A stretch of DNA of 64,000 bases, taken from contig NZ_JAELXT010000002.1 in the NCBI RefSeq assembly GCF_016427565.1, positions 62,001 to 126,000 on the forward strand. The letters run 5' to 3'. A program made the translations under genes and the position numbers. The stretch is from Microvirga splendida. GTDB lineage: Bacteria; Pseudomonadota; Alphaproteobacteria; Rhizobiales; Beijerinckiaceae. Numbering within the stretch: position 1 is the stretch's first letter; every line of letters starts with the position of its first letter. This document shows positions 1 to 64,000 of the stretch, one piece after another. The notes below the pieces were generated by a model. The model was not told the DNA's origin. It ran no database searches and saw only the letters and a list, made by a program, of their open reading frames with translations.

Positions 1-288
1 GAGTTCGACCGCCGCGTCTACGAAGTTGCCCGCAGCATTCCACCGGGCCGCGTGCTGACCTACGGCGACGTTGCCTCCCGCCTCGGCATCGACAATGCCC
101 GGGCCATCGGCCAATCCCTCGGGCGCAATCCGTTTGCCGTGATCGTGCCCTGCCACCGGGTCGTTGCGGCGGACGGCAGGCTCGGCGGCTTCTCGGCCGG
201 TGGCGGCGCCACGACCAAGCGCCGCCTCCTCGCCATCGAGGACGCCCGGCGCGACGAGACCCCGACCCTGTTCGACCTGATCTCGTAA
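1..288 (+). CDS. Methylated-DNA--protein-cysteine methyltransferase, 5'-truncated by window edge
   Basis: This suicide enzyme removes alkyl groups from O6-alkylguanine in DNA and transfers them to its own cysteine. The 95 visible residues are the C-terminal DNA-binding and active-site domain. They include GRVLTYGDVA (wing and helix-turn-helix), the arginine-finger region and the PCHRV active-site motif with the acceptor cysteine, followed by LGGFSAGGG. The reading frame is open from base 1, so the start and N-terminal part lie outside the window. An Ogt-like stand-alone enzyme and the C-terminal part of a longer Ada protein cannot be told apart here. A hairpin follows directly, and a uracil-DNA glycosylase lies 70 bp downstream. 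Confidence 0.92.
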   Translation, partial: EFDRRVYEVARSIPPGRVLTYGDVASRLGIDNARAIGQSLGRNPFAVIVPCHRVVAADGRLGGFSAGGGATTKRRLLAIEDARRDETPTLFDLIS

Positions 289-294
289 GCCCCC

Positions 295-312
295 AAGAAC
301 CCTTGGGTTCTT
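295..312 (+). terminator. Inverted repeat after the methyltransferase gene
   Basis: AAGAACCC and GGGTTCTT form an 8-bp perfect inverted repeat separated by two bases (effective loop CTTG), starting 7 bp after the stop codon. The U-tract is very short, so this is a weak intrinsic terminator at best. Confidence 0.4.
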
Positions 313-359
313 TGTGAGCCTGAGTTGTCCACAGCCCCCGGAATGCTTACATACGGCTC

Positions 360-1178
360 ATGCAGGATCTCCCCTCCGATCGCGACGCTCTCCAGGCGCT
401 CCTCGACTTTCATGTCGAGGCGGGGGTCGATCTCGCGCTCGACGAGACCCCGCACGACCGCTTCGCGGAACGCAAGCCCGAGGTTGCCAAGCCTCAGCCT
501 CCCAAAGCCTCTCCAGCCCAGCCGGCGCCCTCCCCCCGCGCTTTGCCGAAGGCCGCCGCAAGCGCGCCCGAGGAGGTTGCCGGCATGGCCCGCGAGCAGG
601 CCCGTCATGCGCAGTCGCTGGAGGAACTCGAGGCGATCCTGGCCGGCTTCGACGGCTGCGCCCTGAAGTTCTCCGCCAAGAACCTGGCCTTCGCGGACGG
701 CAACCCGGAAGGCCGCGTGATGCTGGTGGGAGAAGCTCCCGGGGCGGATGAGGACCGGATCGGCAAGCCCTTCATGGGCCGCTCCGGCCAGTTGCTCGAC
801 CGGATGCTCGCCACCATCGGGCTCGACCGCTCCCAGGTTTATGTCGCCAACATCGTGCCCTGGCGACCGCCGGGCAACCGCACGCCGACGCCCCAGGAAA
901 TCGCCATCTGCAAGCCTTTCATCGCGCGGCAGATTGAACTGGCGAGCCCTGAATTCGTGCTCTGCCTCGGCGGCCCCGCCGCCCAGAACCTGCTCGGCAT
1001 CAAGGAGGGAATCCTGCGCAGCCGCGGCCGCTGGTTCACCTACAAGACCGAGGACGGGCGCGAGATCAAAGCTCTGCCGACCCTGCACCCGGCCTATCTC
1101 CTGCGCCAGCCCCTGCAGAAGCGCCTCGGCTGGCGCGATTTCCAAGCCCTCAAGCGGGCTCTGGACGGCCGCGAGTAA
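360..1178 (+). CDS. Uracil-DNA glycosylase, family-4-like
   Basis: It excises uracil from DNA as the first step of base excision repair. The 272-residue protein has a proline/alanine-rich N-terminal extension (about residues 40-75) and a UDG-superfamily domain with motif GEAPGADEDRIGKPFMGRSG (motif 1 and uracil pocket) and LHPAYLLR (motif 2) near the C-terminus. Family 4 enzymes normally carry a 4Fe-4S cluster held by a CxxC pair plus two later cysteines. Here only one cysteine of the first pair is present (FDGCALK), with later cysteines in AICKPF and VLCLGG, so cluster binding may be altered or lost. The start is the first ATG in frame. It may instead belong to a subfamily of the superfamily that lacks the cluster. 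Confidence 0.88.
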   Translation: MQDLPSDRDALQALLDFHVEAGVDLALDETPHDRFAERKPEVAKPQPPKASPAQPAPSPRALPKAAASAPEEVAGMAREQARHAQSLEELEAILAGFDGCALKFSAKNLAFADGNPEGRVMLVGEAPGADEDRIGKPFMGRSGQLLDRMLATIGLDRSQVYVANIVPWRPPGNRTPTPQEIAICKPFIARQIELASPEFVLCLGGPAAQNLLGIKEGILRSRGRWFTYKTEDGREIKALPTLHPAYLLRQPLQKRLGWRDFQALKRALDGRE

Positions 1179-1256
1179 GGCGCCCTTTCGGAACCGGTTC
1201 ATATGCTTACGCCTTAAGCCCCTGCGGTATCCCGTGCTGCGGCTGGAAGGTGATTC

Positions 1257-2120
1257 ATGCGCTGGGACAACTTTCGAACCTCGTCCAATGTTGAAGACCG
1301 TCGCGGCATGGGCATGGCGGGCGGCGGCGGGCTCGGAATAGGAGCGATCGTCATCCTCGGCCTCGTGGGCTGGGCGCTCGGCATCGACCCCCGCTTGCTG
1401 ATCGGCGGCGCCGAGATGATCGCGGGCGGCGGCTCCGGCTACCAGCAGCAGCAGGGCCGCCAGGGCACGCCCCAGGATGAGATGGGCCGCTTCGTCGCCG
1501 CCGTGCTCGGCAACACGGAAGACGTCTGGAACACGGTGCTGCCCCAGCAGGCGAACCGACAATACCAGGAGCCCAAGCTCGTGCTGTTCTCCGGCGCCAC
1601 CCGGTCCGGCTGCGGCGGCGCGCAATCGGCCATGGGGCCGTTCTACTGCCCGCTCGACCAGACCGTCTATATTGACCTGTCCTTCTTCGAGGAGATGCAG
1701 AGCCGCTTCCGCGCCGGCGGCGACTTCGCCTATGCCTATGTGCTCGCCCACGAGGTCGGCCACCATGTGGAGAACGTCCTCGGCATCCTGCCCCGCGTCC
1801 AGGAGCGCCAGCAGCAGGTCAGCCGGACGGAGGCCAACCAGCTCTCCGTTCGCGTCGAGCTGATGGCCGATTGCCTTGCCGGCGTGTGGGCGCACCACTC
1901 CAACCAGCGTTGGCAGTCCCTCGAGCAGGGCGACATCGAGGAGGCGATCCGCGCGGCGGAAGCCATCGGCGACGACCGGCTCCAGAAGCAGTCGCAAGGC
2001 CGCGTGGTCCCCGACAGCTTCACCCACGGCTCCTCCGAGCAGCGCATGCGCTGGCTCACGACAGGGCTGAAGACGGGCCAGGTCCAGGCCTGCGACACGT
2101 TCCGGGCGAGCCGGCTTTAG
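1257..2120 (+). CDS. ypfJ: Neutral zinc metallopeptidase, YpfJ family
   Basis: This is a predicted membrane-anchored zinc peptidase of the YpfJ/Zn_peptidase family (287 aa). After a short soluble N-terminus (MRWDNFRTSSNVEDRRG, typical of the family) comes a glycine-rich transmembrane segment at about residues 22-45. The catalytic motif HEVGHH lies at about residues 165-170, and the ELMADC segment downstream probably supplies the third zinc ligand. GGAAGG sits about 7 bases before the ATG. The physiological substrate is unknown. The gene stands alone, between the glycosylase gene and two strong hairpins. Confidence 0.9.
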   Translation: MRWDNFRTSSNVEDRRGMGMAGGGGLGIGAIVILGLVGWALGIDPRLLIGGAEMIAGGGSGYQQQQGRQGTPQDEMGRFVAAVLGNTEDVWNTVLPQQANRQYQEPKLVLFSGATRSGCGGAQSAMGPFYCPLDQTVYIDLSFFEEMQSRFRAGGDFAYAYVLAHEVGHHVENVLGILPRVQERQQQVSRTEANQLSVRVELMADCLAGVWAHHSNQRWQSLEQGDIEEAIRAAEAIGDDRLQKQSQGRVVPDSFTHGSSEQRMRWLTTGLKTGQVQACDTFRASRL

Positions 2121-2132
2121 GAGCATCAACAA

Positions 2133-2183
2133 AGCTCTCACGGACGGACCGAGAGCTGCGAGGGCGACGTGCGAATCGCCCTC
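2133..2183. terminator. Two tandem hairpins between convergent genes
   Basis: AGCTCTC/GAGAGCT (2133-2157) and GAGGGCGA/TCGCCCTC (2160-2183) are two perfect inverted repeats between the ends of the convergent peptidase and cupin genes. They could end transcription from both sides. Neither has a clear U-tract. Confidence 0.5.
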
Positions 2184-2209
2184 CAGGACATTCTCTTGAA
2201 CAACGCGCC

Positions 2210-2803
2210 TTAGTGAAGTTGAGCCGGCGATGAGAACGGCTTTGTGGCGTCCACCACGAACAGCGCGAGCTCTTTCAACTCGGCGGAGCCGGTGCTCGAC
2301 ACTTCCATCGGCACATCACCTGCATGACCAACCAGGGTCTGGCCGGCGGAGACGCGTGCCACACCCTGCGGGGTCTTTTGCGTCAATTCTCCCGCGAGCA
2401 CGTAGAACGCCTCCGACCCTGGATGGGTGTGCACGGATGTGACACTGCCCGGAGGGCCGCCTGCCTCGTTGACGCGGAGAAGATACTGCGGAGCATCGAT
2501 CCTTGGGAGCGGCCCGATCTCGGCAACTCGCTTGCCGCCTTTCGAGGCTTCTCCTGCGCGGCCCAGCTCGAAGAGCCAAACCTTGCCTTCGTGCTCGGCC
2601 ACCAATCCCAGGGGGCCTGCAGCCGCCTGTGCCTGTTCCTTACTATCGAAGGTTTCGATGCGCCAGAACAGGTCGCCTGCCGGCAACTCCGTCACCTTCT
2701 TCTCAACAAGCGGCTTGACGGAGAAGGCTTGCTGCGCGGCTGCCAGCGAGGGCAGGAGCAACACCCCTGAGACCAATGCTGCGATGAGCTTGCGTTTCAT
2801 CAT
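2210..2803 (-). CDS. Secreted cupin-domain protein
   Basis: A 197-residue protein with an N-terminal signal peptide (basic MMKRK, hydrophobic core, cleavage near SLAAAQQ) and a single cupin barrel. The barrel carries the metal-binding-like sequence SVHTHPGSEAFYVLAGE at about residues 120-137, so it is a periplasmic small beta-barrel protein. The function is not recognised; cupins range from metal-dependent enzymes to ligand-binding proteins. The ATG at 2803 is chosen because GGAGAGG lies 4-7 bases before the ATGATG pair. An in-frame upstream start would bury this ribosome-binding site. The neighbour on each side is unrelated. Confidence 0.75.
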   Translation of the reverse strand: MMKRKLIAALVSGVLLLPSLAAAQQAFSVKPLVEKKVTELPAGDLFWRIETFDSKEQAQAAAGPLGLVAEHEGKVWLFELGRAGEASKGGKRVAEIGPLPRIDAPQYLLRVNEAGGPPGSVTSVHTHPGSEAFYVLAGELTQKTPQGVARVSAGQTLVGHAGDVPMEVSSTGSAELKELALFVVDATKPFSSPAQLH

Positions 2804-3029
2804 ACAACCTCTCCAAGATTGGACGTGCTGCGGCACGAGTTCACGGACGTCCGTTAGGGACCCGGTCGACTAAGTTGTACGCAATCATCCCGGTCGCGTT
2901 TCGACGACGACCTGACGCTTCTCACGATGCGCCTTTTGAGCCTGAAAATCCAGGTGAAATACGTTGCGACAGGCTCTAGGCTCCTGCATTGCTGACGCCG
3001 AATGCCTCCTTGAAGAACAGGCCCTCCCC

Positions 3030-3584
3030 ATGCCCGGTATCGACGACGCTCTCCCTTTCGTTCCTCTCGGCATTGCCGTGCTGACGGTCTCCGACACGCG
3101 CTCGCTGGAGGAGGACAAGTCCGGCGCCACGCTGGCCGAGCGTCTGACCAAGGCCGGCCACCGGCTTGCCGACCGCGCCATCGTAACCGACGACGTGGAG
3201 GCGATCCGCGGAAAGGTGCAGGGCTGGGTCGCCGATCCCGCCATCGACGTGGTCATCACCACGGGCGGCACGGGCTTCACCGGGCGCGACGTGACGCCGG
3301 AGGCCATCGAGCCGCTGTTCGACAAGCGGATGGAGGGTTTCTCCGCCATCTTCCACCGCATCTCCTACGACAAGATCGGCACCTCGACGATCCAGTCGCG
3401 GGCCACCGCCGGCGTGATCGGCACCACCTTCGTGTTCGTGCTGCCCGGCTCGCCCGGCGCCTGCAAGGACGCTTGGGACGGCATCCTGGCCAATCAGCTC
3501 GATTACCGGCACCGGCCGTGCAACTTCGTCGAGATCATGCCGCGCCTCGACGAGCACCTGAAGCGGGGCAAACTGCAGGCCTAG
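3030..3584 (+). CDS. moaB: Molybdenum cofactor biosynthesis protein B
   Basis: MoaB/MogA-fold protein of 184 residues, the usual MoaB length. The family acts in molybdopterin adenylylation or cofactor handling. Seen: the N-terminal VLTVSDTRSLEEDKSG, the TTGGTGFTGRDVTPEAI loop typical of the molybdopterin-binding fold, and LPGSPGACKDAWDGI near the C-terminus. The start at 3030 gives the standard N-terminus (MPGIDDALPFVPLGIAVLTVS); an upstream in-frame codon would add 22 residues with no counterpart in the family. No other moa genes are nearby. Confidence 0.9.
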   Translation: MPGIDDALPFVPLGIAVLTVSDTRSLEEDKSGATLAERLTKAGHRLADRAIVTDDVEAIRGKVQGWVADPAIDVVITTGGTGFTGRDVTPEAIEPLFDKRMEGFSAIFHRISYDKIGTSTIQSRATAGVIGTTFVFVLPGSPGACKDAWDGILANQLDYRHRPCNFVEIMPRLDEHLKRGKLQA

Positions 3585-3589
3585 AAGCC

Positions 3590-4081
3590 TCAACCGAAAA
3601 CGGGATCGCGCTCGATGGTGGCGGAGAGCCGCACAGGCATGCGGGCTCTCTCCTCGTTCAGCAGCACCCGGCGGTGAACCAGGTCGCCGGCGCGCACCCG
3701 CGCATCCGCGAACAGGTTGGTGAGCGCACGCGCCACCCCGGCCCGCCGCCGCCGCATCCTTGCAAGCCCCTGCTCCGGCTTCGACAGGGCGACGAAGCGG
3801 TCGAGCACCCGGATCCAGCCCTCCTGCGGGATGTCGCCGTCATCGAGGCACAGGAGCCAGTCGCGCCGCGCCGCCCGCGCGCCCTCGGCCCACGAGCCGC
3901 GCTCGGCCATCACCAGGGTAGCGCCGGCGGCATCCGCCACCTTCGCCAGGGTGTCGCCCTGCCTGTCGACGAGGATGACGGCATCGCCGACCAGACCCTC
4001 GGCCACGGCCGGGACAAGGGCGCTCAGAGTAGCGGCCAGGGCTTCTGGCCCATGGGAAACGCGAACGAGAACGGTAATCAT
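3590..4081 (-). CDS. Glycosyltransferase family 2-like protein, short
   Basis: A 163-residue protein that begins MITVLVRVSHGPEALAATL, the first strand and helix of a GT-A fold. It carries WLLCLDDGDIPQEGWI, which resembles the DxD region of family 2 glycosyltransferases. It is shorter than typical GT2 enzymes (more than 220 aa) and lacks the usual acceptor-binding C-terminal half, so catalysis is uncertain. It is convergent with moaB, with only 5 bp between the stop codons, and divergent from the radical SAM gene. Small proteins of this sort occur in related alphaproteobacteria with no assigned substrate. Confidence 0.65.
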   Translation of the reverse strand: MITVLVRVSHGPEALAATLSALVPAVAEGLVGDAVILVDRQGDTLAKVADAAGATLVMAERGSWAEGARAARRDWLLCLDDGDIPQEGWIRVLDRFVALSKPEQGLARMRRRRAGVARALTNLFADARVRAGDLVHRRVLLNEERARMPVRLSATIERDPVFG

Positions 4082-4148
4082 CTGAACACTATAGCGCCTC
4101 CTTGCCGCCCCGTCGCCAGGGGATTATCGCAAGCCGCCTCTTGATTTT

Positions 4149-4163
4149 GTTCCTGTTTTGTTC
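4149..4163 (+). promoter_or_regulatory. LexA (SOS) box, GTTC-N7-GTTC
   Basis: GTTCCTGTTTTGTTC is an exact match to the alphaproteobacterial LexA operator GTTC-N7-GTTC, with the usual T-rich spacer. It lies 43 bp before the start of the radical SAM gene and inside the divergent promoter region shared with the glycosyltransferase-like gene. The core has only eight fixed bases, so chance matches occur about twice per 64 kb. Position and spacer composition raise the likelihood. Confidence 0.7.
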
Positions 4164-4205
4164 CTAAACTTGGAGCATCCAGTCACAGATTCGCTCGAGG
4201 CCGCC

Positions 4206-5387
4206 ATGAGTGTTCGCGCCAAAGACCATGCCGGCGATCCCCTCCGCTCCAGGCCCGTGAAGCGCACGCCCCTGGAGGCGGCCGAGGCCGCCCGCCGCCG
4301 CATGGACGACCCGGCCTACCGGGTCGAAGTGGACCGCCGCCGGGGCCGCGGGGCAGCGGCCAACCCGTCGGGCCGCTACGAACCGGCCCAGCGCGAGGCC
4401 TTCGACGACGGCTGGGAGATCGACGAGGAGCTTCCGACCCTGCCCACCGAGGTGATCGTCGAGAAGGCGCGCACCATCATCACCCGCAACGACTCGCCCG
4501 ACATCCTGTTCGAGAAATCGATCAACCCCTATCGCGGCTGCGATCACGGCTGCTCCTATTGTTTTGCGCGGCCCACCCACGCCTATCAGGGCCTGTCCTC
4601 GGGCCTCGATTTCGAGACCAAGATCTTCGCCAAGCCCAATGCGGCGGAGCTTCTGGAGAAGGAGCTGCGGGGCTCGAAGTACCAGCCGGCTCCCATCGCG
4701 CTCGGCTCCAACACCGATCCCTACCAGCCGGTGGAGCGGCGCTTCCGCATCACGCGCTCCATTCTGGAGGTGCTGAACCGGACGAACCATCCTGTCGCCA
4801 TCGTGACCAAATCGGCCTTGGTCACCCGCGACATCGACATCCTGGGCCCCATGGCCGAACGGCAGCTCGCAAAGGTGGCGATCTCGGTCACGACCCTCGA
4901 CCCGAAGCTCGCCCGCCGCATGGAGCCCCGCGCAGCCACCCCGGCCAAGCGGCTGGAAACAATTCGTAAGCTCACCGAGGCCGGCATTCCCGTGACGGTG
5001 CTGGTCGCCCCCATCATTCCGGCGATCAACGATCACGAGATCGAGGCCATCCTGAAGGCCTGCGCGGAGGCCGGCGCCGGGGAAGCCGGCTACGTGCTCC
5101 TGCGCCTGCCGCACGACCTGAAGGACCTGATGCGCGACTGGCTCGTCGACCACTACCCGGACAAGCTCAACCACGTTTTCACCCTGCTGCAGGAGGCCCG
5201 CGGCGGCAAGGATTACGATGCGAACTGGAGCACCCGCCAATCCGGCATCGGTCCCTATGCCTGGATGCTCGGCCGGAGGTTCGAGACGGCGGCCGAGCGG
5301 CTCGGGCTCAACAAGCGCAGCCTTCGCCTGCGCACGGACCTGTTCAACGTGCCGCCGAAGGAGACGGGGCAGTTGAGCCTGTTTTGA
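4206..5387 (+). CDS. PA0069-family radical SAM protein (spore photoproduct lyase-like)
   Basis: A 393-residue radical SAM enzyme of the PA0069/Rv2578c family, distantly related to spore photoproduct lyase. The 4Fe-4S cluster motif CDHGCSYC (CX3CX2C) lies at about residues 112-119, preceded by the family-typical INPYRGC. The N-terminal 70 residues are basic and low in complexity. The C-terminus (residues 300-393) is also family-typical (YDANWSTRQSGIGPYAWMLG). The substrate is unknown. ATG 4206 is preferred over the in-frame codon at 4158, which falls inside the LexA box. The LexA box 43 bp upstream suggests DNA-damage induction, which would fit a DNA-repair role; this is inference. Confidence 0.9.
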   Translation: MSVRAKDHAGDPLRSRPVKRTPLEAAEAARRRMDDPAYRVEVDRRRGRGAAANPSGRYEPAQREAFDDGWEIDEELPTLPTEVIVEKARTIITRNDSPDILFEKSINPYRGCDHGCSYCFARPTHAYQGLSSGLDFETKIFAKPNAAELLEKELRGSKYQPAPIALGSNTDPYQPVERRFRITRSILEVLNRTNHPVAIVTKSALVTRDIDILGPMAERQLAKVAISVTTLDPKLARRMEPRAATPAKRLETIRKLTEAGIPVTVLVAPIIPAINDHEIEAILKACAEAGAGEAGYVLLRLPHDLKDLMRDWLVDHYPDKLNHVFTLLQEARGGKDYDANWSTRQSGIGPYAWMLGRRFETAAERLGLNKRSLRLRTDLFNVPPKETGQLSLF

Positions 5388-5417
5388 GTGACCGCCCGCG
5401 CTTCAAGGTACTCTCTA

Positions 5418-5500
5418 CGTCATGGCCGGGCTTGTCCCGGCCATCCACGTCTTGAGCCGGGTTGAAGACGTGGATCCCCGGAACAAGTCCGGGGATGACG
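5418..5500. repeat. Large palindromic intergenic repeat, family A
   Basis: Two arms of 36 bases (5418-5453 and 5465-5500) are largely inverted copies around an 11-base loop. Each arm is itself a hairpin with the core GGCCGGGCTTGTCCCGGCC or CCCCGGAACAAGTCCGGGG. Related elements lie at 48530-48617, 51130-51227 and 57964-58059. This type of CGTCAT...ATGACG element is abundant between genes in Hyphomicrobiales. It may also act as a terminator after the radical SAM gene. Confidence 0.85.
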
Positions 5501-5571
5501 GTGCGGGTATCCAAACCGGCGGCATCATGTGCGGATGACAAAGCCGCCGCCTTCCCGCTTTGATCCCCTCC

Positions 5572-6213
5572 ATGACCGCCCTGATTCGCCCCTCCAAAAC
5601 CTCTGGCCTCGGCCTTGCCCGCGAGCTTTCCGCACGCGCTGAGGGCTACACCTGCATCGCAGGCCTCGACGAGGTCGGGCGCGGGCCTCTCGCGGGGCCG
5701 GTGGTGTCGGCGGCGGTGGTGCTCGATCTCGACAACGTTCCTCAGGGCTTGGCCGATTCGAAGGCGCTCACGGCGGCCAGGCGCGAGGCGCTGTTCGCCG
5801 AGATCCTGGCAACGTCAAAGGTGGGTATCTCATCCATCTCGCATCGGGAGATCGACGCCATCAACATCCGGCAGGCCTCGCTGCTGGCCATGTGCCGGGC
5901 GCTCGCGGCGCTCCCCTGCACGCCGGACATCGCCTTCGTCGACGGCAACGATCCGCCCGGCCTTCCCTGCGCGACGGAAGCGGTCATCAAGGGTGATTCG
6001 AGCATCGCGTCCATCGCCGCGGCGTCGATTGTCGCGAAAGTCATCCGCGACCGGATGATGGCGCGGCTCGGGAACGCTTATCCTGCCTATGGTTTTGCCA
6101 GCAACGCAGGCTACAGCACCAGGGCGCATCTCACGGCGGTGGCGAGCGAGGGGCCCTGCCCGTTTCATCGCATGAGTTTCTCGCCCTTGCGCCAAGGGTT
6201 ACTGGACCTGTAA
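5572..6213 (+). CDS. rnhB: Ribonuclease HII
   Basis: Cleaves the RNA strand of RNA-DNA hybrids and single ribonucleotides embedded in DNA. The 213-residue protein has GLDEVGRGPLAGPVV near residue 30, supplying the first catalytic Asp-Glu pair. Further on it has VDGND, the DSSIASIAAASIVAKVIRD segment and the C-terminal YGFASNAGYSTRAHL typical of RnhB. The ATG at 5572 (MTALIRPSK) is preferred over an upstream in-frame TTG. ccrM follows after 157 bp, an arrangement common in alphaproteobacteria. Confidence 0.96.
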   Translation: MTALIRPSKTSGLGLARELSARAEGYTCIAGLDEVGRGPLAGPVVSAAVVLDLDNVPQGLADSKALTAARREALFAEILATSKVGISSISHREIDAINIRQASLLAMCRALAALPCTPDIAFVDGNDPPGLPCATEAVIKGDSSIASIAAASIVAKVIRDRMMARLGNAYPAYGFASNAGYSTRAHLTAVASEGPCPFHRMSFSPLRQGLLDL

Positions 6214-6219
6214 CCTCCC

Positions 6220-6233
6220 TTAACGCTGATTAA
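6220..6233 (+). promoter_or_regulatory. Candidate CtrA site upstream of ccrM
   Basis: TTAACGCTGATTAA has two TTAA halves separated by 6 bases, close to the CtrA consensus TTAA-N7-TTAA. It sits about 137 bp before ccrM, a gene under CtrA control in Caulobacter. The one-base shorter spacing makes this a candidate only. Confidence 0.4.
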
Positions 6234-6364
6234 CTAAAAAGCTCAATATTTTCAAAGCGTAGGCAAGATTTGCCGATCCAAAATATTTGGATTTTTCCGC
6301 GTTTGGAAACCTCCTCTTTACCCTATCCGATCATGATCCTGAGTGTCAGTTGCGTAACCGGTGA

Positions 6365-7567
<1,203 letters not shown>

Positions 7568-7598
7568 GGGCTTGCATCGGGATCGCAAATCCGTGATA

Positions 7599-7623
7599 GG
7601 GCCAGCCACGTGCTGGCCCTTTT
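7599..7623 (+). terminator. Intrinsic terminator of ccrM
   Basis: GGGCCAGC and GCTGGCCC form a perfect 8-bp stem with loop CACGT followed by TTTT, 32 bp after the ccrM stop. Confidence 0.85.
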
Positions 7624-7710
7624 CGTTTCCTGCACTAACCTTCCGTCACAGAGGCGTCATCCAAGACCGCTAGCGCGGGGAAAGCCTTACCAAAAGCGAG
7701 GACCTGCCCC

Positions 7711-8694
7711 GTGTCGATGAAGCGAATCATTCTCCCCATGCTTGTTGCCCTCGTGCCCGCCTTGGCGCAGGCGCAAGGTCTTTCGGGCAACCTGGTGCTC
7801 TATACGAGCCAGCCCAACACTGACGCACAGCAGACCATCGATGCCTTCAAGGCGAAGCATCCGGGCGTCAACGTCACCTTCGTGCGCGACGGCACCCCGA
7901 AGATCCTCGCCAAGCTGAGCGCCGAGTTCGAGGCCGGCCAGCCCCAGGCCGACGTGCTGCTGATCGCCGACAGCGTCACCATGGAGGGCCTCAAGAAGGA
8001 AGGCCGCCTGCTGGCGCACGAGAAGGCCGATACCTCCGCCTATCCGGCCGGCACGCACGACCCGCAGAAGTTCTGGTTCGCCACCAAGCTGATCACCACG
8101 GGCATCGCCTACAACACGAAGGCGGGGTTCAAGCCGAATTCGTGGGCGGATCTCACCAAGCCCGAGGTCAAGGGCCAGCTCGTCATGCCGAGCCCCCTCA
8201 CCTCCGGCGCCGCCCTCATCCATGCCGCGACGCTCACGGGCAATCTCGAAGGCGGCTGGAAGTACTACGAGGCCCTGAAGGACAACGAGGCGGTGGCCGG
8301 CGGCGGCAATGGCGACGTGCTCAAGCAGGTGGCCGGCGGCCAGAAGCTCTACGGCGTCATCGTCGACTTCATGCCGATCCGCGAAAAGGCCAAGGGCGCA
8401 CCGATCGAGTTCGTGTTCCCGAAGGAGGGCGTCTCCGCCGTGTCCGAGCCCATCGCGATCCTCAAGACCACGAAGAATGCCGACGCGGCGCGCGCCTTCG
8501 TCGACTTCCTGCTCTCGAAGGAGGGCCAGGAGCTGGCCCTGAAGCAGGGCTACATCGCAGCCCACCCGGCCGTTGCGCTGCCGGCCGGCTACCCGTCCCG
8601 CGACCAGATCAAGGTGATGGGCTTCGATGCCGCCAAGGCGCTGGCCAATGAGACCGAGAACAAGGCGACCTTCGCCGACATCTTCGGCCAGTGA
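7711..8694 (+). CDS. ABC transporter substrate-binding protein, ferric-iron type
   Basis: Periplasmic binding protein of the extracellular solute-binding family used for Fe3+ and related ligands (327 aa). It has a signal peptide (MKRIILPMLVALVPALAQAQG) and starts its mature fold with NLVLYTSQP, typical of FbpA/AfuA-like proteins. It continues with ADVLLIADSVTMEGLKKEG and SKEGQELALKQGYIA. GTG 7711 is chosen from its spacing to GAGG; ATG 7717 is an alternative. The stop overlaps the permease start (GTGA), so the two genes are translationally coupled. The ligand cannot be fixed from sequence; iron is most likely, but a phosphonate or thiamine-type ligand is not excluded. Confidence 0.87.
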   Translation: MSMKRIILPMLVALVPALAQAQGLSGNLVLYTSQPNTDAQQTIDAFKAKHPGVNVTFVRDGTPKILAKLSAEFEAGQPQADVLLIADSVTMEGLKKEGRLLAHEKADTSAYPAGTHDPQKFWFATKLITTGIAYNTKAGFKPNSWADLTKPEVKGQLVMPSPLTSGAALIHAATLTGNLEGGWKYYEALKDNEAVAGGGNGDVLKQVAGGQKLYGVIVDFMPIREKAKGAPIEFVFPKEGVSAVSEPIAILKTTKNADAARAFVDFLLSKEGQELALKQGYIAAHPAVALPAGYPSRDQIKVMGFDAAKALANETENKATFADIFGQ

Positions 8695-10502
8695 GACATC
8701 GCACGCACGCCAAGTCATTTCTGGAGCGGGGAGGTCTCGGCCTCCTCGCTCCCGTCGCTTTGGCGGTCGTCGCCTTCGATCTTCTGCCCGCCGGCCGTCT
8801 GCTGCTCACGGCCCTCGCACCCGGCGGCGTCTTCGATCCCGACAAGGCATTCTCGGCGCTTGCCAGCCGGTCGGCCGTCAGAGCCACCTGGGCGACGCTG
8901 GAGACCGCCTTCTTCTCCACCCTGCTGGCGCTCCCCCTCGGCACCCTCATGGCGCTCGTGCTGGGCGTCACCGATATCCGCAGGCGTCAGGTCGCATCGT
9001 TCCTGTTCGTCCTCTCGCTGATGATCTCGCCCCAGGTGATCGCGCTCGCCTTCCTGCACCTTGCCGGCCCTGCCTCGCCCATCCTCAACACCTTGGGTCT
9101 CACGCCGGAAGCAGGCAGCGCCAACCCGATGATGGGGCGCCTCGGCATCATCATCGTGCTCGGGCTGCACCACGCGCCCCTCGTCTATGTGATCATCAGC
9201 GCAGGCCTGAAGCGCATTCCGCTTGCCGTGGTCGAGGCGGCGCGCATGGACGGTTCGCCGCCGCTTAAGATCGTCACCGATCACCTCCTGCCGCTGCTGC
9301 GGCCGCATCTCATGAGCGCGGGCCTGCTCGCCTTCGTGGCCGGCATCGGCAATTTCGGCATTCCCGCGCTGCTGGGCGCGCCGGTGAACTATCTCACCCT
9401 TCCGGTGCTGATCTACCGCCGCCTGTCGAGCTTTGGAACCGGCATCCTCGGCGACGTGGCGGCCCTTGGGCTTCTCGTCGCGGTCATCGCCATCGTGTGC
9501 GTGGCGGCAAGCCAGCTCCTGACGCGTCGCGGAGAGGTGCTCCTGGACGAGGATGCGCCACTCCAGCCGTTCTGGAATCTAGGTCGCGCCGGCGCGGTAG
9601 TGGAGGCCTTCGTCATTGCAGTGATCGCCGTCACGCTGGTGCTGCCGATGCTGTCGCTGTTCGCCGCGGCCCTCGTGCCGTCCTACGGCATGCCTCTCAC
9701 GCTTTCCACGATCACCCTCGACAACTTCGTCGAGGTGCTGGCACGGCAGGACGTCACCATCCGGGCCTTCCTCAACTCGCTGCTCTATGCAGGCGGCGCA
9801 GCCTGCCTGCTGGCCGCCATCGCGGTCCCGATGGCCTATGGCCTGGTGAGGTTGATGGGGCGGGCGAGGATCCCGTTCATCGCCCTGCTCGAAATCTCCT
9901 ATGTGCTCCCCGGCATCGTGCTGGCCATCGCCTGCATCCTGCTGTTCCTGAAGCCGCTGCCGCTCGTCGGCGTCTCGCTCTATGCCACCCCGTGGATCAT
10001 CGTGTTCGCCTATCTCGCGCGCTTCCTGCCCGTGGTACTCAAGCCCGTGCTCGCCGGCATGACCCAGGTCGACATGGCGCAGGAGGAGGCCGCGGCGCTC
10101 GACGGCGCGCGCCTCACGCGGCGGCTCGTCGACGTCATCCTGCCCTCGCTGCTTCCGGCCGCGGTCGCGGGCGGCCTGATGGCGTTCCTGCTCGCCTTCA
10201 GCGAACTTACCGTCTCGGCCCTGCTCTGGTCGGCCGGCACGGAGACCATTGGGGTGGTGCTCTACAACCTCGAAGAGGCGGGGCTCGCGAGCCAGGCCTC
10301 CGCTGTCGCCATCGTCATCGTGGCCGTCGTCACGCTCGCGATGCTCGGGCTGAATGTGCTGCGCCGGCATCTCCCGGCGGGCACCCTGCCCTGGCATTGC
10401 GAGGCGGAAGGCGCGGCGTTCGCCAACCGCGAGGGGAACCGGACCGCCATTCGTGCGGAACCGATCGGGCGGATCGAGCCGAGGCCGGCCCTGAGCACCT
10501 GA
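8691..10502 (+). CDS. ABC transporter permease, fused two-domain ferric-iron type
   Basis: A 603-residue inner-membrane permease with two binding-protein-dependent transport domains in one chain, as in FbpB/SfuB-type iron importers. EAA-like loops are visible as VVEAARMDGSPPLKIVTDHL (about residues 180-200) and EEAAALDGARLTRRLVDVIL (about 465-485), one in each half. It starts with GTG overlapping the stop of the binding-protein gene. No ATP-binding subunit gene follows: the next gene is a convergent hydrolase. The transporter must use an ATPase encoded elsewhere. Confidence 0.9.
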   Translation: MRHRTHAKSFLERGGLGLLAPVALAVVAFDLLPAGRLLLTALAPGGVFDPDKAFSALASRSAVRATWATLETAFFSTLLALPLGTLMALVLGVTDIRRRQVASFLFVLSLMISPQVIALAFLHLAGPASPILNTLGLTPEAGSANPMMGRLGIIIVLGLHHAPLVYVIISAGLKRIPLAVVEAARMDGSPPLKIVTDHLLPLLRPHLMSAGLLAFVAGIGNFGIPALLGAPVNYLTLPVLIYRRLSSFGTGILGDVAALGLLVAVIAIVCVAASQLLTRRGEVLLDEDAPLQPFWNLGRAGAVVEAFVIAVIAVTLVLPMLSLFAAALVPSYGMPLTLSTITLDNFVEVLARQDVTIRAFLNSLLYAGGAACLLAAIAVPMAYGLVRLMGRARIPFIALLEISYVLPGIVLAIACILLFLKPLPLVGVSLYATPWIIVFAYLARFLPVVLKPVLAGMTQVDMAQEEAAALDGARLTRRLVDVILPSLLPAAVAGGLMAFLLAFSELTVSALLWSAGTETIGVVLYNLEEAGLASQASAVAIVIVAVVTLAMLGLNVLRRHLPAGTLPWHCEAEGAAFANREGNRTAIRAEPIGRIEPRPALST

Positions 10503-10509
10503 GGTGGCG

Positions 10510-10541
10510 GCATCATGGCCGGGCTGCCCCGGCCATGATGC
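10510..10541. terminator. Palindromic bidirectional terminator (family A repeat core)
   Basis: GCATCATGGCCGGG and CCCGGCCATGATGC form a 14-bp stem between the ends of the permease gene and the convergent hydrolase gene. The GGCCGGG core matches the larger family A repeats. Confidence 0.65.
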
Positions 10542-10553
10542 GCTTTCAGAGCA

Positions 10554-11420
10554 TCACCGCGCGGACAGCCATTGCAGCAGTTCCGCGTCGAAGAGAGCGC
10601 GCTCCTCGAATTGCGGCGTGTGACTGCTCTTGTCGAACACGCGAACGGTCAGGTCCTTGAACCGCCCGCGATACGGCTCCCATGTGGCGTAGGGCGCGAC
10701 GAGATAATCGTGGCGACCGAGCCCGAGGAACACCGGCGCGTCGAGACGGTCCAGCCCCTGCGCGATGTCGATGTCGCGGAAGGCCTCGCCCCAGAGATGG
10801 TCGAAGACCGGCATGTTCACATGCACGCCATCCCACAGGGGCGCGGCGTCGAAGGTGTGATCGTACCAGCTTCGCGCACCCATCTTCACGCAGAAGGTGA
10901 CGAAGCGCCTGTCGGGTGCGGCTTCGATCGCCGCCGGCAGGCCGGCGAAATCGGCATCGAGCTTCGCCTTGCGCTCGGGACAGACGGATTCCTGCCAGGA
11001 CTGTTCCGTGGCCGCCTGATGCGCGGCGCTGTGGCTCGGCCCCGTTGCGATCATCACCACGTGGGAGACGTGTTGCGGATAACGCTTGGCATATTCCAGC
11101 GCCATGTATCCATGGCCGGAATGGCCGACGATGATCACCGTCTCCAGGCCGAGATGCCGGCGCACGAGATCGATGTCGTCGAGTACGACATCGAGCGTGT
11201 AGTCGGATGCAGTGTATGCGCCCGTCGGCTGCGCGAAGCCGCGATGATCGACGAAGACGAGTTTCAGGGATTGCCGCAAATCCTGCGAGAAGACCCGCGG
11301 GTAATAGACTGCGCTGCCGATGACGAGGGCGGGCGTTCCCTCGCCCTCGATGCAATAGGCCAGTTCGAACGGGCCCGAGTGAAGTGTTCCGCGCAGAACG
11401 GCGCGATTGCTGTCAGACAT
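10554..11420 (-). CDS. Alpha/beta hydrolase
   Basis: A 288-residue alpha/beta-hydrolase-fold enzyme. The nucleophile elbow is GHSGHG at about residues 98-103. The oxyanion region is VFVDHRGFAQP. The catalytic acid is probably in GLGRHDYLVAP and the catalytic histidine in KSSHTPQFEE near the C-terminus, so the triad looks complete. This layout resembles proline iminopeptidase-like and haloalkane-type hydrolases, but the substrate cannot be named. ATG 11420 (MSDSNRAVL) follows AAGGA with good spacing. It is divergent from the LysR regulator at 11741, which may control it. Confidence 0.85.
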   Translation of the reverse strand: MSDSNRAVLRGTLHSGPFELAYCIEGEGTPALVIGSAVYYPRVFSQDLRQSLKLVFVDHRGFAQPTGAYTASDYTLDVVLDDIDLVRRHLGLETVIIVGHSGHGYMALEYAKRYPQHVSHVVMIATGPSHSAAHQAATEQSWQESVCPERKAKLDADFAGLPAAIEAAPDRRFVTFCVKMGARSWYDHTFDAAPLWDGVHVNMPVFDHLWGEAFRDIDIAQGLDRLDAPVFLGLGRHDYLVAPYATWEPYRGRFKDLTVRVFDKSSHTPQFEERALFDAELLQWLSAR

Positions 11421-11740
11421 GATGATTCCTTCATCCATGCGTGATGATCCGGCCGAGACAGATGTTTCGGCGCCAAAAGACGCGGCTCCTCGGCCACGAT
11501 GTTTTGTCGGATAGCGTCGCTAACGGATGAGGCGCACGGTGAATGTCCTTCGCTGTCGGGCGGCCCTTTTCGCTCAAACGAGCCGGTTTGTGAAGGCCCT
11601 GGCCCTCCCTCAAAACTGAAGAGGTCCCCCACGCGCCTGTCGGGCTGCGGGGCAACGTGCCCTGGGCAATGGTGTGGACACCTTCCAAGGCTGGAACATT
11701 CCCCTATGCCGAACCCGGTTCAGCGCTTTAGCATCCTCAC
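11421..11740. other. 320-bp divergent intergenic region with clustered small hairpins
   Basis: This region between the hydrolase and LysR genes has no supportable gene. Its right half (11650-11730) holds several short perfect hairpins: GGGCA/TGCCC (loop ACG), GGTGT/ACACC, TCCA/TGGA, and the palindrome GAACCCGGTTC. This may be a structured 5' leader of the LysR gene or a set of operator sites. I could not match it to a known RNA family. Confidence 0.4.
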
Positions 11741-12637
11741 ATGGCTCCTTCGTCTCTCGATCCCTTCCGCCTCGCCCTCACCGAACCGTCCTGGGACGAC
11801 CTTCGGATCTTTCTCGCCGTGGTGGCTCATGGATCGATGAACAGCGCCGCCAAGGCGCTCGGCCAGAGCCAGCCGACTATCGCGCGGCGGATCAAGGTGC
11901 TGGAGGAAATCTTCGGGCTCACCCTGTTCCAGCGTGGCCCCAACAATCTCGAATTGACGGAAGCAGGCCACGCCGTCCTCGAGGCCGCCACTCCCATGGG
12001 CGAGGCCGCCGCCATCGTGTCGCGCACCGCCGCAGCCTACCGGCCCGATCCCGACGCTCCCGTGCGCGTGACGGCAACTGCCTCGGTCACGATGTTCCTG
12101 TCGCTGCATTCGGCGGAGCTGCATGAGGCGGCCGCTCCCGTGGAGATCGCCTATATTCCGACGAGGCAAAGGCTCGATCTCGCCTCCGGCGAAGCCGATA
12201 TCGGCCTGCGCATGCGCAACCTGCCGGAGGGCACGGACGATCTCGTGGCGCGCAGGATCGGCCAGATCGCCTTCGCCATCTATGCCCGCGACGAAAACCC
12301 CAAAGCCGTCATCGCGCCGCCGGAGGACCCGACCCTGTCGCGGCAGGCCGCCTATGTGGCCGAGTTCGCGCAAGGCCGCACCATCGCGGCGCGCATCGGC
12401 GACATGCCGATCCGCTACCAGGCGGCGAAAGCGGGCCTGGGCGCCGCCTTCCTCCCGTGCTGGCTCGGCGATTCCGATCCCGATCTCGTCCAGGTCATGA
12501 AGCCCGAGGGCGACCTGATCGAAGACGTCTTCCTCGTCATGCACCGCCGCAGCCGGAACCGCCCGAATGTGACGCGGGTGGCGAACGCGCTGGCGGCTTT
12601 GTTCAAGCGGAATCAGAAGGCGCTGGTGGGAGGCTAA
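11741..12637 (+). CDS. LysR-family transcriptional regulator
   Basis: A 298-residue regulator. The winged helix-turn-helix lies at residues 18-75 (WDDLRIFLAVVAHGSMNSAA, then LGQSQPTIARRIKVLEE), and the effector-binding domain follows from about residue 90. A short N-terminal extension (MAPSSLDPFRLALTE) precedes the usual start of the DNA-binding domain. It is divergent from the alpha/beta hydrolase, the classic arrangement in which a LysR protein controls the neighbouring gene. Effector unknown. Confidence 0.9.
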   Translation: MAPSSLDPFRLALTEPSWDDLRIFLAVVAHGSMNSAAKALGQSQPTIARRIKVLEEIFGLTLFQRGPNNLELTEAGHAVLEAATPMGEAAAIVSRTAAAYRPDPDAPVRVTATASVTMFLSLHSAELHEAAAPVEIAYIPTRQRLDLASGEADIGLRMRNLPEGTDDLVARRIGQIAFAIYARDENPKAVIAPPEDPTLSRQAAYVAEFAQGRTIAARIGDMPIRYQAAKAGLGAAFLPCWLGDSDPDLVQVMKPEGDLIEDVFLVMHRRSRNRPNVTRVANALAALFKRNQKALVGG

Positions 12638-12654
12638 CGCTTCACAGAGCTCAA

Positions 12655-12779
12655 CCTCATCCTGAGGAGGTCGCATAGCGACCGTCTCGAAGGAGGCTCC
12701 AGCGGATACTGGAGACGCCTCGTGCCCGGACAAAGTCCGGGACCTCGAGACGGTGCTGACGCACCTCCTCAGGATGAGG
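12655..12779. repeat. Palindromic intergenic repeat, family B
   Basis: The outer arms CCTCATCCTGAGGAGGT and CACCTCCTCAGGATGAGG are inverted copies. Inside lie GACCGTCTCGA / TCGAGACGGT and the hairpin GCCCGGACAAAGTCCGGG. The 125-bp element fills the space between the convergent LysR and mutY genes. Such CTGAGGAGG elements are widespread in Hyphomicrobiales genomes. Confidence 0.8.
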
Positions 12780-12803
12780 CTGTGGGTGAGCCTTGCGGGT
12801 GGC

Positions 12804-13922
12804 CTAGGCGCCCTTCGTTGCCTTCTGCCCCGACGCTTTGACCTTCGCCCCCGGCAACTCCCCCAGCGCATGCACCAGCACCTTCTTCATGGCGCCGGGC
12901 AACGCTTCTTCATGCAATTGCAAGCGCGGGGTCCAGCGCATGTCGTCCGGAGCGGGCGTGCCCCTGGCGACCTTGGCAAAGAGCACCGTCAGCTCCAGGG
13001 GGAAATGGGTGAAGACGTGGCGCACAATGCCCGGCAGGCGCTGCCACCGGGCTTCGATGGGCGCGTCGAGCACGGCGCGGGAGGGCTCGTAATCCGGCAT
13101 CCATTCGCTCGTCGGCGGCTCCACCATGCCGCCGAGGAGACCTGTGGGCGGGCGGGTGCGCAGCAGGATCGTGTCGTCGGCCCGCAGCACCACAAAGGCC
13201 GCGCCCTTGCGCAACTGCCCGGCTTCCTTCTTCTGCTTTTTCGGAAAGGTCTCCTGCAGGCCCTCGGCTCGGGCGCGGCAGGGCACCATCCAGGGGCACA
13301 GCGCGCAGGCCGGGCGCTTGGGGGTGCAGATGGTGGCGCCGAGATCCATCACCGCTTGGGCGAAGTCGCCCGGCCGGTCCTCCGGCACCAGCTCTTCCGT
13401 GAGCGAGCGGATCAGGGGCTTCGCTTTCGGCAGCGGCTCCTCGACCATGTAGAGGCGGGACATGACCCGCTCCACGTTGCCGTCCACCGCCGCAGCCTTC
13501 TCGTTGAAGGCGATGGCCGCCACGGCCGCCGCCGTATAGGCGCCGATGCCGGGAAGCTTGAGAAGATCGGCCTCCGTCGCGGGGAACCGGCCGCCGTGTT
13601 TCTCCACAACCGCCTTGGCGCAGGCATGGAGGTTGCGGGCGCGGGAGTAGTAGCCGAGACCGGCCCAGGCCTGCATCACGGCCTCGGAGGGTGCATCGGC
13701 CAGGGCCTCCACGGTGGGGAAGCGCTCCAGGAACTTCAGGTAATAGGGTTTGACCGCCGCGACCGTGGTCTGCTGCAGCATGATCTCGGAGAGCCAAACG
13801 CGGTAAGGGTTTGCGGTCTCGGCGGGCTTGGCGCGCCACGGCAGATCGCGCCGGTGACGGTCGTACCAGGCGAGAAGATCCTGCGGGTCGGGCTTGGTCG
13901 CGCTCGAAGCGGGCGTTAACAT
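12804..13922 (-). CDS. mutY: A/G-specific adenine glycosylase
   Basis: MutY removes adenine mispaired with 8-oxoguanine. The 372-residue protein has EIMLQQTTV near residue 44 (catalytic Glu region). The helix-hairpin-helix LPGIGAYTAAAV is followed by the catalytic Asp in AAVDGNVERV. The iron-sulphur motif is CTPKRPACALCPWMVPC (CX6CX2CX5C). The C-terminal NUDIX-like domain that reads 8-oxoguanine is present from about residue 230. It diverges from the DciA-like gene, with 57 bp between the starts. Confidence 0.96.
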   Translation of the reverse strand: MLTPASSATKPDPQDLLAWYDRHRRDLPWRAKPAETANPYRVWLSEIMLQQTTVAAVKPYYLKFLERFPTVEALADAPSEAVMQAWAGLGYYSRARNLHACAKAVVEKHGGRFPATEADLLKLPGIGAYTAAAVAAIAFNEKAAAVDGNVERVMSRLYMVEEPLPKAKPLIRSLTEELVPEDRPGDFAQAVMDLGATICTPKRPACALCPWMVPCRARAEGLQETFPKKQKKEAGQLRKGAAFVVLRADDTILLRTRPPTGLLGGMVEPPTSEWMPDYEPSRAVLDAPIEARWQRLPGIVRHVFTHFPLELTVLFAKVARGTPAPDDMRWTPRLQLHEEALPGAMKKVLVHALGELPGAKVKASGQKATKGA

Positions 13923-13979
13923 GAGATTTGGAATAGCGTTCTAAACCGGATATTCCAACGCGGCTTTTGGACATTCAAC

Positions 13980-14489
13980 ATGAGACGACCGCGGCCTCTC
14001 GCCCGCCCCCTCGCCGAGTTTCTCGACGTCTGTCTGTCCCCCAGCTTGGCGGCGCAGGGCTTTGCCACCTCCGACATCATCATGGCCTGGCCCGAGATCG
14101 TCGGTGAGCGGATGGCTGCCTTCACCCAGCCGCTCAAGATCGAATGGAAGCGCAAGAGCCCCCATGCCGATCCGGAAGCGCGGCCGGGCCCGGCGACCCT
14201 GGTGATCCGGGTGGAGAGCGCCTTCGCCCTCGAGCTCCAGCACATGGCCCCGACCGTCATCGACCGGGTGAACACCTATTACGGCTGGCGCTGCATCGGG
14301 AAGATCGTGCTGAAACAAGGGCCCGTGCGGCGGGTTGAGAAGAAGCGCCCGGCCGTTCCCGTCCTGACCGCCGCAGACCGGGAGAAGGTCGACCGGGCGG
14401 TCCAGCCCATCGAGGAGGAGGGCCTGAAGGCCGCCCTCGACCGGCTGGGCCAGGCGATCGTCAGCTCCGGTTCACGCACGAAAGCGTGA
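13980..14489 (+). CDS. DUF721/DciA-like protein
   Basis: A 169-residue DUF721 protein. Members of this superfamily include DciA, which helps load the replicative helicase in bacteria without DnaC/DnaI. Seen: the N-terminal LAEFLDVCLSPSLAAQGFAT, WPEIVGERMAAFTQPLKI, then LVIRVESAFALELQHMAPTVIDRVN and YYGWRCIGKIVLKQGP, the KH-like domain of the family. The C-terminal 50 residues are charged. Gene order mutY (divergent)-DUF721-DsbA-smc is typical of Hyphomicrobiales. Whether this branch truly acts as DciA is inferred from the family only. Confidence 0.85.
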   Translation: MRRPRPLARPLAEFLDVCLSPSLAAQGFATSDIIMAWPEIVGERMAAFTQPLKIEWKRKSPHADPEARPGPATLVIRVESAFALELQHMAPTVIDRVNTYYGWRCIGKIVLKQGPVRRVEKKRPAVPVLTAADREKVDRAVQPIEEEGLKAALDRLGQAIVSSGSRTKA

Positions 14490-14561
14490 GATGACCGGAA
14501 CTTGCCTCTTGAGGCAAGGCATTCTACCGCAGACCGAAATCTCTTCAGGAGTTCCCTTACG

Positions 14562-15200
14562 ATGATCACCCGGCGTCAAACGCTTCAGCTTCTCGGAACC
14601 GCGGCCGTCACCGCGTACCTCGCGACCAGCCTGCCGGCCCTTGCCCAGAACGTGTCCACATCCGATCTCGCGGTCCAGGGGCCGCTGGGCGACGTGGCCC
14701 TGGGCCCGGAAGACGCCAAGGTGACGATCATCGAGTACGCCTCGCTCACCTGCTCCCACTGCGCCACCTTCCACAAGAACACCTGGCCGGAGCTGAAGAA
14801 GCGCTACATCGACACCGGCAAGGTGCGGTTCATCCTGCGCGAGTTCCCGCTCGATCCGCTGGCCACCGCCGGCTTCATGCTCGCCCGCTGCGACGGAAAC
14901 GACAAATATTACCCGATCACCGACCTGCTCTTCGAGCAGCAGCGGAACTGGGCCTTTGTGGAAAAGCCCCTCGACGCCCTGCGCGGCCTGATGCGCCAGG
15001 CCGGTTTTTCACAGGAAAAATTTGATGCTTGCCTCAAGGACCAGAAACTATATGACGCAGTCAACGCGGTGAAGAACCGGGGTATGGAGCAGTTCCGTGT
15101 GGACTCCACGCCCACTTTCTTCATCAATGGCCAGCGTCATCCTGGAAGCCTGTCGATCGATGAGATTGAAAAGGTCATCAAGCCGATCCTCGGAGAATAA
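14562..15200 (+). CDS. DsbA-family thiol:disulfide oxidoreductase
   Basis: A periplasmic thioredoxin-fold protein (212 aa) with redox motif CSHC at about residues 64-67 (SLTCSHCATFH), and HPGSLSIDEIEKVI at the C-terminus. The N-terminus MITRRQTLQLLG followed by a hydrophobic stretch ending in ALAQN looks like a twin-arginine signal. The cis-proline region is STPTFFINGQ. It likely oxidises or shuffles disulfides in exported proteins. ATG 14562 follows AGGAG with good spacing; a TTG upstream would hide the signal peptide. smc follows after 45 bp. Confidence 0.9.
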   Translation: MITRRQTLQLLGTAAVTAYLATSLPALAQNVSTSDLAVQGPLGDVALGPEDAKVTIIEYASLTCSHCATFHKNTWPELKKRYIDTGKVRFILREFPLDPLATAGFMLARCDGNDKYYPITDLLFEQQRNWAFVEKPLDALRGLMRQAGFSQEKFDACLKDQKLYDAVNAVKNRGMEQFRVDSTPTFFINGQRHPGSLSIDEIEKVIKPILGE

Positions 15201-15245
15201 TCTCCGTCATCCTGCCCTGTCCGGGCGGGACGGGAAGGCGCGTCC

Positions 15246-18200
15246 ATGAAGCTGACGCGCCTTCGCATTGCAGGCTTCAAGACATTCGTCGAGCCCACCG
15301 ACTTCCTGATCGAGCCGGGCCTGACCGGCGTTGTCGGGCCGAACGGCTGCGGCAAGTCCAACCTCGTCGAGGCCCTGCGCTGGGTCATGGGGGAGAACTC
15401 CTTCAAGAACATGCGCGCCACGGGGATGGACGACGTCATCTTCTCCGGCTCCGGCGGCCGTCCGGCCCGCAACTGGGCCGAGGTGATGCTCACCATCGAC
15501 AATGCCGAGCGCACGGCGCCCGCCGCCTTCAACGACACGGACCTCCTTGAAATCTCCCGCAAGATCGAGCGCGAGGAAGGCTCGACCTACCGGGTCAACG
15601 GCAAGGAAGTGCGCGCCCGCGACGTCCAGATCCTCTTCGCCGACGCCGCCACCGGCTCCCGCTCTCCCGCTCTGGTTCGCCAGGGCCAGATCAGCGAGAT
15701 CATCTCGGCCAAGCCCCAGGCCCGCCGCCGCATCCTCGAAGACGCCGCCGGCATCGCGGGCCTGCATGCCCGCCGTCACGAGGCGGAGCTGCGGCTGAAA
15801 GCCGCCGAGGACAATCTGGTTCGCGTCGAGGACGTGACCCGCGAGCTGGAAAGCCAGATCGAGAGCCTGAAGCGCCAGGGCCGGCAAGCCTCCCGCTACA
15901 AGAACCTCTCGGCCGAGATCCGCCGCCTCGAAGCTCTGATGTACGCCATCAGCTTCTCGGAGGCGCGGGATCAGGCGGCCACCGCCGAACGCCAGGTCGC
16001 GGACGCCCTCAAGGCCGTGGCCGATGCCACCGAGGAGCAGACCCGCGCGGCCACCGCCCAGGCGGTCGCGGCCCATGCCCTGCCCGGCCTGCGCCAGGAG
16101 GAGGCCGCCGCCGCGGCCGCCCTGCAGCGCCTGACCCACGCCCGCAACGAGCTCGAATCGGAGGAGCGCCGCTCCAAGGACCGCGTCACCGAGCTCGAGC
16201 GCCATATCGGCGACCTCAACCGCGACCTCGCCCGCGAGGCCGCCCAGCGCACCGACGCCGAGGCCACCATCGAGCGCCTCCAGTCCGAGGCCGCCGAGAT
16301 CGCGCTCACCACCGACGGGGCGGACGATGCCCGCGCCGAGGCCGAGGAACGCCTTCATACCGCCGAGGCCGAGCTGCACGAGGCCGAAGCATCTTTAAGC
16401 GCCCTTCAGGCCCAGACCTCCGACCTCAATGCCCGCCGCGCCGCCCTGGAGCGTGCCGTGCGCGAAGAAATGGAACGCGCCGCCCGGTTCCGGTCCGAGA
16501 AGGAGCGGCTGGAGCGCGAGATTGCAGCCCTCACCGGCACGACCGAGGACGGCCCCTCCCTCGACGATCTCCGCGAGGAGATGGCGATGGCCGAGGACAG
16601 CGCCGGGTCCGCCGAAGAGGCCGTGATCGAGGCGCGGGAAACCCTGTCGATGGCCCGCGAGGCCGAGAACCGCCTGCGCCAGCCCCTCAACGAGGCCGAG
16701 CGCAAGGCGCAGCGGCTCGAAACCGAGGCGCTGACCCTGGCCAAGCTCGTGACCTCCGCCACCGGCGACCTGTGGCCTCCGGCCCTCGACCAGATCACGG
16801 TCGAGAAGGGTTACGAGACGGCGCTCGGCGCAGCCCTCGGCGACGATCTCGAAGCCTCGACCAATCCTTCCGCTCCCTCCCATTGGGAGATGACCGGTGC
16901 CGGCGCGGGAGACCCTTCCCTGCCGGACGGCGTCCGGTCGCTCGCCGATCTCGCCCGCGCTCCGGCCGAGCTGCAGCGCCGCCTGCGCCAGATCGGCGTG
17001 GTCAGCCGGGCCGACGGCCTGCGCCTGCGCCCGCTCCTCAAGCCCGGCCAGCGGCTGGTCTCGCAGGAAGGCGACGTGTGGCGCTGGGACGGCTTCACCA
17101 ATGCCGCGGAAGCGCCCTCCCCGGCGGCCCGCCGCCTGGCGGAAAAGAACCGCCTCGGCGACCTGGAGCGCGAGGCGGCGGAAGCCCGCGAGGAGGCCGA
17201 GCACCTGCGGCATGAGGCGGAAGCGGCCCTCGAGGCCGTCCGCCAGGCAGCGTCCCACGAAATGCAGGCCATCGAGGCCGCGCGTCAGGCCCGTCAGGCC
17301 CTCGATGCCGCCAGGACCCGTCTGACGGCTGTCGAGCGCAAGGAAGCCGAACTCGGCCAGCGCCGCTCGGCCCTGCAGGAAGGCCTCGCCCGCCTCGGGG
17401 AGAGCGAGACGGAAGCTCTGGAGCGCGTCGAGGATGCCCAAGGAGCCCTGCAGGACCTCGCTCCCGCGCCGGATCTGGAAAGCCGTCTGCTCGAAGAGCG
17501 CACCCGCGTGGCCGAGCGCCGGGCCGCCGCCTCCGAGGCGCGCGCCGCCTTGCAATCGCTCATGCACGAATCCGAGCTGCGCCGCCGCCGGCAGGAAGCT
17601 CTCGCGGCCGATATCCGCCTGTGGACCGAGCGCGTCGCCCGCGCCGCCAGGGCCTTCGAAGATCTGGGCGAGCGCCTCGAGCGGGCCCAGGACGAGCACC
17701 AGCGCCTGCTGGAGGCTCCCGACACCTATCTCCAGCGCCGCCGCGCCCTCATTGCGGAAGTCGAAGAGGCCGAGGCGAGGCGCAAGGAAGCCGCCGACCG
17801 TCTGGCCGATGCGGAGACCGGCCTCGCCGAGACCGACCGCACCGCCCGCTCGGCCCTTGAGGCGCTCTCGGCCGCCCGCGAATCCCGCGCCGGCTCCCAG
17901 GCCCGTCATGAAGCCGCCGTGGCGCGCCTAGCCGAGATCACCCGCACCATCGCGGAGAATCTCGAAACGACCCCGGCCGGGCTGATCGAGCTCGCCGGCC
18001 TCAAGGAGGCGACCGAGCTTCCCCCGCATGCGGAGATCGAATCGAAGCTCCATTCGCTCAAGAACGACCGGGAACGCCTCGGCGCCGTGAACCTGCGCGC
18101 CGACGAGGAGCTGACCGAGCTCGAAACCAAGTACAACAACATCGCCGGCGAGCGGGACGACCTCGTCGAGGCCATCAAGCGCTTGCGCCAGGCCATCGGC

Positions 18201-18704
18201 AGCCTCAACCGCGAGGGCCGCGAGCGGTTGCTGGCCGCCTTCGACGTGGTGAACGACCATTTCAAGCGCCTCTTCACCACCCTGTTCGGCGGCGGCACGG
18301 CCGAGCTGACCCTGGTCGATTCGGACGATCCGCTCGAAGCCGGCCTCGAAATCCTCGCCCGTCCGCCCGGCAAGAAGCCCCAGAGCATGACCCTGCTCTC
18401 CGGCGGCGAGCAGGCGCTAACCGCCACGGCGCTGATCTTCGCCGTGTTCCTCACGAACCCATCGCCGATCTGCGTGCTGGACGAGGTGGACGCGCCCCTC
18501 GACGACGCCAATGTGGAGCGCTACTGCGCTCTGCTCGAGGACATGGCCCGCCAGACCGAGACCCGCTTCGTGGTCATCACCCACAACCCGATCACCATGG
18601 CCCGGATGGACCGCCTGTTCGGCGTCACCATGGCCGAGCGCGGCGTCTCCCAACTGGTCTCCGTCGACCTCCAGAGCGCCGAGCGCATTCTTGAGGTAGC
18701 CTAG
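15246..18704 (+). CDS. smc: Chromosome segregation protein SMC
   Basis: SMC is the core ATPase of bacterial condensin. The 1152-residue protein has Walker A GPNGCGKSN at residues 32-40. Long coiled coils cover about 170-480 and 680-950, separated by a hinge-like central region. The ABC signature LLSGGEQAL lies near 1050 and Walker B PICVLDEVDAPLDD near 1074-1087. The central region (LWPPALDQITVEKGYETALG...VWRWDGF) is the alphaproteobacterial type and differs from the Bacillus hinge. scpA and scpB are not in the window. Confidence 0.97.
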   Translation: MKLTRLRIAGFKTFVEPTDFLIEPGLTGVVGPNGCGKSNLVEALRWVMGENSFKNMRATGMDDVIFSGSGGRPARNWAEVMLTIDNAERTAPAAFNDTDLLEISRKIEREEGSTYRVNGKEVRARDVQILFADAATGSRSPALVRQGQISEIISAKPQARRRILEDAAGIAGLHARRHEAELRLKAAEDNLVRVEDVTRELESQIESLKRQGRQASRYKNLSAEIRRLEALMYAISFSEARDQAATAERQVADALKAVADATEEQTRAATAQAVAAHALPGLRQEEAAAAAALQRLTHARNELESEERRSKDRVTELERHIGDLNRDLAREAAQRTDAEATIERLQSEAAEIALTTDGADDARAEAEERLHTAEAELHEAEASLSALQAQTSDLNARRAALERAVREEMERAARFRSEKERLEREIAALTGTTEDGPSLDDLREEMAMAEDSAGSAEEAVIEARETLSMAREAENRLRQPLNEAERKAQRLETEALTLAKLVTSATGDLWPPALDQITVEKGYETALGAALGDDLEASTNPSAPSHWEMTGAGAGDPSLPDGVRSLADLARAPAELQRRLRQIGVVSRADGLRLRPLLKPGQRLVSQEGDVWRWDGFTNAAEAPSPAARRLAEKNRLGDLEREAAEAREEAEHLRHEAEAALEAVRQAASHEMQAIEAARQARQALDAARTRLTAVERKEAELGQRRSALQEGLARLGESETEALERVEDAQGALQDLAPAPDLESRLLEERTRVAERRAAASEARAALQSLMHESELRRRRQEALAADIRLWTERVARAARAFEDLGERLERAQDEHQRLLEAPDTYLQRRRALIAEVEEAEARRKEAADRLADAETGLAETDRTARSALEALSAARESRAGSQARHEAAVARLAEITRTIAENLETTPAGLIELAGLKEATELPPHAEIESKLHSLKNDRERLGAVNLRADEELTELETKYNNIAGERDDLVEAIKRLRQAIGSLNREGRERLLAAFDVVNDHFKRLFTTLFGGGTAELTLVDSDDPLEAGLEILARPPGKKPQSMTLLSGGEQALTATALIFAVFLTNPSPICVLDEVDAPLDDANVERYCALLEDMARQTETRFVVITHNPITMARMDRLFGVTMAERGVSQLVSVDLQSAERILEVA

Positions 18705-18814
18705 CGCATCGTGCGGAAAAGTGGGTCCGGTTTTCCGCACCGAACGATGCGCCAGCTAAAGGAAAAGGCATCGAATGGATCCCAAAAGTGGATTCCACTT
18801 TTGGGTCCGATGCC
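18704..18814. repeat. Twin-module palindromic repeat, family C (copy 1)
   Basis: Two inverted repeats lie in tandem just after smc. Module 1 (18704-18752) has outer arms GCGCATCG / CGATGCGC around TGCGGAAAA/TTTTCCGCA. Module 2 (18767-18814) has GGCATCG/CGATGCC around CCCAAAAGTGG/CCACTTTTGGG. A second copy of the two-module design lies at 31390-31494. Confidence 0.8.
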
Positions 18815-19025
18815 GTAAGGTTTTGAAGGCCCGCCACGCTTCGGCCCCAAAAACATGTGCGCTTTCCGCCTCAGGCTGCGGGAAAACTACGTTAGCCCAG
18901 CAATTCCAATAACTTACATCTTTTCAGACTGTTCTTGACAGGGGTGCACCCCGCTCATATGGTGCGCCCGGCTTTCGGGGCTGGTTTTCCAGGCATTTTC
19001 CCGCAACGCTTCACAGGAGATCGCA
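18705..19025. other. 321-bp gap: repeat plus atp promoter
   Basis: This stretch holds the family C repeat (to 18814), then about 120 bp with no recognisable feature, then the atp promoter at 18935-18963 and a leader with AGGAG shortly before atpI. No gene is supported. Confidence 0.7.
18935..18963 (+). promoter_or_regulatory. Sigma-70-type promoter of the atpI-B-E-F'-F operon
   Basis: TTGACA (18935-18940) and TATGGT (18958-18963) are separated by exactly 17 bp. The spacer contains the perfect 12-base palindrome GGGGTGCACCCC (18941-18952), immediately after the -35 box, which is well placed to be an operator. The promoter is about 63 bp upstream of atpI. Confidence 0.7.
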
Positions 19026-19397
19026 ATGGCGGACCCTCACGAGCGGAACGGTGGAGATGAGCGGGAACCGAGCAGCGCCGATGATGCCGACCTGTCAGCG
19101 AGACTGAAGTCGCTCGATGCACGGATCTCTCAAGCATCCGTTCAACGAGCCGAGTCGGAACCTCGCGCCCGCCCGACGTCCAATTCCACTGCTCTTGGCC
19201 AAGCCTTCCGGCTCTCGGCCGAATTCGTTGCAGGAGTTGCGGCCGGCGGGATCCTGGGTTGGATCGTCGACTACCTGTTCGGATCTTCCCCTTGGGGTCT
19301 GATCGTTTGTCTGATACTCGGCTTCTGCGCCGGGATGCTCAATCTGATGCGAGCAGCCGGGGTGGTCAAACCCGCCCGGTATGAAGACAAGCGCTGA
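19026..19397 (+). CDS. atpI: F0F1 ATP synthase subunit I (AtpI/AtpZ)
   Basis: Small membrane protein (123 aa) that assists assembly of the c-ring or ion supply for F0. The N-terminal 60 residues are hydrophilic (SARLKSLDARISQASVQRAE). Two transmembrane helices follow at about 68-90 and 93-115, with GWIVDYLFGSSPWGL between them as in AtpI of alphaproteobacteria. It is the first gene of the F0 operon, and AGGAG lies just before the ATG. Confidence 0.9.
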   Translation: MADPHERNGGDEREPSSADDADLSARLKSLDARISQASVQRAESEPRARPTSNSTALGQAFRLSAEFVAGVAAGGILGWIVDYLFGSSPWGLIVCLILGFCAGMLNLMRAAGVVKPARYEDKR

Positions 19398-19456
19398 CGG
19401 ACCTCGACTTCGAACGCCGCACGGCATTGGCAACAACGAACTTTTGAGAGCGGATC

Positions 19457-20185
19457 ATGGCGAGCCCGATCGAACAATTCCAGATCAAGCCCCTTATTCC
19501 GGTCATCAACTTCACCAATTCGTCCGCCTTCATGATCGGCGCTGCCGCCGTGATCGTGGGCGGCCTCCTGTACGCCACACGCAACCGCGCCGTCGTTCCG
19601 GGCCGCGCCCAGTCGGTCGCCGAGGTGCTGCACGATTTCGTGGCGAACACGCTCGTCGATGCCACCGGCAAGGAGGGGATGAAGTTCTTCCCCCTCGTGT
19701 TCTCGCTCTTCATGTTCGTGCTGACGGCCAACCTGCTCGGCATGATCCCGGGCTTCTTCACGGTCACCAGCCACATCATCGTCACCTTCGCGCTCGCCAT
19801 GCTGGTGATCGGCACCGTGGTGATCTACGGCTTCGTCAAGCACGGTACCCACTTCCTCGGCCTCTTCGTGCCGTCGGGCGTGCCGGCTTGGCTCCTGCCC
19901 TTCATCGTGGTGATCGAGCTCATCTCTTTCCTATCCCGCCCGATTTCGCTGTCCCTGCGTCTCTTCGCGAACATGCTCGCGGGACACATCGCGCTGAAGG
20001 TTTTCGCAGGCTTCGTGGTCAGCCTTCTGGCGGCCGGCGGCGCCCTGACGATCCTCGCTCCGCTGCCGCTCCTCATGGCGGTTGCTCTCATGGCGCTCGA
20101 GTTCCTCGTCGCCGCCCTGCAGGCCTACGTCTTCACGGTGTTGACCTGCATCTACCTGAACGACGCGCTGCACCCGGGGCACTAG
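19457..20185 (+). CDS. atpB: F0 ATP synthase subunit A
   Basis: The stator half-channel subunit of the proton-driven rotor (242 aa, 5-6 transmembrane helices). The essential arginine is in [14 protein letters not shown], near residue 168. The N-terminus [12 protein letters not shown] and the C-terminal [14 protein letters not shown] are typical. It follows atpI and precedes atpE, the usual alphaproteobacterial F0 order, with the F1 genes elsewhere. Confidence 0.97.
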
Positions 20186-20241
20186 GTCTGCGCTGAGTTA
20201 ACCTTCCCTCCCGATCACAGTATATCCCCAAGGAGATCACA

Positions 20242-20466
20242 ATGGATCCGATCGCTTTCAAGTTCCTCGGCGCGGGCCTCGCCTGCATTGGCATGGGCCT
20301 CGCCGCCATGGGCGTCGGCAACATCTTCGGCAACTTCCTCTCGGGCGCCCTGCGCAACCCGTCGGCGGCCGACAGCCAGTTCGCCCGCGCCTTCATCGGT
20401 GCGGCGCTCGCGGAAGGTCTCGGCATCTTCTGCCTCGTCGTCGCTCTCGTTCTGCTCTTCACCTAA
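20242..20466 (+). CDS. atpE: F0 ATP synthase subunit C
   Basis: The c-ring subunit: 74 residues, two transmembrane helices joined by the polar loop RNPSAADSQ. The proton-carrying carboxylate is Glu58 in ALAEGLGIF. The first helix is glycine-rich ([18 protein letters not shown]), as needed for close ring packing. AAGGAG lies just before the ATG. A strong intercistronic hairpin follows the gene and may raise c-subunit yield. Confidence 0.97.
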
Positions 20467-20524
20467 TCTCAAGACGGTGATCGGGAGGCTGAGGCGCGCT
20501 TGACGCGCTTCGTCTCAACAGGGG

Positions 20525-20548
20525 TGACGGCGGATTGAACCGCCGTCA
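20525..20548 (+). terminator. Intercistronic hairpin between atpE and atpF'
   Basis: TGACGGCGG and CCGCCGTCA form a 9-bp perfect stem with a 6-base loop. There is no real U-tract, so this is more likely an mRNA-stabilising or partial termination structure than a full terminator. Confidence 0.5.
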
Positions 20549-20583
20549 TTCATGTTTGTAGGATGGTACTTTAGGATCTGCTC

Positions 20584-21132
20584 ATGGCTCAGGCTCAAAC
20601 GACCAACGCCACAACGGAGGCCCACGGCGGCGCTCACGAAGACGTCGGGTTCCCGCCCTTCGCGACGGAGACGTTCGGCGGTCAGCTCCTCTGGCTGGCG
20701 ATCACCTTCGTGGTGCTCTACACGCTGCTCTCCCGGCTGGTCCTCCCGCGCCTGAGCGGTATCATCGAAAACCGCCGTGCGATGATCGCCAGCGATCTCG
20801 ACGACGCGGCCGCCATGAAATCCCGCGCGGAAGAAGCAGGCTCCGCCTACGAGAAGTCGCTGGCCGAAGCCAAGGGCCGCGCTCAGGCCCTGGCCCAGGA
20901 AACCCGCGCCAAGCTCTCGGCCGAGAGCGACGCCAAGCGCAAGGCGCTCGAGGCCGACCTCAACCAGCGCCTCGCCGAGGCCGAGGCGACGATCTCGTCC
21001 AAGAAGTCCGAGGCCATGAGCCACGTGGACGCCATCGCGCGCGACACGGCTTCCGCCATCATCGAGCGCCTCACCGGCAAGGCCCCTGCCCCGCAGAAGG
21101 TCGAAGCCGCTCTCAACCAGATCAAGGCCTGA
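20584..21132 (+). CDS. atpG: F0 ATP synthase subunit B'
   Basis: The second, divergent b-type stator subunit found in photosynthetic and alphaproteobacterial ATP synthases (182 aa). It has one transmembrane helix at about residues 35-55 (LLWLAITFVVLYTLLSRLVL), followed by a long charged coiled coil rich in Ala, Glu and Lys. It pairs with AtpF to form the peripheral stalk. The symbol atpG (atpX or atpF2 in some genomes) is by convention for B' and should not be confused with the gamma subunit gene. Confidence 0.92.
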   Translation: MAQAQTTNATTEAHGGAHEDVGFPPFATETFGGQLLWLAITFVVLYTLLSRLVLPRLSGIIENRRAMIASDLDDAAAMKSRAEEAGSAYEKSLAEAKGRAQALAQETRAKLSAESDAKRKALEADLNQRLAEAEATISSKKSEAMSHVDAIARDTASAIIERLTGKAPAPQKVEAALNQIKA

Positions 21133-21145
21133 TCGGGAGACCCGC

Positions 21146-21631
21146 ATGTTAGAGAACACCACTTTCTGGGTTGCGGTCGCCTTCTTCATCTTCTGGGGCC
21201 TGATGTTCTATCTCGGCGTTCCGGGCAAGGTGATGAACCAGCTCGATTCCCGCGGCAAGCGCATTGCCGATGAGCTGGCCGAGGCCAAGCGCCTGCGCCA
21301 GGATGCCGAACGGCTCCTCAAGGAGTACGAGTCCAAGCGCGCCGCCGCCGAGCGCGAGGCCGCCGACATCGTCTCCACCGCTCGCGCCGAGGCCGAGCGC
21401 CTCGCCGCCGAGGCCCAGGAGAAGATGGCCGACTTCGTGAAGCGCCGCACGGCCACCGCCGAGGCGAAGATCGCCCAGGCCGAGGCCCAGGCCTCCGCGG
21501 AAGTGCGCGCCGCCGCCGTCGACGCCGCCATCAAGGCATCCGAGCGCGTCCTGCGCGACGAGATCACCGGCGCCACCGCCGCCTCGCTCGTCACGTCTAG
21601 CCTCAACGACGTGCGCACGAAGCTGCAGTAA
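21146..21631 (+). CDS. atpF: F0 ATP synthase subunit B
   Basis: Peripheral-stalk subunit b (161 aa). It has an N-terminal transmembrane helix (TTFWVAVAFFIFWGLMFYLG) and a long coiled coil. The family motif LDSRGKRIADELAEAKRLR lies just after the membrane segment. It is the last gene of the F0 operon, 13 bp after atpF', and is followed by a strong terminator. Confidence 0.95.
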   Translation: MLENTTFWVAVAFFIFWGLMFYLGVPGKVMNQLDSRGKRIADELAEAKRLRQDAERLLKEYESKRAAAEREAADIVSTARAEAERLAAEAQEKMADFVKRRTATAEAKIAQAEAQASAEVRAAAVDAAIKASERVLRDEITGATAASLVTSSLNDVRTKLQ

Positions 21632-21656
21632 GGCTTTTCGCACAGATTAGGATCTC

Positions 21657-21683
21657 AAAGGCCGCCCCCAAGGCGGCCTTTTT
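21657..21683 (+). terminator. Intrinsic terminator of the F0 operon
   Basis: AAAGGCCGCC and GGCGGCCTTT form a 10-bp stem with loop CCCAA, ending in a run of five T. Confidence 0.9.
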
Positions 21684-21710
21684 GCTGGAGAGCATCCTGG
21701 AAACCCAACC

Positions 21711-22373
21711 ATGCTTCTGATCTTCGACTGCGACGGCGTCCTGGTGGATTCCGAAGTGCTGAGCTGTCGGATCGACGCGGAGATCCTGACCGAGATGGGC
21801 GTGCCCTACACGGCCGAGGACATCGCGCGCCAGTTCGTCGGGGTGAGCCTGAAAGATCAGATCGCCCGTATCGAGGCAGAGCGCGGCTGCACGATCCCGG
21901 CCGATTTCAGCAAACGGCTCAACCACGCCCTGTTCGAGCGTTTCGAGACGGAACTTCAGCCGGTTCCCGGCGTCCGAGAGGCGATTCTCTCACTGCCCTA
22001 CCCGCGCTGCGTAGCCTCCTCCTCCACACCCGAGCGGATTGCTCTGTCGCTGCGCGTCACAGGATTGTCGGACCTGTTCGAGCACGTTTTCAGCGCCACT
22101 GAAGTAGCCTGCGGCAAGCCGGCGCCGGACCTGTTCCTCCACGCCGCCGCGCAGATGGGTGCGAACCCGCGCGATTGCGTGGTGATCGAGGATTCGAGCG
22201 CAGGCGTTCAGGCGGCGATTGCCGCCGGCATGCGCGTGATCGGCTTCATTGGCGGCGGACATTGCGGGCCTGAGCACCGGGAGAAGCTGCGGGCGGCTGG
22301 GGCGCCCGTGGTGATCGAGCGGATGTCCGAGCTTCCAGAGATCATACAACAGTTGATCTCTCCGCATCCCTGA
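21711..22373 (+). CDS. HAD-superfamily phosphatase
   Basis: A 220-residue HAD subfamily IA hydrolase, similar to YieH/sugar-phosphatase and beta-phosphoglucomutase-like proteins. Seen: motif I FDCDGVLVDSE at residues 4-14, motif II in ASSSTPERI, motif III lysine in CGKPAPD, and motif IV VIEDSSAG. The helical cap lies between residues 20 and 85. It probably dephosphorylates a small phosphorylated metabolite; the substrate cannot be read from the sequence. The gene starts 28 bp after the atp terminator and stands alone. Confidence 0.9.
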   Translation: MLLIFDCDGVLVDSEVLSCRIDAEILTEMGVPYTAEDIARQFVGVSLKDQIARIEAERGCTIPADFSKRLNHALFERFETELQPVPGVREAILSLPYPRCVASSSTPERIALSLRVTGLSDLFEHVFSATEVACGKPAPDLFLHAAAQMGANPRDCVVIEDSSAGVQAAIAAGMRVIGFIGGGHCGPEHREKLRAAGAPVVIERMSELPEIIQQLISPHP

Positions 22374-22423
22374 GCGCACGGCGAAGCCTGCTACCTGGCT
22401 TCCTCACTGAAGCCAGTTCGAAG

Positions 22424-24481
22424 CTACTCCCCAGCCCCTGCAGCTTGCTGCTTCTCGGGGTCGAGCGAAGTATCTGCCAAGAACAAGTCGGGACGAACCT
22501 GCCGCATCCGCTCCCCGAGAGGAGTCGCGAGGGTCCGTGAATACTCAATCGTGATATGGTGTGTATCGCGATAGACCAAGACGTTGCCACCTACCGGCAA
22601 GCACACTTGGCCGTCGCAGAATCTGTCGGTGAGATCGATGAAGCTGACCGTCTTGAGCTTTTCCCTAAGGTTGGACGTGGGATCGATCTCATTGAAATGC
22701 TGCCGAAACGGCACGCCGCATCGTTTGATGTCGTTGGGATAGGTCTCCACGCATTCGAGAACCCCTGCTTTCATCTTGGGATTATCTCGGATCGCAATCA
22801 CCGTTATGCCGTTCTCAGCCAACCGCTGCCATTGCTTCACATAACCATCAGGCACGTACTCGCCGGCCCCGTCCGGTGTCCTCATGCGCCGAGTGGATGT
22901 GGTGAATACAGCATCCGGCCGAAGCTTCTGCAGCACGTCATGAACGTCTTTGTTCCATTGCACACACGATGGATTGCCGCCCCTGTTCGGGATGAATGGG
23001 CAAGCGCTCTTGGTGATCGCAACGATCTGCCACTTTTGCTCGAAGGCCAGCTTCTCAAGAGCCGGGAGCCAATGTTCTGCATGAGAACCACCGACGAGAG
23101 CGATGGTCTTGCGGGGTTTTTCCTTGAGGCCGTAGGTGCATGTCAGCACCTCGGCTTTCTTTTCGTTCTGCTGGCAGCGGTTTGGATGCTTGCGTTTCAC
23201 AGCGGCAGGAGCTGGATATACGGGCACATTCGGCCTTACGGCTGTAGCAACTGCCATGGGGATGGCTCCGCCGGGATAATCCCTGTTCCTGTGCTCGAGG
23301 GTCTGACGCTCACGCTCTGCTGTGGTCTCGTTCAGAACGAGCCATGAAGCGGATAGAAAGAGCACTGGCATGGCCAGTGCGGCTCCCATGGCGTGGATGT
23401 GCCAAGCCTTCCTCTTCCCGACCGACGAGCGGTGGATCGGCTGCTCCAGCCAGCGGGCGGTCACATAGGCCCCGAACAGCGCGATTGCGATCACGGCCAA
23501 TCCGCCCCAAAGGCCAAGCTTCTTTTGGTGCGTGATCAGCAGAGCAAAAATCAGAACCGGCCAGTGCCAGAGGTAGAACGAGAACGAGATCTCTCCCAAG
23601 GCCACAAGCGGCCGCGCCGCCAGGATTCGATCGGCGCCAAAGCGCGTCCGGCCGCCGCCCGACAGAAGCACCAGCGCCGCGCCCAGGGTCGGCCACAGCG
23701 CGACATAGCCGGGATAATGAGCAGAGACCGGAATGACGAAGCCGCAGCTCACCACCGCGGCCAATCCCACCCATCCGGCGATCTCGCGCAACCGTTCCGG
23801 CAGTTGCACATGGGGAAGGGCAACGGCGAGAATTCCGCCCAGGGCGAATTCCCAGACCCGTGCCAGAGTATTGAAGTAGGTGGGCGATGGGTCGAGGCGG
23901 GTCTGCACTATCGAATAGGCCAGAGAGCCCAGGAACACGGCCGCGAGGGCAACAAGATAGGCGTAAGCTCCGGTGCGCAGCCTGCGGGCGGCAAGGGCTA
24001 CACCCAGCAGCAGGAAGGGCCACACGGCGTAGAACTGCACCTGCACCGACAGCGCCCAGAACTGCTGAACGGGGCTGGGCGCCTCGTCACGGGCAAGGTA
24101 GTCGACCGAGTTCATCATGAGCTTGACGTTCTCAAGATGAAGGGCGCTGTAGATCACCTCGGACAGAAAGCCTGCCTGCCGAGATTGGGGCATCCACAAC
24201 AGGGCGGCGAGCAGGGTCAGGGCGAGAACGGCATAGGCCATGGGCGCGATGCGCTTGGCGATGCGCCCCCAGAAGGCGACGACGTCGATGGTCTGGCTTC
24301 TCTGAACTTCCTTGTAGAGGGAGCCGGTGATCAGGAAGCCCGAGACGACGAAGAACACGTCTACGCCGCCGGAGACGCGCCCGCCCCAGATGTGGAAGCA
24401 GGCAACGAGCAAAGCTCCGATCGTGCGAAGTCCCTGGATTTCAGGACGAAAAGTGGAGCGTGCGGAGGCGGTCATCTGCAT
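22424..24481 (-). CDS. OafA/YrhL-type acyltransferase with C-terminal SGNH domain
   Basis: An inner-membrane O-acyltransferase (685 aa) that probably adds acetyl or another acyl group to a surface polysaccharide. The N-terminal acyltransferase-3 domain (about residues 15-345, roughly ten transmembrane helices) starts with FRPEIQGLRTIGALLVACFH, including the conserved His, and GGVDVFFVVSGFLI. A linker with one more helix leads to a periplasmic SGNH hydrolase-like domain (about 420-670) with VGGSHAEHWLPAL and the DTHH block near the end. ATG 24481 follows AGGAT; a TTG 21 bases upstream is the alternative. Base composition is a little lower in GC than its neighbours, so this surface-modification gene may have been acquired. 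Confidence 0.9.
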   Translation of the reverse strand: MQMTASARSTFRPEIQGLRTIGALLVACFHIWGGRVSGGVDVFFVVSGFLITGSLYKEVQRSQTIDVVAFWGRIAKRIAPMAYAVLALTLLAALLWMPQSRQAGFLSEVIYSALHLENVKLMMNSVDYLARDEAPSPVQQFWALSVQVQFYAVWPFLLLGVALAARRLRTGAYAYLVALAAVFLGSLAYSIVQTRLDPSPTYFNTLARVWEFALGGILAVALPHVQLPERLREIAGWVGLAAVVSCGFVIPVSAHYPGYVALWPTLGAALVLLSGGGRTRFGADRILAARPLVALGEISFSFYLWHWPVLIFALLITHQKKLGLWGGLAVIAIALFGAYVTARWLEQPIHRSSVGKRKAWHIHAMGAALAMPVLFLSASWLVLNETTAERERQTLEHRNRDYPGGAIPMAVATAVRPNVPVYPAPAAVKRKHPNRCQQNEKKAEVLTCTYGLKEKPRKTIALVGGSHAEHWLPALEKLAFEQKWQIVAITKSACPFIPNRGGNPSCVQWNKDVHDVLQKLRPDAVFTTSTRRMRTPDGAGEYVPDGYVKQWQRLAENGITVIAIRDNPKMKAGVLECVETYPNDIKRCGVPFRQHFNEIDPTSNLREKLKTVSFIDLTDRFCDGQVCLPVGGNVLVYRDTHHITIEYSRTLATPLGERMRQVRPDLFLADTSLDPEKQQAAGAGE

Positions 24482-24647
24482 TCTTATCCTGGCCGTGCTC
24501 AAGCACGACTCATGTCCATTCGAAGCCTGGACCTGAGTAGCGCAAGCTTCCCCCCACTTCTAGAAAGCCCATGCGCATTCGTCCCCCTCCATTTAGAGGG
24601 GAAGCTTATGATCCAGGAGGACCAATTGCCGCTAGGTCATGCCGTTT

Positions 24648-24687
24648 GACCGAAGCCCTCCCGCATCGATGCGGGAGGGCTTCGGTC
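24648..24687. terminator. Perfect 40-base palindrome after gcvPB
   Basis: Twenty-base arms, GACCGAAGCCCTCCCGCATC and its exact inverse, meet at an ATCGAT centre with no unpaired bases. It starts 3 bp beyond the gcvPB stop codon. Neither side has a T-run. It probably ends the gcv operon mRNA or protects its 3' end. Confidence 0.7.
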
Positions 24688-24689
24688 GT

Positions 24690-26264
24690 CTACTCCGCCG
24701 CTTCCGCCACCGGCGCGGGCGGCGTCCATTTGAGGATAGGGCTGCGGGCGGCGCGGGTCTCGTCGAGGCGGCGGCGGGGGGCGTGGTAGGGGGCGCCGGT
24801 GAAGCGCTCCTTGTCGCCGTTCTTGGCCGCCATGGCGAGGTCGCGCAGCATCGCGACGAAGAGGTCCAGCGACGCCTTCGATTCGGATTCTGTCGGCTCG
24901 ATGAGCATGGCCCCATGCACCACCAGCGGGAAGTACATGGTCATCGGGTGGTAGCCCTCGTCGATCATGGCCTTGGCCACGTCTAGCGTGGTCACGCCCG
25001 TGTCCTTGAGCCACGCGTCGTCGAACAGCACCTCGTGCATGCAGGGCTTGTTGCCGAAGGGCAGCGACATGAGATCGGCGAGGCCCGCGCGGATGTAGTT
25101 GGCGTTGAGCACCGCATCCTCGGAGGCCTGCTTCATGCCGTCCGAACCATGCGAGAGCATGTAGGACAGAGCGCGCACATACATGCCCATCTGGCCGTGG
25201 AAGGCAGTCATGCGGCCAAAGGGGGCGGCAGTGCCGCCGGCCTCATTGTTTTGCTCAACCAGTTCGAAGCTGCCATCCTTCACCCGCACGAACGGCACCG
25301 GCGCGAAGGGCGCCAAGCGCTCGGAGAGCACCACCGGGCCGGAGCCCGGGCCGCCGCCGCCATGCGGCGTCGAGAAGGTCTTGTGCAGGTTGATGTGCAT
25401 GGCATCGACGCCGAGATCGCCGGGCTTCGCCTTGCCCACGATGGCGTTGAAGTTCGCGCCGTCGCAGTAGAAGTACGCGCCCGCGTCGTGGATCGCCTTG
25501 GCGATCTCCGCCACCTGCGGCTCGAAGAGCCCGCAGGTGTTGGGGTTCGTGAGCATGATGGCCGCCACGTCGGGACCGAGACGCTCCTTGACGTCCTCCA
25601 CATGCACCCAGCCGTCCTCGCGGGCCGGAACCGGCTTCACCTTGAAGCCGATCAGCGCCGCGGTCGCCGGGTTCGTGCCGTGCGCGGAATCCGGCACAAG
25701 CACCACATTGCGGGTCTTGCCCTCGCCCTTGGCCTCGATGGCGGCCTTGATCGCCATCATGCCGCAGAGCTCGCCATGGGCGCCGGCCTTCGGCGAGAGC
25801 GCCACGGCGGTCATGTTGGTGAGCGTGACCAGATAGCGGCCGAGCTCGTTCATGAGCTCCAGCGCGCCCTGCACGGTGGAGACCGGCTGCAGCGGGTGCA
25901 CGTCCGAGAAGCCCGGCAGGCGCGCCATGCGCTCGTTGAGACGCGCATTGTGCTTCATCGTGCAGGAGCCGAGCGGGAAGAGACCTGTGTCGATGCCGTA
26001 GTTCTGCTGGCTCAGGCGTACGTAGTGGCGCATGGTCTCAGGCTCGGACAGGCCCGGCAGTCCGATGGCCTCCTTGCGCTCGAGCCCGCCGAGGCGCGGC
26101 TTGAAATCCTCCGGCTCGTCGAGATCGACGCCGGTGGTGTCATAGCGGCCGATCTCGAACAGCAGCGGCTCGATCTGCGCCAGCGCCTTGTTGCCGGTAA
26201 AGGTCGGATGCTCGGTGGTGCCCGCTTGGCCGGCGGAAGAGGGACGTCCCTGGCGGTTCAACAT
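24690..26264 (-). CDS. gcvPB: Glycine dehydrogenase (decarboxylating) subunit 2
   Basis: C-terminal half of the split P-protein of the glycine cleavage system, which decarboxylates glycine with PLP and passes aminomethyl to GcvH. It is 524 residues long. The PLP lysine is in INLHKTFSTPHGGGGPG (Lys295). The C-terminal domain contains CMHEVLFDDAW and HPMTMYFPLVVHGAMLIEPT. ATG 26264 overlaps the gcvPA stop (TGATG) and follows GGAGG. Last gene of the riboswitch-controlled operon. Confidence 0.96.
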   Translation of the reverse strand: MLNRQGRPSSAGQAGTTEHPTFTGNKALAQIEPLLFEIGRYDTTGVDLDEPEDFKPRLGGLERKEAIGLPGLSEPETMRHYVRLSQQNYGIDTGLFPLGSCTMKHNARLNERMARLPGFSDVHPLQPVSTVQGALELMNELGRYLVTLTNMTAVALSPKAGAHGELCGMMAIKAAIEAKGEGKTRNVVLVPDSAHGTNPATAALIGFKVKPVPAREDGWVHVEDVKERLGPDVAAIMLTNPNTCGLFEPQVAEIAKAIHDAGAYFYCDGANFNAIVGKAKPGDLGVDAMHINLHKTFSTPHGGGGPGSGPVVLSERLAPFAPVPFVRVKDGSFELVEQNNEAGGTAAPFGRMTAFHGQMGMYVRALSYMLSHGSDGMKQASEDAVLNANYIRAGLADLMSLPFGNKPCMHEVLFDDAWLKDTGVTTLDVAKAMIDEGYHPMTMYFPLVVHGAMLIEPTESESKASLDLFVAMLRDLAMAAKNGDKERFTGAPYHAPRRRLDETRAARSPILKWTPPAPVAEAAE

Positions 26265-27604
26265 CACAGAACCTCCTTCAAGGCGGCCGCGAGAGCCGCG
26301 CGATCATCATCGGTGTTCACTTCGGTCGAAGCGACGAGGAGCAGATTGTCGAGGCCGGCGCCGGGCAGGAGGCGCGACACGGGAACGCCCGCAAGCACGC
26401 CCTTCTCGGCAAGACGCTCCACCACTTCGTCCGCGGGCTTTGCGAGCCTCAACGTGAACTCGTTGAAGAACGTCTTGTTGAGAACCTCGACGCCCTTCAC
26501 GGAAGCCAGCTGGTCGGCGAGCTTCACCGCATTGGCATGGTTGATGCGGGCGAGGCGCGAAAGGCCCGCTTCGCCGAGCAGCGTCATGTGAATGGTGAAG
26601 GCGAGCGAGCAGAGGCCCGAATTGGTGCAGATGTTCGAGGTCGCCTTGTCGCGGCGGATGTGCTGCTCGCGGGTCGAGAGCGTGAGCACGAAGCCGCGGT
26701 TGCTGTCCGCATCCACCGTCTCGCCGCAGAGGCGGCCCGGCATCTGGCGCAGATATTTCGACTGGGTGGCGAAGAGGCCCACATAAGGCCCGCCGAAGTT
26801 CAGCGCGTTGCCGATGGACTGGCCCTCGCCCACCACGATGTCGGCACCCTGGCTGCCGGGCGACTTCACCAGGCCGAGCGACACGGCCTCCGTGAACACG
26901 GCAATCAGCAGCGCGCCATGCTGGTGCGCCTTGTCGGCGATGGGCTTCAGGTCGCGCAGGTTGCCGAACACGTCCGGCGACTGCACGACCACGCAGGACA
27001 CGCTGTCGTCGATCTGGGACAGGACGTCCTCGGTGCCGCCCACGTCGGGCGCCATGGTGACGACGTCGTCGCTCGACATCTCCGAGAGAGTCCGCACCAC
27101 ATCGGCATAATGCGGATGCAGGCCGCCCGAGAGCACCGCCTTGCGGCGCTTGGTGACGCGGTGCGCCATGAGCACCGCTTCGCCCGTGCCGGTCGAGCCG
27201 TCATACATGGAGGCATTCGCCACCTCCATGCCGGTGAGCGCGGCAACCTGAGTCTGGAACTCGAAGAGGTACTGCAGCGTCCCTTGCGCGATCTCCGGCT
27301 GATACGGCGTGTAGCTCGTCAGGAACTCGGAGCGCTGGATCAGGTGATCGACGGTGGCCGGCACATGGTGCTTGTAGGCGCCGGCGCCGACGAAGAACGG
27401 CACGGATGAGGCCGAGATGTTCTTCGCGGACATGCGGGAGAGGATGCGCTCCACCTCCAGTTCGCCCTTGCGACGCGGCAGGTCCACCGGCTCCCTGAGG
27501 AGCAGGCTTTTCGGTACGTCGGCGAACAAGTCGTCAACAGTGTTGACGCCAATCCGCGCGAGCATCTCGCTGCGGTCGGTATCGGATAGAGGCAAATAGC
27601 GCAT
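26264..27604 (-). CDS. gcvPA: Glycine dehydrogenase (decarboxylating) subunit 1
   Basis: N-terminal half of the split P-protein (446 aa); it heterodimerises with GcvPB. It starts [19 protein letters not shown], the standard GcvPA N-terminus. Further motifs are [35 protein letters not shown] and the glycine-rich [18 protein letters not shown]. The split form is common in alphaproteobacteria, while enterobacteria have a single GcvP. ATG 27604 is chosen over a TTG two codons upstream. Confidence 0.96.
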
Positions 27605-27628
27605 CGGCAATGAACCTTTGAGATAGAT

Positions 27629-28102
27629 TTAGTGCGAAGGAACGCCTGCCACGACAATCTCCGTACGGACGGAATTGGCGATGTAGCATTCCTCATGGGC
27701 GAGATGGTGCATCTCGGCGATCTGCTCAGATGTCGGGATCTTGTCGCCGGAGAACTCGATCACCGGGTTCAGCGTGACCTTGGAAACGAAAAGCTTGCCC
27801 TTTTCGTTCGGGGTCATGATCCCAAGAGCGTGGTCCTTATAGCTGTCGACGACAAAGCGCTTCTTTGCGGCGACCCAAAGGAACGTCAGCATGTGGCAGC
27901 TCGACACCGTCGCGACGAAGGCCTCCTCGGGATCGACCGCGTCCTCCCGAGACAAGGGCGGCGCTACAACCGAAGGCGATGCCGATGCCAGCACCTCGAT
28001 TCCGCAATCGAACGACCAATAATGTCCGCGGCTGTAGCGGTTGTCCGAGAAGGTTGCGCCATCGCGGCTCCAGCGGACGGTAGCTGTATATTCGTGTGAC
28101 AT
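27629..28102 (-). CDS. OsmC-family protein
   Basis: A 157-residue OsmC/Ohr-fold protein, a family of thiol peroxidases that use two cysteines. The N-terminal EYTATVRWSRDGATF and GIEVLASASPSVVAPP are typical of the OsmC branch. One cysteine sits in ATVSSCHMLTFLW and the second in EECYIANSVR, the usual positions of the redox pair. It lies inside the glycine cleavage operon, between gcvH and gcvPA, with 24- and 28-bp gaps. It therefore should be transcribed with it. A role in organic peroxide detoxification is inferred from the family. Confidence 0.88.
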   Translation of the reverse strand: MSHEYTATVRWSRDGATFSDNRYSRGHYWSFDCGIEVLASASPSVVAPPLSREDAVDPEEAFVATVSSCHMLTFLWVAAKKRFVVDSYKDHALGIMTPNEKGKLFVSKVTLNPVIEFSGDKIPTSEQIAEMHHLAHEECYIANSVRTEIVVAGVPSH

Positions 28103-28130
28103 GGTGCCCCCCTTGCTATGATCGCTGTCT

Positions 28131-28505
28131 TCAGCTGATAGACTTCACGAATTCCCCGTACTGCTCTTCGGTCATGAGACCGTCGAGCTCGCTCTCGTTC
28201 GTGAGGCGAATCTTCATGAACCAGCCGCGGCCGGCCGGATCCTCGTTGACGGTGCCAGGAGAAGCTTCGAGCTCGCTGTTAACCTCGACCACCTCGCCGG
28301 AGACGGGCGCATAGACTTCGCTTGCCGCCTTCACGCTCTCGACGACAGCCGCCTCGTCGCCCTTCGACAGGGTCTTGCCGACGCTCGGCAGTTCCACGAA
28401 CACCACGTCGCCGAGCTGGCCTTGGGCGTAGTCGGAAATGCCCACGATACCGGCATCTCCCTCGATGCGGATGTATTCGTGATCCTTGGTGTAGCGCGTA
28501 GTCAT
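28131..28505 (-). CDS. gcvH: Glycine cleavage system H protein
   Basis: Lipoyl carrier protein that shuttles the aminomethyl group between P, T and L proteins. The 124-residue protein has the lipoylation site ESVKAASEVYAP with Lys59, YTKDHEYIRIEGD at the N-terminus and FMKIRLTNESELDGLM near the end. ATG 28505 gives the standard length; an upstream in-frame codon would add 46 residues taken from the gcvT 3' region. It starts 23 bp after gcvT. Confidence 0.97.
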   Translation of the reverse strand: MTTRYTKDHEYIRIEGDAGIVGISDYAQGQLGDVVFVELPSVGKTLSKGDEAAVVESVKAASEVYAPVSGEVVEVNSELEASPGTVNEDPAGRGWFMKIRLTNESELDGLMTEEQYGEFVKSIS

Positions 28506-28527
28506 GGTGAATTCCCTCTTTTGAATG

Positions 28528-29670
28528 TCAGCGCTTGTAGCGATGGGGGGCGAACGGCATGGCCGCGACCTTGGCCGGCAGCGGCTTGCCGCGAACGATG
28601 AGATGAAGGTCGGTGCCCACGGCCGACACATCCTTCGAGACATAGCCCATGGCGACCGGGCCGTTGACCGTGGGGCCGAAGCCGCCGGAGGTCACGATGC
28701 CGACCTCGCGTCCGTCGGGCGTGGTGATGACGGAGCCCTCACGGGCGGGAGCGCGGCCTTCCGGCTTGATGCCCACGCGAACACGTGCAGCCCCGTCCTT
28801 GATCTCGCGCTGAATGCGCTCGGCACCGGGGAATCCCCCCTCCTCGCGGCGGCGCTTTTGAATCGACCAGATCAGGCCCGCCTCGATGGGCGACGTGGTG
28901 GTGTCGATGTCATGGCCGTAGAGGCACAGGCCTGCCTCGAGCCGCAGCGAGTCGCGCGCACCGAGGCCGATGGGCTTCACTTCCGGGTCGGCGAGGAGCG
29001 CACGCCAGAGTGCGGCGGCATCGTCCGCTTTGACCGAAATCTCGAAGCCATCCTCACCCGTGTAGCCCGAACGGGAAACATGACAGCGCAAGCCGGCAAT
29101 CTCGAACCAGCCGGACATCATGAAACTGAGGGAAGCCGCGTTGCTGCCCAGACGCGTCAGAACGCCCTCGGCGGCAGGCCCTTGGAGGGCGAGGAGAGCC
29201 CGGTCCTCGCCGCGCACGAGCGTCACCCCATGCGGCAGCCGCGCCTGGATATGAGCGTAATCCGCCTCTTTCATCGAGGCGTTGACGACGAGATAGATGT
29301 AGCCCTCCTCCTCGTCGGTGGTGGGACGCGTCACCATGAGGTCGTCGAGGATGCCGCCGTTCTCATCCAAAAGCTGCGAATAGCGCTGCTGCCCCGGCTT
29401 GAGGTTCACGATGTCGGCCGGGATCAGCGCTTCGAGAGCGCGGGCGGTGGTTTCGTGATCCGGGCCACCAAGGGCCGCCTGCCCCATGTGGGAGACATCG
29501 AACAGCCCCGCGTGCTCGCGGGTCCAGTTGTGTTCGGTGAGGATGCCCGCGGGGTACTGCACCGGCATGTCATAGCCGGCGAAGGGCACCATGCGGGCAC
29601 CGCAGGCCACATGCTCGGCATGAAGCGGGGTTTTCAGGAGCGGCTCGTCGCTGCGGGCTGGCTCGGCCAT
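28528..29670 (-). CDS. gcvT: Glycine cleavage system T protein (aminomethyltransferase)
   Basis: Transfers the methylene unit from aminomethyl-lipoyl-GcvH to tetrahydrofolate, releasing ammonia. It is 380 residues long. Seen: MVPFAGYDMPVQYP, EHNWTREHAGLFDVSHMGQ, LSRSGYTGEDGFEI-like CHVSRSGYTGEDGFEI, and the folate-site region LRLEAGLCLYGHDID. ATG 29670 follows GAGGAA; a codon nine residues upstream is less likely. First gene of the operon, directly behind the glycine riboswitch. Confidence 0.96.
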   Translation of the reverse strand: MAEPARSDEPLLKTPLHAEHVACGARMVPFAGYDMPVQYPAGILTEHNWTREHAGLFDVSHMGQAALGGPDHETTARALEALIPADIVNLKPGQQRYSQLLDENGGILDDLMVTRPTTDEEEGYIYLVVNASMKEADYAHIQARLPHGVTLVRGEDRALLALQGPAAEGVLTRLGSNAASLSFMMSGWFEIAGLRCHVSRSGYTGEDGFEISVKADDAAALWRALLADPEVKPIGLGARDSLRLEAGLCLYGHDIDTTTSPIEAGLIWSIQKRRREEGGFPGAERIQREIKDGAARVRVGIKPEGRAPAREGSVITTPDGREVGIVTSGGFGPTVNGPVAMGYVSKDVSAVGTDLHLIVRGKPLPAKVAAMPFAPHRYKR

Positions 29671-29721
29671 CGGTTTCCTCAAAGGTGCGCGTTCCATCGA
29701 GCCTTGCGGCCCGTTGCTCTG

Positions 29722-29918
29722 CGCCCCCTCTGTCCCGAGACCTGAGAGATTTCCCTGAAGAGCCGAAGCTCCAGGTTACGCCCGTCGGTGGACGACGCTT
29801 TCAAACGTCGCCGCTTTCCAGAGTGCCAGCTCCCGCGCGGTCCTTTGGCCTGAGCGTTTCCGGGGCGGTTGCGCCTTCGGCGCCGGACTCATGGTCCGGT
29901 CTCTTCCGCGGGGATCAT
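29722..29918 (-). promoter_or_regulatory. Tandem glycine riboswitch of the gcv operon
   Basis: Read on the minus strand, two consecutive glycine aptamers are visible. Aptamer 1 (about 29912-29836) has GGAAGAGACC, GCGCCGAAGGCGCAA and CTCAGGCCAAAGGACCG. Aptamer 2 (about 29829-29728) has GCACTCTGGAAAGCG, CACCGACGGGCGTAACC and TCTCTCAGGTCTCGGGACAG. These match the conserved cores of the tandem glycine riboswitch, which usually turns gcv genes on when glycine is abundant. About 50 bases separate it from gcvT, short for a full intrinsic terminator, so control at translation initiation is possible. Confidence 0.93.
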
Positions 29919-29930
29919 CGGCTGGCCTAA

Positions 29931-29959
29931 GCTCTGAAGAGGAATTGATCTTCTGTCAA
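29931..29959 (-). promoter_or_regulatory. Candidate promoter of the gcv operon
   Basis: On the minus strand TTGACA (29959-29954) is a perfect -35 box. At 17 bp a poor -10 (CAGAGC) follows. The implied start, near 29924, lies just before aptamer 1, which supports the call. Confidence 0.45.
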
Positions 29960-30079
29960 CAAAGCAAGGCAGGCCTGTTCACCCTTTAATTGACGCCACG
30001 CCCGTGAGGCACCATCTTAGGGGCCATCTGTCACAGAAGGGGAGAAGCGCGGCCAGATCGGTCAGCAGCTCCTGGCATC

Positions 30080-31384
30080 TTGCTCGAACTGATCATCGCT
30101 CTCGCTCTCGTCGCCCTCAACGGCGTCTTTGCCCTCTCCGAACTCGCCATCGTTTCCGCCCGCAGGCCCCGTCTCAAGGCCATGGCCGAGCAGGGCCGCT
30201 CCGGCGCCAGCACGGCCCTGACCCTCATGGAGGATTCGGGCCGGTTCCTGTCCACGGTCCAGATCGGCATCACCCTGGTGGGCATCCTGGCCGGCGCCTT
30301 TTCGGGCGCGGCTCTCGGCGGCAGGCTGAGGGACATCTTCCTGGCCCAGGGCATGCCCGAAGGCGCAGCCGAGCCCCTCGGCTACGGGATCGTGATCGGC
30401 CTCATCACCTACCTGTCCATCGTGATCGGCGAGCTGGTGCCCAAGCAGTTGGCCCTGCGCCACCCGGAGGGCATCGCCTGCGCCATGGCCCCGGCGATGC
30501 TGGTGGTCTCGAAAATCGCCGCCCCGGCGGTGTGGCTTCTCAACGCCTCGACCACCCTGATCTTCAGCCTCTTCGGCAACAAGTCCGAGGGTTCCTCGAC
30601 CGTGACCGAAGAGGAGATCAAGATGCTCGTCGGCGAGGCCGAGAGCGCCGGCGTGATCGAGGAGGAGGAGCGCCGGATGATCTCGGGCGTGCTGCGCCTC
30701 GGGGACCGGACGGTGCGCGGCCTCATGACGCCCCGCACGGACGTGGACTGGATCGATCTCGAGGATGACGAGGAGACGATCCGCGCCCTGCTGATCGAAA
30801 CCCCGCATTCGCGCCTGCCGGTGAGCGAAGGCACCCCCGACAACGTGATCGGCGTCGTCCAGTCGCGCGAACTCCTGGCCGCCTTGCTGTCGGGCCAGCC
30901 GCTCGACCTGCGCCAGCACGTGCAGCCGGCCCCGGTCATCCCCGACACCCTCTACGCCCTGGACGCCCTGGCGATCCTGCGCGACGCGGAGGTGCCCATG
31001 GCGCTCGTCCATGACGAATACGGCCATTTCGAAGGAGTCGTGACCCCGGCCGACGCCCTGGAGGCCATCGTCGGCGCCTTCCGGTCAGACGGCGAGGCGC
31101 CAGACCCTGACGCCGTCCGCCGCGAGGACGGCTCCTGGCTGCTCGCGGGCTCGATGCCGGTGGACGAAATGGCCGAGATCCTCGGGGTGACCCTGCCCGA
31201 GGCCCGCAGCTACCACACGGTGGGGGGCCTGGTGATCAGCGAATTGCAGCACCTGCCGACCACGGGCGAGCACGTGGAGACCATGGGCTGGCGCTTCGAG
31301 GTGATCGACCTCGACGAGCGGCGCATCGACAAGGTGCTGGCAGCGCCCCTCAACCAGAGAGCGGGCGCGGCCGTTCTTTATTGA
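30080..31384 (+). CDS. CNNM/CorC-type membrane protein (hemolysin family)
   Basis: A 434-residue integral membrane protein of the HlyC/CorC (CNNM) family, linked to Mg2+ or other cation export. The DUF21 membrane domain (residues 1-190) starts MLELIIALALVALNGVFALSE. It is followed by a CBS-domain pair (about 205-330, with TPRTDVDWID and ALVHDEYGHFEGVVTPADAL) and a CorC_HlyC domain (345-430, WLLAGSMPVDEMAEILGV). The start is TTG 30080, the only codon that gives the usual family N-terminus; no good ribosome-binding site is visible. The old 'hemolysin' name is historical. Confidence 0.88.
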   Translation: MLELIIALALVALNGVFALSELAIVSARRPRLKAMAEQGRSGASTALTLMEDSGRFLSTVQIGITLVGILAGAFSGAALGGRLRDIFLAQGMPEGAAEPLGYGIVIGLITYLSIVIGELVPKQLALRHPEGIACAMAPAMLVVSKIAAPAVWLLNASTTLIFSLFGNKSEGSSTVTEEEIKMLVGEAESAGVIEEEERRMISGVLRLGDRTVRGLMTPRTDVDWIDLEDDEETIRALLIETPHSRLPVSEGTPDNVIGVVQSRELLAALLSGQPLDLRQHVQPAPVIPDTLYALDALAILRDAEVPMALVHDEYGHFEGVVTPADALEAIVGAFRSDGEAPDPDAVRREDGSWLLAGSMPVDEMAEILGVTLPEARSYHTVGGLVISELQHLPTTGEHVETMGWRFEVIDLDERRIDKVLAAPLNQRAGAAVLY

Positions 31385-31389
31385 GCTTC

Positions 31390-31494
31390 AGAGCATCGTG
31401 CGGACCCAGAGGGCCGCACTCAGCGATGCTCTTATCCAAGAAGACTGAATCGGATTCGACCCCAAAAGTGCAAGTCCACTTTTGGGTCCGATGC
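31390..31494. repeat. Twin-module palindromic repeat, family C (copy 2)
   Basis: Module 1 (31390-31432) has AGAGCATCG / CGATGCTCT around TGCGG/CCGCA. Module 2 (31450-31494) has CCCCAAAAGTG and CACTTTTGGG with the outer TCGGATTCGA / TCCGATGC. This is the same two-module design as 18704-18814. It separates the convergent CNNM and lipoprotein genes. Confidence 0.75.
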
Positions 31495-31495
31495 T

Positions 31496-32065
31496 TTAGC
31501 CCCGCCGGCCCGCGGCGGCACCGAGGCCGACCTCGATCTCGAAGCTGTTCACGGACGCGGCCGGAATCAGGATGCCCTCTTCGACGATCGAAACCGTCGT
31601 CTGGGTCTGGCCGGCCGGAATGGCGGCCGCGACCCGGCGGGAGCGGCTGGCGAAGACGGTGGAGCCGTCCTTGACCACGATCTGGACCGGCACGTCGTAG
31701 CGGCCCGGCGATCCGCCGACGCCGAGGAGCGCCCGAGCCTCGACGCCGACCCGCACGAGGGTGGAGCCGTCCGGCTGGCCGATGCATTCGCGGGCGAGAT
31801 CACCCAGGGTGATCTGGCTGCGGATGGCGCCCGCCTCGCCGCTGCCCCGAACCTGGATGACCGCGCCGCCGTCGGCGACGTCGACCGTCGGGCAGTACAC
31901 GTCCCGGGTCTCGGCGGCCTGAGCCGGCGTCTGGGTCGCGCCGGCGGTGAGCAGCATGTCGCCCATTCCGAAGCCGCCCTCGCCCGGCGCTCCGCAGCCC
32001 GCCAGGGCCGAGATCCCCAGCACGGCAAACGCCCATCCGGCCCCGCGGTTGAATTCCTTCTTCAT
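31496..32065 (-). CDS. Predicted lipoprotein, unknown function
   Basis: A 189-residue protein with a type II signal peptide and lipobox LAGC (GISALAGCGAPG), so probably an outer-membrane or periplasmic lipoprotein. The mature part has CPTVDVADGGAVIQVRGSG, two more cysteines and an all-beta look. I do not recognise a named family. The gene follows an IalB-family gene on the same strand with a 28-bp gap and is probably co-transcribed with it. ATG 32065 is chosen over an adjacent GTG by spacing to the G-rich ribosome-binding site. Confidence 0.75.
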   Translation of the reverse strand: MKKEFNRGAGWAFAVLGISALAGCGAPGEGGFGMGDMLLTAGATQTPAQAAETRDVYCPTVDVADGGAVIQVRGSGEAGAIRSQITLGDLARECIGQPDGSTLVRVGVEARALLGVGGSPGRYDVPVQIVVKDGSTVFASRSRRVAAAIPAGQTQTTVSIVEEGILIPAASVNSFEIEVGLGAAAGRRG

Positions 32066-32093
32066 CACTGTCCCCCCACCCTCTTCTTATGGA

Positions 32094-32618
32094 TTACGGA
32101 AGGGCATCGAACCCGGCCGCGAACCCGTTCAGGGACACCGGAATGCCGATCCCCTCCTCGGGCGTCTGGAAGACGATGAAGGTAGCCTGCTGGCCGGTCT
32201 TCATCTGATTGATCAGGTTGTCCTCCATGACCACCTCGGCGACGCAGCCCGATGCCAGACAGCGCACGAATCCCGCGCGGCCGATATCCGTCTGGTCGAT
32301 CTTCAGGCCGAGTCCCGATGGCAACAGAATACCCAGAGGCGCCACCACGCGCAGGAGGCGGCTTTTGCCGTCGGCGGTTTTCAACATGATAATCACGAGG
32401 GTGACGTTGGGGCGGTCCTCCGCCACCACGTTCTGCACCAGGGCGCATTGCTCGGCCGTGGCCCCCGGGGGCGTCTCGCAGCGCATCTGCCAGTCGCCGA
32501 AGGTGTTCTTGACCATCCCTTGAGCGCCCGCGGCGCTGGCGCCGAGCAGGGCCGCCAGCCCCAGGACAGCGGCCGCGCCGTGGCGAACCCATTGCGATGC
32601 GCCCATCGGTTTCTCCAT
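32094..32618 (-). CDS. Invasion-associated locus B (IalB) family protein
   Basis: A 174-residue secreted protein with signal peptide (AVLGLAALLGASAAGAQG) followed by the IalB fold: KNTFGDWQMRCETPPG, CALVQNVV and PLGILLPSGLGLKID. Four cysteines probably make two disulfides. IalB was named in Bartonella for erythrocyte invasion, but members are widespread in non-pathogenic alphaproteobacteria and probably have a general envelope role. The lipoprotein gene follows on the same strand. A second, more distant IalB-like gene lies at 62988. Confidence 0.85.
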   Translation of the reverse strand: MEKPMGASQWVRHGAAAVLGLAALLGASAAGAQGMVKNTFGDWQMRCETPPGATAEQCALVQNVVAEDRPNVTLVIIMLKTADGKSRLLRVVAPLGILLPSGLGLKIDQTDIGRAGFVRCLASGCVAEVVMEDNLINQMKTGQQATFIVFQTPEEGIGIPVSLNGFAAGFDALP

Positions 32619-32919
32619 TCCGTAAACCCGCGAGGGGTCGCGGCGTGTCGCCGCTCCGACTCCAACTTTGGCCCCGTTGGGACCATGTCAGGGGGCGCAA
32701 TGTCAAGCGAGAGGGGCGAATTGAGGGACCGAAATACCTTTTGGCGGTTATGACGCATAAATTGCGACGACTGCACCGTTGCGCTTGGGACAATCCTGTG
32801 GTCTTTGACGCAGATCAAAGGTGATGGCGCAAGCCGGGCGCCGCTATTCGCACGCCCGCGCCTTCCCCGATGCTTTCATGGCCCTGTGCCATCACATCTT
32901 TAGGAGCTTTGGAACGCCG
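32619..32919. other. 301-bp divergent region between IalB and ctaC genes
   Basis: This gene-free stretch holds the FixK/FNR-type box at 32805-32818 and a GC-rich hairpin near the IalB start (GGGGTCGCGGCGTGTCGCCGC). An in-frame extension of ctaC to 32821 overlaps the box and has no signal-peptide logic, so I leave it out. Confidence 0.6.
32805..32818 (+). promoter_or_regulatory. FixK/FNR-type box upstream of ctaC
   Basis: TTGACGCAGATCAA fits TTGA-N6-TCAA, and its reverse complement TTGATCTGCGTCAA is the common form of FixK/FnrL sites in alphaproteobacteria. It is about 100 bp upstream of the ctaC start. It suggests oxygen-dependent control of the aa3 oxidase operon, plausibly repression at low oxygen. 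Confidence 0.65.
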
Positions 32920-33774
32920 ATGCGGATCGAGACTGGACGTCGATCGGTGACCGCCCTCTCCACGGCAGCGGTCGCACTTGTGTTGGGCATAAGTGAGGCA
33001 TGGGCCGCCGCCGGGCAGCCCTCCCCATGGGAAACCGGCATGCAGGAGATGGTGACCGAGTTGGGACAGAGCGTGTCCAACTTCCACACCTACCTTGTTT
33101 GGCTGATCACCGCGATCTGCCTCTTCGTGCTGGCCCTGATCCTCGTGATCATCGCCCGGTTCAACGAGAAGAAGAACCCGGTCCCCAACAAGACCACCCA
33201 CAACACCCTCCTCGAGGTTGCCTGGACCATCATTCCGGTCCTGATCCTCGTGGCGATCGCCATTCCGTCCTTCCGCCTCCTGCGCGAGCAGCTTGTGCCG
33301 CCCCAGGCGGACCTGGTGGTGAAGGCGACCGGCTATTCCTGGTACTGGGGCTACGAGTACCCGGCAGATCAGGGCGGCTTCAAGTTCGACTCGAACATGA
33401 TCGCCGAGGTCAAGGACCTGAAGCCCGACCAGCCGCGCTTGCTCGGCGCCGACAACGCGATGGTCGTGCCCGTGGGCAAGGTCGTGCGGGTCCAGGTGAC
33501 CTCGGCCGACGTGATGCATGCCTTCGCCCTGCCGTCCTTCGCCCTCAAGATCGATGCCATTCCCGGCCGCCTGAACGAAACCTGGTTCAAGGCCGAACGG
33601 GAAGGCGTGTATTACGGCCAATGCTCGGAGCTCTGCGGCAACGGCCATCCCTACATGCCGATCGAGATCCGCGTCGTGAGCGAGCAGCAATATGCCGCCT
33701 GGCTGGCCGAGGCGAAGCAGCGCTATGCTTCCACGGACGGCTCCGCTCCGGTCAAGTTCGCGACCGCTCAGTAA
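32920..33774 (+). CDS. ctaC: Cytochrome c oxidase subunit II
   Basis: Carries the binuclear CuA centre that takes electrons from cytochrome c (284 aa). It has a signal peptide ending near EAWAAAG, then two transmembrane helices (about residues 55-80 and 95-117). The periplasmic cupredoxin domain has the aromatic YSWYWGYEYP and the CuA ligands CSELCGNGHPYM (C235, C239, H243, M246). The start at 32920 (MRIETGRRSV) gives a proper signal peptide. First gene of the ctaCDB-coxF-ctaGE cluster. Confidence 0.97.
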   Translation: MRIETGRRSVTALSTAAVALVLGISEAWAAAGQPSPWETGMQEMVTELGQSVSNFHTYLVWLITAICLFVLALILVIIARFNEKKNPVPNKTTHNTLLEVAWTIIPVLILVAIAIPSFRLLREQLVPPQADLVVKATGYSWYWGYEYPADQGGFKFDSNMIAEVKDLKPDQPRLLGADNAMVVPVGKVVRVQVTSADVMHAFALPSFALKIDAIPGRLNETWFKAEREGVYYGQCSELCGNGHPYMPIEIRVVSEQQYAAWLAEAKQRYASTDGSAPVKFATAQ

Positions 33775-33783
33775 TCTGAATAA

Positions 33784-35421
<1,638 letters not shown>

Positions 35422-35434
35422 CCAGAAGCGAGCC

Positions 35435-35453
35435 GGGCGGCTTCACGCCGCCC
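35435..35453 (+). terminator. Hairpin after ctaD
   Basis: GGGCGGC and GCCGCCC with loop TTCAC, flanked by GAGC/GCTC that can extend the stem. No U-tract, so probably a stabiliser or partial terminator. Almost the same hairpin follows ctaE. Confidence 0.5.
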
Positions 35454-35552
35454 GCTCCTCCCCAGAGGGCTTGGGTTTTCACAAGCCTTCCGGCGAGGAG
35501 CCGACCACCCGGAGGCCTTTTCGGCCTCGTCCCGGCATTTCGGAATTTTGTT

Positions 35553-36509
35553 ATGAGCAGCATGTCGAACGCCCTGACCGAAGCCCACGTCGAAAGCCTC
35601 CCCACGGCAGGCGTTTCCCAGGGAGACGTGTCCGACTTCTTCGCCCTCCTGAAGCCGCGCGTGATGTTTCTCGTGGTGTTCACGGCGCTCGTCGGCATGG
35701 TCGTCAGCCCCTCCAGCGTCCACCCCATCGTGGCCTTCGTGTCGCTCCTGATGATCGCCGTCGGCGGCGGCGCGTCCGGCTGCCTGAACATGTGGTGGGA
35801 TGCGGATATCGACGCGGTCATGACCCGCACCCGCAAGCGCCCGATCCCGGCCGGCAAGATCGAGCCCGGCGAGGCGCTGGCCTTCGGCGTGACCCTCTCC
35901 GCCGGCTCGGTCATCATCCTCGGCCTCGTCAGCAACTGGCTCGCCGCGGGGCTGCTCGCGTTCACGATCTTCTTCTACGTGGTGGTCTATTCCATGTGGC
36001 TGAAGCGTTCGACGCCGCAGAACATCGTCATCGGCGGCGCGGCGGGCGCCCTCCCCCCGATCGTGGCTCAGGCGGCCGTCACCGGCCATGTGGCATGGGA
36101 CAGTGTCATTCTGTTCGCCATCATCTTCATGTGGACGCCGCCCCATTTCTGGGCGCTCGCTCTCGTGAAGTCGGGCGATTACGAGCGCGCCGGCATCCCG
36201 ATGATGCCGAACGTGGCGGGCCCCGATTCCACCCGCTTCCAGATCCTCGCCTACACGATCCTCCTGGCTCCCTTAGGGCTAGCCCCGGTGGTTCTCGGCT
36301 TCGGCGGCCTGGCCTATGCCATCATATCGCTCATCGGCGGCTTCGGCATGCTGGCGCTGGCCGTGCAGGTCTACCGCCTGCGCGAGGGCGAGCCGGCCAT
36401 GCGGGTCGCCCAGCAGCTGTTCGGCTTCTCGATCTTGTACCTCTTCCTGCTGTTCGCGACCCTGCTCGTCGAGCACGGCTTCGGCTTCTTCCGGCCGGTG
36501 TTCGGGTAA
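35553..36509 (+). CDS. ctaB: Protoheme IX farnesyltransferase (heme O synthase)
   Basis: Converts heme b to heme o by adding a farnesyl chain, the first step toward heme a. The 318-residue membrane protein of the UbiA family has [18 protein letters not shown], the Asp-rich [23 protein letters not shown] and a second Asp-containing loop [13 protein letters not shown]. About nine transmembrane helices. ATG 35553 gives the usual N-terminus; longer in-frame starts reach back into ctaD. Confidence 0.96.
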
Positions 36510-36515
36510 CTCGCG

Positions 36516-36677
36516 ATGGCAAGACCCAACCCTCCCGTCCGCCTGACTCCCGAGGAACAGAAGCGACGCCGCCAGCGCTCCATGGCGCTGGCACTGGCGC
36601 TCGGCATCTTCTGCATCCTGCTGTTCGCCGTCACCCTGGCGAAGCTCGGGCCGGGCATCATGCAACGCCCATTGTGA
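36516..36677 (+). CDS. coxF: Small CoxF-like membrane protein (53 aa)
   Basis: A short reading frame between ctaB and ctaG: MARPNPPVRLTPEEQKRRR, then a single transmembrane helix (about residues 23-43, MALALALGIFCILLFAVTLAKLG in two parts) and a short tail. The basic N-terminus, single helix and position are typical of the CoxF-like gene in Hyphomicrobiales oxidase clusters. It starts 6 bp after ctaB and ends 8 bp before ctaG, so it is surely co-transcribed. Its biochemical role is unknown; an assembly function is inferred from context. Confidence 0.8.
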   Translation: MARPNPPVRLTPEEQKRRRQRSMALALALGIFCILLFAVTLAKLGPGIMQRPL

Positions 36678-36685
36678 GGATCGAC

Positions 36686-37276
36686 ATGGCCGCGACATCC
36701 GATCACCAGCGCAAGATGAACCGCACGGCCATCGCCTGCGTCGGCATCGTCGTGGGCATGGTCGGCCTCGCCTATGCGTCCGTTCCCCTCTACGACCTTT
36801 TCTGCAAGGTCACGGGCTTCGGCGGCACACCGATCGCCGTCGACAGCAACAGCTCGCAGGTGATGGACCGGACGATCTCCGTCCGCTTCGACTCCAATGT
36901 GGCGCCCGGGCTGAACTGGCGCTTCTCGCCGGAGAAGCCCGAGGTCAGGGTCAAGCTCGGCGAGACCACGACGGTCCTCTACAAGGTCACCAACACCGGC
37001 GACAAGCCGAGCACGGGCATCGCAACCTACAACGTGCAGCCCGACCTCGCCGGCACCTACTTTTCCAAGCTCGAATGCTTCTGCTTCACCGAGCAGACCC
37101 TGCAGCCGGGCGAAACCCTGGAATCTGCGGTCGTCTTCTACGTCGATCCCCGCCTCGCGCAGGATCGCGACGTGAAGGACCTGTCATCCATCACCCTCTC
37201 CTACACCTACTTCCCCTCCAAGGGGGGCAAGCCGGTGGCGGAGGTGACATCATCCACCACACCCATCTCGCAATAA
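36686..37276 (+). CDS. ctaG: Cytochrome c oxidase assembly protein CtaG (Cox11 type)
   Basis: Delivers copper to the CuB site of subunit I. The 196-residue protein has one N-terminal transmembrane helix (about residues 12-34), a VPLYDLFCKVTGFGGTP segment just after it, and a periplasmic immunoglobulin-like domain. The copper motif is CFCFTEQTL. ATG 36686 follows GAGGA directly; the stop of the CoxF-like gene is 8 bp upstream. Confidence 0.96.
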   Translation: MAATSDHQRKMNRTAIACVGIVVGMVGLAYASVPLYDLFCKVTGFGGTPIAVDSNSSQVMDRTISVRFDSNVAPGLNWRFSPEKPEVRVKLGETTTVLYKVTNTGDKPSTGIATYNVQPDLAGTYFSKLECFCFTEQTLQPGETLESAVVFYVDPRLAQDRDVKDLSSITLSYTYFPSKGGKPVAEVTSSTTPISQ

Positions 37277-37344
37277 GACACGTGACAAGCTGGGCGGAAA
37301 CGTCCTAAAGCGAGTTCACCTTCGAGGTACGGAGACGACACGAA

Positions 37345-38202
37345 ATGGCCGAGGCCCACGCCAAGAACCACGATTACCACATCCTTGAACCGAGCCCGTG
37401 GCCGCTCATCGGCGCGGTCAGCGCCTTCCTGATGGCGACCGGCTTCGTGACCTGGTGGAGGGACATGCACATCGCCGGCCTGGATATCGGCGGCTTCATC
37501 TTCGGCGCGGGCATCATCGGCGTGCTCTACACGATGCTGTCCTGGTGGACCGACGTGGTGAAGGAAGCCAATACCGGCTCGCACACCCGCGTCGTTCAGC
37601 TTCACCACCGCTACGGCATGATCATGTTCATCGCCTCCGAGGTGATGTTCTTCGCCGCCTGGTTCTGGGCCTATTTCGACGCCGCTCTCTATGCCAACGA
37701 CCCGCAGCTCTACTCGCGCGTCGAGGCGCTCGGCGGCGTGTGGCCTCCGCGGGGCATCGAGACCTTCGATCCGTGGCACCTGCCGCTCCTCAACACGCTG
37801 ATCCTGCTCACGTCCGGCACCACGGTCACCTGGGCGCACCATGCGCTCCTGCACAATGACCGCCAGGGCCTGAAGGCCGGTCTGTGGCTCACGGTGATCC
37901 TGGGCGCCCTGTTCAGCTGCGTGCAGGTCTATGAGTACACCCACGCGGCCTTCGGCTTCAGCGGCAACATCTACGGCGCCACCTTCTTCATGGCGACCGG
38001 CTTCCACGGCTTCCACGTGCTCATCGGCACGATCTTCCTGGCCGTCTGCCTCCTGCGCGCCTATCGCGGCGACTTCACGCCCCAGCAGCATCTCGGCTTC
38101 GAGTTCGCCGCCTGGTACTGGCACTTCGTCGACGTGGTGTGGCTCTTCCTCTTCGCCGCCATCTACGTGTGGGGCTACGGCGGAAGCGGCGCCGGCCACT
38201 AA
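37345..38202 (+). CDS. ctaE: Cytochrome c oxidase subunit III
   Basis: Structural subunit of the aa3 oxidase (285 aa, seven transmembrane helices). It begins [21 protein letters not shown] and has [22 protein letters not shown] (as two adjacent blocks). The C-terminal [21 protein letters not shown] is diagnostic. Together with ctaC and ctaD it completes the three-subunit core. Confidence 0.98.
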
Positions 38203-38229
38203 GCCGCTCGTCAAACAGCAAATCGGCAG

Positions 38230-38249
38230 GGGCGGCTTCACGGCCGCCC
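38230..38249 (+). terminator. Hairpin after ctaE
   Basis: GGGCGGC and GCCGCCC with loop TTCACG, 28 bp after the ctaE stop, followed by CTTCGCATTTT. The stem is identical to the one after ctaD. Confidence 0.5.
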
Positions 38250-38314
38250 TTCGCATTTTGGGGCTCCCGTCCCCATCTGTCGGTGACCCGCACCGGCCCA
38301 ACCGGAGAAAAGCC

Positions 38315-38686
38315 GTGGCTCACGATCCGTCCACCCCCTCGCCCATCTCGACAGGCCTCAAGGGGCTGTGCCCCCGCTGCGGCAAGGGGCATGTGTTCAA
38401 GGGCTTCCTCACGGTTCAGCCGAAATGCGAGGTCTGCGGCCTCGACCTCGCCTTCACCGACACGGGCGATGGCCCGGCGTTCTTCGTCATGTCCTTCGTG
38501 GGCATCGTGGTGGTGGCCCTGGCGCTGTGGGCCGAGTTCACCTACGAGCCGCCGATCTGGCTCCATCTCGTCATGTGGACGGCGCTCAGCATCGTCCTGA
38601 GCCTCCTGCTGGTGCGGCCGCTCAAGGGCGTTCTGATGAACCTGCAATATCACCACAAGGCCGAGGAAGGGCGCTTCGAGAAGTGA
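38315..38686 (+). CDS. DUF983 zinc-ribbon membrane protein
   Basis: A 123-residue protein with an N-terminal zinc ribbon (CPRCGKGHVF and CEVCGLD, two CxxC pairs) followed by two transmembrane helices. DUF983 genes sit between ctaE and SURF1 in most alphaproteobacterial oxidase clusters, so a role in oxidase assembly is likely but undescribed. GTG 38315 follows GGAG with good spacing. Its stop overlaps the SURF1 start (GTGA). Confidence 0.9.
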   Translation: MAHDPSTPSPISTGLKGLCPRCGKGHVFKGFLTVQPKCEVCGLDLAFTDTGDGPAFFVMSFVGIVVVALALWAEFTYEPPIWLHLVMWTALSIVLSLLLVRPLKGVLMNLQYHHKAEEGRFEK

Positions 38687-39450
38687 CCGCCTTCCGCCTG
38701 CACAAGGGTCGATCCCTCCTCGTTCCGGGCCTCGCGGCTCTGGTGGCGCTTGCCATCCTGATCGGCCTGGGCACCTGGCAGCTCCAGCGCAAGGCCTGGA
38801 AGGAAAGCCTGATCGCCCAGATCGAGACCCGCGCCTACGGCGAGCCCGGCGCCATCCTGCCGGAAGCGGAGTGGCCCACCTGGCGCGCCGACCAGGACGA
38901 GTTCCGGAAGGTGCGGGTGACCGGCACCTTCCTCCACGCGTTCGAGGCCCCGGTCTACGGCCTTGCCCGCGGCGAGCGGCAGGGGGCACCGATCCAGGGC
39001 TATTACCTGATCACGCCCCTCAAGCTCGCATCGGGCGCCATCGTGATGGTCAACCGCGGCTTCGTGCCGACGGACCTGCGCGATCCGGCCACCCGCCCCG
39101 AGAGCCAGCCCCAGGGCGAGGTCACGGTCACCGGCCTCGTGCGGGCGCCGGAGATCCGCAATCCCTTCACGCCCAACGACGACCCGGCCGGCAACCGATG
39201 GTTCGCCCGCGATCCCCAAGCCATGGCGGCGGCCCGCAATCTCGAGCGCGTCGCCCCGTTCCTGATCGACGCGGATGCGAGCCCGAACCCGGGCGGCTGG
39301 CCCCGGGGCGGGCAGACGCCCCTGACCCTGCCGAACAACCACCTGCAATACGCGGTCACCTGGTACGGCATCGCCCTCACCCTGGTCGGCGTCTTCGTGG
39401 CCTTCGCCTGGCGGCGTCTGAAGGAGCCGGACTCAGGGGTGCTGAAATAG
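38683..39450 (+). CDS. SURF1-family cytochrome oxidase assembly protein
   Basis: SURF1 proteins help insert heme a into subunit I. The 255-residue protein has the classic layout: an N-terminal transmembrane helix (LVPGLAALVALAILIGLGTW), the sequence WQLQRKAWKESLI, a central periplasmic domain (IVMVNRGFVPTDLRD), and a C-terminal transmembrane helix (HLQYAVTWYGIALTLVGVF). GTG 38683 overlaps the DUF983 stop. The last 18 bases overlap the end of the convergent gene at 39433. Confidence 0.94.
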   Translation: MTAFRLHKGRSLLVPGLAALVALAILIGLGTWQLQRKAWKESLIAQIETRAYGEPGAILPEAEWPTWRADQDEFRKVRVTGTFLHAFEAPVYGLARGERQGAPIQGYYLITPLKLASGAIVMVNRGFVPTDLRDPATRPESQPQGEVTVTGLVRAPEIRNPFTPNDDPAGNRWFARDPQAMAAARNLERVAPFLIDADASPNPGGWPRGGQTPLTLPNNHLQYAVTWYGIALTLVGVFVAFAWRRLKEPDSGVLK

Positions 39451-39789
39451 AAAGAACAGGCCGAAGCCGAGGATGATCAGCCCGGCGCTCACCACCTTGG
39501 CGGGGAACAGCCATTTCAGGAGCGTCTGCGTCTCCGCCCGGTGCCCCGCCTTCTCGGCGCGGCTCATCCGCTCCCTGGCCTTGAACTGCTCGGCATAGAG
39601 CGAGGTCGTCATGGAATGGCTGACCGCCCCGTCCTTCTCCAGCTCGATGCGCTGGGCCATGAGCCCGATGATGAGGCCGAGAACGCCCAGGCCGATGAAG
39701 CCCGCGAGCAGGAAAGCCCCTATCACGACGCCCGCCAGCACACCCACCAGAATGGGAAGCAGGATCCAGTCGATCCGTGTCATGCGCAT
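39433..39789 (-). CDS. Small predicted membrane protein, unknown
   Basis: A 118-residue protein with two adjacent N-terminal transmembrane helices (about residues 8-46: LLPILVGVLAGVVIGAF and IGLGVLGLIIGLMAQ), a charged middle and a third helix near the C-terminus (VVSAGLIILGFGLFFLF). I do not recognise a family. GAGGA lies before the ATG. Its 3' end overlaps the SURF1 gene on the other strand by 18 bp. Confidence 0.65.
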   Translation of the reverse strand: MRMTRIDWILLPILVGVLAGVVIGAFLLAGFIGLGVLGLIIGLMAQRIELEKDGAVSHSMTTSLYAEQFKARERMSRAEKAGHRAETQTLLKWLFPAKVVSAGLIILGFGLFFLFQHP

Positions 39790-40026
39790 AAGTCCGGTCC
39801 TCTTCGTGGAAGGTGAGCTTGGCTTCCGGCCCTGTCTATTATACCATAGCTTCCATGTTCACGCTTCTCACGACCGTAGCCCATCTCACTATGCGCCTTG
39901 CAGGGCGTAGGGGAGAGGCTTTGCGCGTCTAGGACAAGCGTCGAGCATTCCCCGAAAGCCCTGCGGAGACGAGCAGGGCTTCTTGAAGGGTTCGGTTCGC
40001 CTCCGCCTCATCCAGAGGAGAGCGAT

Positions 40027-40557
40027 ATGAGCCTTCAGCCTGAAATTCACCCACCCAGTTCCGCCGACGACATCGTCATCCGCGCGGCGCGCCCCGGTGA
40101 CTGCGAAGGCATCGCGGCGCTGGGCAACATGCCCGGCTATCGCTGGGGCACCCTGCGCCTGCCCTACCAGACACCCGAAGCGACCCGGAAGTGGCTCGAG
40201 GGGATCAACCCGGCCAACAATGTCAGCCTCGTGGTGGAGAAGGACGGCCGGATCATCGGCAACGGCGGCTTCGAGCGCCTCCAGGGGCGACGCGCCCATG
40301 TGGCCTATCTCGGCATGGGCCTGCACGACGATTTCCATGGCCGTGGCATCGGCTCCCGGCTGCTGCGCGAGATCATCACCATCGCCGACGATTGGCTCAA
40401 CCTGAGGCGCATCGAACTGACGGTCTATGTGGACAACGCCCCGGCCATCGCGCTCTACAAGCGCAACGGTTTCGAGACCGAGGGCACGCACAGGGATTTC
40501 GCCTTCCGGGGCGGCGCCTTCGTCGATGCCTACGCGATGGCCCGTGTAAAAGCCTGA
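40027..40557 (+). CDS. GNAT-family N-acetyltransferase
   Basis: A 176-residue GNAT enzyme that transfers an acetyl group from acetyl-CoA to an amine. Seen: IRAARPGDCEGIAAL at the start of the fold, YLGMGLHDDFHGRGIGSRLLREI (acetyl-CoA site with the R/Q-x-x-G-x-G/A variant GRGIGS), and IELTVYVDNAPAIALYKRNGFETEG at the end. It resembles acyltransferases of the RimJ/RimL or YhhY type, but the substrate cannot be named. ATG 40027 follows GAGGAG. thrC follows after 75 bp. Confidence 0.88.
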   Translation: MSLQPEIHPPSSADDIVIRAARPGDCEGIAALGNMPGYRWGTLRLPYQTPEATRKWLEGINPANNVSLVVEKDGRIIGNGGFERLQGRRAHVAYLGMGLHDDFHGRGIGSRLLREIITIADDWLNLRRIELTVYVDNAPAIALYKRNGFETEGTHRDFAFRGGAFVDAYAMARVKA

Positions 40558-40632
40558 TCTCTGCGACCGGATGCGGCTTGCCGTGTCCGGTCCATGACCA
40601 TAATGTCCGGCCGAATTTCCAGGAGATCGACA

Positions 40633-42048
40633 TTGCTCCATGTCTCGACCCGGGGGGAAGCCCCTGCGCTCGGCTTCACTGACGCCCTGCTGACCGGCCT
40701 CGCCCGGGACGGCGGCCTCTATCTGCCGCAAAGCTGGCCGAGCTTGACCGCCGAGACGATCAGCGGCTTCGCCGGCAAGCCCTATGCCGAGGTGGCGAAG
40801 GCCGTGCTCGGCCCCCTCGTCGACGGCGAGATTCCGGAAGACCAGCTCGGCCGCATGATCGACGAGTCCTACGCCTCGTTCCGTCACGCGGCGGTCTGCC
40901 CGCTCACCCAGCTCGGCGACAACCTGTTCGTGCTCGAGCTCTTCCACGGCCCCACGCTCGCCTTCAAGGACGTGGCCATGCAGCTGCTCGGGCGGCTGAT
41001 GGATCACGTGCTGAAAGCCCGCGGCGCCCGCGCGACCATCGTGGGCGCGACCTCGGGCGACACGGGCAGCGCTGCGGTCGAGGCGTTCAAGGGTCTCGAC
41101 CAGGTCGACATCTTCATCCTCTACCCGCACGGCCGCGTGTCGGACGTGCAGCGCCGGCAGATGACGGCAGTGGCCTCGCCCAACGTCCATGCGCTCGCGG
41201 TGGAAGGCACCTTCGATGACTGTCAGAACATGGTGAAGGCCATGTTCAACCATGCCCGCTTCCGCGACGAGCTGCAGCTCTCGGGCGTCAACTCCATCAA
41301 CTGGGCCCGCGTGGCGGCTCAAGCCGTCTACTACTTCACCGCCGCCGTGGCGCTGGGCGCGCCTCACCGCCCCGTGTCGTTCTCCGTGCCTACCGGCAAT
41401 TTCGGCGACATCCTCGCCGGTTGGGTCGCCAAGCGCATGGGGCTGCCCATCGAGCGGCTGATGATCGGCACCAACGCCAACGACATCCTGGCCCGCACCC
41501 TCGGCTCGGGGTCCTACGAGATCAAGGGCGTGCATCCCACGACCTCGCCCTCCATGGACATCCAGATCTCGTCCAATTTCGAGCGCCTGCTGTTCGAGGC
41601 CTATGGCCGCAATGACGAGGTGGTCCGCCGTCTCATGGCAAGCCTCAACCAGTCCCGCGCCTTCCTCATCGACGCGGAGCCGCTCGCCCGCATCCGCGAG
41701 GAGTTTGCGGCCGAGGCCGTGAACGAGGACAATGTGATCGCCGAGATGGCCGAGACCTATCGCAGCACCGGCTATGTGCTCGACCCGCACAGCGCCGTCG
41801 GCACCCGCGCCGGCCGCGCCCTGTTGAAGCAGAACCCGGAAACGCCCGTCGTGGCCCTGTCCACAGCCCATCCAGCCAAGTTCCCGGATGCGGTCGAGCG
41901 CGCGACGGGCCTGCGCCCCGCACTTCCGCCGCACATGGCTGATCTGATGGAGCGCAAGGAGAGCTTCACGATTCTTCCCAACGACCAGGCTGCGGTCGAG
42001 CGCTTCATCCGCGAGCGCGCGCGGGCTGTCAAAGGCGCTGCCGCATGA
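40633..42048 (+). CDS. thrC: Threonine synthase
   Basis: Makes threonine from O-phosphohomoserine with PLP, the last step of the pathway; thrB is also in this window. The 471-residue protein is the long (E. coli/yeast) type: VSTRGEAPALGFTDALLTGLARDG (in two blocks) at the N-terminus, the PLP lysine in PTLAFKDVAMQ (Lys112), and VGATSGDTGSAA for phosphate binding. The start is TTG 40633, which gives the family N-terminus and has AGGAG 8 bases upstream. The stop overlaps the next start (ATGA). Confidence 0.95.
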   Translation: MLHVSTRGEAPALGFTDALLTGLARDGGLYLPQSWPSLTAETISGFAGKPYAEVAKAVLGPLVDGEIPEDQLGRMIDESYASFRHAAVCPLTQLGDNLFVLELFHGPTLAFKDVAMQLLGRLMDHVLKARGARATIVGATSGDTGSAAVEAFKGLDQVDIFILYPHGRVSDVQRRQMTAVASPNVHALAVEGTFDDCQNMVKAMFNHARFRDELQLSGVNSINWARVAAQAVYYFTAAVALGAPHRPVSFSVPTGNFGDILAGWVAKRMGLPIERLMIGTNANDILARTLGSGSYEIKGVHPTTSPSMDIQISSNFERLLFEAYGRNDEVVRRLMASLNQSRAFLIDAEPLARIREEFAAEAVNEDNVIAEMAETYRSTGYVLDPHSAVGTRAGRALLKQNPETPVVALSTAHPAKFPDAVERATGLRPALPPHMADLMERKESFTILPNDQAAVERFIRERARAVKGAAA

Positions 42049-43328
42049 ACCAGCACTTCGTCCGCGAGAAGCGGATCGACATCACCACCCTGTCCAACGG
42101 CCTGATGGTCGCCACAGAGCGGATGCCCGAGATCGCCACCGCGACGCTCGGCGTCTGGGTCGGCACCGGCTCGCGCCACGAGCAGCCGCACGAGCACGGC
42201 CTGTCGCATCTGATCGAGCACATGGCGTTCAAGGGCACGGCGCGGCGCTCCGCCCGCCAGATCGCCGAGGACATCGAGAATGTGGGCGGCGACATCAACG
42301 CGGCGACCAGCGTCGAATACACAAGCTACACGGCGCGGGTTCTCGGCGAGAACGTGGACGTTGCCCTCGACGTGCTCGGCGACATCCTCATCCACTCGGC
42401 TTTTGAGGCGGGCGAGCTCGCCCGCGAGAAGGGCGTGATCCTGCAGGAATACGCCGCCGTCGAAGACACGCCCGACGATCTCATCTACGACGCCTTCATG
42501 GAAACCGCCTTCGCGGGCCAGGCGGTCGGCCGCCCGATCCTCGGCACGCCGGAGACCATCAAGAGCTTCGACGAGGCGACGATCCGCGCCTTCATGGCGC
42601 GGGAATACACGCCGGGCAAGATGGTGCTGGCCGCCGCAGGCGACGTGGAGCATGCCCGCATCGTCGATCTGGCCGAGCGCCTGTTCGGCGCCATGCCGAC
42701 TGTTCCGGCGCGCCAGCCCGAGTCCGGGCGTTACACGGGAGGCGAGCGTCGCATCTCCCGCAAGCTCGAACAGGCGAACCTCGTGCTCGGCCTGCCCGGC
42801 CTCTCGTTCAAGGATCCGAACTACTACGCGGCCCACCTCTTCGCCCACATGCTCGGCGGCGGCCTGACCTCGCGGCTCTGGCACGAGGTGCGCGAGACCC
42901 GCGGCCTCGCCTATTCCATCGATTCCTTCCACTGGCCCTTCTCCGATTGCGGCCTCTTCGGCGTCGGGGCCGGAACGGCGGGTGCGGACGTGCGCGAGCT
43001 GATGGACGTGACGCTCGCCTGCATGGTCCAGGCGACGCAGGACATCAGCGAGATCGAGCTGATCCGCGCCAAGGCGCAGATGAAGGTGGCCCTGCTCACC
43101 GCCCTGGAGACCCCCGGCGGCCGCATCGAACGCGTCGCCCGCCAGCTCCTGTCCTGGGGCCGTGTGGTCGGCAGCGACGAGATCGTCCGCAAGGTCGATG
43201 CCCTCGAGGTCGAGCATGTGCGCGAGGCGGGCCGCTCCCTGTTGCAGGGTGCGCCCACCCTGGCGGCGATCGGGCCGATCAAGGGGCTGCCGTCCCTGGA
43301 GAGCATCGCGTCCGGGCTTCGCAGCTGA
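42045..43328 (+). CDS. M16-family zinc peptidase (mitochondrial processing peptidase-like)
   Basis: A 427-residue pitrilysin-family metallopeptidase. The inverted zinc motif HLIEH lies at residues 55-59, with the glutamate ligand in the ENVDVALDVL...LAREKGVILQEYAAVEDTP region downstream. The C-terminal inactive-like half follows (LTSRLWHEVRETRGLAYSID). It is close to bacterial relatives of the beta subunit of the mitochondrial processing peptidase. It overlaps thrC by 4 bp, an arrangement conserved in alphaproteobacteria. Confidence 0.93.
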   Translation: MNQHFVREKRIDITTLSNGLMVATERMPEIATATLGVWVGTGSRHEQPHEHGLSHLIEHMAFKGTARRSARQIAEDIENVGGDINAATSVEYTSYTARVLGENVDVALDVLGDILIHSAFEAGELAREKGVILQEYAAVEDTPDDLIYDAFMETAFAGQAVGRPILGTPETIKSFDEATIRAFMAREYTPGKMVLAAAGDVEHARIVDLAERLFGAMPTVPARQPESGRYTGGERRISRKLEQANLVLGLPGLSFKDPNYYAAHLFAHMLGGGLTSRLWHEVRETRGLAYSIDSFHWPFSDCGLFGVGAGTAGADVRELMDVTLACMVQATQDISEIELIRAKAQMKVALLTALETPGGRIERVARQLLSWGRVVGSDEIVRKVDALEVEHVREAGRSLLQGAPTLAAIGPIKGLPSLESIASGLRS

Positions 43329-43384
43329 TTCTTTCCGCCGCATCTGCCCTTAGGGCATACCGGATCGTCCTCAATCCCGCCGCA

Positions 43385-43404
43385 AACGGGCCCCATGGCC
43401 CGTT
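43385..43404 (+). terminator. Hairpin after the M16 peptidase gene
   Basis: AACGGGCC and GGCCCGTT form a perfect 8-bp stem with loop CCAT, 57 bp after the stop codon. No U-tract. Confidence 0.5.
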
Positions 43405-43527
43405 CCAAGAACAACAATGAGTCCTGCGGACAAGTGGGGGCCTTTTCAGCCTTCGCCTTGCTCTCAAGCCTCCTGACCGGTACCAATCCTGTTCCATTGT
43501 TTTAGTACCGGACGAAAGACCGAAGCA

Positions 43528-46407
43528 TTGCGGATCGTATCTTTCGCCATAGCGCTTCTTCTGGCGACGTTCTTAGGAGCCGCTTGGCCGGCAACCGGCT
43601 GGGCCGTGGAATCCGTGCGCGTCGACCCCAAGATGAAGGCCATCGACCTCACCCCGGCCATCGAGCGCTACAACTCGGACGGGGACGAGATCCGTATTTC
43701 CACCGCCCCCGGGCGCGACGGCATCGTCCGCCGCATCGCCGTAAAGGCACGCGAGGCCGGCACCCGGCCGGACTGGATGGTCTTCGCGCTCACCAACGAC
43801 ACCGACGAGCAGATCGAGCGCCTCTTGGTCGCCCCGCACTTCCGTCTGACGGATTCCGGCGTGATCTGGCCCGATCTCGGCGCAACCCGCATCGCGGCGA
43901 TCACCGCGAGCCAGGGCATCCGGCCCGAGCGCGACGACGGCGAGGACGCCGACCTCTTCCTCATCACCCTCGATCCCGGCACCACCGTCACCTTCGTGGC
44001 GGAGCTGCGCTCCGAGAACCTGCCCCAGGTCCATCTGTGGGATGCGGATGCCTACAAGGACCGGGTCAACGGCCTCACCCTCTACAAGGGCATCATCATC
44101 GGCATCGCGGGGCTGCTCGCCCTGTTCCTCACCATCGTGTTCGTGGTGAAGGGCGCCCTGATCTTCCCGGCGGCGGCGGCACTGGCCTGGGCGGTGCTGG
44201 CCTATGCCTGCATCGATTTCGGCTTCTTCCAGCGCGTCTTCCCGATCACGGAGGCCACCGAGCAGATCTACCGCGCCGGCGCCGAGGCGGTGCTCGCGGC
44301 AACGCTCCTCGTCTTCCTCTTCGCCTATCTCAACCTCAACCGCTGGCACGTGCGCTACAGCCACGTCACGGCGTTCTGGCTCCTGTTCCTCGGGGGCCTC
44401 ATGGCGCTCGCCATCGTCGATCCTCCCATGGCCTCGGGTGTGGCCCGCATGTCCATCGCCGCGGTGGCCGGCATCGGCTTCGTGCTCGTGATCCATCTGG
44501 CGACGCACGGCTACGACCGCGCCGTGATGCTCGTTCCCACATGGCTGCTCCTGGTGGCCTGGGTCACGGCGGCGAGCTTCACCGTGGTCGGCCAGCTCTC
44601 CTCGGACCTCGTCCCCCCTGCCCTGGTCGGCGGCCTCGTGCTGGTCGTCATGCTCATCGGCTTCACGGTCATGCAGCATGCCTTCGCCGGCGGCGGCTTC
44701 GCCCGCGGCTTCGTCAACGACACCGAGCGCCGGGCGCTGGCGCTCACGGGGGCCGGCGACATCGTGTTCGACTGGGACGTGGTCTCCGACAACATCTTCG
44801 TCAGCCCCGAGGTCGAGCATCAGCTCGGGCTCAAGCGCGGCGCCCTGGAAGGCCCGGCCTCCGCCTGGCTCGACCTGATCCACCCCTTCGACAAGGATCG
44901 CTACCGGCTTGCACTCGACGCCGTCATCGAGCAGCGCCGCGGCCGCCTGTCCCAGGATTTCCGCCTGCGCTCCTCGACCGGCGCGCACCATTGGTTCCGT
45001 CTCAAGGCTCGCCCGGTGATCGGCTCCGACGGCGAGGTGCTGCGTATCGTCGGCACGCTTGCGGACGTGATGGACAGCAAGACCGCCGAGGAGCGCCTGC
45101 TGCACGACGCGGTGCACGACAACCTGACGAGCCTGCCGAACCGGCAGCTCTTCTACGACAGGCTGGAAGCGGCCCTGACCTATGCCAGCCAGGACGATTC
45201 CCTTCGCCCGACCGTCGTCGTCATCGACATCGACAAGCTGAAGGACGCCAATGCCACGGCCGGTTATGCGGCCGGCGACTCGATCCTGCTGACCCTGTCG
45301 CGCCGCCTCAGCCGCCTGCTGAAGCCCCAGGACACGCTGGCGCGCATTTCGGGCGACGAATTCGCGATCATCCTGCTCTCCGAGCGGGAGACCGACCGCA
45401 TCATCTCCTTCGCCGACATGGTCCGGCGCGTGGTCACGACGCCGTTCACCTATTCGGAGCGCGAGTTCTTCCTCACCGCCTCCATCGGCATCGCGCTGCA
45501 CGATCCGCAGATCGCCGCACGGCGCGAGGAGGTGCTGCGCAACGCCGAGATCGCCATGGCCCATGCACGGCGCAACGGCGGCGACCGAATCGAGGTGTTC
45601 CGGCCCACCATGCGGTCCGACCGCAGCGATCATTTCACAATGGAAACCGACCTGCGCCATGCCCTCGAACGGGGCGAGATGAAGGTGCTGTTCAAGCCCA
45701 TCGTGCGGCTGGAGGACCGGACCATCGCGGGCTTCGAGTCGATGCTGCGCTGGGATCACCCGCGCCTCGGACGCGTCGGCCCCGAGGACTTCATGTCGAT
45801 TGCCGAGGAAACCGGCCTCATCGTCAAGCTGAGCGTGTTCCTGCTCGAGCAGACCGGTCGCGAGCTTGCCGCCTGGCAGAACGCTCTCGAGGTGGAGCCG
45901 CCGATCTTCGCCAGCGTGAACATGTCGAGCCACCACCTGCTGCGGCACGACCTGCTGCAGGACGTGAAGACGGTGATCGCCCGCTCCGGCGTCATTCCCG
46001 GCACGCTCAAGATCGAGATGACGGAAAGTCTCGTGATGGAGAACCCGGAATACTCGGCGCAGATGCTCTCGCGCCTGCGTGACCTCGGCGCCGGCCTGTC
46101 GCTCGACGATTTCGGAACAGGCTATTCCGCCCTCTCCTACCTGCAGCGCTTCCCCTTCGACACGATCAAGGTGGACGAGTCCTTCGTGCGCCAGATGGCG
46201 GCGGGCAAGCCTGTCATCCTGCGCTCCATCGTCAAGATGGCGCACGAGCTCGGAATGGAGATCGTGGCGGAAGGCGCGGAGAGCGAATCCGAGGCAATCG
46301 AACTCTACCAGCTCGGCTGCGAATATGCCCAGGGTGCCGTCTTCGGCGAGCCCATGTCGACGCTCCAGGCGCGTCAGCTCGTGGGGGCTGCTCCCGCGGC
46401 GGCCTGA
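43528..46407 (+). CDS. Membrane GGDEF/EAL protein with 7TM sensor and PAS domain
   Basis: A 959-residue cyclic-di-GMP signalling protein. Order: signal peptide (1-27), periplasmic region (28-185), about seven transmembrane helices (190-390, 7TMR-DISM-like), PAS (about 405-525), GGDEF (about 535-695) and EAL (about 705-950). The GGDEF motif reads SGDEF and the inhibitory I-site RxxD reads KPQD. In the EAL domain the glutamate is kept (FESMLRW), as are the IEMTES and DDFGTGYSAL motifs, so phosphodiesterase activity is likely while cyclase activity and its feedback are uncertain. Start is TTG 43528, with no clear ribosome-binding site. It faces the YqgE gene, with convergent ends 18 bp apart. 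Confidence 0.9.
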   Translation: MRIVSFAIALLLATFLGAAWPATGWAVESVRVDPKMKAIDLTPAIERYNSDGDEIRISTAPGRDGIVRRIAVKAREAGTRPDWMVFALTNDTDEQIERLLVAPHFRLTDSGVIWPDLGATRIAAITASQGIRPERDDGEDADLFLITLDPGTTVTFVAELRSENLPQVHLWDADAYKDRVNGLTLYKGIIIGIAGLLALFLTIVFVVKGALIFPAAAALAWAVLAYACIDFGFFQRVFPITEATEQIYRAGAEAVLAATLLVFLFAYLNLNRWHVRYSHVTAFWLLFLGGLMALAIVDPPMASGVARMSIAAVAGIGFVLVIHLATHGYDRAVMLVPTWLLLVAWVTAASFTVVGQLSSDLVPPALVGGLVLVVMLIGFTVMQHAFAGGGFARGFVNDTERRALALTGAGDIVFDWDVVSDNIFVSPEVEHQLGLKRGALEGPASAWLDLIHPFDKDRYRLALDAVIEQRRGRLSQDFRLRSSTGAHHWFRLKARPVIGSDGEVLRIVGTLADVMDSKTAEERLLHDAVHDNLTSLPNRQLFYDRLEAALTYASQDDSLRPTVVVIDIDKLKDANATAGYAAGDSILLTLSRRLSRLLKPQDTLARISGDEFAIILLSERETDRIISFADMVRRVVTTPFTYSEREFFLTASIGIALHDPQIAARREEVLRNAEIAMAHARRNGGDRIEVFRPTMRSDRSDHFTMETDLRHALERGEMKVLFKPIVRLEDRTIAGFESMLRWDHPRLGRVGPEDFMSIAEETGLIVKLSVFLLEQTGRELAAWQNALEVEPPIFASVNMSSHHLLRHDLLQDVKTVIARSGVIPGTLKIEMTESLVMENPEYSAQMLSRLRDLGAGLSLDDFGTGYSALSYLQRFPFDTIKVDESFVRQMAAGKPVILRSIVKMAHELGMEIVAEGAESESEAIELYQLGCEYAQGAVFGEPMSTLQARQLVGAAPAAA

Positions 46408-46425
46408 CCGGTCCGCCGCGCCTGA

Positions 46426-47037
46426 TCAGGCATGGCCGGCTTCCATGGACAGCATGGCCGGCTCGATGCCGATCCGGCGCAGGGCCATCTCGTAGCGCAG
46501 GTCCGCCGCCGTGTTGAAGACGAGTTCCGCATCGGCCGGGCAGTTGAGCCAGCCGTTGGCCTGCATCTCCGTCTCGAGCTGGCCCGCACCCCAGCCGGCA
46601 TAGCCCAGCGCCAGCACCGCGTTCTCGGGTCCGCGACCGGCCGCGATGGCGCGCAGGATGTCGATGGTGGCCGTCAGGCAGATGCTGTCGTCGATGGGCA
46701 GGGTCGACTGGGCGAGGTGGAAATCCGGCGAGTGCAGGACGAAGCCGCGGCTCGTCTCCACCGGTCCCCCGACGAGCACCTGCATGGTCTCCACCTTCTG
46801 CGGCAGGCGGATGCGTTCCACCTCGGGCAGGATCTCCAGCTGAACCAGCAGATCGGGCATGGTCACGTTGGCGGCAGGCCGGTTGAGGATGATGCCCATC
46901 GCCCCTTCCGACGAATGGGCGCAGATGAAGATGACGGCCCGGGCGAAACGTTCGTCCATCATCCCCGGCATCGCCACGAGAAGCTGCCCGTCGAGGTACG
47001 TTGAATCAGTGCCGTATGGTGAAATGTGAGAGCCCAT
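46426..47037 (-). CDS. YqgE/AlgH-family protein
   Basis: A 203-residue UPF0301 protein. Seen: [40 protein letters not shown] (in blocks), [17 protein letters not shown] and [22 protein letters not shown], all diagnostic of the family. AlgH was linked to alginate regulation in Pseudomonas, but the molecular function is unknown. It is divergent from the DsbD-like gene; this neighbourhood is common in Hyphomicrobiales. Confidence 0.93.
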
Positions 47038-47143
47038 ATCCTACAATCTGCCTTGCCGGGCTCACCTACCCGATCACAGGATCGTGGATGGCAGACCCGA
47101 GAATAAACGCATAAGGGAAGTGCCTCAGGGAGGCGTCAGTTCC

Positions 47144-47971
47144 ATGGCATCCATGTTCCGCGCCGCTTCGGTTGCGTTTTTTTGTGTTTTGTCCGTCGCC
47201 GCAGCCGTCGCGCAACCCGTCACGCCTTCCGCCTCGACCCAAGGGTTCCATTCCCGTGCCCGCCTGATCGACGGAGGGCGGCAGGGAGAGCATTGGCTCG
47301 CCGGGGTCGAGATCACCCTCGACCAGGGCTTCAAGACCTACTGGCGCAATCCGGGCGATTCAGGCCTGCCGCCCCGGTTCGACTGGTCGGGATCGGAGAA
47401 CGTGGCCGGCACTGAAGTCCGCTGGCCGGCCCCCAAGCGGCATGAAGATGCAGCCGGGGTGGCCTATGTCTACGGCAAAAAAGCCGTGCTTCCCATCCTC
47501 GTGACGCCCAAGGACCCCGCAAAGCCGGTCAAGCTTGTCCTGGCTCTGGAATACGGGGTCTGCAAGGACATCTGCATCCCGGCCCATGCGGATCTCACCC
47601 TGGACCTGACCGGCGCGGATTCCGAGCGCAAGACCATCGAGGCGGCCCTGGCCAAGGTTCCGCAGCCTCAGCCCCTGGCAGCGCAGGCCGAGTTGTCGGT
47701 TCTCTCCATCACTCCTCTCGCTCAGGACAAGCCTGCCTATGCGGTCACCGTCCGCGCTCCGTCCGGCCAGACGCCCGCTCTCTTCGCAGAGGGACCGGAC
47801 AACTGGTTCTTCTCCGTCTCCCATCCGGCCGAAGGCGACCGCTTCACCGTGACCGTGGAGGAGAAGCCGAAGGACGCATCGGGCCCCGTCCCCGTTCGCC
47901 TGACGCTGGTGGCCGGGGACAAGGCCATCGAGACGGAAGTCAGCCTCGACGCGCCCGGCCAGCCGCGCTAG
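47144..47971 (+). CDS. Stand-alone DsbD/ScsB alpha-like periplasmic domain protein
   Basis: A 275-residue secreted protein with signal peptide (FRAASVAFFCVLSVAAAVAQ). The body matches the N-terminal periplasmic alpha domain of DsbD/ScsB thiol-disulfide reductases, with a cysteine pair in LEYGVCKDICIPAHADL (CxxxC). The usual membrane (beta) and thioredoxin (gamma) domains are absent, so electrons must come from another membrane protein. ATG 47144 gives the proper signal peptide; GGGAGG lies 11 bases upstream. A peroxiredoxin follows after 40 bp, fitting a thiol-redox theme. Confidence 0.85.
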   Translation: MASMFRAASVAFFCVLSVAAAVAQPVTPSASTQGFHSRARLIDGGRQGEHWLAGVEITLDQGFKTYWRNPGDSGLPPRFDWSGSENVAGTEVRWPAPKRHEDAAGVAYVYGKKAVLPILVTPKDPAKPVKLVLALEYGVCKDICIPAHADLTLDLTGADSERKTIEAALAKVPQPQPLAAQAELSVLSITPLAQDKPAYAVTVRAPSGQTPALFAEGPDNWFFSVSHPAEGDRFTVTVEEKPKDASGPVPVRLTLVAGDKAIETEVSLDAPGQPR

Positions 47972-48011
47972 GGATAAGGCACTCAACGGCATAGCTTTGG
48001 AGAACCTGCCC

Positions 48012-48494
48012 ATGCCCATCCAGGTCGGCGAACGTCTGCCCCAGGTCACCTTCCGCGTCATGACCCCCGACGGCCCTGTGGCCAAGACCACGGACGATCT
48101 CTTCAAGGGCCGCAAGGTGGTTCTCGTCGCCGTTCCCGGCGCCTTCACCCCCACCTGCCACCGCAACCACCTGCCCGGCTATGTGCAGAAGCGGGACGAG
48201 ATCCTGGCCAAGGGCGTCGATGCCATCCTGGTGACCTCGGTCAACGACGTCTTCGTGCTCGACGCCTGGGGCAAGTCCTCGGAGGCCGAGGGCATCGAGT
48301 TCATCTCCGACGGCAATGCGGATTTCGCCAAGGCCATCGGCCTGTCCATGGACGGTGCGGGCTTCGGCCTCGGCACCCGCTCCCAGCGCTATTCCATGGT
48401 GGTCGAGGACGGCGTGGTGAAGGCCCTGAACGTGGAGGATGCCCCCTCCAAGGCGCAGCATTCCGGCGCCGAGAACCTCCTCAAGGATCTCTGA
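48012..48494 (+). CDS. Peroxiredoxin, Prx5/AhpE-like
   Basis: A 160-residue thiol peroxidase of the Prx5 group, often glutaredoxin- or glutathione-dependent. The peroxidatic cysteine is Cys49 in PGAFTPTCH, with the conserved Pro and Thr. Other family marks are VNDVFVLDAWGK and GLGTRSQRYSMVVEDGVV. No clear resolving cysteine is visible, as expected for the one-cysteine type. ATG 48012 follows GGAG; an upstream TTG is less likely. Confidence 0.93.
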   Translation: MPIQVGERLPQVTFRVMTPDGPVAKTTDDLFKGRKVVLVAVPGAFTPTCHRNHLPGYVQKRDEILAKGVDAILVTSVNDVFVLDAWGKSSEAEGIEFISDGNADFAKAIGLSMDGAGFGLGTRSQRYSMVVEDGVVKALNVEDAPSKAQHSGAENLLKDL

Positions 48495-48529
48495 TCCTCT
48501 AAGGAATTGACCGAAGAATCCCCTCCGTC

Positions 48530-48617
48530 GTCATCACCGGCCTCGTGCCGGTGATCCCGATTGCCTGAAGCGCCGCGCTTTCCTGATCGGGATGGCCGGG
48601 ACAAGCCCGGCCATGAC
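48530..48617. repeat. Palindromic intergenic repeat, family A variant
   Basis: Two hairpin halves, CACCGGCCTCGTGCCGGTG and GGCCGGGACAAGCCCGGCC, lie between GTCAT and ATGAC ends and are joined by the inverted pair ATCCCGAT/ATCGGGAT. It sits between the convergent peroxiredoxin and rnhA genes. Confidence 0.75.
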
Positions 48618-48654
48618 ATGGGAGGGATGCCCCGATCTCTGTAAAGTCGGAGGG

Positions 48655-49122
48655 CTAGACGCTGGCCCTCCGGCCGTTCTTCTTGAACGGCTGCATCGCC
48701 GCGACCGCAAGTTCGTCAACGCGGATATTGACCGGGTCGTCCGCGTGGCCCTTCACCCAGTGCCAGGCGACGTCGTGGCGGGCGGCTGCCTCGTCGAGCT
48801 CCCGCCACAGGTCCTCGTTCTTCACCGGCTTGTTGTCGGCCGTACGCCAGCCGCGCCGCTTCCAGTTGTGCATCCACTGGGTGATGCCCTGGCGGACATA
48901 CTGGGAATCCGTGAAAAGATCGACCGCGCAGGGCCGCTTGAGGGCGTTGAGCCCCTCGATGGCGGCCCTGATTTCCATGCGGTTGTTGGTGGTGTGTGCC
49001 TCCCCGCCGGAAACCTCTTTCTCGCTCCCGTTGAAGAACAGGATCGCCCCCCAGCCGCCTGGCCCGGGATTACCCGAGCAGGCGCCGTCCGTGTAGATCA
49101 TCACGCGCTTGGTATCACTCAT
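48655..49122 (-). CDS. rnhA: Ribonuclease HI
   Basis: Degrades RNA in RNA-DNA hybrids. The 155-residue protein has [17 protein letters not shown] (first catalytic Asp), [13 protein letters not shown] (catalytic Glu), FTDSQYV (second Asp) and [16 protein letters not shown] (His and last Asp). The last motif is slightly unusual (NIRVDE where NERCDE is common), but all acidic residues are kept. The start overlaps the thrB stop (ATGA). Third gene of the ispH-thrB-rnhA operon. Two RNase H genes (rnhA here, rnhB at 5572) lie in this window. Confidence 0.96.
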
Positions 49123-50084
49123 GCTTCAAGTCCGTATTCGCGCGCGTGTTTCACATGCCGGTGAAAATTGAGCTTGCGGTCGTATTCCAGAGGATCCTTA
49201 GGCTTCACCAGCGCGCCCGGCGGCACGTTGAGCCAGTCCACCAGCCGGGTCAGCATGAAGCGCATGGCCGAGCCGCGGCAGAGAACCGGCAGCGCCTCTA
49301 TCTCGTCCGCATCGAGGCGGCGAACCGCTTGGTATCCCGCGAGCATGGCCCGGCCCTTGGTGAGATTGAACGAGCCGTCGATCTCGAAGCACCAGGCGTT
49401 CAGGCAGATGGCGACATCGTAGGCGAAGGCATCCGTGCAGGCGAAATAGAAGTCGATCAGCCCTGACACCTCTGAGCCGATGAAGAATACGTTGTCGGTG
49501 AACAGATCCGCGTGGATGATGCCGCTGGGCAGACCGCGCGGCCAGGAAGCCCCCAAGCTTGCCAGCTCCCGGTGGGTCCGCTCCGCGAGGCCCTGCGAGA
49601 CCGTATCGGCCTGAGCCTCGGCCTGGGCGAAAAGCGGCGCCCAGGCCTCGAGCGAGAGCGCATTGGGCCGGTGCCCGTCAAAGTCCCGGCCCGCCAGGTG
49701 CAGCTTCGCCAGCGCGCCGCCAAGGGCTCCGCAATGCTGGGCCGTGGGACGGCGAACCGCGATACCCTCCAGAAACGTGATGATCACGGCTGGCCGCCCG
49801 GCAACCCGGCCCAGGGACTCGCCCCGGCGGTTGTTCACCGGCAGCGGACAGTTCAGACCCTTCTGCGCCAGATGCTGCATGAGGCCGAGAAAGAAGGGCA
49901 GATCGGCCTCCCGCACCCGCTTCTCGTAGAGCGTCAGGATGTAGGAGCCCTTGGTGGTGTGGAGGAAATAGTTGGTGTTCTCCACGCCCTCGGCGATGCC
50001 CTTGTAGGACAGTACGGTGCCGATGTCGTAGGTTTCGAGGAAGGCCGAGAGCTCCTCGTCGCTGACTTCCGTATAGACCGCCAC
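49119..50084 (-). CDS. thrB: Homoserine kinase, ThrB2 (APH-fold) type
   Basis: Phosphorylates homoserine, giving the substrate of ThrC. The 321-residue protein has the aminoglycoside-phosphotransferase fold: [20 protein letters not shown], the catalytic loop [13 protein letters not shown] and the metal-binding GLIDFYFAC. This type replaces the GHMP-type ThrB in alphaproteobacteria. It lies 3 bp after ispH and overlaps rnhA by 4 bp. Confidence 0.95.
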
Positions 50085-50087
50085 CGT

Positions 50088-51047
50088 TTACTCCGCCGCC
50101 TGCTCACGCAACTCGCGCGGCAAAGGAAAGAACACGCTCTCATCCGCCGTGGACACGCTCTCCACATTCACCTCGTAGCGCGCCGCGAAGGCGTCGATGA
50201 TCTCCTCCACGAGGATCTCGGGCGCCGAGGCGCCGGCCGTGATGCCGAGGCTCCGGATGCTGCCGAACAGCGACCAGTCGATGTCTTCCGCGCGCAGGAT
50301 CAGGCGGACCAAGGGGCAGCCCTCCCGCTCGGCCACTTCCCGCAGGCGCTGGGAGTTGGAGGAATTGGGCGAGCCCACCACGATCATGGCATCGACCTGC
50401 GGGGCCACCCGCTTGACCGCGCCCTGCCGGTTGGTGGTGGCGTAGCAGATGTCCTCCTTGTGCGGCCCGACGATGGCGGGGAAGCGCGCTTTCAGGGCAT
50501 CCACCATGTCCTGGGTGTCGTCGACGGAGAGGGTCGTCTGCGTCACGAAGGCGAGGTTGTCGGCATCCGCCGGCTGGAGCCGGGCGATGTCGTCCACGGT
50601 CTCCACCAGGGTGACGGCCCCGTCAGGCAGCTGGCCCATGGTGCCGATCACCTCGGGATGGCCGGCATGGCCGATCAGGATGATGTGTCGGCCGCGCTTG
50701 TGATGGACCTGCGCCTCCCGGTGGACCTTGGTCACCAGGGGGCAGGTGGCGTCGATGGCGAAGAGGTTGCGGGCCTGGGCCGCCTCAGGCACCGATTTGG
50801 CGACCCCGTGGGCCGAGAAGATGACCGGCGCCTGCGTGTCCGGCACCTCGTCGAGTTCCCGGACGAAGACCGCGCCCTTCCGCTTCAGGTTTTCCACCAC
50901 GTATTTGTTGTGCACGATCTCATGGCGCACATAAACCGGCGCACCGTGGATCGCCAGCGCCTTCTCGACCGCATCGATGGCACGAACGACCCCGGCGCAG
51001 AAGCCGCGTGGGGCACAGAGCAGAATGTCGAGGGGTGGCTTCGTCAT
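50088..51047 (-). CDS. ispH: 4-hydroxy-3-methylbut-2-enyl diphosphate reductase
   Basis: Last enzyme of the MEP isoprenoid pathway, giving IPP and DMAPP with a 4Fe-4S cluster. It is 319 residues long. The conserved cysteines are in APRGFCAGV (Cys17), [11 protein letters not shown] and [11 protein letters not shown]. The region [13 protein letters not shown] binds the substrate. First gene of the ispH-thrB-rnhA operon, an order conserved in Hyphomicrobiales. Confidence 0.97.
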
Positions 51048-51372
51048 GATGAGGCGATGTGGCGAGACGAGACCCTTCCTGTCAAGCGGGAGCGACGCTT
51101 ATTCGCGGCGAGGCTGATCCCTGCTCCGTGTCATTCCCGGCCGCAGCGCAGCGGAAGGGAAGGGAATCCATAGCACTGAGCCTGATCGTGGATCCCCTTC
51201 CCTCGCCTGCGGCTCGCCGGGGATGACACCTGGGCCCCCCTCTCCCACGCGGGAGGGGGAGCAGCACGTGCGGTGAGGCACAGGACAGGGCCGGCCCTCG
51301 TCAATAAACGCTCGCACCTCAGCCCAAGAATCCCTAGAAAGGTGGAGCAGCTTCTCACCTCCCCTGATCCCC
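51048..51372. other. 325-bp divergent region before the antiporter gene
   Basis: Holds the family A repeat (51130-51227), a short hairpin CTCCCACGCGGGAG just after it, and the leader of the antiporter gene. No gene is supported. Confidence 0.6.
51130..51227. repeat. Palindromic intergenic repeat, family A long variant
   Basis: Starts GTCATTCCCGGCCGCAGCGC and ends CGCCGGGGATGAC. Inside, GGGAAGGGAATCCA pairs with TGGATCCCCTTCCC. A near-identical element lies at 57964-58059. Confidence 0.8.
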
Positions 51373-53220
51373 ATGGCATCCACCGCGTCTCACGTCAGCT
51401 TTCTTCCGCCCATCCTGACCTTCTGCGCGGCCGCTGTCGTGGCCGTTCCGGTGTTCCGGCTGATCGGCCTGAGCGCGGTGCTGGGCTATCTCGCGGCCGG
51501 GGTCGCCATCGGGCCGTCGGGCCTGAGCCTGGTGGAGGATCCGCAGACGATTGCGACTGTGGCCGAACTCGGGGTGGTGCTTCTGCTCTTCATTATCGGG
51601 CTCGAGCTGAAGATCTCCCACCTGTGGGAGATGAAGCGGGATATCTTCGGGCTCGGCTTTGCCCAGCTGGCCATCACGGCGATCCTGCTCGGCTCTGCGG
51701 CCATGGCCATCGGATTCTCGCCGCAGGCCTCCTTCGTCACGGGAGTGGCCGTCGCCCTCTCGGCCACCGCCATCGCCCTCCAGATGCTGGGCGAGCGCAA
51801 CGATCTGCCGACTCCTTACGGCCAGCGCTCCTTCGCGATCCTGCTGTTTCAGGACCTGTCCGTGGTTCCGCTCCTGGCGATTCTGCCCCTGCTCGCCTCG
51901 CGGGTCGGCGACCAGGGATCCCTCACGGACAGCCTTCTGGCGGTCGGCGTGGCGCTGCTCGGGATCGCCGCCGTGGTGCTGATCGGCCGCTACGGGCTCA
52001 ATCCCTTCTTCCGCATCCTCGCCCGCAGCGGCGCCCGCGAGGTGATGACCGCATCGGCCCTGCTCGTGGTACTCGGCGCCGCCCTCCTCATGCAGGAGGT
52101 CGGACTGTCCATGGCCATGGGCGCCTTCCTGGCAGGCCTGCTGCTGGCCGAGTCCAATTTCCGTCACCAGCTGGAAGCCGACATCGAGCCCTTCCGCGGC
52201 ATGCTGCTGGGCCTGTTCTTCATGAGTGTGGGCATGTCGATCGACCTTGCCCTCGTTCAGGAGCAGTGGGTGATGCTCGCCCTCGCGGCGCCTGTCGTTC
52301 TCATAGGCAAAACCTTCATCGTCACCGTCCTATCGCGGCTGTTCGGCGCGAGCTGGCGCGACGGTCTGCGCTCGGGCACGCTCTTGTGCACGGCGGGTGA
52401 ATTCGCCTTCGTGCTGATCCCGGTCGCGGCGGGTCTCGGCCTCATGGCGCCGGCGGAAGCGCAGCCGCTCACGGCCTTGGCCGCCATCACCATGCTGCTG
52501 GGGCCGCTCCTGTCGACCCTCGTCGAGAGGCTTCTCCGGAACCGGCACGGGAGCGCGGACGAGCCGGACCTGCATGGGCTCCATGCCCCCGAGGGCGAAC
52601 TCGAAAGCCGGGTGCTCGTGATCGGCTTCGGCCGGTTCGGGCAGATCGTCAATCAGGTCCTGCTCGCGCAGGGGATCCACGCGACGGTGATCGACCGGAA
52701 TGTGGAGCGCATCCGCGACGCCGGACGCTTCGGTCTTCAGGTCTATTACGGTGACGGCACGCGGCTCGACGTGCTCCGCGCCGCGGGCGCCGAGAAGGCC
52801 GAGATGATCTGCGTCTGCATCGACGATCAGGACGCGATGATGAAGATCATCGAGATGATCCACGAGAACTTCCAGAATGCGCGCAGCTTCGTGCGCGCCT
52901 ACGACCGCATTCACGCCATCGAGCTCATGAACCGGGATGTGGATTATCAGATCCGCGAGGTCTTCGAATCCGCCGTGGTGTTCGGGCGTGCCGCGCTGGA
53001 GGAGCTCGGAACGGATCCTGAGTTGGCCGCCCAGGCGGCCAACGATGTCCGCAAGCGCGACATTGCCCGCCTCGTCCTGCAAAGGGAGGTCGGCACCATG
53101 GGCGGAGCGGAACTCATGGTGGGCTCCAAGATTGCTCCCGAGCCGCTCACGGCGCCCGCCGGCAAGGCGAGAGCGCTCAGCCCTGAGACGCGCGACATCC
53201 TGGGCGAAGGGGTCATCTGA
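51373..53220 (+). CDS. CPA2 cation:proton antiporter, KefB/KefC-like
   Basis: A 615-residue inner-membrane protein with about 12 transmembrane helices (residues 10-385, Na_H_Exchanger fold), including the SATAIALQML and FFMSVGMSIDL regions seen in KefC-type proteins. A cytoplasmic TrkA-N/RCK nucleotide-binding domain (about 410-530) has VLVIGFGRFGQIVNQVL and YYGDGTRLDVLRAAG. It likely exports K+ in exchange for H+, possibly under glutathione-adduct or nucleotide control. The MATE gene begins in the stop codon (TGATG), so the two are co-translated. Confidence 0.92.
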   Translation: MASTASHVSFLPPILTFCAAAVVAVPVFRLIGLSAVLGYLAAGVAIGPSGLSLVEDPQTIATVAELGVVLLLFIIGLELKISHLWEMKRDIFGLGFAQLAITAILLGSAAMAIGFSPQASFVTGVAVALSATAIALQMLGERNDLPTPYGQRSFAILLFQDLSVVPLLAILPLLASRVGDQGSLTDSLLAVGVALLGIAAVVLIGRYGLNPFFRILARSGAREVMTASALLVVLGAALLMQEVGLSMAMGAFLAGLLLAESNFRHQLEADIEPFRGMLLGLFFMSVGMSIDLALVQEQWVMLALAAPVVLIGKTFIVTVLSRLFGASWRDGLRSGTLLCTAGEFAFVLIPVAAGLGLMAPAEAQPLTALAAITMLLGPLLSTLVERLLRNRHGSADEPDLHGLHAPEGELESRVLVIGFGRFGQIVNQVLLAQGIHATVIDRNVERIRDAGRFGLQVYYGDGTRLDVLRAAGAEKAEMICVCIDDQDAMMKIIEMIHENFQNARSFVRAYDRIHAIELMNRDVDYQIREVFESAVVFGRAALEELGTDPELAAQAANDVRKRDIARLVLQREVGTMGGAELMVGSKIAPEPLTAPAGKARALSPETRDILGEGVI

Positions 53221-54599
53221 TGGACGCAAGTCCTTCGACAGAAGAACTGGGCCGGAAGGCCGACACGCCGCGCTTCGTCGTCGGTTCCACCATGCGCCAT
53301 GTGCTCGTGATGACGGGAACCGGCGCGGCCGGGCTTGTGGCGATCTTCATCGTCGATCTGGTGTCGCTCCTCTACATCTCCTGGCTCAACGACCCGAGCA
53401 TGACGGCCGGCGTCGGCCTCGCCACGGTGGTGATGTTCTTCACCATCTCGATCAATGTGGGCCTGATGATCCCCATCGGGGCGCTCGTCTCGCGTGCGCT
53501 CGGCGCGCGCCGGCCCGACGACGCGCGGCGCCTGGCCACATCGTGCAGCATTCTCATGACGGCGATCGCCGCCGCTGTCAGCATCGTCGTTCTGCTCATG
53601 CTCCCCGTCATCCTGAAAGCGCTGGGAGGTCATGACCGAACCTACGACGTTGCCCTGAGCTTTCTCTGGATCGCCCTGCCGACCAATGCCGTGATGGCGC
53701 TCGGCATGGGGCTCTCCACCGTCCTGCGCGCGGCGGGCGACGCCAAGCGGAGCATGTATGCCACGCTGTCCATCGCCATCGTGACGGTCGCTCTCGATCC
53801 GATCCTGATCTTCGGCCTCGATCTTCAGTCGGACGGCGCGGCGGTCGCGATCAGCATCGCGCGCTTCGTCATGGCCTATGTGAGTTTCCGCTATGTCACT
53901 CGCATCCACAACCTGCTGGCCGTCCCCAGGTTGAGCGGCCTGCTGCACGATGCGCGCCCCTTTCTGGCCATCGCGATCCCGGCCATTCTGACGAATATCG
54001 CGGCTCCTGCGGCGAACGCCTTCTTCACGGGCGTGGTCGCCCGGTTCGGCGACGAGATCATCGCGGCCTCCGCCATCATCGACCGGGTTACGCCGGTGGC
54101 TTTCGCCGGCCTGTTCGCGCTTGCCGGCGCCATCGGTCCGGTGCTGGGGCAGAACTGGGGTGCGCAGCGTTACGACCGCATGAAGCAGATCCTGAAGGAT
54201 TCCCTCACCATCACGGTGGTCTATGTGGCTTTCGTCTGGCTCATCCTGTTCCTGGTGCAGGTGCCGCTGACCCGGGCCTTCAACGCTCCCGAGCGGACGG
54301 CCGAGCTCGTGCAGTTCTTCTGCCAGCTCAGCGGCTTCATCTGGTTCTTCATCGGCCTCGTCCTGGTGTCGAACGCCTCGTTCAACAACCTGGGCTATCC
54401 CCTGCTGTCGACCTTCTTCAACTGGGGCCGCGCAACGCTCGGCATGATCCCGTTCGCCTATTTCGGCGCCCAGATGGCAGGCCCGAAGGGAGCCCTCGTG
54501 GGGATCGGACTCGGCTCCGTCGCGTTCGGTATTGCGGCGGTCTTTACGGCGTTCTGGACAATCCGGCGCCTGGAGAGGCAAGCTGTCCCGCTCCCCTGA
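53220..54599 (+). CDS. MATE-family efflux transporter
   Basis: A 459-residue multidrug and toxic compound extrusion protein with about 12 transmembrane helices in two similar halves (residues 25-235 and 245-450). Each half has a short conserved loop of the DinF/NorM type (GVGLATVVMFFTISINVGL and GLFALAGAIGPVLGQNWGAQ). It exports cationic compounds in exchange for Na+ or H+. Coupling to the antiporter upstream suggests shared control. Substrate unknown. Confidence 0.93.
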   Translation: MDASPSTEELGRKADTPRFVVGSTMRHVLVMTGTGAAGLVAIFIVDLVSLLYISWLNDPSMTAGVGLATVVMFFTISINVGLMIPIGALVSRALGARRPDDARRLATSCSILMTAIAAAVSIVVLLMLPVILKALGGHDRTYDVALSFLWIALPTNAVMALGMGLSTVLRAAGDAKRSMYATLSIAIVTVALDPILIFGLDLQSDGAAVAISIARFVMAYVSFRYVTRIHNLLAVPRLSGLLHDARPFLAIAIPAILTNIAAPAANAFFTGVVARFGDEIIAASAIIDRVTPVAFAGLFALAGAIGPVLGQNWGAQRYDRMKQILKDSLTITVVYVAFVWLILFLVQVPLTRAFNAPERTAELVQFFCQLSGFIWFFIGLVLVSNASFNNLGYPLLSTFFNWGRATLGMIPFAYFGAQMAGPKGALVGIGLGSVAFGIAAVFTAFWTIRRLERQAVPLP

Positions 54600-54637
54600 C
54601 ATTCAGGGGCAGGCGTCTCGTTGCTGAGGAGGCTGCG

Positions 54638-55378
54638 ATGTTCAACTGGTTCGATCTGATGCGCCAGGCCCAGACCAGTGCAGCCCTGGACGCGCTCGCG
54701 CGGCAGTTCGGGCTTTCCGGCGATCAGCCGCAGCGGACCATGGCGGCCTTCATGCCGGCTTTCGCCATGGGGCTCCAGCACGCCATGTCCTCGAGCGATC
54801 CGGCCCGCGTGCTTCAATCCATGATGGGAGGGGCGTATCAGAATTTCTGGCAGGCCGCCGGCAATCCCTTCACCCCGCAGGCGCAGCAGGAAGGCCGCAA
54901 GCTGCTCGACCAGATCTTCGGCTCCGACGAGGTCAGCCGGCGCGTGGCGCACCAGGCCGCAAGCTATGCAGGCATCAACGCCGACACCATGCAACAGCTG
55001 CTGCCGGTGCTCGCCGGGATCCTGGCAGGAGGCACATCCCAGTGGATGATGGCCCATGCCCAGGCCTTTCAAAATTTCGCACCCCCGAAGGACCCTCAGC
55101 CGGCCCCGTCGGGACCAGCCAATCCGTGGGCCGACCTGTGGGTGAACTGGATGAAGGCGGCCTCTCCCGAGCAGAAGCCGAGCAATCCCTTCGAGGAAAT
55201 GTTCGCCGGCTTCTTCCAGATGCCTCCGCCGGCAGAGCCGCCGAAGCCGGAGCCCCCCTCCTCGTCCACCTCGCTCGACGACATGATGGAAAAAGGACGC
55301 GAGATGCAGATGCAGTATCTCGCGTCCCTTCAGTCGATTTTCTCCGACGTCGGCAAGACCGACGATAGGACGTCTTAA
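54638..55378 (+). CDS. DUF937-domain protein
   Basis: A 246-residue soluble protein. The first 150 residues form a helical DUF937 domain (LDALARQFGLSGDQPQRTM, FGSDEVSRRVAHQAASYAGINADTM, LLPVLAGILAGG). The rest is a proline-rich tail (PPPAEPPKPEPPSSS) ending in a short coiled stretch. DUF937 has no established function. The gene follows the MATE gene after 38 bp, possibly in one transcript, and overlaps the end of the convergent DUF1127 gene by 4 bp. Confidence 0.85.
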   Translation: MFNWFDLMRQAQTSAALDALARQFGLSGDQPQRTMAAFMPAFAMGLQHAMSSSDPARVLQSMMGGAYQNFWQAAGNPFTPQAQQEGRKLLDQIFGSDEVSRRVAHQAASYAGINADTMQQLLPVLAGILAGGTSQWMMAHAQAFQNFAPPKDPQPAPSGPANPWADLWVNWMKAASPEQKPSNPFEEMFAGFFQMPPPAEPPKPEPPSSSTSLDDMMEKGREMQMQYLASLQSIFSDVGKTDDRTS

Positions 55379-55701
55379 GCGCAGCGCTTGGCCTGCGTCA
55401 CCATCGGCACGATCGGTCGAATGGACCTTGCCGAATGATCGACCTTCTCGCTCCGGGAGTGCCGCTCCGCACTTCGGATCAACACCCAGGACGGGTTGCG
55501 GATAAGCGGCTCGGACAGAGCGCTCGACACGTCGCTGCGGGTGAGCCCGATATCCTTGAGCATGCGGTCGTCGAACTCGGCCAGGTGCTTGATCTCGCCG
55601 CGGTGCCGGAGGGCTCTGGAGAGATCCGCGAGGGAACGGGCGAACTGCCCCAGAGCGGACATGCCGGTGAAGGTCATTCGGGTTGGCATCGACTTGTTCA
55701 T
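55375..55701 (-). CDS. DUF1127-domain protein
   Basis: A 108-residue protein with an arginine-rich DUF1127 (YjiS-like) segment at about residues 20-60: LADLSRALRHRGEIKHLAEFDDRMLKDIGLTRSDV (read in two blocks). In alphaproteobacteria such small proteins are linked to RNA handling and phosphate or stress adaptation. The 50-residue C-terminal extension is longer than in most short members. ATG 55701 follows GGAGA. It is divergent from the LysR gene at 55928. Confidence 0.85.
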   Translation of the reverse strand: MNKSMPTRMTFTGMSALGQFARSLADLSRALRHRGEIKHLAEFDDRMLKDIGLTRSDVSSALSEPLIRNPSWVLIRSAERHSRSEKVDHSARSIRPIVPMVTQAKRCA

Positions 55702-55894
55702 CGCTGATCTCCTGCTCTCTCGGTTCGGGGGCTTGGCAGGCGAGTGGAATGTGCCAATCGTCTGCCAATGACTTTCTGAGAGCGACTGCCAGAGACCTCT
55801 CAATCAAGTCATTGATGCTGCGTGTCTTTTCAATTTCATGAGGGATGTTTTACCAGATGCGTTTCATCACTTGAAACGATTGTTTGAGATATGT

Positions 55895-55915
55895 ATCATC
55901 AACCGTATTGATGAT
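55895..55915. promoter_or_regulatory. Inverted repeat in front of LysR gene
   Basis: ATCATCAA and TTGATGAT are perfect 8-base arms separated by CCGTA, ending 12 bp before the LysR start codon. This is a candidate operator for autoregulation and for control of the divergent DUF1127 gene. Confidence 0.4.
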
Positions 55916-55927
55916 GAGGTTTGCGCC

Positions 55928-56818
55928 ATGCACCTGCTCGACATTGACCAGCTGAGAACGTTCGTCGCCATTGCCGATACCGGGTCGTTCACCCGCGCGG
56001 CGGAGATCGTGCACAAGACGCAGAGCGCGGTGTCCATGCAGATGAAGCGCCTGGAGGACCGGGTCGGCAAGGCGATCTTCGAGCGCGACGGGCGCCTGTC
56101 GAAGCTCACCGACGAGGGCGAGCGCCTGCTGGACTATGCCCGCCGGATCGTGCGGCTCAACGCCGAGTGCATCGCGTCCTTCAACGACAACGAGCTCACC
56201 GGCCGTGTGCGCCTCGGCCTCCCCGACGATTACGCCGACCGCTACCTGCCGGAGATCCTGGCGCGCTTCTCGCGCTCCAACCCGAAGGCCGAGGTGACGG
56301 TGATGTGCGAGCCGACGCCGCAGCTCGTCGAGCGGGTGCAGCACGGCGATCTGGATCTGGCGATCATCACCCATGTGGATCGGCGCGGGCCGTCCGAGAT
56401 CGTGCGCATCGAGCAGCTTCTGTGGGTCACGTCGTCCCGCCACGGGGTACACGAGGAGACCCCGATCCCGCTGGCGCTCGGCCGCCCCAACTGCGACTGG
56501 CGCCACTCGGCCACGGAAGCGCTGGAGAGCGCCGACCGGCCCTTCCGCATCGCCTATGTGAGCTGGCATTCCACGGCCGTGGGCGCGGCCGTGCTGGCGG
56601 GTCTTGCGGTCTCGGTGCTGCCGGAAAGCGCCGTGCGCCCCGGCATGCGGATCCTCGGGCCGTCCGACGGCTTCCCGGCCCTGCCCTCGTGCAAGATCGG
56701 CCTCATCCGCGCCCGCGGCGAGGAGAACCCGCTGGCGGATGCGCTCGGCTTCCACATCAAGCAGTCGCTGGACAACCTCGGCTCCACCCGCAATGTGCAG
56801 CCGATCGCGGCGGAATGA
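55928..56818 (+). CDS. LysR-family transcriptional regulator
   Basis: A 296-residue regulator. The DNA-binding domain is residues 1-62 (LDIDQLRTFVAIADTGSFTRAAEIVHKTQSAVSMQMKRLE in blocks), and the effector domain follows from about residue 88. ATG 55928 gives the normal length. It is divergent from the DUF1127 gene and convergent with the DMT transporter gene (adjacent ends at 56818/56819). Effector and targets unknown; the transporter could be one. Confidence 0.92.
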   Translation: MHLLDIDQLRTFVAIADTGSFTRAAEIVHKTQSAVSMQMKRLEDRVGKAIFERDGRLSKLTDEGERLLDYARRIVRLNAECIASFNDNELTGRVRLGLPDDYADRYLPEILARFSRSNPKAEVTVMCEPTPQLVERVQHGDLDLAIITHVDRRGPSEIVRIEQLLWVTSSRHGVHEETPIPLALGRPNCDWRHSATEALESADRPFRIAYVSWHSTAVGAAVLAGLAVSVLPESAVRPGMRILGPSDGFPALPSCKIGLIRARGEENPLADALGFHIKQSLDNLGSTRNVQPIAAE

Positions 56819-57751
56819 TCAGGCTTTCGCAGCCGGCCGCCGCAGCACCAGCACGTTGCCGACGAGCGCCAGCACGACGCCGATGACGGCGAGCGGCGTC
56901 CACACATAGCCCTCGATCAGGGTCGAGACCGTGAGCGCCACGATGGGAAACAGCACCGTGGCGTAGCCCGCCCGCGCGGCCCCGAGACGCCGCAGCAGGG
57001 TCAGGTACGACATGAAGGCCAGCACCGACGCGCCGACCGCGAGATAGACGAGCGAGCCCACGTACTTCACCGTCGGCTCGATGATGAATTCGTTGCCGCG
57101 CACGAGGTTCATCGCCAGCAGCACCGCGCAGCCATAGGTCATGCCCCAGGCGGTGGCCGACAGAAGCGGCACGCCCCGGCGCTGCACCATGGTCGAGATC
57201 ATGTTGCCCGAGCAGAAGAACAGAGTGCCCATCACGCAAAGCGCCAGCCCCTGCAGGGCCGCCGCGTTGAAGCCCGCGCCCGTGATCTCCGGCCAGAACA
57301 GGAACACGATGCCTGCCACCCCGATCACGCCGCCCGCCGCCACCCTGGCCTCCGGCCGCTGCCGGAAGACCACGAACCCGAGCACCAGGTTGAACACGGA
57401 GGCGAGCGAGAACACCACCGAGAGCAGGCCGGACGGGATGCTCAAGCCCCCGTAATAGAACGAGATGAAGTTGAACGAGAACAGGCAGCACCCCACCGCC
57501 GCGAAGCGCAGGTGGTCGGCAGCCGCAAAGCGCACCTTGTGCCCCGTGGCCAGCACCCAGGCCCACATGAGCACGGCGGCCAACAGGAAGCGCCACAGCA
57601 CCGACATCTCCGGCGCCACGACCCCGAGCTGCGCCCGGATGCCGATCCAGCTCACGCCCCACAGGAACACGGTGGCGGCGTAAAGGCCGAGGGTCGAGCC
57701 GTCGATCCCGCTCGGGCTCTGGGCGGGCATGGCGGCGGTGGCGTGGCTCAT
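56819..57751 (-). CDS. DMT-superfamily (EamA) transporter
   Basis: A 310-residue inner-membrane protein with ten predicted transmembrane helices in two EamA repeats (about residues 15-150 and 165-300). It begins the fold with LGLYAATVFLWGVSWIGIRAQ. Members usually export amino acids or other metabolites. ATG 57751 (MSHATAAM) is chosen; the upstream extension is not membrane-compatible. The end touches the LysR gene. Confidence 0.9.
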   Translation of the reverse strand: MSHATAAMPAQSPSGIDGSTLGLYAATVFLWGVSWIGIRAQLGVVAPEMSVLWRFLLAAVLMWAWVLATGHKVRFAAADHLRFAAVGCCLFSFNFISFYYGGLSIPSGLLSVVFSLASVFNLVLGFVVFRQRPEARVAAGGVIGVAGIVFLFWPEITGAGFNAAALQGLALCVMGTLFFCSGNMISTMVQRRGVPLLSATAWGMTYGCAVLLAMNLVRGNEFIIEPTVKYVGSLVYLAVGASVLAFMSYLTLLRRLGAARAGYATVLFPIVALTVSTLIEGYVWTPLAVIGVVLALVGNVLVLRRPAAKA

Positions 57752-57831
57752 GGGGCAAATGTCCTCTTCAGGACCACCCGGATACGCCCTGCGAGACATC
57801 AGGACAAATGATGATATCTGATCGTTCTCCG

Positions 57832-57935
57832 TTGGAACGGTGATGAAACGTTCCAAGGCGCCGCCCTGGAACGCCCCCTAGAATGGGCTGAAACGCCCTG
57901 GAACGGCTTGGAACGCTCCAAATAGGGCGTTCCAG
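57832..57935. repeat. Cluster of six (C/T)TGGAACG repeats in both orientations
   Basis: TTGGAACG (57832), CGTTCCAA (57849), CTGGAACG (57866), CTGGAACG (57898), TTGGAACG (57908) and CGTTCCAG (57928). CCCTGGAACG at 57896 and CGTTCCAGGG ending at 57937 form 10-base inverted arms. Between them TTGGA/TCCAA makes an inner hairpin. It may be an operator array or a repeat element. Confidence 0.6.
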
Positions 57936-57963
57936 GGCCCCTTTCTCCAAGTTTTTCCGCCTT

Positions 57964-58059
57964 GTCATTCCCGGCCGGAGCGCAGCGGAGGGGAAGGGAA
58001 TCCACGGCGCCGAGGGTGAGGTGGATCCCCTTCCCGGCCTCATGGCCGCCGGGGACGAC
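57964..58059. repeat. Palindromic intergenic repeat, family A long variant (copy 2)
   Basis: Starts GTCATTCCCGGCCGGAGCGC and ends CGCCGGGGACGAC, with GGGAAGGGAATCCA against TGGATCCCCTTCCC inside. Near-identical to 51130-51227. An in-frame extension of the following gene into this repeat is not real coding sequence. Confidence 0.8.
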
Positions 58060-58111
58060 ACCAAGAAGCTCTCCTCGCCAACCTTGACCATGGCCTCATG
58101 CCTCCTATATT

Positions 58112-58126
58112 GTTCGCGTTTTGTTC
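58112..58126 (+). promoter_or_regulatory. LexA (SOS) box, GTTC-N7-GTTC
   Basis: GTTCGCGTTTTGTTC matches the alphaproteobacterial LexA operator and shares GTTTTGTTC with the box at 4149. It ends 26 bp before the ATG of the helix-turn-helix gene at 58153. Confidence 0.7.
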
Positions 58127-58152
58127 TAGTTTCTTGCGACGAGCCGATTGCC

Positions 58153-58758
58153 ATGACCATAGACGCCACCCCCTCCCCCTCGAGCCCCGACCAGCCTGCC
58201 ACCTCAGCCATCCGTGAGAAGCTGCCGCCGGAGCGGATCGCCCTCATGCGCGACTGGGTGGAATGCACCACCAAGTCCTTCAAACGCATCGGTGAGGCGC
58301 TCGGGGTCTCGGCCTCCACCGTGTCGCGCTATGCGGCGGAGGGCGAGTGGAAGCGTCCGCCGGGAGCGGCGCTCCCCTCCCGCCCGGCGCGGCCCAATCC
58401 GGCGCCGGAACGCCGGCGCAACCCCGTGCGCCCTGCGACGGGCGAGCGGCGCCAGGAGCTTACGGACAAGCTCTGGCGCCTCGCCGAGCGCCACGCGGAG
58501 GCGCTGGAGCACCAGCCCATCGCCCAGGCCCAGCGCGCCCTCCAGCCGCTCGCCCGCCTCACCCGGACGCTGGGCGAGATGGACAAGCACGCCCACCCGC
58601 CCTTAGCCCCAGGGCAATACGAGATCGACAACCAACCCCGCCGCAGCCTGCACGAGCTGCGCGACGAACTCGCCGTCCATCTGGAGCGCATCGAGCGCGA
58701 GGAGCGGGAGTATGATGAGCGCTATCGCTGGACGTTCGAGAATGGCGGGGGAATATGA
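58153..58758 (+). CDS. Helix-turn-helix protein behind a LexA box, function unknown
   Basis: A 201-residue protein I cannot name. After a Pro/Ser-rich start (TPSPSSPDQPA) there is a clear helix-turn-helix at about residues 40-72: RDWVECTTKSFKRIGEALGV, then SASTVSRYAAEGEWKRPPGA. It resembles the DNA-binding part of small terminase-like or resolvase-like regulators. A basic Pro/Arg linker (75-100) follows, then a helical charged C-terminus (LWRLAERHAEALEH, then LHELRDELAVHLERIEREER), probably a coiled coil for dimerisation. ATG 58153 is chosen because longer starts run into the LexA box and the palindromic repeat. It is probably induced by DNA damage (inference). Confidence 0.75.
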   Translation: MTIDATPSPSSPDQPATSAIREKLPPERIALMRDWVECTTKSFKRIGEALGVSASTVSRYAAEGEWKRPPGAALPSRPARPNPAPERRRNPVRPATGERRQELTDKLWRLAERHAEALEHQPIAQAQRALQPLARLTRTLGEMDKHAHPPLAPGQYEIDNQPRRSLHELRDELAVHLERIEREEREYDERYRWTFENGGGI

Positions 58759-59028
58759 GGAGAAATCGAGGATCAGGGAAGGACCGTCAAAGCACCTTTC
58801 AACATCCTCATCCGGGGCGACCGTCAACCCGGAGCTGACCTTAACGTCTTCGGTTCCGCGTAGGACAAGCTGTCGTGTGCTGCATTAGCCCCGCGCTCAA
58901 GGTGATCCGAAGATTAACTGTATCGGCGCAATTCCGGGATTAGCCGGTATGGTATTGTTGACTTGCCTCCCGGATCGGCGAAGCTAAGACTATAGACACG
59001 ATATCGTGGTGGATTGAGGAGGCGAGCG

Positions 59029-59073
59029 ATGAGCACCCCCTCAAGGCATGAGGCCCTTCCACCGGGCCGGTGA
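59029..59073 (+). CDS. Possible 14-residue leader peptide
   Basis: ATG at 59029 has GAGGAGG 6 bases upstream, the best ribosome-binding site of the region, and reads MSTPSRHEALPPGR before a TGA. It is followed within 20 bp by a terminator-like hairpin, an arrangement that recalls attenuation leaders. No run of one amino acid is present to suggest a signal, so this is tentative. Confidence 0.25.
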   Translation: MSTPSRHEALPPGR

Positions 59074-59090
59074 GAGTCCGGCATTTTCAG

Positions 59091-59115
59091 GTCTGTCAGC
59101 ACAGACTGATTTTTT
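59091..59115 (+). terminator. Terminator-like hairpin in the leader
   Basis: GTCTGT and ACAGAC with loop CAGC, followed after three bases by TTTTTT. It lies 80 bp before the likely start of the GGDEF/EAL gene. It could end the upstream transcript or act as an attenuator. Confidence 0.6.
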
Positions 59116-59194
59116 CCCATACGTTCCAAGTAGAATACTAAAGATATTCAAGGCCATAAGAAGAACAATCTGGCATAGGGCGGTCCGTAACATC

Positions 59195-61519
59195 ATGCCG
59201 GCCACCCTCATGCGATGGGTGGCAAAATTGCGCAACGAAGATTTCTCAATCAACCGGGCGGGTCCGAATGTCTCAAGCGGGGCTCTGCCACTGATCGCGT
59301 TGATCACCCTGACAGCCCTCTGCCTTGCAGCATTGGCCGTGTATTGGGCAGTCCGTCAGAGTGATGCAGCCGCCATTGAGCGCCAGGTGGAGATGACGGA
59401 ACGGAGTGTTCAAGGCATCCTGCGCGAGCTTTCGCTGCAACAGGAGGTCGTAGCCGTTTGGGACGACCCGGTCCTCCAGCTCAGCAAGATGCCTTTGGAC
59501 GCACAGTGGCTGGATGAGAATCTCGGCTCCTGGCTCACCCGCACCTATGGGCATGATCAGGTCTACATTCTGAACGCTCAGGATGAGCCCGTCTTTGCCG
59601 CTGCCGATGGCGCTCCGGTCGAACCACGCACCTTCAGCAAGATCGAACGGGAGCTTGGAATCCATCTTGCGGAACTGCGGGAGACGCAAGCACCGCTTCA
59701 TCAGGATTCCACCGGGTCCGCGCAGGACGGGAAGCATCTGACCTCAGGACGGGCAGTGTACGATGCCCATCTCCTGAAGCTGACAGGCCGGCCCGCAGCT
59801 GTCAGCGCCATGAAAATCGTTCCTCATACGGATGAGATCACACAGCAGTCCGGGAGCGAGTTCATTCTGGTCAGTGTTCGCTTTCTCGATGGTATATTCC
59901 TCCAGCGACTCTCCGAGAAAAACCTCATCGAGGGACTGCACTTCTCATCGACAGAGTACAAAGCGGGCGCTGAGGTCTCAGTTCTGCTCAACTCCGATGC
60001 GGGAGGCCGCATCGGCTACTTCGTCTGGACGCCTGAGACACCAGGCACCAAGATCCTCGGCATCATTGGACCGGCCGGCGCTCTGTTCAGCGTGCTCATT
60101 CTTGTTCTGATGGGGCTGCTTCTTGGCTGGCTTTCACGCGCGATGTCGGCTCTTCAAACCATGGTCGTCGAACTCCGCGCCAGCGAGGCCCAGGCTCAGC
60201 ACCTTGCCTTCCACGATGTGCTCACGGGCTTGCCGAACCGGGCTTTGTTCGACGATCGTCTTGATCAGGCCCTGGCCCGCACCCAGCGCGGTGAAAAAGT
60301 CTCCGTGCTGATGCTGGACCTGGACCGCTTCAAACATGTGAACGACACATTGGGACATCACGCCGGCGACAGTCTCATCCGGGAGCTGGCAGGACGGCTG
60401 TCGAAGCTCCTGAGGAGCAGCGACACGGTTGCACGCCTGGGGGGAGACGAGTTCGCTATCGTGCAGACAGGGATTGCAGGCGACGAGGATATCGACGCTC
60501 TGTGCATCCGCATTCTTGCAGCTGTTCGCGAGCCCTTTGATGTTCTTGACCATCAAGCTTTCGTGGGCGTGAGCATCGGCATCGCTGTAGCGCCCGATGC
60601 AGGCTCCGACCGTGTTGAGATCATGCGAAAAGCCGACATTGCCCTCTATCGCGCCAAAGCAGAAGGTCGAGGCTGCTACCGCCTGTTCACGGCTGAGATG
60701 GACGAGACTGTCAAGGTACGTGGAACCATTGAGGAGGAACTCCGAGCCGCTTTGATGTCGGGAGAAGGACTGGAGGTCGCTTATCAGCCTCAAGTCGCGG
60801 GAGCAGGCAAGCCTATCGTGGGCCTCGAGGCACTGGTGCGCTGGCGCCACCCTACACGAGGAGTGATTCTGCCCGATCAGTTCATCCCGGTTGCCGAACA
60901 AACAGGCCTGATCTCGCAGCTGGGAGAATGGGTTCTGCGGGAGGCTTGTGCAACATCGCGCCACTGGCCCAATCTGTTCGTCTCGGTCAACCTGTCACCG
61001 GTCCAATTCCGCATTGATGGCTTTGCAGAGCGCGTGATGGAGGTTGCCCGCGAGACCGGCGCGGATCCTGGAAAGATTGAGCTCGAGATCACCGAGGGTG
61101 TCCTCCTCGACGACGGAGGTCAAACGGCTCAGACGTTGAGGAAGTTGCGGGCGGCAGGTTTCAGGATCGCGCTCGATGACTTTGGAACCGGCTACTCGAG
61201 TCTTGGCTATCTGCACCGCTACGAAGTGGACAAGATCAAGATTGATCGCTCCTTCGTGAGCAGTTTGGGACGGGAAGAGAGCGCGGCGGCAATCATCAAT
61301 GCAATCGTCGCCCTGGGCCAGGCAATGAACCTGACAGTCACGGCCGAAGGGGTCGAAACCAAGGAACAGGAACATTTCCTGCGCAGTGCCGGCTGTGACG
61401 AACTGCAGGGCTATCGGTACTTCAAAGCCCTTTCCAAGGAGCAGGTCGCACGTTTTCTCGATCACGCGCCACAACCTGAACGGAGAGGCGCTCTTACGGT
61501 TGCATCCTCAACGATCTGA
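59195..61519 (+). CDS. Membrane GGDEF/EAL protein with CHASE4-like sensor
   Basis: A cyclic-di-GMP signalling protein (774 aa from ATG 59195; the frame is open to 59048). Order: transmembrane helix (about 30-50), periplasmic CHASE4-like domain (about 60-285, with VVAVWDDPVLQ and VYILNAQDEPVFA), transmembrane helix (about 292-315), GGDEF (about 340-500) and EAL (about 510-765). The active GGDEF motif (LGGDEFA) and the I-site RSSD are intact, as are EAL in VGLEALVRW, LEITEG and DDFGTGYSSLG, so both activities look possible. The exact start is uncertain. GC content is somewhat lower than that of its neighbours. Confidence 0.88.
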   Translation: MPATLMRWVAKLRNEDFSINRAGPNVSSGALPLIALITLTALCLAALAVYWAVRQSDAAAIERQVEMTERSVQGILRELSLQQEVVAVWDDPVLQLSKMPLDAQWLDENLGSWLTRTYGHDQVYILNAQDEPVFAAADGAPVEPRTFSKIERELGIHLAELRETQAPLHQDSTGSAQDGKHLTSGRAVYDAHLLKLTGRPAAVSAMKIVPHTDEITQQSGSEFILVSVRFLDGIFLQRLSEKNLIEGLHFSSTEYKAGAEVSVLLNSDAGGRIGYFVWTPETPGTKILGIIGPAGALFSVLILVLMGLLLGWLSRAMSALQTMVVELRASEAQAQHLAFHDVLTGLPNRALFDDRLDQALARTQRGEKVSVLMLDLDRFKHVNDTLGHHAGDSLIRELAGRLSKLLRSSDTVARLGGDEFAIVQTGIAGDEDIDALCIRILAAVREPFDVLDHQAFVGVSIGIAVAPDAGSDRVEIMRKADIALYRAKAEGRGCYRLFTAEMDETVKVRGTIEEELRAALMSGEGLEVAYQPQVAGAGKPIVGLEALVRWRHPTRGVILPDQFIPVAEQTGLISQLGEWVLREACATSRHWPNLFVSVNLSPVQFRIDGFAERVMEVARETGADPGKIELEITEGVLLDDGGQTAQTLRKLRAAGFRIALDDFGTGYSSLGYLHRYEVDKIKIDRSFVSSLGREESAAAIINAIVALGQAMNLTVTAEGVETKEQEHFLRSAGCDELQGYRYFKALSKEQVARFLDHAPQPERRGALTVASSTI

Positions 61520-61785
61520 GAGCAGGATTGAGGGAGAAGCTGTACGTCGGTTGGCGCCCTCGCGGATGCTATAAGGAATGGATCACGTCCAGCCTGATGA
61601 CCGCTGGCGGCATAGACCTGAAGGCAAACCTATGCCCTGCTGCTTCTTCAACATGGATACCGGCGAGGACGTCCACGCCGCTCCCACAGGGCGGGACCGC
61701 GCAACGCAGATCAGACCTGCGAGATAATGATGGCCCCCAGTTCTACTTCTAGTTCTACCAGGCCTGTGGATATGTGTGAATAAAG
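61520..61785. other. Gene-free region between GGDEF/EAL gene and umuD remnant
   Basis: About 266 bp with no supportable gene. Near its right end GTTC-N8-GTTC (61740-61755) looks like a LexA box with one extra base. Confidence 0.5.
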
Positions 61786-62090
61786 CACCTCATCGGCGGA
61801 ACGGTAAGCGTTCCGGTGATGGGTCATGTTGTGTGCGCAGGCTTCCCCTCCCCGGCCCAGGACCAGGGCAACGTGGAGCTTCCGCGCTGGATGGCGCCCA
61901 ATCCGGCCTTCACGTTTCTCTTCAAGGTGGGCGGCCACTCGATGATCAAGGCGCGGATCTTTCCCGGCGACGGGCTCGTCGTCGACCGCAGCATCACGCC
62001 AGCGAACCGCCACATCGTCGTGAGGGCATCGACGGGGAGCGCAGCGTCGAGCGGCTGCTGCTGAAAGTCGGTCGCGTCCGCCCCCGTCAT
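61786..62090 (+). pseudogene. umuD-like (S24 autoprotease) pseudogene
   Basis: The translated frame matches UmuD: VSVPVMGHVVCAGFPSPAQD carries the Ala-Gly cleavage site. PNPAFTFLFKVGGHSMIKA has the catalytic-serine region (GHSM where GDSM is usual), followed by FPGDGLVVDRSITP. It is broken in three ways. No start codon lies before the conserved N-terminus (a stop is at 61777). A one-base loss near 62022 shifts the frame, so the rest (GIDGERSVERLLLKVGR) lies in another frame. The residue in the catalytic-lysine position (SVERL, usually TVKRL) is Glu. No umuC or dinB is adjacent. Confidence 0.75.
61797..61815. repeat. Perfect inverted repeat CGGAACG-N5-CGTTCCG
   Basis: Arms of 7 bases around GTAAG, overlapping the 5' end of the umuD remnant. 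It shares the GGAACG core with the cluster at 57832-57935. Confidence 0.5.
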
Positions 62091-62167
62091 TCTTTGACCA
62101 TTTTCCTGTTCACCTTGGCTTCGCGATTCACTCCACCGTTGCAGCCTCGAACGTTGAAAGGATCATC

Positions 62168-62797
62168 GTGACTCGGAATCCAGAAAGACGCGCCGCCACA
62201 ACTCGCAACCTCATGATCACCGGCCTCACCGTCGCGGCCGTCGCCGGTTGGGGCGCCTATGCGTATTCGGCGCTCTCGTCCATGCAGCTCGAACAACGGC
62301 TGAACGGGCAAGCGGCCGCCCTTCAGGATTATCAGGCGCAGTTTCTGCAGCAGCGCCGGAAAGCCGAGGAGGGAGCGCGCGAGATCGCGAGGCTTCAGGA
62401 GCAGCTCGTGGCGGTGCGAGGCGACAACGAGCGTCTCGCTTTGAGCGCCAAGGAGACCGAGGCAACGCTTGCGACGGCCGAGGCACAACTGGCATCGCTC
62501 CAGAAGCTCCACGGGCCTCCGGCCCTCGGCAATGCGCCGGCCTTGCGCGGCATCACGCCCGTGCCCGCGAAGCAGGATATCCTGGTCGCGCAGGAGACGC
62601 TCACGCGGCTCGGATTCGGCGACCTCGAAGCCGATGGCGTCATGGGGCCGAGCACACGGCAGGCGATCGAGGCGTTTCAGCGGGTGGCTGGGCTGACCGT
62701 GACCGGCGAGCTCCACGGCCTGACGCTGCAATCCCTCATGAGATCCGCAAAAGTCGTCGCGGCGCAGAACGCGCGGGCCGAGCCGCTCCCCGAGTGA
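62168..62797 (+). CDS. Membrane-anchored peptidoglycan-binding domain protein
   Basis: A 209-residue protein with an N-terminal transmembrane anchor (about residues 15-35, NLMITGLTVAAVAGWGAYAY), a coiled coil of about 75 residues (QLEQRLNGQAAALQDYQAQF, continuing to ASLQKL), and a C-terminal peptidoglycan-binding-1 domain (QETLTRLGFGDLEADGVMGP, then STRQAIEAFQRVAGLTVTG). It may tether the cell wall to the inner membrane. Start is GTG 62168, with AAAGGA upstream. Function beyond wall binding is unknown. Confidence 0.87.
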   Translation: MTRNPERRAATTRNLMITGLTVAAVAGWGAYAYSALSSMQLEQRLNGQAAALQDYQAQFLQQRRKAEEGAREIARLQEQLVAVRGDNERLALSAKETEATLATAEAQLASLQKLHGPPALGNAPALRGITPVPAKQDILVAQETLTRLGFGDLEADGVMGPSTRQAIEAFQRVAGLTVTGELHGLTLQSLMRSAKVVAAQNARAEPLPE

Positions 62798-62919
62798 CGG
62801 CCGGCCGCCGAGGGAAGACGCTCGCCAGGCTCACAGTTTCGTGAACCTGCGGTAAGCCCCTGTGCATTCTGCGGGATCCTCGATGGCTTACGGCTGCGAG
62901 AGCGGCCGACGCGACGCAG

Positions 62920-62935
62920 TTAACCCTCAGGTAAC
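62920..62935 (+). promoter_or_regulatory. Weak CtrA-like site
   Basis: TTAACCCTCAGGTAAC fits TTAA-N7-TTAAC with one mismatch, 53 bp before the IalB-like gene. Low confidence. Confidence 0.25.
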
Positions 62936-62987
62936 CTCGTCTTGGAAGGTTGCGGGCTCCGCAACCCGCAAGGCGAGTATCCTGTAG

Positions 62988-63485
62988 ATGAAGGTTTTGA
63001 GCACGGCTGTCGCATTCGTTGTCCTCTCGAGCACCTGTGCCTTTGCACAGACGCCACGAATGGTCGCATCGCGCGACAGCTGGAGCGCCTGGAAGGGTTA
63101 CGAGGACAAATCGACGATCTGCTACGTGTTTTCCGACGCTTCGTCGAAGAAGCCGGAGCACCTCGATCATGGTCGCGTGAGCCTGTTCGTGCGCCGGCTC
63201 AAGAGCGGCCAGACTCGCACCGAAGCCAGCCTGCAGGCCGGCTATCGCTTCGCACCGGCGGCGATCCGTATCGCGGTGGACGGCAAGAGCTTCACCATGA
63301 TCCCGCGCGGGAACTACGCCTGGCTGCGCCGCGCCGAGCGCGAGGCCGAGTTCGCCCACGCGCTCGAGAAGGGGCGTGTGGCAACCGTCGAGGCAACCTC
63401 GAGGCGCGGCAACAGGACCACCTACACCTTCTCGCTCAAGGGCTTCACCGCCGCCATGAAGAGCACCCGCAAGGGATGCCGGTGA
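62988..63485 (+). CDS. IalB-family secreted protein
   Basis: A 165-residue protein with signal peptide (MKVLSTAVAFVVLSSTCAFAQ) and the IalB-like pattern: DSWSAWKGYEDKSTICYVFSD, then GYRFAPAAIRIAVDGKSFTM and SRRGNRTTYTFSLKGFTAAM. The likely disulfide pairs the cysteine in TICYVF with the one in the C-terminal KGCR. It is a more distant relative of the IalB protein at 32094. The next gene starts inside its stop region (GTG at 63482), so they are coupled. Confidence 0.82.
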   Translation: MKVLSTAVAFVVLSSTCAFAQTPRMVASRDSWSAWKGYEDKSTICYVFSDASSKKPEHLDHGRVSLFVRRLKSGQTRTEASLQAGYRFAPAAIRIAVDGKSFTMIPRGNYAWLRRAEREAEFAHALEKGRVATVEATSRRGNRTTYTFSLKGFTAAMKSTRKGCR

Positions 63486-64000
63486 CCATGTCGGCCTTCG
63501 GCCTGCGGATCGTCCCCGTCATCCTGCTCTGCCTGTGGGGCGCGGCATCGACGGATGCCTTTGCCGGATCCGGCCATTCCGCCGAGCCGATGCCTCTGCG
63601 GTTCGCATCGCTCAAGCGGGACAAAGTCAATGTGCGGGTCGGGCCCGGCACGCAATATCCGATCCGCTGGATCTATCAGCGCAAGGGCCTGCCGGTCGAG
63701 ATCATCGCCGCATTCGGCAACTGGCGCCGCATCAGGGGCAGCGACAGCGCCGAGGGCTGGGTTCATGCGGCGCTTCTCTCCGCGAGAAGAACCGCTCTCG
63801 CGGCTCCATGGAGCACGGTCAGCGTCGATCTGCGATCGCGTCCGAGCGGCCGAGCGGCCGTCGCCGCGCGGCTTCAGCCCCGGGTGCTCGTGCGTGTGAA
63901 AAGCTGCGACCGCCTGTGGTGCATTGTGGATGTTCCCGGGCATGACGTGGAGGGCTACGTTCGGCAGGAGAAGCTCTGGGGCGTCTACCCGGACGAGCTG
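63482..64000 (+). CDS. SH3-domain secreted protein, 3'-truncated by window edge
   Basis: An open frame that runs to the end of the window (173 codons seen, no stop). It starts GTG 63482 (or ATG 63488, MSAFGLRIVPV) and has a signal peptide (VILLCLWGAASTDAFAG). Two SH3-like segments follow: LKRDKVNVRVGPGTQYPIRW with LPVEIIAAFGNWRRI, and VSVDLRSRPSGRAAVAARLQ with CDRLWCIVDVPG and GYVRQEKLWGVYP. Such bacterial SH3 proteins usually act in the envelope and bind wall or proteins. The GTG overlaps the previous stop, implying an operon with the IalB-like gene. Confidence 0.85.
   Translation, partial: MTMSAFGLRIVPVILLCLWGAASTDAFAGSGHSAEPMPLRFASLKRDKVNVRVGPGTQYPIRWIYQRKGLPVEIIAAFGNWRRIRGSDSAEGWVHAALLSARRTALAAPWSTVSVDLRSRPSGRAAVAARLQPRVLVRVKSCDRLWCIVDVPGHDVEGYVRQEKLWGVYPDEL

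Follow-up and report, generated by a model that had tools for sequence, protein, structure and literature searches.

A solo small-terminase homologue behind a conserved LexA-type box in Microvirga and its putative link to the host GTA

In the 64,000-nucleotide stretch of Microvirga splendida DNA analysed here (the window), a gene standing alone on the chromosome encodes a protein that is best read, from its sequence, as homologous to the small terminase (TerS) encoded by the RcGTA-type gene transfer agent (GTA) of Microvirga, RcGTA being the GTA of Rhodobacter capsulatus. We consider it moderately probable that this solo TerS homologue is controlled by LexA, engages the large terminase (TerL) of the host's own GTA and alters packaging. 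The elements that appear well founded in the sequence data are a promoter and box conserved as one unit, homology with GTA TerS, a tail common to both proteins, and a fixed locus without TerL. We infer that LexA would bind the box, that DNA damage would induce the gene, and that the solo protein would bind TerL and affect packaging.

Table 1. Positions of the features discussed in the text. Coordinates are those of the window unless a contig is named.
Feature	Position	Strand	Details and basis
Predicted promoter, solo gene	58084..58111	+	-35 TTGACC 58084-58089, 16-nt spacer, -10 TATATT 58106-58111; read from sequence
LexA-type box GTTCGCGTTTTGTTC	58112..58126	+	immediately 3' of -10; GTTCN7GT[T/A]C kept in 33/33 orthologues
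Solo small-terminase-like protein, 201 aa (P0001)	58153..58758 (incl. stop)	+	orthologues; profile match to GTA TerS; dN/dS
N-terminal HTH, residues 26-63	58228..58341	+	AlphaFold2 helices 26-38, 43-50, 54-63; HTH-only hhalign 99.4%
Helical hairpin, residues 96-145	58438..58587	+	AlphaFold2 helices 96-119, 123-145; hairpin-only hhalign 82.4%
C-terminal tail, residues 163-186	58639..58710	+	59% mean identity to Microvirga GTA TerS; model helix 166-196; tail-only hhalign 96.5%
Other LexA-type box of the window, GTTCCTGTTTTGTTC	4149..4163	+	ahead of PA0069-family radical SAM gene (from 4206)
GTA TerS of the same genome	G000:C2:35518-36159	minus	beside TerL; start codon uncertain

Promoter and box of the solo gene

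The pattern GTTCN7GTTC is the consensus LexA box of alphaproteobacteria. The box GTTCGCGTTTTGTTC has this form and abuts the predicted -10 element, with a gap of 26 nt between the box and the ATG of the solo gene. The first-pass annotation had placed a LexA-type box 26 bp ahead of a 201-residue reading frame, and the coordinates agree; its view of the box as the operator of a helix-turn-helix (HTH) gene is supported by the geometry and by the conservation in all 33 orthologues described below. A string shared by the two boxes of the window had also been pointed out. The 9-mer GTTTTGTTC is indeed found in both; it occurs exactly twice in the window, where 0.18 occurrences are expected, and none of 100 shuffles contained two. 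The other box, GTTCCTGTTTTGTTC, precedes a radical SAM gene that matches NF033668 with 561.6 bits (cut-off, 360) and putatively belongs to the same regulon as the solo gene, as part of a different system. This PA0069-family gene (4149-5387, box included) also weakly matches the spore photoproduct lyase model, below the cut-off. A third GTTCN7GTTC, on the minus strand of the window at 62291-62305, was discarded; it lies within an open reading frame and has no T-rich spacer.

The three exact GTTCN7GTTC sites in the window compare with 1.3 expected, and 14 of 100 shuffles held as many. Across the whole genome (5.2 Mb in 62 contigs) the pattern occurs 171 times, compared with 107 times for its reversed form, and the bare pattern is therefore weak evidence. 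The genome has 33 sites of the T-rich form GTTCN4TTTGTTC and none of its reversed control. Sixteen of these 33 boxes are copies of a dispersed element. Among the 30 T-rich boxes whose neighbours were inspected, the flanked genes include recA (PF00154), ssb (PF00436), a Y-family polymerase (PF00817), dnaB, an imuA-like gene (NCBIfam match below the cut-off) and two radical SAM genes, one of the PA0069 family and one matching TIGR03916. The strongest support for the box of the solo gene is its conservation across orthologues.

An orthologue of the solo gene is present in 33 of the 48 Microvirga genomes searched. A search of 37 genomes with the single protein gave 24 positives (including the genome of the window), and a profile search of 11 further genomes gave nine. 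When the 13 genomes that were negative with the single protein were searched again by profile, GTA TerS or other HTH genes were retrieved and no additional solo orthologue was found. The tally is by the 33 genomes and not by loci, because some loci that were named twice have identical sequences (e.g. L087/L169 and L104/L173). The survey of orthologues that the first-pass annotation had proposed is positive in every case, with the qualification that the second half of the box, GTTC in 24 genomes, reads GTAC in the other nine. The distance from the start of TTGAC to the box is 28 nt in 32 orthologues and 29 nt in one. As a background, the same loci contain 32 other exact GTTCN7GTTC sites in 305 kb on both strands. 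When the GTAC form is mapped on a tree of the orthologues (27 rows, 25 of them different, from 37 loci, 10 of which were missed by the strict pattern), it requires three changes, at least two of which are forced by well-supported branches and may be gains or losses.

The locus itself is also conserved. An EamA transporter gene lies upstream of the solo gene in 24 of the 25 named loci, and the contig of the 25th begins 1 kb upstream; the downstream neighbours differ between genomes. The chromosomal position beside the EamA gene is thus fixed in these 24 loci, unlike that of a mobile island. Across nine orthologue pairs, dN/dS ranges from 0.15 to 0.41. Two of the 33 orthologues look damaged, by an in-frame TAG (G031) and by a frameshift (G023), and in a further one (G026) the C terminus is altered. 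Alignment A1 omits four of the 24 loci L001-L024 (L010, L014, L019 and L021), whose readings are extended, partial, stop-containing or frameshifted. Extra partial or tandem copies of the solo gene were observed near the first in M. flocculans, M. arvi and M. terrestris (L094, L098 and L086, respectively).

The dispersed element mentioned above was examined in an alignment of 13 copies. GTTCN4TTTGTTC is directly followed by TTGAC, after which come a GGCTATA-like -10 and several hundred bases of GC-rich sequence that folds strongly. The genome of the window has 16 copies, including those at G000:C10:83215-83234 and G000:C3:66424-66443 (others are, e.g., in L061 and L050). The element was found in 39 of the 48 Microvirga genomes, copy numbers across the genomes ranging from 0 to 34, with none in the control; the median is 16 copies in solo-bearing and one in solo-less genomes, with kinship ignored. 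An Rfam search of five of its loci gave no match near the threshold. It is possibly an SOS-controlled repeated RNA or mobile element.

Relationship to small terminases

The first-pass annotation could not assign the protein, and searches with the single sequence against Pfam, PHROGs, NCBIfam and PDB sequences indeed gave weak or irrelevant matches only. The protein scores below the Pfam and NCBIfam cut-offs, with 18.1 bits for PF10668 (cut-off, 22) and weak sub-threshold matches to AsnC-type and sigma-70 region 4 models of Pfam; its PHROG small-terminase match (phrog_1206, E = 0.0022) is also weak. A Foldseek search of the model against PDB and BFVD gave no match at E ≤ 0.001, and an entry named "Small Terminase" in BFVD (rank 22, E = 0.23) was discounted as evidence.

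What gave the decisive lead was a further weak hit in the genome of the window, at G000:C2, with a large terminase gene immediately downstream of it. Small terminase genes are usually, though not obligatorily, located directly before TerL. Five of the six other weak single-protein matches with loci are also directly before TerL (L025, L026 and L028-L030, but not L027), four of these five being within Microvirga and one from another family. In an order-wide profile search, 18 of the 27 matches other than the window gene lie beside TerL, the GTA TerS of the same genome being counted. When the profile of the solo family was aligned with that of GTA TerS by hhalign, the probability was 99.7% (E = 1.2e-26), and it remained 99.5% without the tails (values for the separate parts are given in Table 1). 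Against the 15 rows of non-Microvirga TerS alone it was 99.6%. The reversed control gave 2.4%, and 30 column shuffles gave at most 0.5%. Because most TerS rows from other genera were found with the solo profile, the similarity is biased upward, but the adjacency to TerL is free of this bias. Both the profile alignments and the genes around the relatives thus point to GTA or phage small terminases, and the earlier suggestions of a regulator or a repair accessory are left unsupported. No match to TerL was found beside the solo gene in loci L001-L024 and L085-L109, and no relatives were found in phage, viral-contig and plasmid collections at the search sensitivity used.

Both the HTH and the charged tail noted in the first-pass annotation are real. 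The AlphaFold2 model, of moderate confidence (mean pLDDT 70, pTM 0.28), has an HTH, a hairpin and a long C-terminal helix, and the model of the GTA TerS from the same genome shows a similar order of elements (pLDDT 70.6, pTM 0.39). An N-terminal HTH DNA-binding domain is usual in phage TerS, and small terminases of phages and GTAs are further characterised by a helical hairpin or coiled coil in the centre and a segment for TerL binding at the C terminus. By analogy, residues 96-145 may form an oligomerisation hairpin, and the tail is a putative TerL-binding helix. In RcGTA gp1, the two-hybrid signal with TerL was lost when helix 3 was deleted, and the C-terminal helix binds TerL, according to the accessible text of PMC6854486.

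The mean identities between the solo proteins and Microvirga GTA TerS are 59% in the tail, 22% in the HTH and 12% in the hairpin; those with non-Microvirga TerS are 25%, 34% and 20%, respectively. These averages include one misframed Microvirga TerS row (L150), which makes the solo-TerS values slightly low. Within the solo family, mean identity is highest in the tail (75%), and the HTH has 65%. Because its HTH and hairpin are nearer to those of TerS from other genera, a simple recent duplication of the GTA TerS gene of its own genome does not explain the solo gene. To judge from these sequences, the body of the protein appears, if anything, nearer to TerS of other genera, and in its tail the protein is like TerS of its own genus, which would fit a local partner. 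By analogy with RcGTA, a common tail would imply a common TerL. Two other HTH proteins with an upstream LexA-type box were observed in genomes without a solo orthologue (L178 in G343 and L027 in G002); their HTH part is like that of the solo protein, and the TerS tail is absent.

The Microvirga GTA and the box at its promoter

In the genome of the window, TerS is followed by TerL, portal, prohead protease and major capsid genes, and then by genes for DUF2460, NlpC/P60 and a GTA_TIM/Rcc01698_C protein. Because of TerL, portal, protease, capsid, GTA_TIM and Rcc01698_C, we designated this cluster as an RcGTA-type GTA. The GTA TerL is present in all 33 solo-bearing genomes compared with 12 of the 15 solo-less ones (Fisher 0.026, with kinship ignored), which agrees with a TerL common to the solo protein and GTA TerS; the GTA is present and the solo gene absent in those 12.

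A related box, GTTCN7GTAC on the opposite strand, is located at the GTA promoter in 40 of 45 Microvirga clusters. It overlaps the -10 element of the promoter ahead of TerS, TTGACA-N17-TACAAA, with the same geometry in all 40. The remaining five promoters (G017, G335, G340, G338 and G002) have no GTTCN7GTAC within 350 bp of TerS, and the G335 and G340 genomes possess the solo gene. The exact GTTCN7GTTC, looked for on one strand, was found at none of 30 GTA TerS promoters, and some TerS loci have it on the opposite strand farther upstream without the TTT spacer. In 16 GTA stretches from outside the genus, the T-rich box was not found, and GTTCN7GT[T/A]C without TTT is present in six.

The GTAC form is one base off the LexA consensus, and the -10 element of the GTA promoter may itself require it. 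In G012 and G033, the sole two GTTCN4TTTGTAC sites of the genome are at the GTA promoter and the solo promoter, and in G000 and G022 the sole site is at the GTA promoter; the form stands at no other gene in these four genomes. Because their six sites are not enriched over the reversed control (eight), the argument rests on the place of the sites and not on their number.

An exact GTTCN7GTTC was also observed inside the GTA cluster (L110:7981-7995, corresponding to G000:C2:31981-31995), at the start codon of a small reading frame before the prohead protease. It is present in all 38 clusters in which portal and protease were both located (seven of the 45 were not assessable). In the sequences inspected it can be parsed as a string resembling a ribosome site, a spacer of fixed length, a start codon (ATG or GTG) and an AAC codon; because translation signals may explain it, we excluded it as evidence. 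In the leader between the GTA promoter and TerS (L110:12069-12230), a GC hairpin with its T run has the look of a terminator, and the segment separating the -35 and -10 elements of the GTA promoter holds an AGCGT/ACGCT inverted repeat. These features are reminiscent of the anti-termination design of the Caulobacter GTA, as far as the accessible description of that system goes.

Proposed role, rival explanations and known systems

In the mechanism that we favour, DNA damage would inactivate LexA, and the solo gene would be derepressed and its protein made. The C-terminal helix would bind the TerL that the host's GTA encodes, and the HTH, which is unlike that of GTA TerS, would present DNA to it and change the choice of DNA or the start of packaging. 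The outcome would be redirected or boosted packaging, and the mechanism suggests that DNA damage may alter whether, or what, GTA particles package. Several findings weigh against this reading: the solo gene lacks a neighbouring TerL, its protein stays below the Pfam and NCBIfam cut-offs with a weak PHROG match, the model is of moderate confidence and gave no significant Foldseek match, HTH and hairpin are nearer to TerS of other genera, nine orthologues have GTAC and two look damaged, and 12 genomes possess a GTA but no solo gene. A more specific version is conceivable but doubtful, in which damage swaps or supplements the GTA TerS and the different HTH turns non-specific packaging into site-chosen packaging. 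That the chosen sites are the dispersed LexA-box elements of many Microvirga genomes is pure speculation.

Much of the same evidence is consistent with an SOS-induced inhibitor derived from TerS, the tail of which would occupy TerL and block or delay GTA packaging during damage: the tails are alike and the HTHs divergent, the GTA promoter has a related operator, and the solo gene is confined to TerL-bearing genomes. A pure inhibitor, however, could do without an HTH of this degree of conservation (65% mean identity in the family), and we regard it as unlikely. It departs from our preferred reading chiefly in the sign of the effect on packaging, which sequence alone does not decide. The clear HTH, the sub-threshold AsnC-type and sigma-70 region 4 matches, and the isolated locus could instead indicate an SOS-induced transcription regulator derived from TerS, whose HTH would bind promoters with the tail as a leftover or a dimerising element. 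Conservation in the family, however, peaks in the tail (75%), and the tail specifically resembles TerS of the same genus, which makes a regulator distinctly unlikely.

The control of the gene might also be of another kind. If a different repressor, such as a RogA-like LexA homologue, reads the box, the gene would belong to the GTA regulon and not to the SOS response. The LexA-like RogA represses the activators of the Caulobacter GTA, according to the accessible text of PMC9632790, and GTTCN4TTTGTAC is common to the GTA promoters and nine of the 33 solo promoters and occurs nowhere else in the four genomes. Against this, 24 of the 33 solo boxes have GTTCN7GTTC, as at recA, and the box of the imuA-like gene of the same genome, GTTCATGTTTTGTTC, is identical to the solo box in four of the 33 genomes; the tree also requires the GTTC and GTAC forms to have interchanged at least twice, by gain or by loss. 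We consider this alternative quite improbable. A decaying phage remnant with an incidental SOS-controlled promoter would account for the two damaged copies, the altered C terminus in G026 and the partial extra copies in some genomes. It hardly agrees with the same EamA-side locus in 24 of the 25 named loci, the dN/dS of 0.15-0.41 and the maintained operator geometry, nor with the searches of phage, viral-contig and plasmid collections, which gave no relatives; already disfavoured, it is very improbable.

The preferred reading, a LexA-controlled solo TerS homologue acting on the host GTA, can be compared with several known systems. RcGTA gp1 resembles the solo protein in being helical with a conserved C-terminal helix, which in RcGTA is needed for TerL binding; it differs in having 107 residues, apparently no HTH, and a gene beside TerL, in contrast to the 201-residue, HTH-containing solo protein encoded alone behind a LexA-type box (PMC6854486, as far as its accessible text goes). 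The Microvirga GTA TerS is a profile homologue with a nearly identical tail, but its HTH (22%) and hairpin (12%) have low identity, and its gene adjoins TerL behind an opposite-strand GTTCN7GTAC and a leader hairpin. The closest working analogue is the TerS of SaPI, a LexA-controlled small terminase that uses the TerL of another element: in the accessible text of PMC5052747, TerS belongs to the LexA-controlled operon I and the protein engages TerL of the phage. Unlike the solo gene, which is chromosomally fixed and has the host's own GTA as its presumed partner, SaPI is mobile, an island that exploits a phage. The GTA cluster of Dinoroseobacter shibae has a LexA site with a GTTC motif, predicted in silico (PMC6473078, accessible part). 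The resemblance to Microvirga lies in an in silico LexA-type site on a GTA cluster. It belongs to a different bacterial order, and the accessible part of that source mentions no solo TerS; the box at the Microvirga GTA promoter is one base off the consensus.

The proposed reading bears on the purpose of GTAs and on the timing of their production, and the links between SOS and GTAs have so far been indirect or predicted in the open-access literature, to the extent of its accessible text; within the same bounds, no solo LexA-controlled TerS paired with a GTA has been described. A host gene for a second TerS, apparently LexA-controlled, and the LexA-like box at the GTA promoter would make these matters testable in one genus. 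If our reading is true, the device used by SaPI, a LexA-controlled TerS, would have a chromosomal counterpart.
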